Shown: piece after piece, positions 1-48,693 of the stretch
How positions within the stretch are numbered: the first letter of the stretch is position 1
How the letters are laid out: the number at the start of each line of letters is the position of its first letter
DNA from: an uncultured Bacteroides sp.
GTDB lineage: Bacteria; Bacteroidota; Bacteroidia; Bacteroidales; Bacteroidaceae
Assembly (NCBI GenBank): GCA_945607605.1
Contig: CALYZE010000012.1
Coordinates: 1 to 48,693 of the forward strand
Direction: 5' to 3'
DNA length: 48,693 nucleotides
The notes under the pieces: generated by a model
The model's database searches: none
What the model was told of the DNA's origin: nothing
What the model saw: the letters and a program-made list of their open reading frames with translations, nothing else
Made by a program: the position numbers and the translations under genes

Positions 1-1
1 A

Positions 2-40
2 ACAGAAGGTGCCTACTTCGTAGCAGGAATCAGTTTTTAA
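2..40 (+). CDS. C-terminal end of an outer-membrane beta-barrel protein (partial)
   Basis: Only the last 12 codons lie in the window; they read TEGAYFVAGISF followed by TAA. The alternation of aromatic and small residues and the terminal Phe are typical of the last beta strand recognised by the outer-membrane insertion machinery. It runs in the same direction as glnK, whose ATG is 25 bp downstream, so it is probably the first gene of the nitrogen-assimilation operon. Identity cannot be judged from 12 residues; an outer-membrane porin is inference. Confidence 0.55.
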   Translation, partial: TEGAYFVAGISF

Positions 41-65
41 GAACTAATTGTAAAGGAATGAAGGT

Positions 66-422
66 ATGAAAAAGATTGAAGCTATTATTCGCAAAACCAA
101 ATTCGAGGAAGTGAAGGACGCACTCCTCGATGCGGACATTGAATGGTTCTCTTACTACGATGTAAGAGGAATCGGAAAGTCCAGACAAGCTCGTATCTAC
201 CGGGGTGTATTGTATGACACCAGTTCTATCGAAAGAATTCTTATCTCTATCGTGGTGCGCAATAAGAATGCGGAAAAGACCGTACAAGCCATCATTAAAT
301 CCGCACAAACAGGAGAAATCGGAGATGGACGCATCTTCGTTATCCCTATTGAAGATGCTATCCGCATCCGTACCGCCGAGAGAGGCGACATTGCCCTTTA
401 CAATGCTGAACAAGAACGATAA
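66..422 (+). CDS. glnK: P-II family nitrogen regulatory protein
   Basis: A 118-residue P-II signalling protein of normal family length. These trimers sense ATP/ADP and 2-oxoglutarate and control ammonium transport and glutamine synthesis. Visible signatures are the T-loop region at about residues 36-54, with Tyr50 at the position of the uridylylated Tyr51 of enteric GlnB, and the C-terminal block TGEIGDGRIFVIPIEDAIRI that forms the nucleotide site. The ATG follows an AAGG/GAAGG stretch. The amtB gene begins 50 bp downstream, the classic glnK-amtB pairing, so direct binding to AmtB is the expected job. Whether Tyr50 is modified in this lineage is not known from the sequence. Confidence 0.95.
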   Translation: MKKIEAIIRKTKFEEVKDALLDADIEWFSYYDVRGIGKSRQARIYRGVLYDTSSIERILISIVVRNKNAEKTVQAIIKSAQTGEIGDGRIFVIPIEDAIRIRTAERGDIALYNAEQER

Positions 423-472
423 GAACAGCATCTATCTTAAGAAAATACAATACAACTAAAAGCAAAAAACTT

Positions 473-1924
473 ATGGACACTTATTTGAAATGCAGTTTTA
501 CGAAACTGTGTATCACCCTTGCTATACCCATAGCGTTCTGTTTCACCACAGATACATTTGCACAAGATTCCATTGCAACAGACAGTCTAACAGTGGTTGC
601 TACGCAAGTAATCACCGCAATAGAAAGCCCTGCTGAAGTAGCCGGAGCAGCAGACACTCTCAGCCAATTGGTATCGGGAGTCAATACAGTTTGGATGTTA
701 TTGGCTGCCATGCTGGTATTCTTTATGCAGCCGGGATTTGCATTAGTGGAAGCAGGCTTCACTCGTACCAAGAACACAGCCAACATTCTGATGAAGAACT
801 TCGTGGATTTCATGTTCGGTTCGCTGCTCTATTGGTTTGTCGGTTTCGGTATCATGTTTGGTTTGGGAGATTTCTTTGGAACTCCCCACTTTATGAGTTT
901 GATTTTTGAAAGCAAAGGTTTGCCTGATGCCGCTTCACTTCCCACTGAGGGTTTTTTGGTATTTCAAACGGTATTTTGTGCTACAGCTGCAACCATTGTA
1001 TCCGGTTCTATGGCAGAGCGAACCAAATTCTCCATGTACCTGATATATACGATCTTCATCAGCGTATTGGTTTATCCGATATCCGGTCATTGGACTTGGG
1101 GCGGTGGCTGGTTGATGAACGGTGAAGAAGGTTCATTCATGATGAATACTTTCGGAACCACTTTCCATGACTTCGCCGGCTCTACCATTGTTCACTCCGT
1201 AGGCGGTTGGATTGCCTTGGTCGGTGCGGCCATCCTTGGTCCACGTATTGGTAAGTACAGCAAAGACGGTAAATCAAGGGCTATTCCCGGGCACAACCTT
1301 ACGATTGCAGCACTCGGTGTATTCATCCTGTGGTTCGGATGGTTCGGATTCAATCCCGGTTCACAGCTGGCAGCAGCCACTACCGAAGATCAGATAGCCA
1401 TTTCAGTGGTATTTCTGAATACCAACTTAGCAGCCTGTGCCGGTGGCTTCTTTGCCTTGGCGGTGAGCTGGTTAAAATATGGTAAACCTTCTCTGTCATT
1501 GACACTGAACGGAATTTTGGCAGGTTTAGTAGGTATCACTGCCGGCTGCGATGCGGTTTCTCCCTTAGGAGCTGTTGCCATCGGTACCCTTTGCGGCATC
1601 CTGATGATTTATTCTGTAGAATTCATCGATCGCGTTCTAAAAATTGACGATCCTGTAGGTGCAAGCACTGTACACGGAGTATGCGGTTTCACAGGTACCA
1701 TCCTTGCCGGATTATTTTCCACCAGTGAAGGAGTGTTCTATGGCGGAGGTTTCGGTTTCCTCGGTGCGCAGCTATTTGGTGCCTCGGTAGTAGGTATATG
1801 GGCTGCAGGTATGGGGTTCATCATCTTTAAAGTCCTCGACAAAATTCATGGTCTGCGTGTTTCGGCTCGTGTGGAAGAAGAAGGACTCGATATTTACGAA
1901 CATGGAGAATCAACTTATAACTAA
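473..1924 (+). CDS. amtB: Ammonium transporter
   Basis: A 483-residue Amt/MEP/Rh-family channel for ammonium uptake in the inner membrane. An N-terminal signal peptide (hydrophobic run ending ...TDTFAQ, about residue 31) and a Ser/Thr-rich periplasmic stretch precede the first pore helix, VWMLLAAMLVFFMQPGFALV. The two pore histidines are visible: H241 in STIVHSVGG and H401 in STVHGVCGF. The family motif around GGWIALVGAAILGPRIGKY is intact, and the C-terminal tail (EEGLDIYEHGES) matches the cytoplasmic tail that P-II proteins contact. It sits between glnK and the glutamine synthetase gene, consistent with coupled uptake and assimilation. Confidence 0.96.
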   Translation: MDTYLKCSFTKLCITLAIPIAFCFTTDTFAQDSIATDSLTVVATQVITAIESPAEVAGAADTLSQLVSGVNTVWMLLAAMLVFFMQPGFALVEAGFTRTKNTANILMKNFVDFMFGSLLYWFVGFGIMFGLGDFFGTPHFMSLIFESKGLPDAASLPTEGFLVFQTVFCATAATIVSGSMAERTKFSMYLIYTIFISVLVYPISGHWTWGGGWLMNGEEGSFMMNTFGTTFHDFAGSTIVHSVGGWIALVGAAILGPRIGKYSKDGKSRAIPGHNLTIAALGVFILWFGWFGFNPGSQLAAATTEDQIAISVVFLNTNLAACAGGFFALAVSWLKYGKPSLSLTLNGILAGLVGITAGCDAVSPLGAVAIGTLCGILMIYSVEFIDRVLKIDDPVGASTVHGVCGFTGTILAGLFSTSEGVFYGGGFGFLGAQLFGASVVGIWAAGMGFIIFKVLDKIHGLRVSARVEEEGLDIYEHGESTYN

Positions 1925-1928
1925 TTGC

Positions 1929-1947
1929 TTAGCGGTTCTATCGCTAA
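1929..1947 (+). other. Small hairpin between amtB and glnN
   Basis: TTAGCG and CGCTAA (1929-1934 and 1942-1947) form a 6-bp stem with a 7-base loop in the 95-bp gap after amtB. It has no proper T-run, so it is at best a weak terminator or an mRNA-processing or stability element that could uncouple glnN from amtB. Confidence 0.35.
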
Positions 1948-2019
1948 AGTTCTCTTACCCCAGAAGTTTTTTACTCTAACAATAGTTTTTTAAAACCAAC
2001 CATTACAACTCAAGGTATT

Positions 2020-4209
2020 ATGTCAAAATTGAGATTCAGAGTAGTAGAAACGGCGTTCAAAAAGAAACCCGTTGAAGTGACAATTCCAACGGAACGTCCG
2101 TCAGTGTATTTTGCCAAGTATGTATTCAACAAGGAAAAGATGTTCCGCTATCTGTCGAGTAAGGTATACGCCAAACTCATTGATGTAATTGACAATGGTG
2201 CACCATTGGATCGCAGCATTGCCAATGAAGTAGCTGCGGGCATGAAAAAATGGGCCATTGAAAGAGGAGCTACTCACTACACCCATTGGTTTCATCCGTT
2301 GACCGAAGGCACTGCCGAAAAGCATGATGCTTTCGTTGAACACGATGGTAAAGGTGGTATGTTGGAAGAGTTTACCGGAAAGTTGCTTGTACAGCAAGAA
2401 CCGGATGCATCCAGTTTTCCCAATGGTGGTATTCGCAACACCTTCGAAGCACGCGGTTATTCCGCATGGGATCCCTCCTCCCCTGCCTTTATAGTGGATG
2501 ACACACTCTGCATTCCAACTATATTCATTGCTTATACCGGTGAATCCTTGGATTACAAAGCACCACTGCTGAAAGCACTCCGCGCTGTAGACAAAGCTGC
2601 AGTGGATGTGTGTCATTACTTCAATCCGGATGTAAAAAAAGTAGTTGCTTATTTAGGTTGGGAGCAGGAATACTTCCTGATCGACGAAGGTCTGTATGCC
2701 GCCCGTCCCGATTTACTGATGACCGGACGTACCTTGATGGGACACGATAGTGCCAAAAATCAACAATTGGAAGATCACTATTTTGGGGCTATTCCTACCC
2801 GCGTAGCGGCTTTCATGAAAGAGTTGGAGATTGAGGCTCTAAAACTCGGAATTCCTGTCAAGACTCGCCATAATGAAGTAGCTCCTAATCAATTTGAATT
2901 AGCTCCTATCTTTGAAGAGTGCAACCTGGCTGTTGATCACAACATGCTTATCATGTCCTTGATGCGCAAGGTGGCACGCGGCCATGGATTTCGCGTTCTG
3001 CTGCATGAAAAACCTTTCAAAGGCGTTAATGGGAGTGGCAAGCACAACAACTGGTCATTGGGTACTGATACAGGTATCTTGCTCCACGCTCCCGGCAAAT
3101 TGCCCGAAGAGAATCTACGCTTTATCACTTTTGTGATCAATACTTTGATGGCTGTATACAAGCACAATGGTTTGCTAAAAGCCTGTATTTCCAGTGCAAC
3201 GAATGCTCATCGTCTAGGCGCCAACGAGGCACCTCCCGCTATCATCTCTTCTTTTCTAGGCAAACAGTTAAGTCAAGTATTGGAACATATTGAAGAAAGC
3301 ACCAAAGATGACCTCATCAGCCTCAGTGGAAAGCAAGGCATGAAATTGGACATTCCTCAGATTCCCGAATTGTTGATTGACAACACTGACCGGAACCGTA
3401 CCAGCCCGTTCGCTTTCACCGGCAATCGCTTTGAATTTCGTGCCGTAGGTTCTGAAGCAAACTGTGCTAGTGCCATGATTGCTCTGAACTCTGCTCTTGC
3501 TGAACAATTGATAGAATTCAAGAAAGATGTGGACCAACTCATCGAAAAAGGAGAGCCGAAGATTTCAGCCATCCTTGAGATCATCCGCAAATACACGAAA
3601 ATTTGCAAACCTATCCATTTTGACGGTAACGGCTACAGTGACGAATGGAAAGCCGAAGCTGCCCGCCGTGGATTGGATTGCGAAACCAGTGTTCCTCTCA
3701 TCTTCGATAATTATCTGAAACCAGAGAGCATCAAGATGTTTGAATCTATTGGCGTTATGACAAAGAAGGAATTGGAAGCACGCAATGAAGTGAAATGGGA
3801 AACTTACACTAAGAAAATCCAAATTGAAGCTCGTGTCCTTGGCGACTTGGCCATGAATCATATTATTCCTGTAGCCACGCAATATCAGACAGACCTGATT
3901 GACAACGTTTATAAGATGAGAGACTTGTTCCCCGCAGAGAAAGCTGCAAAACTTTCTGCCAAGAATCTGGAACTCATTGAAGAGATTGCAGACCGAACCG
4001 CGTTCATCAAAGAACATGTAGATGCCATGATTGAAGCTCGCAAGGTTGCCAATAAACTGGAATGTGTACGTACCAGAGCCATTGCTTACCACGACAACAT
4101 CACGCCGATGATGGAAGAAATACGTTATCACATTGACAAATTGGAACTCATTGTTGACAACCAGATGTGGACATTGCCGAAATACAGAGAATTATTATTT
4201 ATCAGGTAA
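2020..4209 (+). CDS. glnN: Glutamine synthetase type III
   Basis: A 729-residue enzyme forming glutamine from glutamate, ammonium and ATP. The length and motifs fit GSIII, the large form common in Bacteroidota, not the roughly 470-residue GSI. Visible landmarks: the N-terminal GSIII region with THYTHWFHPLTEGTAEKHD; the glutamate/metal region HNEVAPNQFELAPIFEECN; the catalytic block HEKPFKGVNGSGKHNNWSLG; and NRTSPFAFTGNRFEFRAVGS for nucleotide and phosphate binding. The C-terminal 200 residues are helical and specific to the type III family. It lies 95 bp after amtB and ends just before a strong terminator, so it is the last gene of the nitrogen unit. Confidence 0.96.
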   Translation: MSKLRFRVVETAFKKKPVEVTIPTERPSVYFAKYVFNKEKMFRYLSSKVYAKLIDVIDNGAPLDRSIANEVAAGMKKWAIERGATHYTHWFHPLTEGTAEKHDAFVEHDGKGGMLEEFTGKLLVQQEPDASSFPNGGIRNTFEARGYSAWDPSSPAFIVDDTLCIPTIFIAYTGESLDYKAPLLKALRAVDKAAVDVCHYFNPDVKKVVAYLGWEQEYFLIDEGLYAARPDLLMTGRTLMGHDSAKNQQLEDHYFGAIPTRVAAFMKELEIEALKLGIPVKTRHNEVAPNQFELAPIFEECNLAVDHNMLIMSLMRKVARGHGFRVLLHEKPFKGVNGSGKHNNWSLGTDTGILLHAPGKLPEENLRFITFVINTLMAVYKHNGLLKACISSATNAHRLGANEAPPAIISSFLGKQLSQVLEHIEESTKDDLISLSGKQGMKLDIPQIPELLIDNTDRNRTSPFAFTGNRFEFRAVGSEANCASAMIALNSALAEQLIEFKKDVDQLIEKGEPKISAILEIIRKYTKICKPIHFDGNGYSDEWKAEAARRGLDCETSVPLIFDNYLKPESIKMFESIGVMTKKELEARNEVKWETYTKKIQIEARVLGDLAMNHIIPVATQYQTDLIDNVYKMRDLFPAEKAAKLSAKNLELIEEIADRTAFIKEHVDAMIEARKVANKLECVRTRAIAYHDNITPMMEEIRYHIDKLELIVDNQMWTLPKYRELLFIR

Positions 4210-4276
4210 TGGAAATGATTCAGCATAGAACATTGAAATGATCCTATTTCTTTTGTTGGTTGTTTTAAGTTTGCAG

Positions 4277-4313
4277 GGAGAGAGGTGCCGTGAGGTAGCT
4301 CTCTCCTCTTTTT
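4277..4313 (+). terminator. Rho-independent terminator after glnN
   Basis: GGAGAGAG (4277-4284) pairs with CTCTCTCC (4299-4306); additional pairs inside close on a GTGA loop. A run of T at 4309-4313 follows. It ends the glnK-amtB-glnN unit. Confidence 0.8.
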
Positions 4314-4347
4314 ACGTACCCATTCATGGGTTGTAGAAAAAAACGTT

Positions 4348-4355
4348 TATCTTTG
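4348..4355 (+). promoter_or_regulatory. -7 element (TATCTTTG) for the S37 peptidase
   Basis: An exact match to the Bacteroidota -7 consensus TAnnTTTG, 25 bp before the ATG at 4380. No convincing -33 element is seen at the usual distance. It lies inside the longer reading frame that begins at 4326, which is why the start was moved to 4380. Confidence 0.65.
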
Positions 4356-4379
4356 TCTCTCAGAAAAAAGCTTATCACT

Positions 4380-5675
4380 ATGAATAACTTACGTCATTGC
4401 TATACAGCATTGCTGTTGTATTTCTTTTTTGTTGTATCGGGACCACTTTCAGCACAGTCCTCCCTGCAACAACAGCTAAACAATATCCCTGCTATTACGG
4501 AAACCACTCTTTTGGAATCTACCCGGTTTTCCGAGAAGTATGTCACCTATTTCACACAACCGCTCGATCATAACCAACCCGAAAAAGGCAGTTTCCACCA
4601 ACGCGTCATTGTCTCTCATATTGGTTTTGACCGCCCTACAGTGATGGTTACCGAAGGTTATGGAGCTACTTATGCCCTCAACCCCAACTATCGTGAAGAA
4701 CTCTCCGAACTACTGGATGCTAACCTTATTTTTGTGGAACACCGCTACTTCCTTGAGTCCACTCCCAAGATAAAGGATTGGCAATATCTCACTGCTGAAA
4801 ACTCAGCAGACGATCTACATGCTATACGCAGTACCTTCAAAAACATCTATCCCGGGAAATGGATTGCCACAGGTATTAGCAAAGGCGGACAAACCACCTT
4901 ATTATATCGTACTTTCTATCCGGACGATGTAGATATCTCCGTTCCCTATGTGGCCCCGCTTTGCTATGCTACAGAAGACGGACGTCACGAACCTTTCCTA
5001 AAAAAAGTATCGACAGCCAAAGATCGCAAAAAGATTGAAGATTTCCAGTTGGAGGTATTGAAACGCAAAGCAACACTCCTTCCTCGTTTTGAGGAGTATT
5101 GCACGGAAAAAGAGTTGAAGTTTCGTGCTCCCATGGCTGAGATTTATGACTATTCAGTATTGGAATACTCTTTTGCTCTTTGGCAATGGGGAACACCTGT
5201 GAGTAGCATTCCTGCTACCACCGCATCTGATGATGAAATTTTCGCTCATCTACTTGCCATTAGCAATCCTAACTACTTCATTGCCGACAGTTCCATAGCC
5301 TCATTCTTTGTACAAGCTGCCCGTGAATTAGGTTATTACGGCTACGATGTAAAACCTTTCAAAAAGTATCTCTCCATCAAATCAAGTAAAGGCTATCTGC
5401 ACCGCTTGATGCTGCCCGAAGAGCTCAAAGACCTGCCTTTCGACAAGACATTAAGCCAAAATATTTCGAAATATCTAAAGGAAAATGATCCGAAAATGAT
5501 ATTTATTTACGGTGAAAACGATCCTTGGACAGCCGCTGGTGTCACTTGGTTAAAAAGGAAGAAGAATATTCACGTATTTGTTGAGCCCGGAGGCAGCCAC
5601 AAAGCACGTATCAGTACATTGCCCGAACCTAAAAAGAAGGAGGTCGTCGAGCTAATCAATGAGTGGCTAAAGTAA
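4380..5675 (+). CDS. Secreted S37-family serine (tripeptidyl-type) peptidase
   Basis: A 431-residue peptidase of the S37 (PS-10) family, alpha/beta-hydrolases that release short peptides from protein N-termini. The ATG at 4380 gives a clean signal peptide (hydrophobic core LLLYFFFVVSGPLSAQ, cleavage near residue 22); the longer frame from 4326 would run through the promoter. Likely catalytic residues: Ser167 in TGISKGGQT, Asp381 in GENDPW and His407 in GGSHKAR. An early oxyanion/folding block reads TEGYGATYAL. It is monocistronic, between two terminator or promoter boundaries. A periplasmic or cell-surface role in peptide scavenging is inference; the exact cleavage specificity cannot be read from sequence. 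Confidence 0.85.
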   Translation: MNNLRHCYTALLLYFFFVVSGPLSAQSSLQQQLNNIPAITETTLLESTRFSEKYVTYFTQPLDHNQPEKGSFHQRVIVSHIGFDRPTVMVTEGYGATYALNPNYREELSELLDANLIFVEHRYFLESTPKIKDWQYLTAENSADDLHAIRSTFKNIYPGKWIATGISKGGQTTLLYRTFYPDDVDISVPYVAPLCYATEDGRHEPFLKKVSTAKDRKKIEDFQLEVLKRKATLLPRFEEYCTEKELKFRAPMAEIYDYSVLEYSFALWQWGTPVSSIPATTASDDEIFAHLLAISNPNYFIADSSIASFFVQAARELGYYGYDVKPFKKYLSIKSSKGYLHRLMLPEELKDLPFDKTLSQNISKYLKENDPKMIFIYGENDPWTAAGVTWLKRKKNIHVFVEPGGSHKARISTLPEPKKKEVVELINEWLK

Positions 5676-5716
5676 ATGTATAAACCACACACACGTCCTC
5701 AATAGCAGATGGTTTT

Positions 5717-6292
5717 TTATTCTATAACTTCGGCATCCTCAATTGTCTCAACGGCCTTTATGGAAGTTTTTGGTGCTTTGGGGCGTCGACGTGTAAACTT
5801 GAACCAGTTTATTAACTCAGAAGTGGCATATACCAAACTACTGATGCCAATAATAATGAATGCCGTGGAACGGACTCCTGTAGGATTGAACAAGGCAAAT
5901 AATCCAGCAATCAGAATCAATACCGGAACCACATAAAACCCTCCCGGGACAGGCATCCAACGGCGTGCAGCCGAAAGTGAAGCAATTTGCTGCACTCCTC
6001 CCATTACGAGAATAAATCCTAATACAAAGGTCAGCAAGTCGGCAAAGAAACCGGGCATAATAATCAGCCACAGGCCAAACAGCAAACTACCCACTCCCTC
6101 AATAGGGAAACGTTGACGCATTTCGGCATTCTGTGCAAAGTAACCAATGATACCGATCAATGAAGGCACTAAAAAGACAATACCTATCGTAATGACAAAA
6201 TAATCGCCGGCTTGGTCGGGAAACAAGACCAGCACTAATCCGATGACAAGCGCACATATCGCACGCAAAAATGAATAACTTATTCCTTTCAT
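5717..6292 (-). CDS. DUF308 (HdeD-like) membrane protein
   Basis: A 191-residue protein with six hydrophobic segments in three pairs, the repeated DUF308 layout: short helices separated by Gly/Pro turns such as VLFPDQAG, IIMPGFFADL and ALFNPTGV. The charged C-terminal tail (about 30 residues, KFTRRRPKAPK then acidic) is probably cytoplasmic. HdeD itself is linked to acid resistance in enterobacteria, but most family members have no known function, and none is claimed here. It converges on the S37 peptidase gene with 41 bp between stops. On its own strand a near-consensus -7 element TATCTTCG lies at 6316-6309, giving a very short leader. Confidence 0.85.
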   Translation of the reverse strand: MKGISYSFLRAICALVIGLVLVLFPDQAGDYFVITIGIVFLVPSLIGIIGYFAQNAEMRQRFPIEGVGSLLFGLWLIIMPGFFADLLTFVLGFILVMGGVQQIASLSAARRWMPVPGGFYVVPVLILIAGLFALFNPTGVRSTAFIIIGISSLVYATSELINWFKFTRRRPKAPKTSIKAVETIEDAEVIE

Positions 6293-6470
6293 GAGTCTAT
6301 GTTTTTTGCGAAGATACAGATTTATCCAGACAACTCCGCATGAAAACTTCGAAAAATCAATTTATCTTTTAAAACAAATCTTCCTCCTTTCGGCAGCGTG
6401 AAACCGAAGAGAGAAATGTATTACAGGATTTAAAGGATATAAAGATTATTAAGAAAAAAGTAAGTTTTAT

Positions 6471-6501
6471 TTTGGTGTTTCAAACATTATGTTTATATTT
6501 G
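6471..6501 (+). promoter_or_regulatory. trp operon promoter
   Basis: TTTG at 6471-6474 and TATATTTG at 6494-6501 are separated by exactly 19 bp, a full match to the Bacteroidota sigma-70 promoter pattern. Predicted transcription start is near 6508, which places the leader peptide start codon (6526) about 18 bases into the RNA. Confidence 0.85.
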
Positions 6502-6525
6502 CCCACGATAAAAACAAAAAAGATA

Positions 6526-6615
6526 ATGAAGACAATGTTCATAAATACAAATTGGTGGTGGCACTCTACAACTCCGACAGTCGTAAGGGAGCAGCGCTCG
6601 TATGTATATATGTAA
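6526..6615 (+). CDS. trpL: Tryptophan operon leader peptide (attenuator sensor)
   Basis: A 29-codon open frame starting ATG AAG ACA and ending ATG TAA. Codons 10-12 (6553-6561) are TGG TGG TGG, three consecutive tryptophans, followed by HSTTPTVVREQRSYVYM. It lies between a consensus promoter and a strong terminator hairpin directly ahead of trpB, the arrangement of a ribosome-stalling attenuator. When Trp-tRNA is scarce the ribosome should stall at 6553-6561 and leave 6574-6599 free for alternative pairing. When Trp is plentiful it would run to the stop at 6615 and let the terminator form. The frame is too short for routine gene finders and is not similar in sequence to the enteric TrpL. Confidence 0.88.
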   Translation: MKTMFINTNWWWHSTTPTVVREQRSYVYM

Positions 6616-6647
6616 TATATAATAAGGAAAATAAAAGAGCCCTGTCG
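6574..6647 (+). promoter_or_regulatory. Candidate antiterminator pairing of the trp attenuator
   Basis: CGACAG at 6575-6580, 14 bases after the last Trp codon, is exactly complementary to CTGTCG at 6642-6647 in the left arm of the terminator. CAGCGCTC at 6592-6599 can pair with GAGCCCTG (6637-6644) at 7 of 8 positions. Either pairing would open the terminator stem. GAGC/GCTC at 6589-6599 can also form a small local hairpin, possibly a pause signal. The structure is inferred by eye; no folding energies were calculated. Confidence 0.55.
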
Positions 6648-6676
6648 CACCTGCGACAGGGCTCTTTTATTTTACA
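6631..6676 (+). terminator. trp operon attenuator terminator
   Basis: A perfect 19-bp inverted repeat, 6631-6649 with 6652-6670, separated by only CC (so the innermost pairs probably open into a small loop), GC-rich in the middle and followed by a T-rich run. It lies 16 bases after the leader-peptide stop and about 80 bases before trpB, so as an ordinary terminator it would make no sense; as an attenuator it fits. Confidence 0.9.
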
Positions 6677-6747
6677 CCCATTCCTCCGTCTGCTCTCCAC
6701 AAGAGAGAGTTGGATAAAAAAAAGATAAAAATTTAAACTATAAAAAG

Positions 6748-7932
6748 ATGAGTTTCTTAGTTGACAAAGATGGTTATTACGGAGAATTCGGCGGAGCATA
6801 CATCCCCGAAATACTCCACAAATGTGTAGAAGAGTTACAGAACACCTATCTCAAAGTATTGCAAAGCGAAGACTTCAACCGCGAATACAATCAGTTGTTA
6901 CGCGACTATGTTGGACGTCCTTCTCCACTCTATCTGGCACATCGCTTGTCTCAGCAGTATGGTTGCAAGATTTACCTCAAACGTGAAGATTTGAATCACA
7001 CCGGTGCCCACAAAATCAATAATAGCATCGGCCAAATACTTTTGGCACGTCGTATGGGTAAACGTCGCATCATAGCCGAGACCGGTGCCGGGCAGCATGG
7101 AGTTGCTACCGCCACCGTTTGTGCTTTGATGAATATGGAGTGCATCATCTACATGGGAAAAACTGATGTAGAACGCCAGCATGTTAATGTGGAGAAGATG
7201 AAAATGCTGGGAGCAACTGTAATTCCGGTCACCAGTGGTAACATGACGTTGAAAGATGCTACCAATGAAGCCATCCGCGACTGGTGCTGTCATCCGTCGG
7301 ACACTTATTACGTCATCGGTTCTACCGTCGGACCCCATCCGTACCCCGATATGGTGGCACGCCTTCAATCTGTCATCAGCAAAGAAATCAAGAAACAGCT
7401 CCTCGAACAAGAAGGACGCGACTGTCCCGACTATCTCATAGCTTGTGTAGGCGGAGGAAGTAATGCAGCCGGCACCATCTATCACTACATTGATGATACA
7501 CGCGTACAGATTGTGCTTGCCGAAGCAGGTGGTAAGGGTATAGAAACAGGCATGACCGCAGCTACCATCGCTCTCGGTAAACTGGGCATCATTCACGGTG
7601 CACGCACCTATGTTATCCAAAATGAAGACGGTCAGATTGAAGAACCTTATTCCATTTCTGCCGGACTGGATTATCCGGGCATCGGCCCCATGCACGCCAA
7701 TCTTGCCGCACAGAAACGCGCCCTTGTCCTCTCCGTCAATGATGACGAAGCCATTCGCGCCGCCTACGAGCTGACAAGACTTGAAGGCATCATTCCCGCC
7801 CTTGAAAGCGCTCACGCACTCGGCGCATTGGAGAAAATGAAGTTCAAACCGGAGGATGTGGTGGTGTTGACCGTTTCAGGACGAGGAGACAAAGATATAG
7901 AGACGTATTTAAGTGATGAGTTATCTCTTTAA
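6748..7932 (+). CDS. trpB: Tryptophan synthase beta chain
   Basis: A 394-residue PLP enzyme that condenses indole with serine to give tryptophan, working as a heterotetramer with TrpA. Lys89 in [12 protein letters not shown] is the Schiff-base lysine; the phosphate-binding loop is [12 protein letters not shown]. The N-terminus ([16 protein letters not shown]) is that of the standard TrpB1 type. It is the first structural gene of the trp operon, directly after the attenuator, although it catalyses the last step of the pathway; trpA is the last gene, 4.7 kb away. All seven trp genes run in one direction with gaps of 17-86 bp. Confidence 0.97.
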
Positions 7933-7966
7933 TTTTTCAACTTCTAAGGATAAATTATAACATACA

Positions 7967-9367
7967 ATGAAACCATTCCATTACCAGACCCTCAGCCGCA
8001 CCATACTCGGTGATCTTCACACTCCCGTAAGCACATATCTGAAAGTACGTGACATCTTTCCACAGAGTGTCCTGATGGAAAGTTCCGATTATCATAGCAG
8101 TGAAAACAATCGTTCATTCATCGGACTCTGTCCGGTGGCAAGCGTAAGTATCGATCACGGAACGGCCATCTTTCGCCTGCCCGACGGTACTCGTGAAGAA
8201 CGTTCGGTAACCGAAGAATACCGTGTAGAAAATGCTCTGGAAGAATTTTTGGCGTGTTTTCACGTGAAAGGTGAATACAGCAAGTATTGCGGACTTTACG
8301 GCTACACCTCTTTCAATGCAGTTCGTTATTTCGAAAACATTCCCGTTAAGGACAGCCGCGAAACGACCAATGATGCGCCTGATATGCTTTATATCTTATA
8401 CAAATACCTCATCGTCTTCAATGATTTCAAGAACGAGATGATGCTTTTAGAAATGCAGGCTCCCGGTGAAGCCAGCGAACTGGATACTGTACAGAAAGCG
8501 ATCTACAATCGTAACTATACCGCATACGACTTCCAGGCTGTAGGTGAAACCACCTCTTCCCTCACCGATGAAGAGCATAAGGAGAATATCCGTCAGGGCA
8601 TAACTCACTGTCTGCGTGGAGATGTTTTTCAAATCGTTCTCTCCCGTCGTTTCGAACAACCTTTTGTGGGTGACGACTTCAAACTTTACCGTGCCCTACG
8701 TAGCATCAACCCCTCTCCTTATCTGTTCTATTTTGATTTCGGCGGCTTCCGAATCTTTGGTTCCTCACCCGAAACTCATTGCCGCATCGAAGGCCGGCAC
8801 GCCTATATCGATCCCATTGCCGGAACCACCAAACGTACCGGAGATACCGAACAAGATGCTATCAACGCTCGTTATCTTCAGAATGATCCTAAGGAAAATG
8901 CCGAACACGTCATGTTGGTAGATTTAGCTCGCAACGACCTTTCCCGCAATTGTCGGGAAGTAAAAGTGGATTTCTACAAAGAGATGCAGTATTATAGCCA
9001 CGTCATCCACCTTGTCAGCCGAGTCAGCGGCACGTTACACGACGATGCCCACCCTATCAAAACCTTTATTGATACCTTTCCCGCCGGAACTTTGAGCGGT
9101 GCACCGAAAGTACGTGCCATGGAACTCATCAGCGAATTGGAACCGCACAACCGTGGAGCTTACGGTGGTTGCATCGGATTCATCGGTTTAAATGGTTCAC
9201 TAAATCAAGCTATTACCATTCGTACCTTTGTCAGCCGCAACGGTGTACTTTGGTTTCAGGCAGGAGGTGGTATAGTGGCCAAAAGCAATGAAGAATATGA
9301 GTTACAAGAGGTAAACAATAAGCTTGGCGCATTGAAAAAGGCTATTGTAATGGCTGAAAAAATGTAA
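7967..9367 (+). CDS. trpE: Anthranilate synthase component I
   Basis: A 466-residue chorismate-binding subunit; with TrpG it turns chorismate and glutamine into anthranilate. Features include the N-terminal LMESSD element (residues 36-41), which corresponds to the LLES feedback site for tryptophan in other TrpE proteins, and the C-terminal chorismate-binding core with IDPIAGTTKRTGD, LVDLARNDLSRN, FPAGTLSGAPKVRAMELI and the terminal block FQAGGGIVAKSNEEYE. The stretch FSGAP/LSGAPKVRA indicates a TrpE-type rather than a PabB-type protein, and the operon supports that. It lies 34 bp after trpB. Confidence 0.96.
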   Translation: MKPFHYQTLSRTILGDLHTPVSTYLKVRDIFPQSVLMESSDYHSSENNRSFIGLCPVASVSIDHGTAIFRLPDGTREERSVTEEYRVENALEEFLACFHVKGEYSKYCGLYGYTSFNAVRYFENIPVKDSRETTNDAPDMLYILYKYLIVFNDFKNEMMLLEMQAPGEASELDTVQKAIYNRNYTAYDFQAVGETTSSLTDEEHKENIRQGITHCLRGDVFQIVLSRRFEQPFVGDDFKLYRALRSINPSPYLFYFDFGGFRIFGSSPETHCRIEGRHAYIDPIAGTTKRTGDTEQDAINARYLQNDPKENAEHVMLVDLARNDLSRNCREVKVDFYKEMQYYSHVIHLVSRVSGTLHDDAHPIKTFIDTFPAGTLSGAPKVRAMELISELEPHNRGAYGGCIGFIGLNGSLNQAITIRTFVSRNGVLWFQAGGGIVAKSNEEYELQEVNNKLGALKKAIVMAEKM

Positions 9368-9403
9368 ATAGTAAAAGAAGTAAATCATCAAATCGTAGAT
9401 AAA

Positions 9404-10006
9404 ATGGTAGTAATCATAGATAATTATGACTCTTTCACTTACAACCTCGCCCATCTAGTGAAAGAACTAGGCGTAGAAGTAGAGGTTTTGCGCAACGATC
9501 AATTCAAACTTGAAGAATTGGAACCCTACGAAAAGATTATCCTTTCTCCCGGCCCCGGCATCCCCGAAGAAGCAGGATTACTGCTGAATGTAATACGCAC
9601 CTATGCCGGACAAAAACCGATACTAGGCGTTTGCCTCGGTGAACAAGCTATCGGACAGGTGTTTGGAGGTAAGCTTATCAACCTGAGCAATGTTTTCCAC
9701 GGAATACAAACGAATGTGAAGATTCATAAGGAGGGAGAGGGTACTAAGAAGGGGATTCTTGAAAAAGATTATATCTTCCGTGGACTTCCCGAGGAAATAT
9801 CCGTAGGTCGTTATCATTCCTGGGTAGTAGATACGGAGCAGTTCCCCGAAGACTTAGCCGTAACCGCTGTCAGCCCTGAAGGTCAAATTATGGCATTGAA
9901 GCATCGAATTTATGATGTTCGAGGCATTCAGTTTCATCCAGAATCCATATTGACTCCAGATGGGAAAACCATTCTGAAGAACTGGCTTTTCAATGATATA
10001 TCTTAG
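9404..10006 (+). CDS. trpG: Anthranilate synthase component II (glutamine amidotransferase)
   Basis: A 200-residue class I glutamine amidotransferase supplying ammonia to TrpE. Cys77 in ILGVCLGEQAIG is the nucleophile, and the His/Glu pair is in RGIQFHPESIL. The N-terminus IIDNYDSFTYNL and the oxyanion block LSPGPGIPEEAG are standard. The residue after the GVCLG core is Glu where His or another polar residue is more usual; the position is variable and the catalytic triad is complete, so the enzyme should be active. It is a separate gene here, not fused to trpD or trpE. The same subunit may also serve para-aminobenzoate synthesis, which cannot be decided here. Confidence 0.95.
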   Translation: MVVIIDNYDSFTYNLAHLVKELGVEVEVLRNDQFKLEELEPYEKIILSPGPGIPEEAGLLLNVIRTYAGQKPILGVCLGEQAIGQVFGGKLINLSNVFHGIQTNVKIHKEGEGTKKGILEKDYIFRGLPEEISVGRYHSWVVDTEQFPEDLAVTAVSPEGQIMALKHRIYDVRGIQFHPESILTPDGKTILKNWLFNDIS

Positions 10007-10092
10007 CAAAAGGAATGACATCCCATAGCAGAATGAAATAAACACCCCAACAGAGTAAATCCAATCACCAATCGTAAAATCGTAACTAACAG

Positions 10093-11091
10093 ATGAAGAC
10101 GATCTTATCCCGTCTCTTCAATCACGAAGAGCTTACTTCGGAGGATGCCAAACAGATTCTCCTAAACATAACCAAAGAAAAATATCCGGAGGCTCAGATA
10201 GCCGCCTTACTCACTGTTTTCCAAATGCGTAGCATTACAGTTGACGAACTTATTGGTTTTCGAGAAGCATTGATGGAAACCCGTATTCCGATAGACTTCT
10301 CTCCCTATCAGCCCATCGACATTGTGGGTACTGGGGGGGATGGTAAGAATACATTTAACATCTCTACCTGCGCCTGTTTTATTGTAGCGGGCGCCGGATA
10401 CAAAGTAGCCAAACATGGTAATTACGGAGCCACTTCCGTCAGTGGGGCCAGCAATGTCATCGAACAACACGGCGTGCGTTTCAGCAACGATTCCGACTTA
10501 CTGAAACGCAGCATGGAGGAATGCAATATGGCCTATCTGCACGCCCAATTATTCAATCCGGCTATGAGATTTGTGGGATCTGTTCGCAAGGCATTAGGAG
10601 TGCGTACCTTGTTCAATCTGCTCGGCCCATTGGTTAACCCTTGCAAACCAACTTATCAACTACTCGGTGTAGCCGACCTTTCACAGATGCGTCTTTATAC
10701 CAATGTATTCTATAAATTAGGTATAGACTTTGCCGTAGTCAACAGTCTCGACAGCTATGATGAAATCTCCCTGACCGATGAATTCAAGGTCATGACGCGC
10801 CATTACGAACGCATCTATCGCCCGCAGGCACTCGGATTCAGAGATGCACACCCCGAAGAACTCTTCGGAGGAGCTTGCAAGGAAGATGCTGCCCGGATCT
10901 TCGATAATATTCTGACCAACCGTGCCACGCCCGCCCAGACACAATGTGTTATCGTCAATGCTGCTTTTGCCATTCAAGTAATGGAGCCTCAAAAAGAAAT
11001 TGAAGAGTGCATCGCCATCGCACGCGAATCGCTAGAAAGCGGACGAGCATTGCAGGTGCTGAAAAAATTCATAGAAATAAATAAAGGATGA
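10093..11091 (+). CDS. trpD: Anthranilate phosphoribosyltransferase
   Basis: A 332-residue enzyme joining anthranilate to phosphoribosyl pyrophosphate. The PRPP-binding loop GTGGDGKNTFNIST starts at residue 79, followed by KHGNYGATSVSGASNVIEQHG and the LGPLVNPCKP block of the family. The N-terminal helical domain (residues 1-70, EELTSEDAKQILLNI) is present, and the length is normal. The 86-bp gap before it is the widest inside the trp operon, but no terminator or consensus promoter is visible there. Confidence 0.96.
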   Translation: MKTILSRLFNHEELTSEDAKQILLNITKEKYPEAQIAALLTVFQMRSITVDELIGFREALMETRIPIDFSPYQPIDIVGTGGDGKNTFNISTCACFIVAGAGYKVAKHGNYGATSVSGASNVIEQHGVRFSNDSDLLKRSMEECNMAYLHAQLFNPAMRFVGSVRKALGVRTLFNLLGPLVNPCKPTYQLLGVADLSQMRLYTNVFYKLGIDFAVVNSLDSYDEISLTDEFKVMTRHYERIYRPQALGFRDAHPEELFGGACKEDAARIFDNILTNRATPAQTQCVIVNAAFAIQVMEPQKEIEECIAIARESLESGRALQVLKKFIEINKG

Positions 11092-11130
11092 AAGTTCACC
11101 TACCAATGATCAATATAAAATAAAGTTACA

Positions 11131-11943
11131 ATGAAAGATATATTATCGGAAATCATAGCTCATAAACAGACGGAGATCGCATTGCAAAAACAAACTATCT
11201 CCCTGCAGCAACTACGCGAACAGGCTGCAGTCATTCTGCATGAAAACACAAACCCTCCTCGCAGCATGAAGCAGTCACTGGCAACCTCTTCCACAGGTAT
11301 CATTGCCGAGTTCAAACGTCGCTCTCCCTCCAAAGGATGGATCAATGAACTTGCCAAGGCAGAAGAGATTCCAGCAGCTTACGAAGCTGCAGGTGCCTCC
11401 GCTCTCTCCATACTGACTGACGAGAAATACTTCGGCGGTTCTTTGCGTGATATCCGTGCGGCACGTCCGCTTGTCCACATTCCCATCCTACGTAAAGATT
11501 TCATCATTGATGAATACCAGCTTCTGCAAGCTCGCATTGTCGGTGCTGATGCCGTATTGCTCATTGCCGCCTGCCTCAGCCCGGAACAATGCAACGCTCT
11601 CACGTTCTGTGCTCATGAGTTAGGTTTAGAGGTATTGCTCGAGATTCACACTCCTTCGGAACTCTCTTATATTTATAAGGAGATAGACATGGTGGGCGTC
11701 AACAATCGTAATCTCGGTACTTTTGTCACTGATGTGGAAAACTCTTTCCGGATAGCCGAACAACTCCGTGAAGTTACCAATAGTTCACAATCTCCGCTGT
11801 TGATATCCGAAAGTGGCATCTCTCACCCCGATACTCTTCGGGATTTGCGCACAGCCGGTTACCGCGGTTTCCTTATGGGGGAAACTTTCATGAGAAAAGC
11901 AAGTCCCAGTGAGGCACTACAAGAAATAATCAATAGCAAATAG
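11131..11943 (+). CDS. trpC: Indole-3-glycerol-phosphate synthase
   Basis: A 270-residue (beta/alpha)8-barrel enzyme that closes the indole ring from carboxyphenylamino-deoxyribulose phosphate. Diagnostic motifs are IAEFKRRSPSKGWIN (about residues 58-72, with the catalytic Lys and Ser), LRKDFIIDEYQL, GVNNRNLGTF and the phosphate site ISESGISHPDTL. It is a stand-alone TrpC; trpF follows as its own gene after 17 bp, unlike the TrpC-TrpF fusion of enterobacteria. Confidence 0.96.
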   Translation: MKDILSEIIAHKQTEIALQKQTISLQQLREQAAVILHENTNPPRSMKQSLATSSTGIIAEFKRRSPSKGWINELAKAEEIPAAYEAAGASALSILTDEKYFGGSLRDIRAARPLVHIPILRKDFIIDEYQLLQARIVGADAVLLIAACLSPEQCNALTFCAHELGLEVLLEIHTPSELSYIYKEIDMVGVNNRNLGTFVTDVENSFRIAEQLREVTNSSQSPLLISESGISHPDTLRDLRTAGYRGFLMGETFMRKASPSEALQEIINSK

Positions 11944-11960
11944 TAAAATCAAACAGCCTT

Positions 11961-12572
11961 ATGACTCCTCTCATCAAAGTATGTGGAATGACTGAAGCGG
12001 AAAACATCCGCAGTGTAGAACAACAAGGTGTAGATATGATTGGTTTCATCTTCTACCCCAAGTCGCCTCGTTGCTTGTGCGAAATGCCCGAGTATCTGCC
12101 CATTCATTCCAAACGTGTCGGTATCTTTGTCAACGAAAGTAAGGAAGATATTCTTATGTATGTCGACCGTTTCGAGCTGGACTATATTCAACTACATGGT
12201 TCTGAATCTCCCGAATATTGTCGTTCTCTGCAAAGCTATGGCCTGCATCTCATCAAAGCGTTTTCCATCTCCCATCTGAAAGATTTGTTGGCCACTGCAG
12301 ATTACAAAGGGCTATGTGACTACTACCTTTTCGATACCAAAACTCCCCAATATGGTGGTTCGGGAAACCAGTTTGACTGGAATCTACTGTATCGTTACAA
12401 AGGCTCTACCCCTTTCTTGCTTAGTGGAGGCATCAATCCTTACAGCGTAAAAGCAATCAAAGAGTTTCATCATCCTCGTTTTGCAGGCATCGATCTCAAC
12501 AGTCGCTTCGAAACAGTACCGGGAATCAAAGATGTGGAACGCATCGAAATATTTTTGAAAGAACTTAGATAG
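11961..12572 (+). CDS. trpF: Phosphoribosylanthranilate isomerase
   Basis: A 203-residue barrel enzyme isomerising phosphoribosyl-anthranilate. The N-terminal IKVCGMTEAENI carries the catalytic Cys (residue 8), the general acid Asp is in FDTK/IDLNSRFE, and the phosphate site is FLLSGGINPYSVKAI. The length is normal for a free-standing TrpF. The 17-bp gap to trpC suggests translational linkage. Confidence 0.95.
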   Translation: MTPLIKVCGMTEAENIRSVEQQGVDMIGFIFYPKSPRCLCEMPEYLPIHSKRVGIFVNESKEDILMYVDRFELDYIQLHGSESPEYCRSLQSYGLHLIKAFSISHLKDLLATADYKGLCDYYLFDTKTPQYGGSGNQFDWNLLYRYKGSTPFLLSGGINPYSVKAIKEFHHPRFAGIDLNSRFETVPGIKDVERIEIFLKELR

Positions 12573-12644
12573 TTTAGCATTGGATGAATTACAATTTGAC
12601 TACTCAAAATAACAGAATAACAAATACCTAAGACAATAAATAAC

Positions 12645-13427
12645 ATGAAACTAAACCGCATTAATCAGCTTTTTCAAAATAATCCCAAGAATCTGCTGTC
12701 CATTTACTTCTGCGCCGGAAGTCCTACGCTTGAAAGCACAGCCAATGTGATTCGTACCCTCGAAAGAAATGGTGTGAATATGATAGAAATCGGAATTCCA
12801 TTCAGTGATCCGATGGCCGACGGCATCGTTATTCAGAATGCTGCTACCCGAGCCCTCCAGAACGGCATGTCCCTCCGTATTCTTTTTAATCAATTGCAAG
12901 ACATTCGCCACGAAGTCCGTATTCCACTCATTCTGATGGGTTATCTTAATCCTATCATGAAATTCGGCTTCGAAAGTTTCTGCCAGAGATGTGTAGAATG
13001 TGGCATCGACGGTGTGATCATTCCCGATCTTCCTTTTAAAGATTATGAGGAAACCTATAAAACCATTGCTCTAAAGTACGACATTCGTATCATCATGCTC
13101 ATCACTCCCGAAACCAGCGAAACTCGTGTGCGCGAAATAGATGCCCATACCGACGGATTCATTTATATGGTCTCCAGTGCCGCCACCACGGGTGCGCAAC
13201 AAGATTTTGATATTCAGAAGCAAGCCTACTTCAAAAAGATAGAAGATATGCACTTGCACAATCCACGCATGGTAGGCTTCGGCATCAGTAATCAGCAAAC
13301 TTTCGATGCTGCCTGCGCCAACTCCTCCGGTGCTATCATCGGTAGCCGTTTCGTAACTTTACTAAACGAAACTGAAGGAGATGCAGAGAAGGCAATTAAA
13401 AAGTTGAAAGAGGAGATTGGAAGGTAG
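12645..13427 (+). CDS. trpA: Tryptophan synthase alpha chain
   Basis: A 260-residue barrel enzyme that releases indole from indole-3-glycerol phosphate and channels it to TrpB. Glu48 and Asp59 in MIEIGIPFSDPMADG match the catalytic Glu49 and Asp60 of Salmonella TrpA, and the phosphate site reads VGFGISNQQTF. It is the last gene of the trp operon, followed by a small terminator. Confidence 0.96.
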   Translation: MKLNRINQLFQNNPKNLLSIYFCAGSPTLESTANVIRTLERNGVNMIEIGIPFSDPMADGIVIQNAATRALQNGMSLRILFNQLQDIRHEVRIPLILMGYLNPIMKFGFESFCQRCVECGIDGVIIPDLPFKDYEETYKTIALKYDIRIIMLITPETSETRVREIDAHTDGFIYMVSSAATTGAQQDFDIQKQAYFKKIEDMHLHNPRMVGFGISNQQTFDAACANSSGAIIGSRFVTLLNETEGDAEKAIKKLKEEIGR

Positions 13428-13440
13428 TAAAATCGTAGCG

Positions 13441-13468
13441 TGATAGCATGATATCTCTATCATTTTTT
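13441..13468 (+). terminator. Terminator after the trp operon
   Basis: TGATAG (13441-13446) and CTATCA (13457-13462) form a 6-bp stem followed by six T residues. The stem is short and AT-rich, so termination may be partial. It lies 14 bp after the trpA stop and upstream of the ansA promoter. Confidence 0.6.
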
Positions 13469-13511
13469 CTGACTACTTTATTTATTTACATTTTTCCTGC
13501 CACTTTTTTCT

Positions 13512-13519
13512 TATCTTTG
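13512..13519 (+). promoter_or_regulatory. -7 element (TATCTTTG) for ansA
   Basis: An exact TAnnTTTG match 31 bp before the ATG at 13550. It lies inside the longer open frame that begins at 13448, so it argues for the downstream start. No clear -33 element is seen. Confidence 0.65.
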
Positions 13520-13549
13520 TGCCCCGGAAAGAATCTAAATGCGATATTA

Positions 13550-14590
13550 ATGAAAGTCAACTACCCCTCCGTATTACTGATCTACACGGGTGGAACTATC
13601 GGAATGATAGAAAACCCGGAGACTGGTGCTCTTGAAAATTTCAATTTCGACCACTTGCTCAAACATGTCCCCGAGTTGAAACGTTTCAATTATCGCATCT
13701 CTTCCTATCAGTTTGATCCTCCAATCGATTCTTCCGATATGGAACCTGCTTTTTGGGCAAAGATTGTCAAGATTGTTAATTACAATTATGATTATTTCGA
13801 TGGCTTCGTCATCCTGCATGGAACTGATACAATGGCTTATACTGCCTCTGCCCTCAGCTTCATGCTCGAAAATCTTTCCAAACCCGTTATTCTTACCGGC
13901 TCCCAGCTTCCCATCGGCACGCTGCGTACCGACGGCAAGGAAAACCTCATCACTTCCATCGAAATAGCTGCCGCAAAAAATCCGGACGGTACACCGGTCG
14001 TTCCCGAAGTATGCATCTTTTTTGAAAACGAATTAATGCGAGGCAACCGTACCACTAAAATCAATGCGGAGAATTTTAATGCTTTCCGCTCCTTCAATTA
14101 CCCTCCTCTGGCAAAAGCCGGCATCCACATCCGCTTCAATGAACATTTGATCCGTCGGCCGGACCTGTCACGTCCTCTAAAGCCACACTATCTTTTCGAT
14201 ACCAATGTTGTGGTACTCACTCTCTTTCCAGGTATTCAGGAAAGTATTATTAACTCCGTGTTGCACGTTCCCGGACTGAAAGCCGTCGTACTCAAAACCT
14301 TTGGTTCTGGTAATGCTCCCCAAAAGGAATGGTTCATCCGTCAACTCAAAGATGCTAGTGATCGTGGCATCATCATTGTCAACATTACCCAATGTCAAAG
14401 CGGTGCAGTCGAGATGGGACGTTATGAAACCGGTTTACATTTGTTGCAGGCAGGCGTTATCAGTGGATACGATAGCACACCCGAATGTGCCATTACCAAA
14501 CTTATGTTCCTATTGGGCCACGGGTTGAGTCGGGAAGAAATCCGTTATCGCATGAATTCTAATCTTGCAGGCGAAATCACCAAAGATTAA
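13550..14590 (+). CDS. ansA: Type I (cytoplasmic) asparaginase
   Basis: A 346-residue L-asparaginase hydrolysing asparagine to aspartate and ammonia. The ATG at 13550 is chosen because the longer frame from 13448 would span the promoter and add a hydrophobic stretch not seen in type I enzymes. Active-site motifs: IYTGGTIGM with the nucleophilic Thr13, and ILHGTDTMAYTASAL with Thr92 and Asp93. RTDGKENL and the C-terminal GYDSTPECAITKL are also typical. No signal peptide remains with this start, which supports a cytoplasmic enzyme. It has its own promoter and is probably independent of trp control apart from read-through. Confidence 0.92.
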   Translation: MKVNYPSVLLIYTGGTIGMIENPETGALENFNFDHLLKHVPELKRFNYRISSYQFDPPIDSSDMEPAFWAKIVKIVNYNYDYFDGFVILHGTDTMAYTASALSFMLENLSKPVILTGSQLPIGTLRTDGKENLITSIEIAAAKNPDGTPVVPEVCIFFENELMRGNRTTKINAENFNAFRSFNYPPLAKAGIHIRFNEHLIRRPDLSRPLKPHYLFDTNVVVLTLFPGIQESIINSVLHVPGLKAVVLKTFGSGNAPQKEWFIRQLKDASDRGIIIVNITQCQSGAVEMGRYETGLHLLQAGVISGYDSTPECAITKLMFLLGHGLSREEIRYRMNSNLAGEITKD

Positions 14591-14810
14591 CCCCTTTGAG
14601 AAGCGTGGACAACATTTACAAGTTAGGGTAACGAAGAAAAGCTCAAATTAAAACAATTAATCTACTTTTCCGAAACAAAAAAACAATTAATACCCGCTGT
14701 ATTTCAAAGAATATAGCTACTTTTGCAGCGCGAATAATTGTAAAAGTCCAATACTTGATTATTTCGACAAAAAAACAGTATTAAAGATAAAAGTATTATC
14801 AGATTAGTTT
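14591..14810 (+). promoter_or_regulatory. Upstream region of the LruC lipoprotein with promoter and direct repeats
   Basis: TACTTTTG at 14718-14725 matches the -7 consensus TAnnTTTG and would give an RNA leader of about 80 bases before the ATG at 14811. Two identical 11-bp copies of AAACAATTAAT at 14651-14661 and 14681-14691 lie exactly 30 bp apart upstream of it. No -33 TTTG is found at the expected place. Confidence 0.5.
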
Positions 14811-17366
14811 ATGAAATCATTTAATTATTTTTCAGCAATGGCCATCATTGCCTGCGTCTTGGCATTTGCTAGTTGTGCAGACGATGTGTATGATCCCGAG
14901 AGAGGAACACAAACAGAGCCCAAAGAAAATCCATTTGGAGAAAATTTTACAGCTCCCAACGGTTTCAACTGGTCAATGATTAATTCCGTCAACCTGAATG
15001 TTGAGATCAAAGACGAATTCAACGGACAGTATAATTACCTCATTGAAGTCTTTACTTCCAATCCTTTGAATGTAACAGCTCTAACTCCTATCGCAGCCGG
15101 CATAGCCAAAAGCGGCAGTAGCTACACAGCAAACATCAATGTTTCTAATGCGATAAAGCGTTTGTATATTCGCCAGACCGATCCGAAACAACGCAAAGAG
15201 GTTTATGAATATACAGTACCTGAAAATGGAGGTAATTTGAATTGTAAGCTGTATATTACGCAGAGTGCCACTCGTGCCCATACAGCTACACGTGCAGCAA
15301 ACGATCTGACTGACCCTGCCTATGTAGAACCAACAGTTCCGGCAAATGCCAAAGAATTAAAAGACGAAGAGTATCCATCTGGAGCCAATTTATGGACTGA
15401 AGGAGATTATGTCATAAAATCCGGCTCAACTTTTACTCCATCTATCACAGCGGGAAAAGGAGTCAACATTTACGTTCAAGGCATTCAAGCAGGAAGCCTT
15501 ACTTTACAAGATAATGCAACTTTAACGATTCTGAACAACGGAGAAGTCAATAGGTCTTCTTTATTAGCTCAGTCAACCAGCAAAATAAAGAACTTCGGCA
15601 CATTGGCTGCTGGAGACATAACAATGCACTCTGCTACTGAATTCTACAATAAAGGCTCACTCAATGGAACTGGAAAGATTGATTTACAAGGAGATAATAC
15701 TAAGGGAGCTCAGTTTTACAACATCGGCACCGTTGTTTTATCCAATGGTTTCAGTGCTAACTCAAACTGTCAGATATTAAATCAGGGAACGATGAAGGTA
15801 GCTAAAAATTTTACTTTAACTTCCGCACGACTTGACAATAAAGGTATCATCGAAACCATCAATCAAGGAGATGAACTGATTATCCAAATGAATGGCAAGT
15901 ACGATGCCATACTAAACAATTTTGAAAACGCTACCATCAACGCTACGAGTCTCTATAGAGGAGCTACTATAAACAACTACGGAACAATTGTGCTCAAGAC
16001 CTTGGACTCTAAAGGGGATGGAGAAAATGCGATATACAATGCTTGTACTTTTATTGTAACTGATAAATTTGCTTTGAGCAATACACTGATTTTGGACAAT
16101 GGTTCCATCACAGGAGCGCAAGAAGAGAAAAAATGGAAGACTGTCAAAGAGTTCACTCTTTACAATAGTGCAAAAGTCACTCTGCAAAACAACTCCATCA
16201 TTCTGGCTGAAACACTCATTGGTGGAAATACTGGAGCTTTTATCGGTGAAGGAAATACTTTCTCAATGATTAAAGCCACAACCACCCAATATCCCGGTCA
16301 GAATACATTTACGGGGTTAGTGCTTGATCTTGGACAGGAATATGTTTATAAGTGGAAAGAGGGCGGTAATGGATATTACCCATTAGAAAACTCAGACTGG
16401 CAAATTACAAAAGAAAACTGTTCGTTAGTTGGTGACGATGCCTCTAAACATACTATTGAAACATGTGCTGGTATCATCTACGGTGGCAATAAAGGCGGCA
16501 CACCCACCGAACCTGAATTTCCAATAGAAATTGCAGAAAGTAGTGTTTACACCTTTATTTTTGAAGACAACTGGCCAACTTACGGTGACTTTGATATGAA
16601 TGATCTTGTTCTCGTAATGCCTTATAAAAAGATTAAAACGAATGCTCAGGGCCATGTTATCCAGGTCGAAATGCGAATAGAATTGCGCGCTGTAGGAGCA
16701 TCCAAGAATCTGGGAGCCGGTATTCGTTTCCTAAAATTACCCTCTGATCAGAAAATAGCTAACATTAAGGTTAACAAAGAGAAAGTGACGTTCGAAAAAG
16801 GTCAAAACGAAGCTACTTACATCCTCTTTAATCAAGCCCATCTTGCATTATGGGGAAATGACAACTATAAAGAGAACGGTACGTACATCAATACACTACC
16901 CAACGAAAAGAATCTTAAAAAGGATACAAAAGGATTTGATATCTTTATAAACATTCCTGCTTCTGAAAATCTCACAGCCGATGTTTTCAATATCAACAAT
17001 ATAGATATTTTTGCCATTACATCTCCCGCTACAGACAAATCAAACCGTACAGAGGTGCACGCAGCCGGTTTCAAACCTACACAGCTGGCAAATACTAGAA
17101 ATTTTGATCAAGGTAATGATAAGTCTTTGACTAAAGGGCAATATTACGTGAGTGAAGACAACCTGGCATGGGCAGTTGTTATCCCCACCGAATTTGCATG
17201 GCCTCAAGAACACAACAAAATCTCTTTGGTATATCCACATTTCGAAAGATGGGTTACCAGTGGCGGCAAACAAGATGGGGACGACAGCGGAAACGGAAAA
17301 TGGTACGACTTCAACAATGGAAATGCCTATCCTATAAAGCAACTATCTCCGCTCGATAAGAACTAA
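14811..17366 (+). CDS. LruC-domain surface lipoprotein
   Basis: An 851-residue lipoprotein. The signal peptide ends in LAFASC with lipidated Cys22, followed by ADDVYD, an acidic start like the surface-export signal of Bacteroidota lipoproteins. Residues about 190-500 are rich in Asn, Gly and Ile with irregular repeats of the type NYGTI, NKGSL, NLGTV, which suggests a right-handed beta-helix. The C-terminal 290 residues form an LruC (DUF4842) domain, including FEDNWPTYGDFDMNDLVLV, an Asp-rich motif likely to bind calcium. LruC is known from a Leptospira lipoprotein; the function in Bacteroidota is not established. It is monocistronic. An adhesin-like or glycan-contacting role is inference from the beta-helix plus Asp-rich domain. 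Confidence 0.82.
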   Translation: MKSFNYFSAMAIIACVLAFASCADDVYDPERGTQTEPKENPFGENFTAPNGFNWSMINSVNLNVEIKDEFNGQYNYLIEVFTSNPLNVTALTPIAAGIAKSGSSYTANINVSNAIKRLYIRQTDPKQRKEVYEYTVPENGGNLNCKLYITQSATRAHTATRAANDLTDPAYVEPTVPANAKELKDEEYPSGANLWTEGDYVIKSGSTFTPSITAGKGVNIYVQGIQAGSLTLQDNATLTILNNGEVNRSSLLAQSTSKIKNFGTLAAGDITMHSATEFYNKGSLNGTGKIDLQGDNTKGAQFYNIGTVVLSNGFSANSNCQILNQGTMKVAKNFTLTSARLDNKGIIETINQGDELIIQMNGKYDAILNNFENATINATSLYRGATINNYGTIVLKTLDSKGDGENAIYNACTFIVTDKFALSNTLILDNGSITGAQEEKKWKTVKEFTLYNSAKVTLQNNSIILAETLIGGNTGAFIGEGNTFSMIKATTTQYPGQNTFTGLVLDLGQEYVYKWKEGGNGYYPLENSDWQITKENCSLVGDDASKHTIETCAGIIYGGNKGGTPTEPEFPIEIAESSVYTFIFEDNWPTYGDFDMNDLVLVMPYKKIKTNAQGHVIQVEMRIELRAVGASKNLGAGIRFLKLPSDQKIANIKVNKEKVTFEKGQNEATYILFNQAHLALWGNDNYKENGTYINTLPNEKNLKKDTKGFDIFINIPASENLTADVFNINNIDIFAITSPATDKSNRTEVHAAGFKPTQLANTRNFDQGNDKSLTKGQYYVSEDNLAWAVVIPTEFAWPQEHNKISLVYPHFERWVTSGGKQDGDDSGNGKWYDFNNGNAYPIKQLSPLDKN

Positions 17367-17394
17367 GATAGAATCCCTGCATTCCTTATAAAAG

Positions 17395-17433
17395 CGTGAG
17401 AAGACATCAATTCGAATGACTTCTCACGTTTTT
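17395..17433 (+). terminator. Terminator after the LruC lipoprotein gene
   Basis: CGTGAGAAG (17395-17403) pairs perfectly with CTTCTCACG (17420-17428), with CAT/ATG pairs inside the loop, and is followed by five T residues. Confidence 0.85.
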
Positions 17434-17480
17434 AAGCTCAAAATAGTTAATAATGCATAACTTGTACTTTTTTTAATTAC

Positions 17481-17519
17481 CTACCATGCGAGGTAGATAG
17501 AAAATAACAAGTATTTTTG
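17481..17519 (+). promoter_or_regulatory. Promoter and palindrome before the polysaccharide operon
   Basis: TATTTTTG at 17512-17519 is an exact -7 match, 28 bp before the response-regulator ATG. CTACC/GGTAG around ATGCGA (17481-17496, an interrupted palindrome) occupies the place where a -33 element would be, so it may be an operator or activator site. No flanking inverted repeats of the kind used by invertible capsule promoters are visible within this gap. Confidence 0.55.
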
Positions 17520-17547
17520 TTTAGAGCAAATGATTATATCATAAACA

Positions 17548-17907
17548 ATGAAAACAATATTATTCGTCGATGACAAACCTGCTATAGGAAAAGTGCTTTC
17601 TGTTTATTTAGGAAAAGAGAACAATTTAGTATACATGGAAGATCCTATCAGTGCTATAGAATGGCTGAACAAAGGACACGAACCTTCCCTTATTATTTCG
17701 GATATACGAATGCCCAAAATGACAGGTAGTGACTTTCTACACTATCTCAAAGATAACGCTTTTTTCAAGCATATCCCTGTTGTTATGCTTTCCAGTGAGG
17801 AAAGTACTACTGAGCGTATCAATTTGCTCAATGCCGGTGCCGAAGACTATATTTTAAAGCCTTTCAATCCTATGGAACTGAAAGCCCGTATCAAAAAATT
17901 TCTTTAA
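17548..17907 (+). CDS. Receiver-only response regulator
   Basis: A 119-residue CheY-like receiver with no output domain. The acidic pair D8/D9, the phospho-acceptor Asp52 (IISDIRMP), Ser82 in VVMLSSEES and Lys104 in YILKPFNP are all in place, so it should accept phosphate. No histidine kinase gene is in the window. It is the first gene of the polysaccharide operon, 15 bp before the initiating sugar transferase, which itself begins with a degenerate receiver-like domain. A role in controlling polysaccharide initiation by protein contact is inference from this neighbourhood. Confidence 0.88.
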   Translation: MKTILFVDDKPAIGKVLSVYLGKENNLVYMEDPISAIEWLNKGHEPSLIISDIRMPKMTGSDFLHYLKDNAFFKHIPVVMLSSEESTTERINLLNAGAEDYILKPFNPMELKARIKKFL

Positions 17908-17922
17908 AGTACCTACTAGTAG

Positions 17923-19089
17923 ATGCTATATTATATCTATATAGGAAGTAACCGCACCATTATTGACCATCTGAGTAAAGTGACAGGTGGTATGTTCATT
18001 GCAGTTTCTTCCTCCAACAAAGCGGCAAATGTTATTGACAGAATCCGTGAGCGATATAACACTTCCATCCTTTATGAGCAGAATGAAGCAGAGATAGACT
18101 GCAATTACATCTCCTTCCTGCATAAACGCTTTCCACGTGTTTACATCACTCTTGTCACAGAAACATTGCAAAGTCAGGATCGCAAGTCTTACTTACAGGC
18201 AGGAGTCAACAACACCTTGTCTCCCCGTGCGAATGAAGAAGCTATCCGGCAAATGAACTACTATCTCCATCTCCGTAAAGAAAGTAAGTTGCAAGAGTTC
18301 AGTCAGTCTCACCAAAACCGAATCAACACCTTTCAACTACCTTTATGGAAACGCTTATTCGACCTGCTTTTTGCTACATTAGCGCTTGTTCTTTTGTCGC
18401 CATTGCTCCTTTTCACAGCCATTGTTATCCGTATGGAAAGCAGAGGCAAGATAATCTATAAGGCCAAACGTGTAGGTAGTAACTATCAGGTATTCAATTT
18501 CCTCAAGTTTCGTTCCATGTACAGTAATGCGGACAAACGGCTAAAGGAATTGAACTCTCTCAACCAATACAAAATTGAAGAAGAAATATCCGATAGTCAG
18601 CCGGATATCCGGTTTGAAGATCTTGTAGGCAATTTGGAAGAAGAAGAGACTTTACTGATATCAGACGACTTCGTGATTTCTGAAGAAGAATTTCTGAGGA
18701 AGAAATCTCAAGAACAACAAAATACGTTTATTAAATTTGAGAACGACCCTCGCATCACCCATGTAGGACGTTTTATTCGTAAATACAGCATTGACGAATT
18801 ACCTCAACTCATTAATGTTCTGAAAGGAGAGATGAGCATTGTAGGCAACCGCCCCCTTCCTCTTTATGAAGCCGAACTGTTGACCAACGATTCCTACATT
18901 GAGCGCTTTATGGCTCCTGCCGGAATGACCGGACTTTGGCAAGTAGAAAAACGTGGCGGCGTTGGTAAAATGTCTGCCGAAGAACGAAAACAACTGGACA
19001 TCAAATACGCCAAGGAGTTTTCATTCTGGTTGGATATAAAGATTCTGCTCAAAACGGTGACAGCGTTTGTACAGAAAGAGAATGTATGA
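17923..19089 (+). CDS. Initiating sugar-phosphate transferase with N-terminal pseudo-receiver domain
   Basis: A 388-residue polyprenyl-phosphate sugar-1-phosphate transferase, the enzyme that loads the first sugar on undecaprenyl phosphate. Residues 1-125 have the layout of a receiver domain (LVTETLQSQDRKSYLQAGVNNTLSP) but lack the phospho-acceptor and lysine signatures. A membrane helix lies at about 144-168 (LFDLLFATLALVLLSPLL). The catalytic domain follows: KFRSMY at 195-200, NDPRIT at 274-279, RKYSIDELPQL at 286-296 and GEMSIVGNRP at 302-311. Between KFRSMY and NDPRIT there is a highly acidic insertion of about 70 residues. A perfect palindrome CTACTAGTAG (17913-17922) touches the start codon. 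The sugar transferred cannot be told from sequence. Confidence 0.88.
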   Translation: MLYYIYIGSNRTIIDHLSKVTGGMFIAVSSSNKAANVIDRIRERYNTSILYEQNEAEIDCNYISFLHKRFPRVYITLVTETLQSQDRKSYLQAGVNNTLSPRANEEAIRQMNYYLHLRKESKLQEFSQSHQNRINTFQLPLWKRLFDLLFATLALVLLSPLLLFTAIVIRMESRGKIIYKAKRVGSNYQVFNFLKFRSMYSNADKRLKELNSLNQYKIEEEISDSQPDIRFEDLVGNLEEEETLLISDDFVISEEEFLRKKSQEQQNTFIKFENDPRITHVGRFIRKYSIDELPQLINVLKGEMSIVGNRPLPLYEAELLTNDSYIERFMAPAGMTGLWQVEKRGGVGKMSAEERKQLDIKYAKEFSFWLDIKILLKTVTAFVQKENV

Positions 19090-19144
19090 TCCAGGCATAA
19101 TGATAATAAAACATGGGAGTAATAAAAGCATTCCATTAATTATA

Positions 19145-19984
19145 ATGATAAAGTATAAAACAGCAATGATTAAATTCCTGAAAACAATAGCATGCAGTCT
19201 CGCATTCTTCACTTCTTCTGCATGTCCATTCACAGCCTTGGCGCAACAAGAAATGACACGTGAAGAACGTATCAAAGTATTAGAAAGCATCAAAAAAGAA
19301 GATAGCGAATTAGGCACCGATACAACAGAAGATACTGCTCCTATAGAAAAATTGGAACTTCCGCCTCTATCCGTCTTTTTAGACGCTGTCATTGAAAATG
19401 CGACTGTCAAACGTGCGCAATCTCAAGTAGAACAAGTAAAGAATGACTATCGACTTCAGAAACGAGATTGGATGAATTATTTCCGTCTGAATGGCAATTA
19501 TGCTTATGGACGATACAATGTGCTCAATGACAACAGCACCTCTTTTGAAGATTGGTACCAATCAACTACCGCCAGTTCACGCCACACATTCAACGTCGGA
19601 GCCAGTGTTAGTGTCGGTATCGGAGACTTAGTGAACCGCCCTATAAAGCTAAAAAAATACAGACACGACATTGAACAGCTTGAATATCTGCAAGATGAAG
19701 TGATGGAAGAGCGCCGACTGAGAGTTTTAGAAGCCTACAATACCGTGACAGAACAATTGGCCACTATCAAGGCTAAAGCAGAGACAGCTGCACTCTATAA
19801 TGCCCAAATGAAAATCACCGAATATAATTTCATTCAAGGCAAACAAGATATTATATCTCTTTCTGTGGAACGAGCCAGACGCACTTCAGCCGTCACTAAT
19901 TATGAACAAAGCAGAGTAGCACTACACAACTCCATTGTTTTGCTGGAAATGCTGACCAATGTAAAAATTATCAAAGACAAATAA
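19145..19984 (+). CDS. Half-size TolC-family protein
   Basis: About 279 residues with a signal peptide (FLKTIACSLAFFTSSACPFTALAQ) and one TolC-like repeat: long heptad-rich helices (VIENATVKRAQSQVEQVKNDY, later RLRVLEAYNTVTEQLATIKAKAETAAL) around a beta-hairpin region (FRLNGNYAYGRYN and RHTFNVGASVSVGIG). Normal TolC subunits have two such repeats and 400-490 residues. ATGs at 19067, 19145 and 19166 are in frame; the first overlaps the previous gene, so 19145 was taken, with 19166 equally possible. It lies 12 bp before the Wzc-like gene, suggesting it forms the periplasmic or outer-membrane part of the export route. Confidence 0.78.
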   Translation: MIKYKTAMIKFLKTIACSLAFFTSSACPFTALAQQEMTREERIKVLESIKKEDSELGTDTTEDTAPIEKLELPPLSVFLDAVIENATVKRAQSQVEQVKNDYRLQKRDWMNYFRLNGNYAYGRYNVLNDNSTSFEDWYQSTTASSRHTFNVGASVSVGIGDLVNRPIKLKKYRHDIEQLEYLQDEVMEERRLRVLEAYNTVTEQLATIKAKAETAALYNAQMKITEYNFIQGKQDIISLSVERARRTSAVTNYEQSRVALHNSIVLLEMLTNVKIIKDK

Positions 19985-19996
19985 ACAGATAATTCT

Positions 19997-22162
19997 ATGG
20001 ATATTTTATTGTTTATATCACAATTTTTCTACCGTATCCGTTATTGGTTATTGTGGGGGACACTCTTTGCTGCGGGAATAGTAATCTATTTCACCCAGTT
20101 TCTACCCTACAGCTACACTGTAAAAGGTAGTCTCTATGCAGGTATCACCAACTCTACCTCTTTAGACGGATCTTCTATCAATTTTAGTGTAATCAATAGT
20201 ACATTCGACAACCTCATCAGTATAGCCAAATCTCAAGGGACCTTGAAACAAGTTTCTCTCCATCTACTGGCCAACTCACTGACCTATGGTGAAGAATGGA
20301 AAGACAATGAATATATCCAAGCACAACACTATCGCCAACTACTGCAAATCACTCCCAAAGAAGTATTAGCTTTAGTCGATAGAAAAGAGGTAAAGAAGAC
20401 ATTCGAAAATCTTAAAGCTTATAGCAAAGAAGATCAGAACAACTTCATCTACTCTATATTCAAACGTCCGATGCCTTTTTATAGTGCAGATGCTTTAGAT
20501 AATATCAGCATTAAACGAGTAGGCAACAGTGACATACTCGAAATAGTATATACCTCTGCCGATCCGGGCATTACACAAAAAACAGTCAGTATTCTCATAA
20601 ACGAGTTGATCAGTGCTTATGAAATACTCCGCTTCAAATCTACGAATGATGTTATCGCCTATTTTGAAGAGCAAGTGAGACTTGCCAAAATCAAACTGAA
20701 TGAGTCCGAGGATGATTTGATGCAATATAATGTAGAAGAACGCGTCATTAATTATTCAGAGGAAACCAAAGCTTTAGCAGGAACACGATACGAAGTAGAC
20801 GATCGCAGAGAATTGGCCGAACGCACGTTTGAGTCTGCTGTTGCCCTGCGTAAAATGTTGGATGAAAAGATGGACATACGCGCCCAGATTATTCGTAACA
20901 ACACCAATCTATTACAAGAATTAAATAAGGTAAGCTCGTTGAATCAGAGCATTATGGAGCAAGAAATTTTCATCAAGGATAATCAACAAACTTCTAATGA
21001 ACAACTGCAAAAAGAAAAGAAAGCGTTAAAACAAGCAGAAAATAACATCAGTCACATTTCAGATAATCTAAATGAATTCAATTTCACAAAGGAGGGAGTC
21101 GGCATTGAAAGTATGATTACCGAATGGTTGACTGCCTTGATCAATGAAGCAAAAGCCAAAGCGGAACTTGAAGTGTTGAAGCAACGTCAACAAGATATCT
21201 TAGACCAATACGGACAAATGTCTCCCATCGGTACTCAAGTTAATCGCAAAGAGCGTGCCATTAACATTGAAGAAGACAATTACCGTACTCAACTCAAAGG
21301 CCTGGCAGACGCTAATCTTCGTTTGAAGAATATCGAAATGAATACTAGCAATTTACAGACAGTAGCCCCCCCGGCCTATCCATTGACGGATAACGGACGC
21401 AACCGTTCTCTCTATATTTTGGTTACACTCATCGGAAGTTTCATCTTTATCACTACTTATTTCTTACTGATAGAAGTGCTGGATCGCACCTTATCTAACC
21501 CTTATCGTAGTACACGACTGACTGGACTACCCGTAATTGCAGCTTTCAATGGCATCAGCAACTTGAAATACCGTGGATTTTTGAAAGCCTGTAACCGTAT
21601 AGCGGCCGCCTATAGTTGCAGGCGACTGAATAAATACATGAAAAGCGGTGAACCTACCGTCATCAACTTGTTGAGTATTAATTCTCGTGAAGGTAAATCT
21701 TTCCTTGCCAAATACTTCATCAACTATTGGCAAAGCGAAGGTTTGACTGTCCGCTTGGTTACTCACGAATATGATTTTGACGCAACTAATAGAAGTTATG
21801 TACAAGCCCAGCACCTCCATGATTTTTGGGTCCTCAATAATGCAGAGCAACAACCAGATATTATTTTAGTAGAATATCCAGCCATCAAAGATGCCGGCAT
21901 CCCCTTGCCAGTACTTCAGAAAGCAGATATTAATCTACTAATCGCCAACGCCTGTCGATTATGGCGCGACAGTGACACCACCACCATCGCCCCTTTTAAG
22001 GAAGTCTTGAAGGATACTCCATTCATGCTATATCTGAACAATGCCGATCGTGAAGTAGTAGAATCATTTACAGGAGAGCTTCCTCCAAGAACTCCTATCC
22101 GTTCACTCTTCAATCGCTTAGCCCAATTCGGTTTAACCTCTCAAAAAAATGCGGTAAAATAA
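19997..22162 (+). CDS. Wzc-like polysaccharide co-polymerase with degenerate kinase domain
   Basis: A 721-residue inner-membrane chain-length protein of the Wzz/GumC type. Transmembrane helices lie at about residues 16-36 and 469-492, enclosing a large periplasmic coiled-coil region (long Glu/Lys/Gln-rich stretches between about 220 and 450) that ends in the proline-rich element VAPPAYPLTD before the second helix. The C-terminal cytoplasmic part resembles the BY-kinase fold, but the P-loop reads LLSINSREGKSFLA (near residue 560) without the usual first Gly, the second Walker motif is not recognisable, and there is no Tyr-rich tail. It probably sets chain length without tyrosine kinase activity. 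Confidence 0.85.
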   Translation: MDILLFISQFFYRIRYWLLWGTLFAAGIVIYFTQFLPYSYTVKGSLYAGITNSTSLDGSSINFSVINSTFDNLISIAKSQGTLKQVSLHLLANSLTYGEEWKDNEYIQAQHYRQLLQITPKEVLALVDRKEVKKTFENLKAYSKEDQNNFIYSIFKRPMPFYSADALDNISIKRVGNSDILEIVYTSADPGITQKTVSILINELISAYEILRFKSTNDVIAYFEEQVRLAKIKLNESEDDLMQYNVEERVINYSEETKALAGTRYEVDDRRELAERTFESAVALRKMLDEKMDIRAQIIRNNTNLLQELNKVSSLNQSIMEQEIFIKDNQQTSNEQLQKEKKALKQAENNISHISDNLNEFNFTKEGVGIESMITEWLTALINEAKAKAELEVLKQRQQDILDQYGQMSPIGTQVNRKERAINIEEDNYRTQLKGLADANLRLKNIEMNTSNLQTVAPPAYPLTDNGRNRSLYILVTLIGSFIFITTYFLLIEVLDRTLSNPYRSTRLTGLPVIAAFNGISNLKYRGFLKACNRIAAAYSCRRLNKYMKSGEPTVINLLSINSREGKSFLAKYFINYWQSEGLTVRLVTHEYDFDATNRSYVQAQHLHDFWVLNNAEQQPDIILVEYPAIKDAGIPLPVLQKADINLLIANACRLWRDSDTTTIAPFKEVLKDTPFMLYLNNADREVVESFTGELPPRTPIRSLFNRLAQFGLTSQKNAVK

Positions 22163-22167
22163 AGACT

Positions 22168-23670
22168 ATGTCAGCCATTACCCCATATCCCCTACGTGAG
22201 TTGCCATCCAAAGCAATTCTTTCTCTTTTGCTATTCCTTGGATTGGCAACGCTTGCTTATGCTATTATCATGCAGAATATAGTATTGGCGGGAATTGTCA
22301 TCTGCTTGCCTATAGCGATATTCATTTTAGGATATGGTTCGTTGCACCCGCGTTTTATTTATTTACTCTATGCCATCTATGCCTTTTATTTCACCACTCT
22401 GTCTCGCTATCTCCGTCAGACAGGCTTTAGCATAGGGTTGGATATTTTATTGGCTTATATGAGCCTCTCCATTCTGTTATTATATTATTATAAGAAGACA
22501 GATAATCAGTTAAGCAGCCCCTTCAATATGCTCACCCTTAGTTATATGGCGTGGGTTGTGTTTATTCTGCTTCAATTAATCAACCCGGGCACACAAGCAG
22601 AAGGGGTTACAGAAGGAGTTCGCGTATGGATTCTTAGAACCTTTATTTTATATGCCATCGCATCCATACTTTCAAATACTCCTCGAATGCTACAGATCAG
22701 TTTAATAGTGGGTGGCACTTTCGTCTTCATTGCTTTTCTAAAGCTCCTCTATCAGAAATATGTAGGATTTGATTTGGGTGAGAAATACTGGCTCTATGCG
22801 CAAGAAGCGGCACGGACTCACATCATTCACTCCGGAATACGATATTTTTCCCACTTCACAGATGCCGGCAACTTCGGAGCTTGCATGGGTGGTATGGCAA
22901 CCTTGTATTCCATTATTGGTTTCTATACCCGTAACCGCCGTCTCACCTTATTCTGTTTGACAATAGCCTTAATGGCGACTATCGGCATGTTGATGTCCGG
23001 TACCCGAGGGGCACTTGCAATACCCGTATCCGGCTTTATTCTATTCTGCTTGATCTGTAAAAGCATACGAACCTTTCTTGTGACAGTGGGAATCGGTCTA
23101 TTTGTCTTTAGTATGCTAACATTCACGGAGATTGGAAACAGTAACCAATTCATCCGCCGCGCCCGCACGGCTCTCCATCCCACAGAAGATGGTTCTTTCA
23201 ATGTCAGAATGGAAAATCGAAAAGAGATAGCTCAATATCTCCAACACTACCCTTGGGGAGTGGGATTGAATGCCGACATACCTAAAATGTGGCAACAAGG
23301 AGAATTGCAGGTTGAGGGAACTCTGCCACCCGATTCCTATTTTGTGTCTATCTGGATACAGACCGGACTTCCGGGCCTCATTCTATACCTTACCATCTAC
23401 ACCCTTATCCTGCTGCGATGTTGCTATATTGTAATGTTTAAAGTCCGTAACAAAGAGTTGAGACTCATACTTTCCGCACTCACATGCGCCACCTTCGGCA
23501 TAATGTTAAGCGGTTATGTAGGCGAAGCTCCCGGCATGCCTCCTACTAATTTTATTCTAGCAGCCATGTTGGCCTTTGTGATGAATGGAAGTTACATTGA
23601 CAAGCAATTGTCCCAGCAAGAAACAATAAGAAACAATAGCAAACAAATAACAAGAGAATATCATGAATGA
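22168..23670 (+). CDS. O-antigen polymerase/ligase family membrane protein (Wzy/WaaL type)
   Basis: A 500-residue protein with about 11-12 hydrophobic helices and a large periplasmic loop in the second half that contains RRARTALHPTEDGSFNVRMENRKEIAQY and HYPWGVGLNADIP, the pattern of the Wzy_C domain (R...R...W....ia..yPl.GvG). Such proteins polymerise lipid-linked repeat units or ligate them to an acceptor; the choice cannot be made from sequence. It starts 5 bp after the Wzc-like gene, and its stop overlaps the next start by 8 bp, so the genes are probably translationally coupled. Confidence 0.85.
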   Translation: MSAITPYPLRELPSKAILSLLLFLGLATLAYAIIMQNIVLAGIVICLPIAIFILGYGSLHPRFIYLLYAIYAFYFTTLSRYLRQTGFSIGLDILLAYMSLSILLLYYYKKTDNQLSSPFNMLTLSYMAWVVFILLQLINPGTQAEGVTEGVRVWILRTFILYAIASILSNTPRMLQISLIVGGTFVFIAFLKLLYQKYVGFDLGEKYWLYAQEAARTHIIHSGIRYFSHFTDAGNFGACMGGMATLYSIIGFYTRNRRLTLFCLTIALMATIGMLMSGTRGALAIPVSGFILFCLICKSIRTFLVTVGIGLFVFSMLTFTEIGNSNQFIRRARTALHPTEDGSFNVRMENRKEIAQYLQHYPWGVGLNADIPKMWQQGELQVEGTLPPDSYFVSIWIQTGLPGLILYLTIYTLILLRCCYIVMFKVRNKELRLILSALTCATFGIMLSGYVGEAPGMPPTNFILAAMLAFVMNGSYIDKQLSQQETIRNNSKQITREYHE

Positions 23671-24856
23671 TTTTTTTTCCATATTCAATCCTGATTGGTG
23701 GATAAACGAGAATAACAGTGCGGTACAAATTATGGATGCCATCCTGTTCTTACTGCTATCCATACCGGTGATATATCTTTTCATATGTGCCCTGTTCTCT
23801 TTAGGCAGATACAAAAATCCATATCCAACCGCTAAAGTTCAACACCGTTTTCTTGTACTCTTCACTGTGCTGCGCAATGGCAAGGAAGTGATAGAATCGA
23901 TCAATCACTTCCTCGATACACAGCAGTATCCGCGAGAGAAATATGACATTGCTGTGGCTGCTACCCAACTGCCTGAAGAAGATTTGATCACCCTTCTGCA
24001 AATGCCGGTCAACATTGTAGTGCCCGACAAAGAAAAATGTACCAAAGTCTATGCCATCCAACAAGTGATGGAGCGTTATTCGCCCAATGAATACGATGCG
24101 GTAGTCATTTTCAATGCAGACAATCACATCGTTTACAACGCATTGGAACTTTTCAACAATGCCTATTATTCAGGTTGTGATTCCATACAAGCGCACCGCA
24201 TGGCCGAGAACCTAACCACCAACATTGCCATCCTCAATGCAGCTAGTGAAGAGATCAACAATAATCTCTTCCGCAAGGCACACACCCGCATGGGCTTCTC
24301 TTCGGCACTCATTGGTTCGGCCATGGCATTCGACTTCGCCATGTTTCATGAAATTGCTCCCAGCCTCAGAGGCTCCGACCTGAGCAAAACGATGGAAACC
24401 GCCTTGCTCCGGCAAAACATCTATACCGAGTATATGGAAGAGATTGTGTGCTATAGCCGGAAAGAAGAAAGTACCAACGACTACGAAGCTCAACGCATCG
24501 GTTGGATCCGCTCACAATATAGTAGTACATTTTTGGCCCTCCAACGTTTTCCGTTAGCCCTTTTGAAGGGAGAATGGGACTATGCTCTCAAGTTATTTCA
24601 ATGGCTGATGCCGTCACGCTTTTTGTTGATAGCCCTCATCGTACTTTGTACAGTAGGAATTACACTGCTCGACTGGACTCTCAGTCTCAAATGGTATATC
24701 CTATTGGCTATGATTGTGCTCACTTTTGTGATTGCCTTGCCGGAAGGTGAAATAAATAAACGGTTCAGATATTCCTTCTGGGCACTGCCTATACTTGTCT
24801 TTACAGCTCTCTTTAGTCCGTTCATCCGCCTCTTTCAAAAGAAGAAAAGGGAATAA
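23663..24856 (+). CDS. Membrane glycosyltransferase family 2 homologue with lost catalytic motifs
   Basis: A 397-residue protein with an N-terminal membrane helix (residues 22-48), a GT2-like domain and three C-terminal membrane helices, the layout of processive or polyprenyl-linked GT2 enzymes. The usual DxD motif reads N151-A152-D153, and the QxxRW motif reads Q277-R-I-G280-W281, so both the first Asp and the Arg are missing. Its paralogue on the opposite strand at 32757-33938 keeps both motifs and shares long blocks such as SEEINN and ALIGS-MAF. It overlaps the previous gene by 8 bp. It may be inactive as an enzyme and act as a partner or scaffold, but other donor-site solutions cannot be excluded. 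Confidence 0.75.
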   Translation: MNDFFSIFNPDWWINENNSAVQIMDAILFLLLSIPVIYLFICALFSLGRYKNPYPTAKVQHRFLVLFTVLRNGKEVIESINHFLDTQQYPREKYDIAVAATQLPEEDLITLLQMPVNIVVPDKEKCTKVYAIQQVMERYSPNEYDAVVIFNADNHIVYNALELFNNAYYSGCDSIQAHRMAENLTTNIAILNAASEEINNNLFRKAHTRMGFSSALIGSAMAFDFAMFHEIAPSLRGSDLSKTMETALLRQNIYTEYMEEIVCYSRKEESTNDYEAQRIGWIRSQYSSTFLALQRFPLALLKGEWDYALKLFQWLMPSRFLLIALIVLCTVGITLLDWTLSLKWYILLAMIVLTFVIALPEGEINKRFRYSFWALPILVFTALFSPFIRLFQKKKRE

Positions 24857-24865
24857 AAATATAGC

Positions 24866-25981
24866 ATGAGAATAGCCATTGAAGCACAGCGCATCTTCCG
24901 CCGCAATAAGCATGGTATGGACTTCGTCGCCCTAGAGACCATTCGCGAATTGCAAAAACGGAAGGACGGCAATCACTACTACGTTATTGTCGCTCCGGGT
25001 GAAGACCGTTGCATCGAAGAGTCAGCCAACTTATCCATTGTTGAACTCAAATGCCCTACCTACCCCCTTTGGGAACAAGTTGCGCTGCCTTATGCAGTCA
25101 AACGCTTGAAAGTAGAGTTGCTTCACTGCACCTCCAACACAGCTCCTCTGTGGTGTCCGGTGCCTTTGGTACTCACACTTCACGATATCATCTATCTGGA
25201 GCCTCGTCAACACCGAAGTCCATCATTCTACCAAGAGATGGGATGGTACTACCGCCGTTTAGTTGTTCCTCGCATCCTGAAAAAGTGCAGAAAGATCATT
25301 ACGGTATCTCAATTTGAATGTCAACGCATCTGCAAGACACTAAATGTTCCTGCGGAACGCATTCAATCCATTTATAACGGGTATAATACCCATTTCCATC
25401 CTTTGGAAAAGACTCAACCTGAGATTGTGCATCGCTATATTTCACACGAAGATTTCCTTTTTTTCTTAGGAAACACTGATCCCAAAAAGAATACAGCGCG
25501 AGTATTGAAAGCCTATCACATCTACCTGCAACAATCTACTATCAAACGTCCGCTTCTCATTGCCGACCTGAAAGAAGAATATATAGATGATTTGCTGCAA
25601 GAAGCAGAACTTTCGGACATCAAGTCGCATTTATTCTATCCGGGATATATTGCCAATCATGATTTACCTATACTTTACAACTCAGCTTTCGCTTTTCTCT
25701 ACCCCTCACTTCGCGAAAGTTTCGGTATCCCAATGATAGAAGCCATGGCATGCGGTACTCCTGTCATCGTTGGCAACACTTCGGCTATGCCGGAAGTAGC
25801 CGGACCGGGAGTATTATCCGTTGACCCTTATAAACCGGAGGAAATAGCTGCCTCATTACTTAGATTAGAGAATGATCCAGATTTTTATCAGCAACAAGCA
25901 GTCTACGGACTACAACGTGCCCGGCAATTTTCATGGAAGACAACAGCTGATGAATTAGTAAAATTATACCAAACGATATAA
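24866..25981 (+). CDS. Glycosyltransferase family 4
   Basis: A 371-residue GT-B fold enzyme. The C-terminal donor site has RESFGIPMIEAMACGTPVIV (E-x7-E motif) followed by PEVAGPGVLSVDPYKPEEIA; the central FLGNTDPKKNTARVLKAY is the typical start of the second Rossmann domain. No signal peptide or membrane span, so it is probably attached peripherally to the inner membrane. It begins 9 bp after the preceding gene. Of the GTs in this locus it is the one closest to the mannosyltransferase-like GT4 group, but donor and acceptor cannot be named. Confidence 0.88.
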   Translation: MRIAIEAQRIFRRNKHGMDFVALETIRELQKRKDGNHYYVIVAPGEDRCIEESANLSIVELKCPTYPLWEQVALPYAVKRLKVELLHCTSNTAPLWCPVPLVLTLHDIIYLEPRQHRSPSFYQEMGWYYRRLVVPRILKKCRKIITVSQFECQRICKTLNVPAERIQSIYNGYNTHFHPLEKTQPEIVHRYISHEDFLFFLGNTDPKKNTARVLKAYHIYLQQSTIKRPLLIADLKEEYIDDLLQEAELSDIKSHLFYPGYIANHDLPILYNSAFAFLYPSLRESFGIPMIEAMACGTPVIVGNTSAMPEVAGPGVLSVDPYKPEEIAASLLRLENDPDFYQQQAVYGLQRARQFSWKTTADELVKLYQTI

Positions 25982-26008
25982 TGTCAAACCAAACCCCTAT
26001 ATAAAAAA

Positions 26009-27127
26009 ATGAAAGCACTCTTCCTTGTATTTCACGGTTTTCAGGAGTATAATGGTATCAGTAAAAAGATAAAATACCAAATACATGCTCTCCAACAATG
26101 CGGGATAGAGATGCATACCTGTTATTATGACGTAACTCTTGACCGACACAGACAATGGCTCGTTGACGGTAAAGTAATTAAAGACTTCGGCACCGGCACC
26201 ATTGCCAAGATAAAGAAACGAGTGGATTTTCGTGCTATCATTCATTATGTCTTAAGCCAAAAGATAGACTGGGTATATCTGCGTTATTATCATAATTCCA
26301 ACCCCTTTACCATTCATTTGTTAGAGACTCTTCGGAAGGCAAACGTTCGGATTCTGTTAGAGATACCCACCTACCCTTACGACCAAGAATACAGTTCTTT
26401 CAATAAAAGCGTAGTGTATATCGATCGACTCTTCCGACACAGCCTGTGTAAGCAGGCCAATGCCATCGTTACCTTCTCTAATGAAAAAGAAATATTTGGT
26501 CAACGCACCATTCGTATCTCCAACGGCATAGATTTTGAACACATCCCTCTCCGACAAACGTTGCATGATACCAGCCAAGAACTACATCTAATTGGCGTTG
26601 CCGAAATCCACTTCTGGCACGGTTTCGATCGTTTGATAAAAGGATTGGCCCTCTATTATCGTTCCAATCCCACATACAAAGTCTATTTTCACATGGTAGG
26701 AAGTCCGTTTGGTGAACGCGAACGACAAGAGCTCGAAAAGCCCATCCAGACATACGGACTCCAACCTTATATATTCTTGCATGGAGCTCAGCATGGGCAG
26801 GATTTAGATGAGCTCTTTGAAAAAGCAGATTTTGCTGTTGGCAGCCTTGCACGTCATCGCAGCGGAATAGACCGTATCAAAACTTTGAAAAATCGCGAAT
26901 ATGCAGCGCGTGGATTCGGATTCATTTACTCAGAGACAGATGATGATTTTGAGCAGATGCCTTATATCCTAAAAGCTCCTGCTGACGAAAGTCCCATCGA
27001 TATTTCTGCTTTGATTGAGTTCTGTAAGAATCCGAGCAGTACCCCACAAGAGATTCGGGCATCCATCCGACATTTGTCGTGGCAAGAGCAGATGAAGAAA
27101 GTGTATGACTATATGAAGAAGCCTTAA
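26009..27127 (+). CDS. Glycosyltransferase, GT4-like
   Basis: A 372-residue predicted GT-B enzyme. The N-terminal domain begins MKALFLVFHGFQEYNGISKKI, with a Gly-Ile-Ser acceptor-side loop; the middle contains RISNGIDFEHIPLR, typical of the linker to the donor domain, then LIGVAEIHFWHGFDRLIKGL. The usual E-x7-E motif is weak: SGIDRIKTLKNREYAARGFGFIYSETD stands in its place, as in several Bacteroidota capsule transferases. It lies within the polysaccharide operon, 27 bp after the previous gene. The sugar is unknown. Confidence 0.78.
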   Translation: MKALFLVFHGFQEYNGISKKIKYQIHALQQCGIEMHTCYYDVTLDRHRQWLVDGKVIKDFGTGTIAKIKKRVDFRAIIHYVLSQKIDWVYLRYYHNSNPFTIHLLETLRKANVRILLEIPTYPYDQEYSSFNKSVVYIDRLFRHSLCKQANAIVTFSNEKEIFGQRTIRISNGIDFEHIPLRQTLHDTSQELHLIGVAEIHFWHGFDRLIKGLALYYRSNPTYKVYFHMVGSPFGERERQELEKPIQTYGLQPYIFLHGAQHGQDLDELFEKADFAVGSLARHRSGIDRIKTLKNREYAARGFGFIYSETDDDFEQMPYILKAPADESPIDISALIEFCKNPSSTPQEIRASIRHLSWQEQMKKVYDYMKKP

Positions 27128-27147
27128 CCTCATCCATCCTAAAAAAA

Positions 27148-28593
27148 ATGGCAAGTATAAAACAGCAAATACTCTCCGGAGTATTCTATACAGCATTGGC
27201 ACGGTATTCGAGCATCCTGATTTCACTGTTCGTTACAGCTGTCCTCGCACGTCTGCTCTCGCCCGACGAGTTTGGCATTGTGGCGATAGCAACGGTCATC
27301 ATCAACTTTTTCAACCTATTCACCAACATCGGTTTTTCGGCAGCCATCATTCAAAATAAAGAACTTACGCAGAAGGATTTAAGTCATATCTATAGCTTTA
27401 CCCTCTGGATGGGATTGGGATTGAGTGTCCTCTTCTTTGCTTCATCGTGGAGTATCGCCCGCTATTATCATAATTTTCAACTGATAGCTATCTGTCAATT
27501 ACTGGCTGTCAGTTTATTTTTCTCTTCCGCAGCCATTGTACCCAACACGCTGTTTTTCAGAGACAAGAATTTCAAGTTCATTGCCTACCGTACCTTTTTC
27601 ATACAAGTTATCACCGGATTACTGGCCATAAGCGCTGCATTGGCAGGTGCAGGACTCTATACCCTTACTATTCAACCCATTGTTTCCAGTCTTCTTATCT
27701 ATCTCGTTTCGCTAAAAAAATATCCGCAGCAGATTCATTTCACTTCGGGTTTCCAAAGTATCCGAAAGATTTGGAACTACTCCATGGGTCAATTTCTGTT
27801 TAATTTGGTCAATTACTTCACCCGTAATCTAGATAAACTACTAATCGGAAAGTACATGGGGATGAATCCTTTAGGCTATTACGAAAAGTCATATCGCCTG
27901 ATGATGCTTCCTTTACAAAACATCACCTATGTCATTACACCTGTGATGCACCCCATCTTAAGCGACTATCAAAACGACAAGGAACGCTTGGCACAGGCTC
28001 ACGAACGCATCATTCGTCTGTTGGCCTTTATCGGTTTCCCGCTCAGTACCTTGTTGTACTTTGGTGCCGACGAACTGGTACTCCTTTTCTTTGGCTCTCA
28101 ATGGGCCGCCTCCATTCCGGTCTTTCGAATTCTCTCGCTCACCGTCTGTCTTCAACTGATATTGTCTTCATCCGGAGCTTTCTATCAAGCCGGGAACGAC
28201 ACACGTAATTTGTTCATCTGCGGAGTTTTCTCCGCCACTACGAGCACCATCGGCATTTTGGCCGGAATCTTTTATTTCGGTTCTTTGGAAGCCATTGCCT
28301 GGTGTATTCTTATTGCTTTCAGTCTGAACTTTATACAATGCTATATCCAACTATATCGATACACTCTTCACCGGCCTATCCGTCTGTTTTATAAGAAACT
28401 ATCATCACCATTGGGAGTAGGTATTTTATCGGGAGGAGCTCTTTATGCTCTCTCTCTCTACACCATCCATTGGCACCTGCTTGTCGCCTTATCGGTGAAG
28501 ACAATCTGTTGCCTGGCCATCACTGCCTGTTATGTGCAATGCACCCATGAATATGACATTCTTGGGAAAATTAAACAACTAAAAAATAAATGA
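27148..28593 (+). CDS. Wzx-type lipid-linked oligosaccharide flippase
   Basis: A 481-residue MOP-superfamily protein with about 12-14 membrane helices. It starts MASIKQQILSGVFYTALARYSSILISLF and continues LLSPDEFGIVAIATVIINFF, the characteristic N-terminal block of the COG2244/WzxC group. Its task is to turn undecaprenyl-linked repeat units to the outer face of the inner membrane. The C-terminal stop (TGA) and the ATG of the next GT gene overlap as ATGA, so expression is coupled. Confidence 0.9.
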   Translation: MASIKQQILSGVFYTALARYSSILISLFVTAVLARLLSPDEFGIVAIATVIINFFNLFTNIGFSAAIIQNKELTQKDLSHIYSFTLWMGLGLSVLFFASSWSIARYYHNFQLIAICQLLAVSLFFSSAAIVPNTLFFRDKNFKFIAYRTFFIQVITGLLAISAALAGAGLYTLTIQPIVSSLLIYLVSLKKYPQQIHFTSGFQSIRKIWNYSMGQFLFNLVNYFTRNLDKLLIGKYMGMNPLGYYEKSYRLMMLPLQNITYVITPVMHPILSDYQNDKERLAQAHERIIRLLAFIGFPLSTLLYFGADELVLLFFGSQWAASIPVFRILSLTVCLQLILSSSGAFYQAGNDTRNLFICGVFSATTSTIGILAGIFYFGSLEAIAWCILIAFSLNFIQCYIQLYRYTLHRPIRLFYKKLSSPLGVGILSGGALYALSLYTIHWHLLVALSVKTICCLAITACYVQCTHEYDILGKIKQLKNK

Positions 28594-29528
28594 TTATGCC
28601 AAGCTCCTTACCACCTAAAGTATCCGTCATCGTGCCGATTTATAACACGGCCACCTATTTGCCGGCTGCTCTCGAAAGCATTGTCAGACAGACCTTGTGC
28701 GAGTTGGAAATCATCCTCATCAACGACGGTTCTACCGACCACAGCCAACGCATTATTGAAGAGTATGCTACTAAAGACAACAGAATAAGTTATTATTTCC
28801 AATCTAATCAAGGAGTAAGTGTAGCTCGCAATAATGGACTGCAACGGGCCACCGGTCAATATATCTACTTCATGGATAGCGATGATCTGTTACATCCGGA
28901 TGCACTGCTACACTGTTATGAAATCTGCGAGAAAGACCGCCTCGACTTTGTGTGTTTCGATGCAGAATCTTTTGCTGAAGAACCTCAAATTGCCACTCAA
29001 TACGACTATACCCGAAAAGAGAAAATCGAAGAAGACAAACTGTGGAATGGAATCGAACTATTGACTCTTGAACTCGAGCACCGCATATTTCTGGTATCTC
29101 CTTGCCTGCTCTTGACCAACCATGTCTTCCTAAAGAAATATTTTCAAGGGTTTCCCACTGGAATTATTCATGAAGATCAACTGTTTGCCATGCAAATTAT
29201 ACTGAATGCCACTCGCATACGCTACATAGCCAAGCCCTATTTCAAACGTAGAGTTCGAAGTAACTCCACGATGACCACGCGATTCAGTATGCGCAACATT
29301 GAAGGCTACACTACGGTGTGCAATCGCATAGAAGGATGGGTAAAAACACACGATGAATGGGCTGACAGCATCGACCTTTATCTCCGGGGAACATTGAATG
29401 CGGTAATCTGGTTGGGGCACGCTCTGACTTTTTTGGAAAAAGTAGAAACCGTATGTCGTTTCCGTCGCATGCGCTTGTCCCGTTATGTCACTTTCAAAAA
29501 TTGGATTGTATTTTGGTTAAAGCGATAA
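28590..29528 (+). CDS. Glycosyltransferase family 2
   Basis: A 312-residue GT-A enzyme: VSVIVPIYNTATYLPAALES, IILINDGSTDHS (nucleotide site) and IYFMDSDDLLHPDAL (DxD metal motif). ATGs at 28590 and 28596 are both possible; the first gives a 4-bp ATGA overlap with the flippase gene and is preferred. The C-terminal 80 residues are basic and aromatic, suggesting membrane association. It probably adds one sugar of the repeat unit; specificity unknown. Confidence 0.88.
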   Translation: MIMPSSLPPKVSVIVPIYNTATYLPAALESIVRQTLCELEIILINDGSTDHSQRIIEEYATKDNRISYYFQSNQGVSVARNNGLQRATGQYIYFMDSDDLLHPDALLHCYEICEKDRLDFVCFDAESFAEEPQIATQYDYTRKEKIEEDKLWNGIELLTLELEHRIFLVSPCLLLTNHVFLKKYFQGFPTGIIHEDQLFAMQIILNATRIRYIAKPYFKRRVRSNSTMTTRFSMRNIEGYTTVCNRIEGWVKTHDEWADSIDLYLRGTLNAVIWLGHALTFLEKVETVCRFRRMRLSRYVTFKNWIVFWLKR

Positions 29529-29532
29529 GAAG

Positions 29533-30558
29533 ATGAACAAATATTATATTAAATTCGGCCTTTCGAAAAATTTCAACGCCGGTTCCAAAGCGATGAAAGA
29601 TGTCATGACCTTATTAGAATCCAGCGGTTATCGCTCAGTGCGGGCTCTACCCACCCATTGCAACAAACTGTTGAAACTGATAGATATTCCTCTCTTGCTG
29701 CTGACGTTGTTTTTCAGAGTAGGTCGTGGGGGAACGCTTCTTTACTTCATGCCTAGCAACTTCCAACGCATCAAACTATTGAAATTCTTCAGACGTTTTT
29801 TCCCATTCAAGCTGGTCTGTTTCATCAACGACGTCGAGTCCTTCCGAATGGAGAAAGGAGCGGCCTACGCTCAAGCAGAGATGAAAAGTATTGGCTGTGC
29901 CGATATTGTGTTGGTACCCAACGAACAATCAGCAGAGATTTTGCGAAAAGAATACGGTTTTACCAACCACCTGATTCCTGTCGGAGTGTGGGATTATCTG
30001 ACTACACCTCGACCAGCAAAGTGCAACACCGACTTAACTACGCTCTTTCGTAGCCGAAGCGTAGCTTTTGCAGGCAATCTTCGAAAATCTCCTTTCATCG
30101 AAGAGCTGAACAAAGTATCACTTTCTTTTATGATTTGGGGTAGCGGTCATGAAAAAGAGATTAAAGAGAACACTTGTTTCATGGGTGAAAAGACTCCTGA
30201 AGAGTTAATTGAAGAAGTTGCAGCATGTGCATGGGGACTTGTATGGGACGGTGACTCCATTGAGCGTTGTAGCGGATTGATGGGAACATATCTTCGTTTC
30301 AACAACTCTCATAAATGCGGATTATATCTCTGCGCCGGATTACCGGTCATTGTATGGAAAGAAAGCGGAATGAGTTCTTTTGTAGAGCAACAGCAAGTAG
30401 GTATCAGCGTTTCCTCCCTGTCGGAAGCTGCCGAATACATCCTTCGTATGGACATCGAAACCTATTGTACATACCGAAAAAATGCAGAACAGGTGGCTTT
30501 TTCCCTTTCGCAAGGAAACTATTTTTTGAATGCGTTGAACGAAGTTGAAAAACAATAA
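29533..30558 (+). CDS. Glycosyltransferase of the galactofuranosyl/Gtf3-like group
   Basis: A 341-residue protein starting MNKYYIKFGLSKNFNAGSKA, with VCFINDVESFRMEKG in the first domain and SIGCADIVLVPNEQSAEILRKEYGF, LIPVGVWDYL and a donor-site region IERCSGLMGTYLRFNNSHKCGLYLCAGLPVIVW. These blocks resemble bacterial beta-1,6-galactofuranosyltransferases of the WbbI type and Gtf3-like enzymes. A galactofuranose donor is a family-level guess; no UDP-galactopyranose mutase gene is in the window. It follows the previous gene after 4 bp. Confidence 0.72.
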   Translation: MNKYYIKFGLSKNFNAGSKAMKDVMTLLESSGYRSVRALPTHCNKLLKLIDIPLLLLTLFFRVGRGGTLLYFMPSNFQRIKLLKFFRRFFPFKLVCFINDVESFRMEKGAAYAQAEMKSIGCADIVLVPNEQSAEILRKEYGFTNHLIPVGVWDYLTTPRPAKCNTDLTTLFRSRSVAFAGNLRKSPFIEELNKVSLSFMIWGSGHEKEIKENTCFMGEKTPEELIEEVAACAWGLVWDGDSIERCSGLMGTYLRFNNSHKCGLYLCAGLPVIVWKESGMSSFVEQQQVGISVSSLSEAAEYILRMDIETYCTYRKNAEQVAFSLSQGNYFLNALNEVEKQ

Positions 30559-30570
30559 ACAGAATAGCAG

Positions 30571-31740
30571 ATGGCACAGAAAGCAAAAAAGCTTACGCTC
30601 CTATGGCGTAAACTCAACGTCATGGAGTTGGGTAAAGATGTAATTTTAGTACCCTACTATTTAGGAAAAATGTTGGGATATCAAGTAGAAGTATGCTGCG
30701 GATATCCTGACGAGATAGCTGAGCAAGTTAACTCCGCCGAGTTGGGAGGATTGAAGTTTGTTAGGCGTAACCTAACCCATCATGCTTATCAACGCATCCC
30801 GATTTACCTTAACTACCTGTTGCAAAAAGCAGCTCAAATAGATTTATTAATGTGTTTTCACTGGAAACCTGAAACATTTATCAATATCCTTCTCTATCGC
30901 TTTCTCAATAAAAAAGGCAAGATTTATATCAAGCTAGACACGGAGTTAGGACGGGAATGGGAACTTTCACATCGTTCTTTCATCGGTCAGTTTATTCGTC
31001 GAAAATTATACACAGCATTGCTTAAAAAAATTGATGTCTTATCTTGTGAAACCACTCAGGGATATCACACTCTCTGCAACAACACTCACTTCGGTCCTCT
31101 CTTGCAAAAGAAACTAATCTATATGCCCAATGCTTTTGACGAAAACCGATTTAATGACTTGAATCTCACTAAACGAACGTATGAGGAGAAAGACAACTTG
31201 ATGATTACAGTAGGTAGGTTAGGTCACCATCAAAAAAATACGGAAATGTTGTTGGAAACGCTGAAACATACCTACCTAAAAGATTGGATTTTCATCTTAA
31301 TTGGACCGTGGGAAGAAGGTTTTGAGCATACTTTGGAGCAGTTTTATCAAGAAGCTCCGCATATGGAAAACCACGTGTGCTTTACTGGTAGAATTGATGA
31401 CAAAAAAGAGTTATGGAAATGGTATGATAAAGCAAAAGTTTTTGTTTGCACCTCACGTTGGGAGAGTTACGGTATCGTGATGGACGAAGCCAAATATTTC
31501 TCTAACTATTTGGTAAGTACACCGGTAGGAGCCGCCCAAGATATCACCGAAGAAGGAAAGTATGGCACACTGATAGCACAAGATGACGTGCAATCATTGA
31601 GCAACGTTCTTACTAAAATAGTTACCGGAGAAATCAATACGGATGTTTTTGGCAATTACGATGCTCATCAGTTGTCTTATCCTCAAAGAATGGAGAATCT
31701 CTTGCACTTTCTGCAAAGGGAAAAAGAGGAAAAGAAGTGA
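30571..31740 (+). CDS. Glycosyltransferase family 4
   Basis: A 389-residue GT-B enzyme. The second domain begins LMITVGRLGHHQKNTEMLLETL, and the donor site reads TSRWESYGIVMDEAKYFSNYLVSTPVGAAQDI, with a Glu-Ser-(Y/F)-G core and a second acidic residue eight positions later. It has no membrane helix. It lies 12 bp after the preceding gene; the 65-bp gap that follows is the widest in the second half of the operon but holds no visible promoter or terminator. Confidence 0.85.
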   Translation: MAQKAKKLTLLWRKLNVMELGKDVILVPYYLGKMLGYQVEVCCGYPDEIAEQVNSAELGGLKFVRRNLTHHAYQRIPIYLNYLLQKAAQIDLLMCFHWKPETFINILLYRFLNKKGKIYIKLDTELGREWELSHRSFIGQFIRRKLYTALLKKIDVLSCETTQGYHTLCNNTHFGPLLQKKLIYMPNAFDENRFNDLNLTKRTYEEKDNLMITVGRLGHHQKNTEMLLETLKHTYLKDWIFILIGPWEEGFEHTLEQFYQEAPHMENHVCFTGRIDDKKELWKWYDKAKVFVCTSRWESYGIVMDEAKYFSNYLVSTPVGAAQDITEEGKYGTLIAQDDVQSLSNVLTKIVTGEINTDVFGNYDAHQLSYPQRMENLLHFLQREKEEKK

Positions 31741-31805
31741 GTAAAGATGTAGGAGCATAAGACGTGAATAGAAACATAGAAGCTTAAGAGATAGAATCGT
31801 GAGAC

Positions 31806-32762
31806 ATGGATAAAAATACACAATCATTTAACTATTTTCAAAAACCATTTCAGCAAGGGTTAATCTCGCTGATTACCGTCAACTTCAACGGATTGGATGA
31901 TACATGTGATATGATTGAGTCTTTCCAGAAGTTTGAGACTTATCAACCTTATGAAATTATAGTAGTAGATAATGGGGCGCAGCAAAGGAAAGGAGATTAT
32001 CAGCAGTCTGAAGCTGAGGAAATACAATTAAGATATCCGGATGTAAAAGTAGTTCAGAATATCAACAACGGTTTTGCCGGTGGAAACAATGCAGGATTGA
32101 AAGTTTCCGAAGGCGAATACCTCTTCTTTCTCAACAACGACACCATCATCAAAGAACCGATACTCCATACATTAGTAAAGCGATTAGTCTCCGACCCACA
32201 ACGAATCGGAGGAGTATCGCCCATGTTGAAATTCGCCTCTCAGCCAGACACCCTTCAATATGCAGGCTTCACCCCTATGAGTTCCATCACCTTGCGTAAT
32301 GCCTCCATCGGATTCATGCAAAAAGACGCTCCCTGTTTCCGCACAGCTTGCCTAACAGCCTCATTACATGGAGCTGCCATGATGGTAAGTCGACAAGCCA
32401 TAGAAACAGCAGGTCCCATGACTGAAGTTTATTTCTTATTCTACGAAGAACTGGATTGGTCGTTACAACTCCAAAAAGCAGGCTACCAATTATGGTACGA
32501 GCCCGCCGCCGTGGTTTATCATAAAGAGAGCATGACAGCACGAAAAGGAACACCCCTTAGAGAGTTCTATTTGTCACGCGCACGTATTTTATTCGCTCGC
32601 CGGAACGTCTATGGTTTCAAGAAAATGGGGTCGTGTACCTACCTTTGCTTGTTGGCGGCTCCCAAAAAGACGATCGTATACTTGTTGCACGGACAGGTAG
32701 CATTAGCTAAAGCTACCCTTTGTGGCACTTGGCAAGGATTATTTCGTAAGAAAAAGTTATGA
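31806..32762 (+). CDS. Glycosyltransferase family 2, rhamnosyltransferase-like
   Basis: A 318-residue GT-A enzyme of the COG1216 type: LISLITVNFNGLDDT, IIVVDNGAQ, NINNGFAGGNNAGLKVSEGEYLFFLNNDT (with the N-N-D variant of the DxD motif usual in this group), MLKFASQPDTLQYAGF, and EELDWSLQLQKAGY carrying the catalytic acidic pair. It is the last gene of the plus-strand polysaccharide operon. Its stop overlaps the stop of the convergent gene by 6 bp (TTATGA, 32757-32762), leaving no room for a terminator. Confidence 0.87.
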   Translation: MDKNTQSFNYFQKPFQQGLISLITVNFNGLDDTCDMIESFQKFETYQPYEIIVVDNGAQQRKGDYQQSEAEEIQLRYPDVKVVQNINNGFAGGNNAGLKVSEGEYLFFLNNDTIIKEPILHTLVKRLVSDPQRIGGVSPMLKFASQPDTLQYAGFTPMSSITLRNASIGFMQKDAPCFRTACLTASLHGAAMMVSRQAIETAGPMTEVYFLFYEELDWSLQLQKAGYQLWYEPAAVVYHKESMTARKGTPLREFYLSRARILFARRNVYGFKKMGSCTYLCLLAAPKKTIVYLLHGQVALAKATLCGTWQGLFRKKKL

Positions 32763-33938
32763 CCCCTCCGTTCCATGAACAGTGTGTATGAAACGCTTGT
32801 TTGCCTCCTTCAGACGAAAAAGATTGATGGTCATCAAAAGAAATGAATGAGGAATTAGAAAAGTAGCCTTTACCAGTCGGAGCGTCCAATAGCGACGTGG
32901 AATGGCTATGGCTAAAGCCAACAGTAACCATCCGAACAAAAGCCACCATTTGAGGCTCCTTGCCGGATCTACCACAGAGCTACAGATGGCCAATATGAAT
33001 ACAAAACCCAACAAGAGAACCCTAGAAAGAGAAACTTGCTGATAGAGTTTATCACAAAAATCCCACTTTTTTGTACGAATGGCAGGCAGAAGATGGTGTA
33101 TAAATTCTCCTATGCTATAATATTGTGCCGATAGCCACCGACGGCGTTGTTGATAGAAGTTACGTGTTTTTTGTATCTTCTCGTCCCTAACAAGCGTATC
33201 GGGTAAATAATGAAAACGCACTCCTTTGTAAAGTAGCTTCATCTCTAGCACTCGGTCGAAACCACCTACGGAAGTATTGGCCATCATCGCTTCGTAAAAC
33301 AATCGGTATTCAAAGGCCATGCCCGAACCTATCAGAGCAGCCGACATGCCCAGATTGACGTGTCCCAAACGAAAAATGGAGTTGTTTATCTCTTCGCTGA
33401 TGGCATCTAGGTATGCCATATTGGTATTCAGGTTCTTGGCCACGCGGTGGGTTTGCACGACCTGCACTCCGGAAATAGCAAAAGCGTTGTTCACTTCAGA
33501 CAGATAAGTGGGATTGATGAGGTTATCTGCGTCTATTACTAATGCCAAGTCATAGGCATTCTGGTCCAGATAACGAAGGGCAGTCTTCAGTGATTTGGTA
33601 TTTGTACTTTTTTCAAAATTCACTTCAAGCAGCTTAATGGGAAGCGCAGAGAGGGCTGCATTCGTTTGAGGTTGCATGTGGTCGGAGATCACCACTACAT
33701 CAAATTTATCGGTTGGATAGTTCTGTGCCAAACAAGCACGCACAGTAGCCATGATTACGGCATCTTCACGATAGGCGGCAATGAGTACCGCAAAGCGTTG
33801 ATAACTCGTTGTTGCCACAGGCACAGGAGGTTTGCGACACAATGAAGCCACACTATACACCAGCAAATACACCACATTTATGGCAAACACAATGTATAGA
33901 AGCCAATCAAATATATGTAATAGATATTCCAAAATCAC
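32757..33938 (-). CDS. Membrane glycosyltransferase family 2 (intact paralogue)
   Basis: A 393-residue processive-type GT2 enzyme: N-terminal membrane helix at about residues 8-33, GT-A domain with LVIDADNLINP (D136-A-D138) and QQRRRWLSAQY (Q264-x-x-R267-W268), and C-terminal membrane helices from about 300 on. Motifs and topology match enzymes that build or extend a polysaccharide at the inner membrane. It is a clear paralogue of the protein at 23663-24856, which has lost both motifs. It is transcribed alone, from a consensus -7 element at 34000-33993, against the main operon. Confidence 0.85.
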   Translation of the reverse strand: MILEYLLHIFDWLLYIVFAINVVYLLVYSVASLCRKPPVPVATTSYQRFAVLIAAYREDAVIMATVRACLAQNYPTDKFDVVVISDHMQPQTNAALSALPIKLLEVNFEKSTNTKSLKTALRYLDQNAYDLALVIDADNLINPTYLSEVNNAFAISGVQVVQTHRVAKNLNTNMAYLDAISEEINNSIFRLGHVNLGMSAALIGSGMAFEYRLFYEAMMANTSVGGFDRVLEMKLLYKGVRFHYLPDTLVRDEKIQKTRNFYQQRRRWLSAQYYSIGEFIHHLLPAIRTKKWDFCDKLYQQVSLSRVLLLGFVFILAICSSVVDPARSLKWWLLFGWLLLALAIAIPRRYWTLRLVKATFLIPHSFLLMTINLFRLKEANKRFIHTVHGTEGS

Positions 33939-33992
33939 GTCATTTAGTGTTGTGGTTCACTCTACAGAAAGCTCTGCTTCGGACCTTGGTCG

Positions 33993-34000
33993 CAAAGATA
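33993..34000 (-). promoter_or_regulatory. -7 element (TATCTTTG) for the convergent glycosyltransferase gene
   Basis: On the minus strand this reads TATCTTTG, an exact TAnnTTTG match 55 bp before the start codon at 33938. No -33 TTTG is seen 19 bp upstream. Confidence 0.65.
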
Positions 34001-34095
34001 CAAAAAACTAAATGCGTTTTGAGAAGTTGAGAAAAAAGATGTCAAGGAATAAAAAATAAAAAACGAGTAAGCTCTCACGAACCTCTCGCCTCTGT

Positions 34096-34123
34096 AAGAA
34101 AAGCCTCAATGGCTTTTCTTTTT
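34096..34123 (+). terminator. Plus-strand intrinsic terminator without an adjacent plus-strand gene
   Basis: AAGAAAAGCC (34096-34105) pairs perfectly with GGCTTTTCTT (34111-34120) around TCAAT, and continues into T residues to 34123. On the minus strand the hairpin is not followed by a T-run, so it is directional. The nearest plus-strand gene end is 1.3 kb upstream. Confidence 0.65.
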
Positions 34124-34162
34124 AATCACATCTAATTGTTATCCAAAAATCAATCTTTCTCT

Positions 34163-34315
34163 TACCTCTAAAACCTTCTATTACCTAAAACTGAAAACAT
34201 CTAAATTCAATCTTTACCTTTATACCTAATTACCTAATCTTATCATTAATTATTTTAGCTTATGAAAAAATGAATCCTTTTACCTAAAACTAATTTCCTT
34301 TTGTACTGAAAACAT
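34163..34315. repeat. AT-rich segment with repeated TACCT words
   Basis: TACCT occurs at 34163, 34182, 34215, 34223, 34231 and 34281 in the plus orientation. The 11-mers TACCTAAAACT (34182-34192 and 34281-34291) and ACTGAAAACAT (34190-34200 and 34305-34315) each occur twice; they overlap in the first copy and are 13 bp apart in the second. Confidence 0.5.
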
Positions 34316-34477
34316 ATTCTTTACAGTTTCACAACTGCATTACAAAGGTAAGATCTTTTTTCGTGTTCGCAAACAGTAGCCTACTTTTAGGTATATTTTC
34401 TAACATAGTTTTAGAATTTAAGCGTACTATTTACACTAATAAACATTTTATTCGGTAGATGCTACTAAAATAAACAA

Positions 34478-34512
34478 ACCACCGAAGCACCGTAGCACTT
34501 CGATGGTTGTCC
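34478..34512 (-). terminator. Terminator after eda
   Basis: ACCACCGAAG and CTTCGATGGT form a stem with 9 of 10 pairs around a 10-base loop at about 34480-34509. On the minus strand it is followed by a T-rich stretch (GGTTTGTTTATTTT). It lies about 35 bp beyond the eda stop. Confidence 0.7.
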
Positions 34513-34544
34513 CTTTTAAACACCTTTAAACAAAATGAAGATTC

Positions 34545-35213
34545 TTATTTTCTTGCCTGGGCAATGTATGCCAAGGCTTCTTTACATTTTTCTGTAACGT
34601 AATTCCAGTCTTCTGCAGCTACCTTATCGCTCGGGAAAAGTTTAGAGCCCATGCCTACGCAGAATACACCTGCTTTGATCCATGAGTTCAAGTTTTCCTG
34701 CGTGGGTTCTACACCGCCGGTCACCATCAATTTAGACCAAGGCATCGGAGCCAATAACCCTTTCACGAGTTTAGCACCCAGCACATCACCCGGGAAAACT
34801 TTGCAGAGATCGCAGCCAACTTCTTGTGCAAAACCTACTTCTGAAACGCTTCCACATCCCGGAGTATAGGCTACCAAACGGCGGTTACAAATCTTGGCAA
34901 TTTCCGGATTGAACAACGGACCTACCACGAAGCAAGCTCCTAATTGTAAGTAGAGCGCTGCGGTTGCAGGATCAACAATAGAGCCCACACCCATAGCCAT
35001 TTCAGGACATTCTTTGGCAGCATACTTCACTACTTCTCCAAACACTTCGTGAGCAAAGTCGCCACGGTTTGTAAATTCAAACGCACGAACTCCACCTTCA
35101 TAACATGCCTTTACCACTTTCTTTGCTACTTCTGCATCTTTATGATAGAATACAGGAACCATGCCGGTAGAACCGATTTTGGTCAGTACGGCTATTTTGT
35201 CAAATTTTGCCAT
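34545..35213 (-). CDS. eda: 2-keto-3-deoxy-6-phosphogluconate aldolase
   Basis: A 222-residue class I aldolase that splits KDPG into pyruvate and glyceraldehyde-3-phosphate. [14 protein letters not shown] holds the catalytic Glu, [10 protein letters not shown] the Schiff-base Lys, and [17 protein letters not shown] and [12 protein letters not shown] the phosphate site. MAKFDK at 35213 is taken as the start; an in-frame ATG 15 bp upstream (35228) has a GAGG eight bases before it and is a fair alternative. It lies 114 bp after kdgK on the same strand and completes the hexuronate route begun by uxaA. Confidence 0.93.
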
Positions 35214-35327
35214 TTTCTTATTCAGCATCCTCTATTCCTCAAAAGAAAAAGAAGAGGATTATTCTTTTAATTATTACTTGAATTATTCAAAAAGTATTCT
35301 CTGTTTGCTTAGAGAAAGAAACAGAAT

Positions 35328-36353
35328 TTATCTCTGTACGCGTCCGCTAGCATCTCCTCCGGCCAATGCTTCCACTTCCTCTACAGAAACAAGGTTGAAG
35401 TCGCCGTTGATAGTGTGCTTCAAGGCAGAAGCAGCAACTGCAAATTCAAGGGCAGCAGCTTGGTTGGGTTTAGTCATTAACCCGTGGATGACACCACCGG
35501 AGAAAGAGTCGCCACCACCTACACGGTCAACGATGGGATTGACATCGTAACGTTTGGATTCATAAAACTCTGTACCGTTGTAAATCATTGCCTTCCAACC
35601 ATTGTGAGATGCCGAGAATGATTCACGTAAAGTAGAGATTACATATTTAAAACCAAATTCCTTAGCCATCGCTTTGAAAATGCCCTTGTAACCTTCAGCA
35701 TCTGTCTTGCCGCCTTCTACGTCAGCGTCGGGTTTGAAACCGAGACAGAGTTCAGCGTCTTCTTCGTTGCCGATGCATACATCTACAAACTGCATCAAAG
35801 GTTTCATGATGGACTGAGCTTTCTCTTTGGTCCAAAGTTTCTTACGGAAGTTAAGGTCAACAGACACCGTCACACCATGACGCTTAGCAGCTTCACAAGC
35901 CAAACGAGTCAGTTCGGCAGCCTTGTCAGAGATAGCGGGAGTAATACCTGACCAATGGAACCAATCGGCACCTTTCATGATGGCATCAAAATCGAAGTCT
36001 GAAGCATCCGCCTCTGCAATGGAAGAATGTGCACGGTCATAGATAACCTTGCTGGGGCGCATAGAGGCACCAGACTCTAGATAGTAGATACCTACACGGT
36101 CACCGCCACGTGCGATGAAATCCGTATTCACACCATACTTGCGTAAAGCATTTACTGCCGATTGTCCGATTTCGTGTTTAGGCAATTTGGTTACAAAATA
36201 AGCATCATGTCCATAGTTGGCACAACTGACAGCTACGTTAGCTTCACCGCCACCATACACTACATCAAAAGAATCAGACTGTACAAAACGAGTGTTCCCC
36301 GGAGTGGACAATCTCAGCATGATTTCACCTAATGTAACTACTTTCTTTCCCAT
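35328..36353 (-). CDS. kdgK: 2-keto-3-deoxygluconate kinase
   Basis: A 341-residue PfkB-family sugar kinase that phosphorylates KDG to KDPG. N-terminal GEIMLRLSTPGNTRF and YGGGEANVAVSCANYG bind the sugar, and the C-terminal DRVGGGDSFSGGVIHGL carries the catalytic Asp and the anion hole. KDG as substrate follows from the neighbours: KDPG aldolase downstream and altronate dehydratase across the divergent promoter. A palindromic operator covers its predicted transcription start, so repression by the LacI protein encoded next door is likely. Its leader RNA also contains an imperfect hairpin at 36442-36479. Confidence 0.92.
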   Translation of the reverse strand: MGKKVVTLGEIMLRLSTPGNTRFVQSDSFDVVYGGGEANVAVSCANYGHDAYFVTKLPKHEIGQSAVNALRKYGVNTDFIARGGDRVGIYYLESGASMRPSKVIYDRAHSSIAEADASDFDFDAIMKGADWFHWSGITPAISDKAAELTRLACEAAKRHGVTVSVDLNFRKKLWTKEKAQSIMKPLMQFVDVCIGNEEDAELCLGFKPDADVEGGKTDAEGYKGIFKAMAKEFGFKYVISTLRESFSASHNGWKAMIYNGTEFYESKRYDVNPIVDRVGGGDSFSGGVIHGLMTKPNQAAALEFAVAASALKHTINGDFNLVSVEEVEALAGGDASGRVQR

Positions 36354-36441
36354 AATCTTTTATTTTTTATTAAATATGAAATTAATTTGTATCCTTTCAA
36401 TTTATCACACCCAGGCTTAAATGCATGATAAACAACTGATA

Positions 36442-36479
36442 CTATGAGAGTAAAGTCAAAAAGAGATTACTCTTCATAG
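36442..36479 (-). other. Imperfect inverted repeat in the kdgK leader
   Basis: CTATGAGAGTAA (36442-36453) and TTACTCTTCATAG (36467-36479) pair with a single-base bulge around a 13-base loop. It lies between the predicted kdgK transcription start and its ATG, so it would be part of the mRNA leader; it could also be a second regulator site. Confidence 0.4.
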
Positions 36480-36485
36480 CTTCCG

Positions 36486-36497
36486 TGTGCGGGCACA
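36486..36497. promoter_or_regulatory. Operator O1 over the kdgK promoter
   Basis: TGTGC-GG-GCACA is a perfect interrupted palindrome. It overlaps the minus-strand -7 element (36503-36496) and predicted start of the kdgK transcript. It shares GGGCACAA with the second site at 36565-36580. LacI-family dimers bind sites of this kind; the binding protein is inferred to be the one encoded at 36732. Confidence 0.65.
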
Positions 36498-36524
36498 AAG
36501 ATACAACAATTTTTGAAATACAAA
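36496..36524 (-). promoter_or_regulatory. kdgK-eda promoter
   Basis: On the minus strand TATCTTTG lies at 36503-36496 and TTTG at 36524-36521, 17 bp apart (slightly short of the usual 19). The transcription start would be near 36489, inside operator O1. Confidence 0.65.
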
Positions 36525-36541
36525 AAATTATCATATATTTG
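36512..36541 (+). promoter_or_regulatory. lacI-type regulator/uxaA promoter
   Basis: TTTG at 36512-36515 and TATATTTG at 36534-36541, 18 bp apart. The -33 elements of this and the divergent kdgK promoter cross over each other (36512-36515 and 36521-36524), so two polymerases could hardly bind together. Predicted start near 36548. Confidence 0.7.
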
Positions 36542-36564
36542 TGTCGAAAATATTAAGATTATTA

Positions 36565-36580
36565 TTGTGCACGGGCACAA
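36565..36580. promoter_or_regulatory. Operator O2 downstream of the regulator promoter
   Basis: TTGTGC-ACGG-GCACAA is a perfect 6+6 palindrome. It lies about 17-32 bases downstream of the predicted start of the regulator-uxaA transcript, a roadblock position fitting autoregulation. The half-site GGGCACAA is identical to O1. Confidence 0.7.
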
Positions 36581-36731
36581 GGTGCCTTATTATTTGACGA
36601 ATGACCATTTACTGTTTGATATTCTAAAATTCATGCATGCTGATTCGTGATTCAGGAGTTAAGAAGCAGAAGCCAAATCATCAAATAGTAAATCATAAAC
36701 AGTAAACTAAAATAGGATAGTAAATAAATAG

Positions 36732-37790
36732 ATGGCAGAAAGAATCAGAATAAAAGATATCGCCAAGATGGCGGATGTGTCTGTGGGTACGGTGGACCGT
36801 GTGATCCATGGACGCAGCGGCGTTTCCGAAGCCAGCCGAAAGCGAGTAGAGGAAATCCTCAAGCAGTTGGACTATCAGCCCAACATGTATGCCAGCGCAC
36901 TGGCTTCCAACAAGAAATATACTTTTGCCTGCTTGCTGCCTATGCACGAAAAGGGCGAATATTGGACAGATGTAGAAATTGGCATTGAAGACGCAGTGAC
37001 AACTTACTCCGACTTTAACGTGGCCGTACAGCTCTCCTACTACGATCCGTACGATTATCATTCTTTCGTTCAAGTTTCCAACAATATTTTGGAACTGGCT
37101 CCGGACGGGGTTATGTTTGCTCCTACCGTTCCGCAATACACCAAGCCGTTTACGGAGAAGCTGGCCAACCTGCATATACCTTATATATATATAGACTCGA
37201 ACATCAAAGAAGAACCTGCTCTCTCCTACTTTGGACAAGACTCAAACCAAAGCGGATATTTTGCCGCTCGTATGCTGATGCTACTGGCTGGTGAAGAGGC
37301 GCAAGAGATTGTTATCTTCCGTAAACTGAATGCAGGTATTGTAGGCTCTAACCAACAGGAACGTCGCGAAATCGGTTTCCGTGAATACATGAAGGAACAC
37401 CATCCTGCGTGCCGCATTTGGGAATTAGACTTGCACGCCAAACGTGACAGCGAGGATACGCAGATGTTAGACGAGTTCTTCGCCAGCCACCCGACGGTGA
37501 AAAACGGTATCACCTTCAATTCAAAAGCCTATATCATCGGAGAATACCTGTTGAAGATACAGAAAAAGGGATTTAATCTCATGGGCTACGACTTATTGCA
37601 ACGCAATGTAGAGTGTCTCATGCAAGGCAGCATATTCTTCCTCATCGCTCAGCAACCCACTTTGCAAGGATTCGACGGTATCAAAGCTTTATGCGAACAC
37701 CTCATTCTAAAGAAGGAAGTGACCCGCGAGAACTTCATGCCTATTGACTTGCTCACCAAAGAGAATATAGAATTTTATTATAATAAATAA
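36732..37790 (+). CDS. LacI-family transcriptional regulator of hexuronate genes
   Basis: A 352-residue regulator. Residues 1-60 hold the LacI helix-turn-helix and hinge: IRIKDIAKMADVSVGTVDRVIHGRSGVSEASRKRVEEILKQLDYQPN is typical apart from the D-R pair where many have S-R. The rest is a periplasmic-binding-protein-like effector domain. It is transcribed divergently from kdgK and 5 bp ahead of uxaA, with two palindromic sites between. The effector is probably an intermediate of altronate/KDG breakdown, an inference from the neighbours only. Confidence 0.9.
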   Translation: MAERIRIKDIAKMADVSVGTVDRVIHGRSGVSEASRKRVEEILKQLDYQPNMYASALASNKKYTFACLLPMHEKGEYWTDVEIGIEDAVTTYSDFNVAVQLSYYDPYDYHSFVQVSNNILELAPDGVMFAPTVPQYTKPFTEKLANLHIPYIYIDSNIKEEPALSYFGQDSNQSGYFAARMLMLLAGEEAQEIVIFRKLNAGIVGSNQQERREIGFREYMKEHHPACRIWELDLHAKRDSEDTQMLDEFFASHPTVKNGITFNSKAYIIGEYLLKIQKKGFNLMGYDLLQRNVECLMQGSIFFLIAQQPTLQGFDGIKALCEHLILKKEVTRENFMPIDLLTKENIEFYYNK

Positions 37791-37795
37791 CTGAT

Positions 37796-39289
37796 ATGTT
37801 GGAAACAAAATACTTAAAAATCAACCCTGCTGATAACGTTGCAGTAGCTATTGCTGCATTGTCTGCCGGTGAAAAGCTCACAGTGGACGGACAGGAAATT
37901 ACCTTAAACGAAGATATTCCTGTGGGACATAAATTTGCCCTGAAAGATTTAGCCGAAGGTGAAAATGTACTCAAATACGGTTACCCTATCGGACACACTC
38001 AGAAGGCACAGAAACAAGGTGATTGGATGAATGAAAACAACATCAAAACCAACCTTGCCGGAGTATTGGAGTATAGCTACAATCCCGTAAACGCTGATTT
38101 GGATATCCCCCAAAAGGATCTAACCTTCAAAGGCTACCGACGTAAAAACGGTGATGTAGGCGTTCGTAACGAAATTTGGATTATCCCAACAGTAGGTTGC
38201 GTAAACGGCATCATCAACCAGCTTGCCGAAGGCTTGCGTCGTGAAACAGGTGGAAAAGGCGTGGATGCCATCATGGCCTATCCTCACAACTATGGTTGTT
38301 CACAATTGGGTGATGACCATGAAAACACCAAGAAAATTCTGCGTGACATGGTGTTGCACCCTAATGCAGGTGCCGTACTTGTGGTAGGTCTGGGCTGCGA
38401 AAACAACCAGCCGGATGTCTTCCGCGAATTTTTAGGAGAGTACGACCAAGACCGTGTAAAGTTCATGTTAACACAAAAAGTGGGTGATGAATATGAAGAA
38501 GGTATGCAGATTTTACGCGAACTTTATGCCAAAGCGAGTCAAGATCAACGCGCAGACGTTCCATTGAGTGAATTGCGCGTAGGTTTGAAGTGTGGCGGTT
38601 CAGACGGTTTCTCCGGCATCACTGCCAATCCATTGCTAGGCATGTTCTCCGACTTCCTCGTGGCACAAGGTGGTACAAGTGTCCTAACCGAAGTGCCTGA
38701 AATGTTTGGCGCCGAGACCATCCTGATGAACCGTTGTCGCAACAAAGAACTGTTCAAAGAAACCGTAAGTCTGATCAACGATTTCAAGGAATATTTCCTT
38801 TCGCATGGCGAACCGGTAGGCGAGAATCCTTCTCCGGGCAACAAAGCCGGCGGCATTTCCACCCTCGAAGACAAAGCATTGGGATGTACGCAAAAATGTG
38901 GTAAGAGTTATGTAGAAGGGGTACTACCCTATGGTGAGCGTCTGAAAGTAAAGGGATTAAACCTCCTCTCTGCTCCAGGCAATGATCTCGTAGCCTCTAC
39001 TGCCCTCGCCTCTTGTGGTTGTCACATCGTATTGTTCACCACAGGCCGCGGAACCCCGTTCGGAACCTACGTACCGACCATGAAGATTTCAACCAACTCT
39101 ACTTTAGCTAAGAACAAACCCGGATGGATTGACTTCAACGCCGGCGTAATCGTAGAGAATGAACCTATGGAAAAGACCTGCGAACGTTTCATTGAGTATG
39201 TCATCAGCGTTGCCAGCGGTGAACTTGTCAACAATGAGAAGAAGGGATATAAAGAAATATCAATCTTCAAGACAGGAGTAACATTGTAA
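37796..39289 (+). CDS. uxaA: Altronate dehydratase
   Basis: A 497-residue enzyme converting D-altronate to 2-keto-3-deoxygluconate. Residues 1-90 form the small SAF-type domain (INPADNVAVAIAALSAGEKL...GHKFALKDLAEGE, then KYGYPIGHTQKA). The large domain holds FKGYRRKNGDVGVRNEIWIIPTVGCVNG, NYGCSQLGDDHENT and VVGLGCENNQP, and the conserved cysteines in LKCGGSDGFSGITANP and STALASCGCHIVLFTTGRGTPFG. It begins 5 bp after the LacI gene and ends at a strong terminator. The isomerase (uxaC) and altronate oxidoreductase (uxaB) needed upstream are not in the window. Confidence 0.95.
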   Translation: MLETKYLKINPADNVAVAIAALSAGEKLTVDGQEITLNEDIPVGHKFALKDLAEGENVLKYGYPIGHTQKAQKQGDWMNENNIKTNLAGVLEYSYNPVNADLDIPQKDLTFKGYRRKNGDVGVRNEIWIIPTVGCVNGIINQLAEGLRRETGGKGVDAIMAYPHNYGCSQLGDDHENTKKILRDMVLHPNAGAVLVVGLGCENNQPDVFREFLGEYDQDRVKFMLTQKVGDEYEEGMQILRELYAKASQDQRADVPLSELRVGLKCGGSDGFSGITANPLLGMFSDFLVAQGGTSVLTEVPEMFGAETILMNRCRNKELFKETVSLINDFKEYFLSHGEPVGENPSPGNKAGGISTLEDKALGCTQKCGKSYVEGVLPYGERLKVKGLNLLSAPGNDLVASTALASCGCHIVLFTTGRGTPFGTYVPTMKISTNSTLAKNKPGWIDFNAGVIVENEPMEKTCERFIEYVISVASGELVNNEKKGYKEISIFKTGVTL

Positions 39290-39406
39290 ATAAAGAGCTT
39301 GAAAATGATCATTATTTAATGATTGATCATTAAATGATTGGACAAAAAATCCTCCGTTTATCATTTAAAAGCTTTCAGTTTAAAAGAGAAATTAAATTCT
39401 GATTTG

Positions 39407-39446
39407 GAGAGCGGTACAAAATTGTTTTGTGCCGCTCTCGTTTTTT
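39407..39446 (+). terminator. Terminator after uxaA
   Basis: A 15-bp stem between 39407-39421 and 39425-39439, with one G-U type pair, followed by G and six T residues (39441-39446). The innermost pairs probably open to give a normal loop. Confidence 0.88.
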
Positions 39447-39456
39447 CATACCTTTG
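39426..39456 (+). promoter_or_regulatory. Consensus promoter reading into repeat element A
   Basis: TTTG (39426-39429) and TACCTTTG (39449-39456) are exactly 19 bp apart. The -33 part lies in the right arm of the uxaA terminator. Predicted start is near 39463, five bases before the first hairpin of element A, with no gene in front of it for 640 bp. Confidence 0.5.
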
Positions 39457-39467
39457 CAGTTGGCTAT

Positions 39468-39690
39468 GTACTTTTTCTTTCGGTTTGCCCCGAAAGGAAA
39501 AGTACCAAAAAGAAAGGGGCACGGGCTTCGGCTACGGTGCTACTCCGACACTGCCAGACTCAGTTCGGGGTGAAAACTCGCACTACGTGCTCAAACAAAC
39601 ACCCCGAACTGAGTCTGACAGCGCCTCCGCTTACGCACCTTCGCCTAGGTCCGAAGGCTGCGCGGTGAAAGTGCTGCGCAATGGAGGTGT
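39468..39690 (+). repeat. Structured intergenic repeat element A
   Basis: It begins with a 16-bp hairpin (39468-39483 with 39490-39505, one G-U type pair, loop TTTGCC), then CCAAAAAGAAAG and a GCTACTCCG word (39539-39547). The main hairpin is at 39551-39621: an 18-bp perfect stem (39555-39572 with 39600-39617) with an inner region AAAACTCGC ... GCTCAAACAAA closed by GCAC/GTGC. A third small hairpin (CCTTCG/CGAAGG) lies near 39639-39657. The same order, with the same loop words but different stem sequences, occurs in element B. No coding frame fits it. The right-hand edge is approximate. Confidence 0.75.
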
Positions 39691-39889
39691 TCTGCAAGGG
39701 AAGCGTTTTCAATGAAAGGGCTATAAAATAGATGCTTTATGCGAAAATGCGGCTCTCAGTAGGTAACAGGCAAGTATTTTGCTACATGTAATATGTAAAT
39801 GCTGTACTGCGTAAGTTTAGATAAATATAATATTAGTAATGGGGTAATGCTGCTCCGTATAAGCACTACATCATTCAAACATCCCAACC

Positions 39890-40089
39890 TCCTCCCACGC
39901 CGAAAGGTTTCTCGGCCTCATCGTAGGAGCGTAAAGCGTAGGTATCAGCCGAAGAGGTTTAAGGGGCGTTTGTTTGAGCGAAGCGAGTTTTCGCCCCGTC
40001 CTCTTCGGTTGATACCGGAGTAGCTCCGAAGGTGCAGCCTTGATTCTTTCTTTGGTACCTTTCTTTCGTATCAAGACGAAAGAAAGTAC
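39890..40089 (-). repeat. Structured intergenic repeat element B (inverted copy)
   Basis: Read on the minus strand it begins with a hairpin (40089-40076 with 40069-40055, one bulge), then GGTACCAAAGAAAG and a GCTACTCCG word. The main hairpin is at 40016-39941: a 17-bp outer stem with one wobble pair, a short internal loop, a 6-bp inner stem GGGGCG/CGCCCC, and the inner words AAAACTCGC (39991-39983) and GCTCAAACAAA (39979-39969). A GCCGA/TCGGC hairpin follows near 39900-39917. It is the inverted counterpart of element A and ends 13 bp before the antiporter start codon. The left edge is approximate. Confidence 0.75.
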
Positions 40090-40102
40090 ATATAAAAAAA
40101 TA

Positions 40103-41446
40103 ATGAATTCAACGACTCAACCACACCGTTCCAACTGGTGGGCACTTAGCCCCCTGTTAGTCTTTCTTTGTCTTTACCTGGTGACTTCTCTCCTGGTGAA
40201 CGACTTCTACAAAGTACCCATCACCGTAGCTTTCCTACTCTCCTCCTGTTATGCAATTATCATTACACGAGGACTGACCTTGGAGCAGCGAATCTATCAG
40301 TTCTCTGTAGGTGCCAGCAACAAGAACATCCTATTAATGATCTGGATTTTCATTCTTGCCGGAGCTTTCGCACAGAGTGCCAAACAAATGGGAGCTATTG
40401 ATGCAACGGTGAACCTCACTTTACACATTCTGCCTGATAATCTGCTACTGGCAGGAATCTTTATTGCAGCTTGTTTCATTTCACTTTCCATCGGTACAAG
40501 CGTAGGTACGATTGTTGCGCTGACTCCTGTAGCTGTGGGGCTGGCGCAAAAAACAGGAATTGATCTGCCTTATATGGTTGCTATTGTGGTGGGCGGCTCC
40601 TTCTTCGGAGATAATCTCTCCTTTATATCCGATACTACAATTGCTTCAACCAAAACGCAGGATTGCGTGATGAGAGATAAATTCCGGGTAAACTTTATGA
40701 TTGTGGTTCCGGCAGCAATCATCGTAATGGGATTTTATATTTTCCAAGGGCTGTCTATCTCGGCACCTCCGCAAGTGCAAGATATAGAATGGATCAAGGT
40801 TATCCCCTACCTTCTCGTGCTGGGAACTGCTGTGGCGGGAGTCAATGTAATGCTGGTACTGCTGCTCGGCATTCTATCGACAGGCATTATCGGCATCTGT
40901 ACAGCCACCGGACTTCTCAGCGCAAGTACGATTCCTACTGAAAGTATAACCACAAGTACCGCCTTTTTCGATTGGTTCGGAGCCATGGGTACCGGCATTA
41001 CCGGTATGGGCGAGCTCATCATCATCACTCTTCTGGCTGGTGGTATGCTCGAAACCATCCGCTACAACGGAGGCATCGACTTCATCATTTCCCGCATCAC
41101 CAGTCGTGTCAATGGCAAACGGGGAGCAGAATTCAGTATTGCCGCCCTTGTCGGCATTGCCAACCTCTGCACCGCTAACAACACCATTGCCATTATCACT
41201 ACCGGCCCCATAGCCAAAGACATCGCCCTACGCTTTCACCTCGACCGCCGAAAAACAGCAAGCATCCTCGATACTTTTTCATGCTTGGTACAAGGGCTTA
41301 TTCCCTATGGTGCACAAATGTTGATTGCCGCCGGATTGGCAAATATTTCTCCACTCAGCATCATCGGAAATCTATACTATCCATTTTGCATGGGAGTATG
41401 TGCCATCTTGGCTATCTTACTGAGATACCCTAGAAAGTATTCCTAA
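40103..41446 (+). CDS. nhaC: NhaC-type Na+/H+ antiporter
   Basis: A 447-residue inner-membrane protein with about 11 hydrophobic helices. GGSFFGDNLSFISDTTIASTKTQDC matches the conserved NhaC motif (GD.LSP.SDTT), and GTSVGTIVALTPVAVGLA and NLCTANNTIAIITTGPIAKDIA fit the ion-transporter superfamily. The start at 40103 (MNSTTQPHRSNWW) is preferred; the longer frame from 40040 would be read out of repeat element B. Substrates may be Na+/H+ or, in some relatives, malate-lactate/Na+; antiporter is the default call. No good promoter was seen; a 7-of-8 match TACCTTTC (40057-40064, in the element B hairpin) is the nearest candidate. Confidence 0.85.
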   Translation: MNSTTQPHRSNWWALSPLLVFLCLYLVTSLLVNDFYKVPITVAFLLSSCYAIIITRGLTLEQRIYQFSVGASNKNILLMIWIFILAGAFAQSAKQMGAIDATVNLTLHILPDNLLLAGIFIAACFISLSIGTSVGTIVALTPVAVGLAQKTGIDLPYMVAIVVGGSFFGDNLSFISDTTIASTKTQDCVMRDKFRVNFMIVVPAAIIVMGFYIFQGLSISAPPQVQDIEWIKVIPYLLVLGTAVAGVNVMLVLLLGILSTGIIGICTATGLLSASTIPTESITTSTAFFDWFGAMGTGITGMGELIIITLLAGGMLETIRYNGGIDFIISRITSRVNGKRGAEFSIAALVGIANLCTANNTIAIITTGPIAKDIALRFHLDRRKTASILDTFSCLVQGLIPYGAQMLIAAGLANISPLSIIGNLYYPFCMGVCAILAILLRYPRKYS

Positions 41447-41546
41447 AACTTCAAAACAGACTGGAAAAAGCTTGGTTTCTACAAGATATCAACAAACACA
41501 TGCAAAATAAACCATCGAACATGGGTTATGAATCAAATATCTTTTG

Positions 41547-41554
41547 TAACTTTG
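41547..41554 (+). promoter_or_regulatory. -7 element (TAACTTTG) for rpsP
   Basis: An exact TAnnTTTG match 59 bp before the rpsP ATG. No -33 TTTG is found at the expected spacing. Confidence 0.65.
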
Positions 41555-41613
41555 CGCCGCTTCTACGAGTTAGTAGCATTATTCAAATCATTAACTAAAA
41601 CATTTTAATTAAA

Positions 41614-42165
41614 ATGGCAACAAAAATCAGATTGCAAAGACATGGACGTAAAGGTTATGCTTTCTACTCCATCGTTATTGCAGACGTAAGAGCACCACGT
41701 GATGGTAAATTTATTGAGAAGATTGGTACTTACAACCCTAACACCAATCCTGCCACAGTAGATTTGAAATTCGATCGCGCACTTGATTGGGTCTTGAAAG
41801 GCGCACAACCGACTGACACCGTTCGTAACATCCTTTCTCGCGAAGGTATTTACATGAAGAAACATCTTCTGGGTGGTGTAACCAAGGGTGCATTTGGTGA
41901 AGCAGAAGCAGAAACTAAGTTCGAAGCTTGGAAGAACAACAAACAAAGCGGTTTGGAAACTCTGAAAGCGAAAGAAGTAGAAGCTAAGAAAGCTGAAGCA
42001 AAAGCACGTCTGGAAGCCGAAAAGAAAGTAAACGAAGAGAAAGCGAAAGCATTAGCTGAGAAGAAGGCTGCTGAAGAAGCTGCAAAAGCTGCTGCCGAGG
42101 CTCCTGCAGAAGCACCTGCAGAAGAAGCGACTGAAGCTCCTGCTACAGAAGTTGCTGCTGAATAA
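41614..42165 (+). CDS. rpsP: 30S ribosomal protein S16 with long C-terminal extension
   Basis: A 183-residue S16. The first ~85 residues are the ribosomal core ([59 protein letters not shown]). Residues about 100-183 form a tail of Lys/Glu/Ala heptads ending in Ala/Pro/Glu-rich sequence, which should be helical then disordered. The enteric protein stops near residue 82; Bacteroidota S16 proteins are commonly extended in this way, so it is not a fusion artefact. It stands alone here, without rimM, trmD or rplS beside it, and is bounded by its own promoter and terminator. Confidence 0.96.
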
Positions 42166-42207
42166 TAGTAAGCACAGCATTTCGCTAAAAATGGGATTAA
42201 AACTATA

Positions 42208-42243
42208 AAATCCTCTCCGGTTCTGACGGAGAGGATTTTTTTA
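42208..42243 (+). terminator. Terminator after rpsP
   Basis: A 12-bp perfect stem, AAATCCTCTCCG (42208-42219) with CGGAGAGGATTT (42227-42238), 7-base loop, followed by a T-run. Confidence 0.92.
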
Positions 42244-42247
42244 TTAT

Positions 42248-42255
42248 TATCTTTG
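42248..42255 (+). promoter_or_regulatory. -7 element (TATCTTTG) for the thioredoxin-like lipoprotein
   Basis: An exact TAnnTTTG match directly behind the rpsP terminator and 37 bp before the ATG at 42293. Confidence 0.65.
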
Positions 42256-42292
42256 CGTCTCGACATATTTATTCATTTAAAAGCGATAAGCA

Positions 42293-43396
42293 ATGAAAAA
42301 GTTTACTTACCTACTCGCTGCAGCTGCTCTATTTGCGGCCTGTAACAGCGGAAACAAGGGTTACATTGTAACCGGAACCGTAGAAGGTGCCGCTGATGGC
42401 GACACAGTCTTTTTGCAAACTGTTCAAGGACGTCAACTCGTAAAGTTGGATTCTGCAGTTATTGCTAACGGCACTTTCACTTTTGAAGGTACTCAAGATA
42501 CCGCAACCAACCGTTACATTACGTACAGTAATGTTGAGAATGAGAGCAATATGATGATGGATTTCTTCCTCGAAAACGGAAAAATCAACATCCAATTGAC
42601 TTCTGGCAAGAACGATTCGGCAACGGGTACAGCAAGCAACGATGCATATCAGGTCATCAGAACGCAACTTGCGGGACTGAACGAGCAGATGATGGCAATC
42701 TACAACTCCATGTCAGATACCACGCTGACCGACGAACAGCGCGAAGCCCAAAGTAAGGAAATGGAGACATTGCAAGAGAAAATGATAGAGACCACCAAAG
42801 CCGGTATCAATAAGAATATCACCAATCCGGTGGGTATTCACCTGCTGAAGCAGAACTACTATTACCTCGAAGTTCCTGACCTCGACCCGCTACTTCCGCA
42901 GATTCCTGCTGCTTATGAAAACGACGAAGTCATCCTCAAGATCAAAGGGAATGTAGAAAAAATGAAAGCTACTGCCGTAGGTCAGAAGTTTACCGACTTC
43001 GAAATGCTGACTCCGGAAGGCAAAGCAGTGAAACTGTCTGATTATGCAGGCAAAGGCAAAGTGGTTCTCGTTGACTTCTGGGCAAGCTGGTGCGGTCCTT
43101 GTCGTCGCGAAATGCCTAACTTAGTAGAAGCTTACGCTAAATACAAAAACAAGAACTTCGAAATCGTAGGTGTATCTCTTGACCAAAGCGGAGAAGCATG
43201 GAAAGAAGCCATCGGTAAATTGAACATCACTTGGCCGCAAATGTCCGATTTGAAGTACTGGAACTGCGAAGGCGCTAAACTTTATGCTATCAGCAGCATT
43301 CCTCACATCGTATTGATTGACGGTGAAGGAACCATTATTGCTCGTGGCTTACACGGCGATGAACTGCAACAAAAGTTGGCTGAAATCATCAAATAA
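42293..43396 (+). CDS. TlpA-like thiol:disulfide lipoprotein with DUF4369 domain
   Basis: A 367-residue lipoprotein: signal peptide ending LFAAC (Cys16), an N-terminal DUF4369 beta domain (about residues 25-125: VTGTVEGAADGDTVFLQ ... QLVKLDSAVIANGTFTFEG), a helical linker (130-230), and a thioredoxin/AhpC-TSA domain from about 235 with VDFWASWCGPCRREMPN (redox Cys pair near residues 267 and 270) and the cis-Pro in SSIPHIVLID. Such proteins reduce disulfides in the periplasm; many Bacteroidota have several. The substrate is unknown. It has its own promoter and a very strong terminator. Confidence 0.9.
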   Translation: MKKFTYLLAAAALFAACNSGNKGYIVTGTVEGAADGDTVFLQTVQGRQLVKLDSAVIANGTFTFEGTQDTATNRYITYSNVENESNMMMDFFLENGKINIQLTSGKNDSATGTASNDAYQVIRTQLAGLNEQMMAIYNSMSDTTLTDEQREAQSKEMETLQEKMIETTKAGINKNITNPVGIHLLKQNYYYLEVPDLDPLLPQIPAAYENDEVILKIKGNVEKMKATAVGQKFTDFEMLTPEGKAVKLSDYAGKGKVVLVDFWASWCGPCRREMPNLVEAYAKYKNKNFEIVGVSLDQSGEAWKEAIGKLNITWPQMSDLKYWNCEGAKLYAISSIPHIVLIDGEGTIIARGLHGDELQQKLAEIIK

Positions 43397-43410
43397 TAAA
43401 TCAGACTAAC

Positions 43411-43449
43411 CAAACAAAAGAGAGGCCCTAAAAGCCTCTCTTTTGTTTG
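43411..43449. terminator. Bidirectional terminator between convergent genes
   Basis: A perfect 16-bp stem (43411-43426 with 43434-43449) around CCTAAAA. The outer part is A-rich on one side and T-rich on the other, so it can act for the lipoprotein gene on the plus strand and the MetE-like gene on the minus strand. Confidence 0.88.
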
Positions 43450-43509
43450 AGATTATACACTTCACAAAGAGATGATTCACCCAACTTCTTAGTGAAGTAC
43501 TTGTTTTTT

Positions 43510-44475
43510 TTAAGAGAAGATGCGTTCCGCCATAATCCTTCCCAATCTCACAGTTTCCCACTGTTCTTTTTCATCAACACTTGTAGGACAATCCAGCGCA
43601 CTTGCATCTGGTAGACACAAAGTAAAACGTTTCAAAGGAATGTAATTCAAGACATTCTCTGTTTTGGCCTGCAACTCATCCAAATCATCCTCACGAGGAT
43701 AGTAAGAAAGTACGAAGCCAAACACAGTCTCCTTCTCGTGCAGGAACCACAACAAACGGTTACGGTCGCAGGAACCACAATCATAATTCAAGAAATAGGC
43801 ATCAGAACCATGCAACTGAATCAACATTTCTGTTGGAGCATGGAAAGCAACATACATCTCCTTGGGACGTTCGCGCAACACGCGGTTGTTTAGACGAATC
43901 GTTTCCTCCATCACCACAGAGTGCACACCGTCAAACTGAACATAGCGACATCCCGCATCGTAAAGCTGATTCAAAAGGAATTTGTAGGCAGCAGCAATAT
44001 CATCCGTCAGCAGACGGATATCCGGGTAAATCGTCTCCAACTCACTCCGCTCTACTCGCTGAAGGATCTGTGTCATCACCTCTGCCGGTGAAGGAATATG
44101 TTGTTTGGGGATTACCTCCTCACCTGCCACAGAAGACAAAAAAGCAAACTCTTCAAAAATGGGATGTTGAGCCAAGCCAATTCGCTGGGTGATCTTCAAG
44201 GCAGAACCTTCGGTAAACGGCTGCCCATCTTTCGAAGAAATTCCCTCCCAACTTTCCAAAAAATCGCTGCTTCGGAAGTTACCATCGGAAACTACTTTCA
44301 AGCCTGCCAGCTTCAACCGTTCCACCAAATTGCGTATTTCGGCATCTTCAAGTGCCTGTAATGTTTGTCGGCTTATTTGTTCGTTATGATATTGTTCGCG
44401 AGCATCTTTGAGTGTACGTGGAAGACAGAAAGCTCCAGCGATATCCAGTTTAAACGGAGGAAATGTTTTTGCCAT
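43510..44475 (-). CDS. MetE-like (cobalamin-independent methionine synthase C-terminal family) protein
   Basis: A 321-residue barrel protein of the UROD/MetE-C group, similar in size to the YxjG/YxjH class. The start MAKTFPPF at 44475 is chosen because AAAGGGA precedes it; the frame continues 15 codons further up without a ribosome site. Landmarks: DGNFRSSDFLESW near residue 64, the substrate-side block RYVQFDGVHSVVM near 177, and FHAPTEM at 211. The usual zinc motif H-x-C appears here as H212-A-P, whereas a CGSC pair sits at 233-236. Methyl transfer to a thiol is the family activity; whether this protein makes methionine is open. Confidence 0.75.
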   Translation of the reverse strand: MAKTFPPFKLDIAGAFCLPRTLKDAREQYHNEQISRQTLQALEDAEIRNLVERLKLAGLKVVSDGNFRSSDFLESWEGISSKDGQPFTEGSALKITQRIGLAQHPIFEEFAFLSSVAGEEVIPKQHIPSPAEVMTQILQRVERSELETIYPDIRLLTDDIAAAYKFLLNQLYDAGCRYVQFDGVHSVVMEETIRLNNRVLRERPKEMYVAFHAPTEMLIQLHGSDAYFLNYDCGSCDRNRLLWFLHEKETVFGFVLSYYPREDDLDELQAKTENVLNYIPLKRFTLCLPDASALDCPTSVDEKEQWETVRLGRIMAERIFS

Positions 44476-44874
44476 ATTTATCCCTTTTTGATTATTATAT
44501 GAATGATACTTTGACTTCACCTCATCAATGGGCCAAAGGAAGCGGCAAGGATTAAGACCTTATGCAAACCTGTTCGTTGCAAATATAACCAAAGAATTTG
44601 TAAAACTACCATCTGCTACCATTATTTATCTTCCTTTTACATTTCAGAATACAGGGATCTTATTGCATTGAAATAGTAACCCATAACAAGAAACAATAAA
44701 TACCTATCAAAAACAAAAGTTTTCCATTTTAAATTATAACACTACTAATTATCAACAGATTAACACTTTTTAAATACATAAATGTTTCCCAAAAAGATAC
44801 ACATCACTAAAATAAGAATAACTTTGTTGACACATTCATCTAAATAATATCATCCTATTTTAAATACTACAGTT
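44476..44874. promoter_or_regulatory. Divergent upstream region of the MetE-like gene and nrdD
   Basis: Minus strand: TATATTTG at 44587-44580, an exact -7 match, giving a leader of about 100 bases before the MetE-like start; no known SAM or cobalamin riboswitch pattern was recognised in that leader. Plus strand: TAACTTTG at 44819-44826, an exact -7 match 48 bp before nrdD. The part between is very AT-rich; no clear FNR-like palindrome (TTGAT-N4-ATCAA) was found. Confidence 0.55.
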
Positions 44875-47082
44875 ATGATACAAACGGTAATTAAACGCGA
44901 CGGACGCATCGTCGGCTTTAATGAAGAGAAGATAGTGACAGCCATTCGAAAGGCTATGCTTCACACTGACAAAGGCGAAGACTTACAATTAATCCGTCAG
45001 ATTACAGATCACATCTCTTTCAAGGGAGATCCACAAATGACGGTAGAAGCCATTCAAGATTTGGTGGAACTGGAATTGATGAAAAGTAGCCGTAAAGAAG
45101 TAGCCCAAAAATACATCGCTTACCGCAACCAACGTAGCATTGCCCGCAAGGCAAAAACCCGCGATATGTTTCTGGAAATTATCAATATCAAGTCCAACGA
45201 CATCACTCGCGAAAATGCCAACATGAATGCCGACACTCCTGCCGGCATGATGATGAAGTTTGCCAGTGAAACCACCAAACCTTTTGTGGACGATTATCTG
45301 TTGAGCGATGAAGTGTTGGAATCCATCAGCCAGAACTACCTGCATATTCATGATAAAGATTACTACCCTACTAAGAGCTTGACCTGCGTGCAACACCCGT
45401 TAGACCATATCCTAAAGAATGGTTTTTCTGCCGGACACGGAGAGTCTCGCCCTGCCAAGCGCATTGAAACCGCCAGTATTCTGGGTTGTATCTCGTTGGA
45501 AACCGCACAAAATGAAATGCATGGCGGACAGGCCATTCCCGCATTCGACTTCTACCTCGCCCCTTACGTGCGCAATAGTTACATAGAAGAGATCAAGAAC
45601 CTGGAAGAGTTGCACGGACAGGACTATTCGCATCTGTATCAGAAAGAACTGACGGATTATCTGTCGCAACCTTTAGACGGGCTCTCCGACGAAGAGCGTA
45701 TCTTGCAACACGCCATCAACAAGACTGTGGTCCGTGTACATCAATCCATGGAAGCGTTTATACACAACATGAATACCATTCATTCGCGTGGTGGCAACCA
45801 AGTAGTGTTCAGTTCCATCAACTACGGCACAGATACGTCGGCCGAAGGACGTTGTGTCATCCGCGAATTACTGAAGAGCACTTATCAAGGTGTAGGCAAC
45901 AATGAAACCGCCATCTTCCCCATTCAAATTTGGAAGAAGAAACGAGGAGTCAGCTATTTACCCGAAGACCGCAACTACGATCTTTACCAACTGGCCTGCA
46001 AAGTCACTGCCCGTCGCTTCTTCCCCAACTTCCTGAATCTGGATGCCACGTTCAACCAAAGCGAAGAATGGAAAGCAGCTGATCCGCAACGTTACGAGCA
46101 TGAAGTAGCAACCATGGGCTGCCGCACGCGCGTCTTCGAAAACCGCTTTGGACCCCAAACATCTATCGGAAGAGGAAACATCTCTTTCTCCACCATCAAT
46201 CTGGTTCGCCTTGCCATTGAGTGCATGAGCATAGCAAATCCGGAAGAGCGCATTGCTCGCTTCTTTGCCAAGCTGGATGCCATGCTCGAAGTCACTGCAC
46301 GTCAATTGCATGAGCGTATGGAGTTTCAGAAGAGTGCATTTGCCAAACAGTTTCCCTTGCTGATGTCAGCTTTGTGGTTAGGATGCGAGAAATTGAAAGC
46401 CAATGACACCATTGCTTCCGTCATCAATCAAGGAACACTAGGTATTGGTTTCATTGGTTTGGCCGAATGTCTCGTAGCCCTCCTCGGCAAGCATCATGGC
46501 GAATCGGATGAAGCACAGGAATTGGGAGTAAAAATCGTGACCTACATGCGCGACCGCAGCAACCAATTTGCCGACCAATACCAACACAACTATAGCATAC
46601 TGGCCACTCCCGCCGAAGGCTTGTCCGGCAGATTTACCCGGATAGACCGCAAGAAGTTCGGCAGTCTGCCGGGCATCACAGACCGCGACTATTACACCAA
46701 CTCCAACCACGTGCCTGTTTACTACCAGTGTAGTGCTCGTCACAAAGCAGAAGTGGAAGCCCCCTATCATGACCTGACTCGTGGCGGACACATCTTCTAT
46801 GTAGAGATGGATGGAGATGCGACCCACAATCCGGAGGTCATTATGCGAGTAGTGGATATGATGGATCAGTACAACATGGGCTACGGTTCTGTAAACCACA
46901 ACCGCAACCGCTGTCTGGAATGTGGCTACGAAAATTCAATCTCTAATCTCGAACAATGCCCCAAATGCGGCAGCAAGCACATCGACAAACTGCAACGCAT
47001 CACCGGTTATCTGGTAGGAACGACGGACCGTTGGAACAAAGCGAAACTGGCTGAGTTGGATGATAGAGTAATTCACCCTTAA
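44875..47082 (+). CDS. nrdD: Anaerobic ribonucleoside-triphosphate reductase
   Basis: A 735-residue class III ribonucleotide reductase making dNTPs without oxygen. Residues 1-90 are an ATP-cone allosteric domain (VIKRDGRIVGFNEEKIVTAIRKAM). The core contains ILGCISLETAQNEMHGGQAIPAFD and TMGCRTRVFENRFGP. Near the C-terminus a zinc site CLECGYENSISNLEQCPKC precedes the glycyl-radical loop RITGYLVGTTDRW with Gly711. It requires NrdG, encoded 24 bp downstream. An obligate anaerobe is expected to rely on it. Confidence 0.97.
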   Translation: MIQTVIKRDGRIVGFNEEKIVTAIRKAMLHTDKGEDLQLIRQITDHISFKGDPQMTVEAIQDLVELELMKSSRKEVAQKYIAYRNQRSIARKAKTRDMFLEIINIKSNDITRENANMNADTPAGMMMKFASETTKPFVDDYLLSDEVLESISQNYLHIHDKDYYPTKSLTCVQHPLDHILKNGFSAGHGESRPAKRIETASILGCISLETAQNEMHGGQAIPAFDFYLAPYVRNSYIEEIKNLEELHGQDYSHLYQKELTDYLSQPLDGLSDEERILQHAINKTVVRVHQSMEAFIHNMNTIHSRGGNQVVFSSINYGTDTSAEGRCVIRELLKSTYQGVGNNETAIFPIQIWKKKRGVSYLPEDRNYDLYQLACKVTARRFFPNFLNLDATFNQSEEWKAADPQRYEHEVATMGCRTRVFENRFGPQTSIGRGNISFSTINLVRLAIECMSIANPEERIARFFAKLDAMLEVTARQLHERMEFQKSAFAKQFPLLMSALWLGCEKLKANDTIASVINQGTLGIGFIGLAECLVALLGKHHGESDEAQELGVKIVTYMRDRSNQFADQYQHNYSILATPAEGLSGRFTRIDRKKFGSLPGITDRDYYTNSNHVPVYYQCSARHKAEVEAPYHDLTRGGHIFYVEMDGDATHNPEVIMRVVDMMDQYNMGYGSVNHNRNRCLECGYENSISNLEQCPKCGSKHIDKLQRITGYLVGTTDRWNKAKLAELDDRVIHP

Positions 47083-47106
47083 AATAGAATGTAAAAAAGA
47101 AGAAGC

Positions 47107-47607
47107 ATGCTCTCCATTCTCGATATTTTAGAAGATACCACAGTGGATGGTCCGGGTTTCCGGACCGCCATTTACGCTGCCGGATGCCCCAACGCTTGTC
47201 CCGGTTGCCACAACCCTACTTCCTGGGACATCAACCGGGGAAAGTGGATGCATACCGATGAGATTTTGAAAAAGATACTTGCTGATCCTTTTGCGGATGT
47301 CACCTTCAGCGGCGGTGACCCGATGTTTCAGCCGGAAGGTTTCACCCAGCTGGCACAGGTCATCAAAGAGAAAAGTAAAAAAAACATCTGGTGTTACACC
47401 GGATATACTTTTGAAAAGCTACTGCACAACCCTCTTCAAGCAACACTTTTAGCGTATATTGATGTATTAGTGGATGGAAAATACAATGAGAAGCTACACG
47501 ACGAAGACTTGTACTTCCGCGGAAGCAGTAACCAACGACTGATTGATGTACAAGCCTCTCTTAAAGCCAATCAGACGGTAGCTTACCACTACCACCCTAA
47601 AATCTAA
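47107..47607 (+). CDS. nrdG: Anaerobic ribonucleotide reductase activating protein
   Basis: A 166-residue radical-SAM enzyme that generates the glycyl radical on NrdD. The iron-sulfur cysteines C27, C31 and C34 are in AAGCPNACPGCHNP, and the SAM-binding GGDP is in TFSGGDPMFQ. The length is normal. It follows nrdD after 24 bp. Its stop lies only 7 bp from the predicted original end of the convergent exporter gene. Confidence 0.96.
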   Translation: MLSILDILEDTTVDGPGFRTAIYAAGCPNACPGCHNPTSWDINRGKWMHTDEILKKILADPFADVTFSGGDPMFQPEGFTQLAQVIKEKSKKNIWCYTGYTFEKLLHNPLQATLLAYIDVLVDGKYNEKLHDEDLYFRGSSNQRLIDVQASLKANQTVAYHYHPKI

Positions 47608-47613
47608 ACTCTA

Positions 47614-48419
47614 TCACCACTCTATAAACTTGCCTCTTTCCCGACGTTTCTGCAACTCTTCTTCCAATAAGCGATGCCTGTCTTTCACCAAATAACGGCG
47701 GGCAAAAGCGACCGATACATCAGTACCCCCGGAATCATGGGAATGACGGAAGGAATCGTCAGTACGTGATTAGGAACATGAAACCAGTGCACTGCCTTTA
47801 CCGCTATCAAGCTCACCACTATACTGCCCATAAACGAACCAAGGACGGGTCCGAAACCAAGTTCAAAATTGACGAAGTTACGTGTGCAGACTGCTATCAT
47901 ACCTCCCATGGCAACGACCCACAGCAAACGTCGTTGGATGTTGAAAATCATCGAAAACCCCACCGCCGAAATGGCTGCTGCAAGAGCATACACCCAATAA
48001 GTATCATGCGGAACCATGCTCAATTCACTGAACTTTTTGTCAATCACCACATCTTCTATCACCAGCAGACGCATGGCTATGACAATGCCAAAAGCCATGG
48101 CACAAACCATCAATACCGTATTCACAGCACGGACGATGCCCACTTGAATGTAGTTGTCAATCATGTCATCTACAAAGTTGATGATAGGAACTCCCGGCAC
48201 AATGAACAGTGCACAAGCCAACAACGGATGATAGGGAGTTGTGGAAAGTCCGGTAAAGGTGGTGAGGTAGGCAAGGAAAGTAGAGATTAGTGCGGCAATA
48301 GCGATACTCATATAGAGATTGATACCAAACTCTACGCAACGCACACGAGCTCGAAAACCCGCAAAGGCAGCAATGGAAGCATACAGAAACGCAATCCAGT
48401 CTCCACCAAATAATTTGCA
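47614..48419 (-). pseudogene. Decayed threonine/serine exporter (ThrE family)
   Basis: The open part (47685-48344, GTG start, 219 codons) has about eight membrane helices: the C-terminal half of a DUF1212 domain (HPLLACALFIVPGVPIINFVDDMIDNYI) joined to a DUF3815-like domain ending VIPMIPGVLMYRSL. The same frame continues upstream of the GTG to 48419 (KLFGGDWIAFLYASIAAFAGFRARV) without an ATG and then meets unrelated Cys-rich sequence and, near 48500, a stop. After MYRSL the frame closes quickly, but another frame continues AFARRYLVKDRHRLLEEELQKR and ends GKFIEW at 47614, which looks like the original C-terminus. So both an N-terminal loss and an internal deletion with frameshift are likely. 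Confidence 0.65.
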
Positions 48420-48693
48420 GAAAACACAGTCACATTCCGGACAAAAAACAGGACACTTACCGCTTTTTTTACTAAGAATAGCTGGTATATGACGCTACAA
48501 ACCCTCAGTATTAAAATTCACATAGAAGCTGTGCAAATGTCTGTTCCCACACTGCGGATGTCTGTTCCAAGGCTGGGAACGCATATTCCAACTGTGCGAA
48601 TATACATTCGCACACTGCGAACAGAGTTCCCTTCCTTCAGAACAAAGCTTATCTCCTTATCAAACGAAGGTTTGAAACGAAGAAGAGAGTGTG
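48420..48693. other. Gene-free window end with repeats
   Basis: No coding frame. 48420-48465 holds GGACA words (CCGGACA and AGGACAC) that interrupt the exporter frame; 48537-48661 is a tandem array of 21-bp units. The remaining 30 bp (48662-48693) show nothing recognisable. Confidence 0.5.
48537..48661. repeat. Degenerate tandem array of 21-bp units
   Basis: Units at 48537-48557, 48558-48577 (20 bp), 48578-48598, 48599-48619, 48620-48640 and a last decayed one at 48641-48661. Each holds TTCC or TTCG followed by a CTG-G word; units 2-4 contain partial or full palindromes of the form TTC...GAA, the best being TTCGCA-CAC-TGCGAA at 48606-48620. There are no spacers, so this is not a CRISPR array. 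Confidence 0.65.

Follow-up and report, generated by a model that had tools for sequence, protein, structure and literature searches.

The segment ahead of the tryptophan biosynthesis genes of an uncultured Bacteroides sp. raises the question of whether it acts as a ribosome-mediated attenuator and, if so, which base pairing keeps the terminator from forming when a ribosome stalls on the leader. The segment lies in a stretch of 48,693 nucleotides (the window, analysed at its full length) from a 2.65-Mb assembly of 116 contigs. The reading favoured here, with a probability of about three in four, is that of a ribosome-mediated transcription attenuator of the Bacteroid-trp family, in which a conserved strand of the leader (strand 2) clamps the terminator loop and the top of the terminator 3' arm. 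The following parts and genes were located.

6471..6501, plus strand: Bacteroidota-type promoter TTTG-N19-TATATTTG, composed of TTTG at 6471-6474, a 19-base spacer and TATATTTG at 6494-6501 (sequence, pattern scan)
6506..6646, plus strand: match to the Rfam family RF01692, Bacteroid-trp (99.7 bits, gathering cut-off 49)
6526..6615, plus strand: leader peptide MKTMFINTNWWWHSTTPTVVREQRSYVYM of 29 codons, from ATG at 6526 to the stop codon TAA at 6613-6615 (orthologous leaders)
6553..6561, plus strand: three tandem Trp codons (TGG), codons 10-12, the putative stall site (sequence; conserved in relatives)
6562..6573, plus strand: strand 1, predicted partner of strand 2 when the ribosome is absent from it (folding; lies within the hairpin modelled by Rfam)
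6580..6588, plus strand: strand 2, GUCGUAAGG, the candidate switch element (comparison, folding, covariation)
6591..6599, plus strand: second antiterminator strand, GCAG.GCUC, predicted partner of the terminator 5' arm at 6637-6645 (nascent folding)
6629..6648, plus strand: terminator 5' arm (sequence, terminator scan)
6649..6652, plus strand: terminator loop, ACCT (sequence, terminator scan)
6650..6657, plus strand: clamp target of strand 2, CCUGCGAC, part of the loop and the top of the 3' arm (folding; covariation in relatives)
6653..6673, plus strand: terminator 3' arm and U tract, the latter TTTTATTTT at 6665-6673 (sequence, terminator scan)
6748..7932, plus strand: trpB, the first structural gene (TIGR00263, 583.5 bits, cut-off 392)
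7967-9367, plus strand: trpE (family match)
9404-10006, plus strand: trpG (family match)
10093-11091, plus strand: trpD (family match)
11131-11943, plus strand: trpC (family match)
11961-12572, plus strand: trpF (family match)
12645-13427, plus strand: trpA (family match)

The promoter and the 29-codon leader with Trp at codons 10-12 were found as claimed in the original prediction. The terminator is likewise present, its length having been given as 19 bp; 20 pairs were counted in the hairpin of 6629-6672, with a U-rich stretch at 6665-6673. The terminator scan reported this hairpin for the minus strand only, the U run of the plus strand being counted into the stem. TTTG and TANNTTTG are what we take to be the Bacteroidota promoter consensus, and transcription would be expected to start at about 6507-6509. 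The pattern TTTG-N16..22-TANNTTTG was matched seven times in the window against 2.1 times expected, one of the seven being the trp promoter. Among loci with distinct upstream DNA, the -7 motif TANNTTTG was found within 120 bases 5' of the Trp codons in 89 of 90 genus and all 29 named loci, as well as in 51 of 52 family, 15 of 17 order and all 28 phylum-sample loci. The other six matches to the pattern are situated at 33701-39456 of the window, and two of them, at 36496-36524 (minus strand) and 36512-36541 (plus strand), overlap on opposite strands between long open reading frames.

Protein-family matches gave the gene order trpBEGDCFA behind the leader. TrpB, TrpG, TrpD, TrpC and TrpA scored above at least one curated cut-off, while TrpE and TrpF showed strong E-values, yet stayed below the curated cut-offs. 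Among the 80 named loci kept, Bacteroides fluxus has the TrpB nearest to that of the window (94% identity). The locus carries what defines a ribosome-mediated attenuator in general, namely an intrinsic terminator behind leader codons for the amino acid that the operon makes, and predicted folding alone gave mutually exclusive folds set by the position of the ribosome. The attenuator upstream of a trp operon, with distances fitting a stall-and-switch mechanism, was supported as originally proposed, and it is conserved in relatives.

The suggestion that this attenuator might be new was not upheld, since it belongs to a catalogued RNA family. RF01692 (E = 3.1e-12 for the whole window) was the sole Rfam match above a curated cut-off in the whole window, so that the T-box riboswitch family was not matched; for the enteric Trp_leader, RF00513, no match was found in 6300-6800 at E values up to 1 (16 matches in total). 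The window shares with RF01692 the leader open reading frame, the leader hairpin and the location 5' of trp genes. The E. coli trp attenuator works with a leader hairpin, a hairpin terminator and three ribosome positions, and the present locus resembles it in these respects and in its tandem Trp codons. A peptide of 29 codons is too short for its dissimilarity to the enteric TrpL to prove an independent origin. The family is described in Rfam as 'Bacteroidete tryptophan peptide leader RNA' and was published in 2010 by Weinberg et al. (PMC2864571, Table 1). A 2019 paper on Flavobacterium psychrophilum placed a Bacteroid-Trp RNA upstream of the trp operon, as in the window, and likened its structure to that of the E. 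coli attenuator; the passage on this RNA gives no switch pairing (PMC6414381). The Rfam match ends at model position 131, which corresponds to 6646 of the window and lies inside the terminator 5' arm, so the model holds neither the complete terminator nor an antiterminator, and the clamp falls outside it. Searches of the open-licence literature found no published description of a Bacteroid-trp antiterminator.

The genus sample comprised 99 genomes. Of these, 90 had trpB and 73 had RF01692, and 72 of the 73 also carried trpB, the exception being G333. Under stricter search filters, RF01692 was found in 71 of 301 family, 20 of 247 order and 30 of 296 phylum genomes. Diverged members are missed by the Rfam model, as was seen in the genus trpB upstream regions. 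For the 91 trpB matches of the genus, 88 upstream regions were fetched (a fragment in G315, a second fragment in G347 and a match of 47% identity in G091 were left out), and 84 of these were long enough to be judged, contig ends having cut those of L035, L049, L067 and L075. A short open reading frame with WW, WWW or WxW was retained in 82 of the 84 regions, and the loss of the tandem Trp codons with the terminator kept, which the original prediction had named as evidence against it, was at most weakly seen (2/84). In these two loci, L088 and L109, a single Trp codon is preceded by TTG or TGT where relatives have TGG, and the hairpin is kept.

Seven RF01692 sites do not lie before trpB, and six of them precede, as judged by family match, trpD (L030, L159 and a second site in L131), trpG (L119) or a PRK12391-type TrpB-like gene (L120 of G333 and L139 of G267). 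The L131 site, at 5146-5283 in G202, is a second attenuator in one trp cluster besides the one before trpB. In L154 (G078), the leader stands before a distant TrpB relative of 29% identity. Because G333 gave no match to the TrpB of the window at 1e-80, its TrpB-like gene hints at an enzyme serving tryptophan synthesis there. In leaders of genus g13 (L121, L124, L128, L130, L134 and others), Phe-Phe-Trp-Trp replaces Trp-Trp-Trp, and these leaders perhaps share a response to Phe.

The wiring of the switch was approached through strand 2, GUCGURAG, which has two partners: strand 1, and the terminator loop together with the top of the 3' arm. The leader hairpin of strands 1 and 2 was predicted with at least four pairs in 39 of 40 genus representatives. 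As the target in the loop and 3' arm, Phocaeicola-type sequences have CUUACGAC and the Flavobacterium-like family has UCACGAC, with CUCACGAC, CUUACGGU, CUCACAA and others elsewhere. One sequence per genus was taken for tests over 41 genera, which cover every genus with a family, order or phylum match. In the MAFFT alignment of these genera, 89.8% of the clamp cells were paired compared to 85.3% after shuffling (0/500); two-sided changes were counted in 22 cells compared to 6.2 (0/500), and the clamp pairs showing such changes numbered five compared to 2.2 (6/500). Slid controls of the clamp were paired in 26-53% of cells. RNAalifold, unprompted, returned five pairs for the alignment, all of them clamp pairs, at a weak total energy of -0.68 kcal/mol. 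These shuffle tests leave the relatedness among the sequences in.

Duplex energies were compared as well. A first test with shuffled leaders gave z < -1.5 in 54 of 129 cases for the loop and 3' arm and in 19 of 129 for the 5' arm, a result that led to permutation tests with swapped partners. Over the 41 genera, the leader paired with its own loop and 3' arm at -10.59 kcal/mol versus -8.94 kcal/mol for permuted partners (0/2000 as good), and with its own 5' arm at -6.55 versus -6.58 kcal/mol (1089/2000 as good). The strong conservation of the motif let swapped leaders, too, pair with the loop and 3' arm (76% of 328 cases). When the partners of this pairing were permuted, none of 300 permutations was as good for all 184 distinct sequences, nor for the family (47 sequences) and order (17) sets, and 3/300 were as good for the phylum sample (26). 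Within the genus set (71 sequences; 85/300) and the named set (23 sequences; 44/300) the result was not significant, as the motif hardly varies there. The sequence support for the clamp is thus weaker within Bacteroides itself, and its covariation lies outside Bacteroides. The window sequence alone could not decide between the two pairings, its duplex energies being close (-12.4 for the 5' arm, -11.1 for the loop and 3' arm) and not separating the two models.

The base at R of URA and its opposite in the loop formed 69 distinct pairs, divided into 31 A-T, 24 G-C, 13 G-T, one G-G and no A-C. On the clamp reading, the switch base is also a base of the stop codon, which would leave UAA and UGA as the sole forms of URA, with U or C following suit in the terminator loop. 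The count of pairs rests on 165 of 271 loci, as two had no GTRA and 104 no T.RC loop anchor; 96 of the 104 come from the genus or named sets and carry loops like ACCT, ACCAA or AACC. Of 286 loci, 15 gave no leader plus terminator, leaving the 271, and the terminator finder overlooked L045 and L112, whose hairpins are visible in their sequences. The leader finder favoured TCGT[AG]A, by which the presence of the element was slightly selected for, and its pairing with the loop was not. L250 and L284 do not fit the clamp. A genome-wide terminator motif was also considered as the cause of the conserved apex, and rejected: TGTCGC-N3..6-GCGACA occurs at two sites only in the genome of the window, the second with a different loop. 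AGTCGTAAGG occurs three times in this genome. At the level of sequence and comparison, then, the parts of the locus, their conservation and the covariation of the clamp are established.

The states of the switch were predicted from folds of nascent RNA in which five bases of the 3' arm had emerged, at least four pairs being counted as a clamp. For a ribosome whose front lay 12 or 15 bases beyond the final Trp codon, the clamp was predicted in 39 of 41 genera, compared to 37 with the front at 6 or 9; with the front level with the end of that codon (0) it was predicted in 25 and missing in 16, and at +3 it was missing in 10. It was predicted in five of the 41 genera without a ribosome and in one with the ribosome at the stop codon. 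By set, the clamp in the stalled state was predicted in 68/83 genus, 21/28 named, 49/49 family, 15/16 order and 26/28 phylum-sample sequences. Shuffled leaders reached it in 12-35%, their sets being grouped otherwise (the genus set includes the 80 named loci, with Phocaeicola and Parabacteroides too, and is without L119 and L120). In six cases followed base by base, the clamp predominated up to the emergence of 7 to 10 bases of the 3' arm, after which the full terminator won; as the full terminator wins at equilibrium, the clamp model depends on timing. About a dozen or more bases at the growing end of the RNA are hidden in the polymerase, and 7 to 10 exposed bases would be about where the decision falls.

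For the window, the predicted stalled fold combines 6580-6588 with 6650-6657, with one bulged A in strand 2, and 6591-6599 with 6637-6645. Once the RNA had emerged as far as 6657, the clamp was predicted for all ribosome fronts examined (0 to +15); with RNA exposed to 6656 it was predicted for a stall at codon 12 and not at codon 11, for which one further base was needed. When the same procedure was applied to six attenuators of E. coli K-12, no clamp was predicted (0/6). For trp, thr and leu, the 5'-arm pairing was recovered as known, and the pairs with the loop and 3' arm at five exposed bases were 0.0, 1.1 and 0.2; for his, phe and ilv, the stall placement gave no antiterminator of at least four pairs, leaving only the former three informative. 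In these three the leader takes the terminator 5' arm, while in Bacteroid-trp it is additionally predicted to clamp the loop and the top of the 3' arm. By comparison and prediction, the antiterminator is accordingly not confined to the terminator 5' arm as it is in the enteric class.

The three states of the switch, as shown by predicted folding only, would work as follows. With ample charged tRNA-Trp, the ribosome would move past the Trp codons and cover strand 2 (6580-6588), and without translation strand 2 would be folded back on strand 1 (6562-6573). In either case the hairpin of 6629-6672 would form and transcription would stop before trpB. Upon tryptophan shortage, the ribosome would stall at 6553-6561, cover strand 1 and free strand 2, which would then clamp the loop and the first bases of the 3' arm (6650-6657) as they leave the polymerase, and meanwhile the next stretch of the leader (6591-6599) would hold the 5' arm (6637-6645). 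The hairpin, unable to nucleate from its loop, would let the polymerase read on into trpBEGDCFA. The clamp would in this way lower termination, the switch would respond to tryptophan, and the locus probably turns the tryptophan synthesis genes on when tryptophan is short.

One difficulty for this reading comes from the frame of the leader. Conservation of the bases 3' of the Trp codons is strong at the RNA level (many Bacteroides have CAACTCCGACAGTCGTAAGG, more distant relatives GTCGTGAG). Of 182 distinct leaders, 144 use the TRA of GTCGTRA as their stop codon, and in 147 the last Trp codon is separated from URA by 21 or 24 bases. This in-frame stop is absent in the window, where UAA at 6584-6586 is out of frame and translation ends 29 bases downstream, shortly before the terminator. 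The leader of the window, with CACTCTACAAC, has two bases fewer after the Trp codons than that of L042, with CACTCGTTACAAC, and the exact leader DNA was not found in another genome, in a search from which near-identical genomes may have been omitted. The loss of two bases could thus be a sequencing or assembly slip or the mark of a decayed leader. We consider this unlikely, as GTCGTRA is out of frame in 32 of the 182 leaders, 15 of which, including the window, read at least 25 bases beyond it (in the remaining 6 the frame is right and the stop comes earlier). Such long leaders occur in both other frames with the switch element still present, for instance in Phocaeicola coprocola DSM 17136 (L226). 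The occurrence of the same RNA in three frames argues, from sequence, that this stretch is kept for base pairing rather than for the peptide.

Other readings concern the pairing itself. The original prediction followed the textbook enteric arrangement, in which CGACAG (6575-6580) would sequester CTGTCG (6642-6647) of the 5' arm upon stalling. The exact six-base complementarity is a fact of the window, and with RNA out to 6648 or 6652 folding predicted this pairing when the stall was placed at codon 12; with the stall at codon 11 it was not predicted, and at codon 12 the clamp replaces it once 6656 is exposed. CGACAG is shared by 18 of 71 distinct leader/terminator sets of the genus, but it is missing in the other 53, in 20 of 23 named sets (present in 3) and in all 90 beyond, and over the 41 genera the pairing stayed at the level of shuffled sequences (48.7% vs 48.3% paired; 233/500 as good). 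As the antiterminator of the family it was rejected, and as that of the window it appears improbable; the folds suggest that it may act as an early step in the sub-group of the window, and it could be a recent gain confined to some Bacteroides. It is about as doubtful, if slightly more so, that the complementarity of strand 2 and the loop is real but serves pausing or RNA stability, with antitermination left to the stretch after strand 2 and the 5' arm. The leader does pair with the 5' arm in the predicted stalled folds (6.65 pairs on average); this complementarity, unlike that of the clamp, is not genome-specific in the permutations described above. An ordinary terminator beside a chance reading frame with WWW, lacking any regulation, would agree with the symmetry of the hairpin, which could end transcripts on both strands; against the RF01692 score, the conservation and the trp gene context, it is hardly credible. 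On sequence comparison and predicted folds, the clamp is better supported than CGACAG:CTGTCG, and its wiring is unlike the enteric one.

Beyond this locus, it seems reasonably probable that the trp attenuators of the Bacteroidota form a structurally distinct class, in which GUCGURAG, usually together with the leader stop codon, clamps the emerging loop and the top of the 3' arm, so that antitermination would work by blocking nucleation of the hairpin and not by only hiding the 5' arm. The interest lies in this wiring and not in the locus, the family having been known since 2010 (PMC2864571). If the clamp is true, attenuation can work through partners competing for the terminator loop and 3' arm, as a switch that depends on timing, and the clamp would be indirect evidence for a ribosome closely trailing the RNA polymerase in Bacteroidota.
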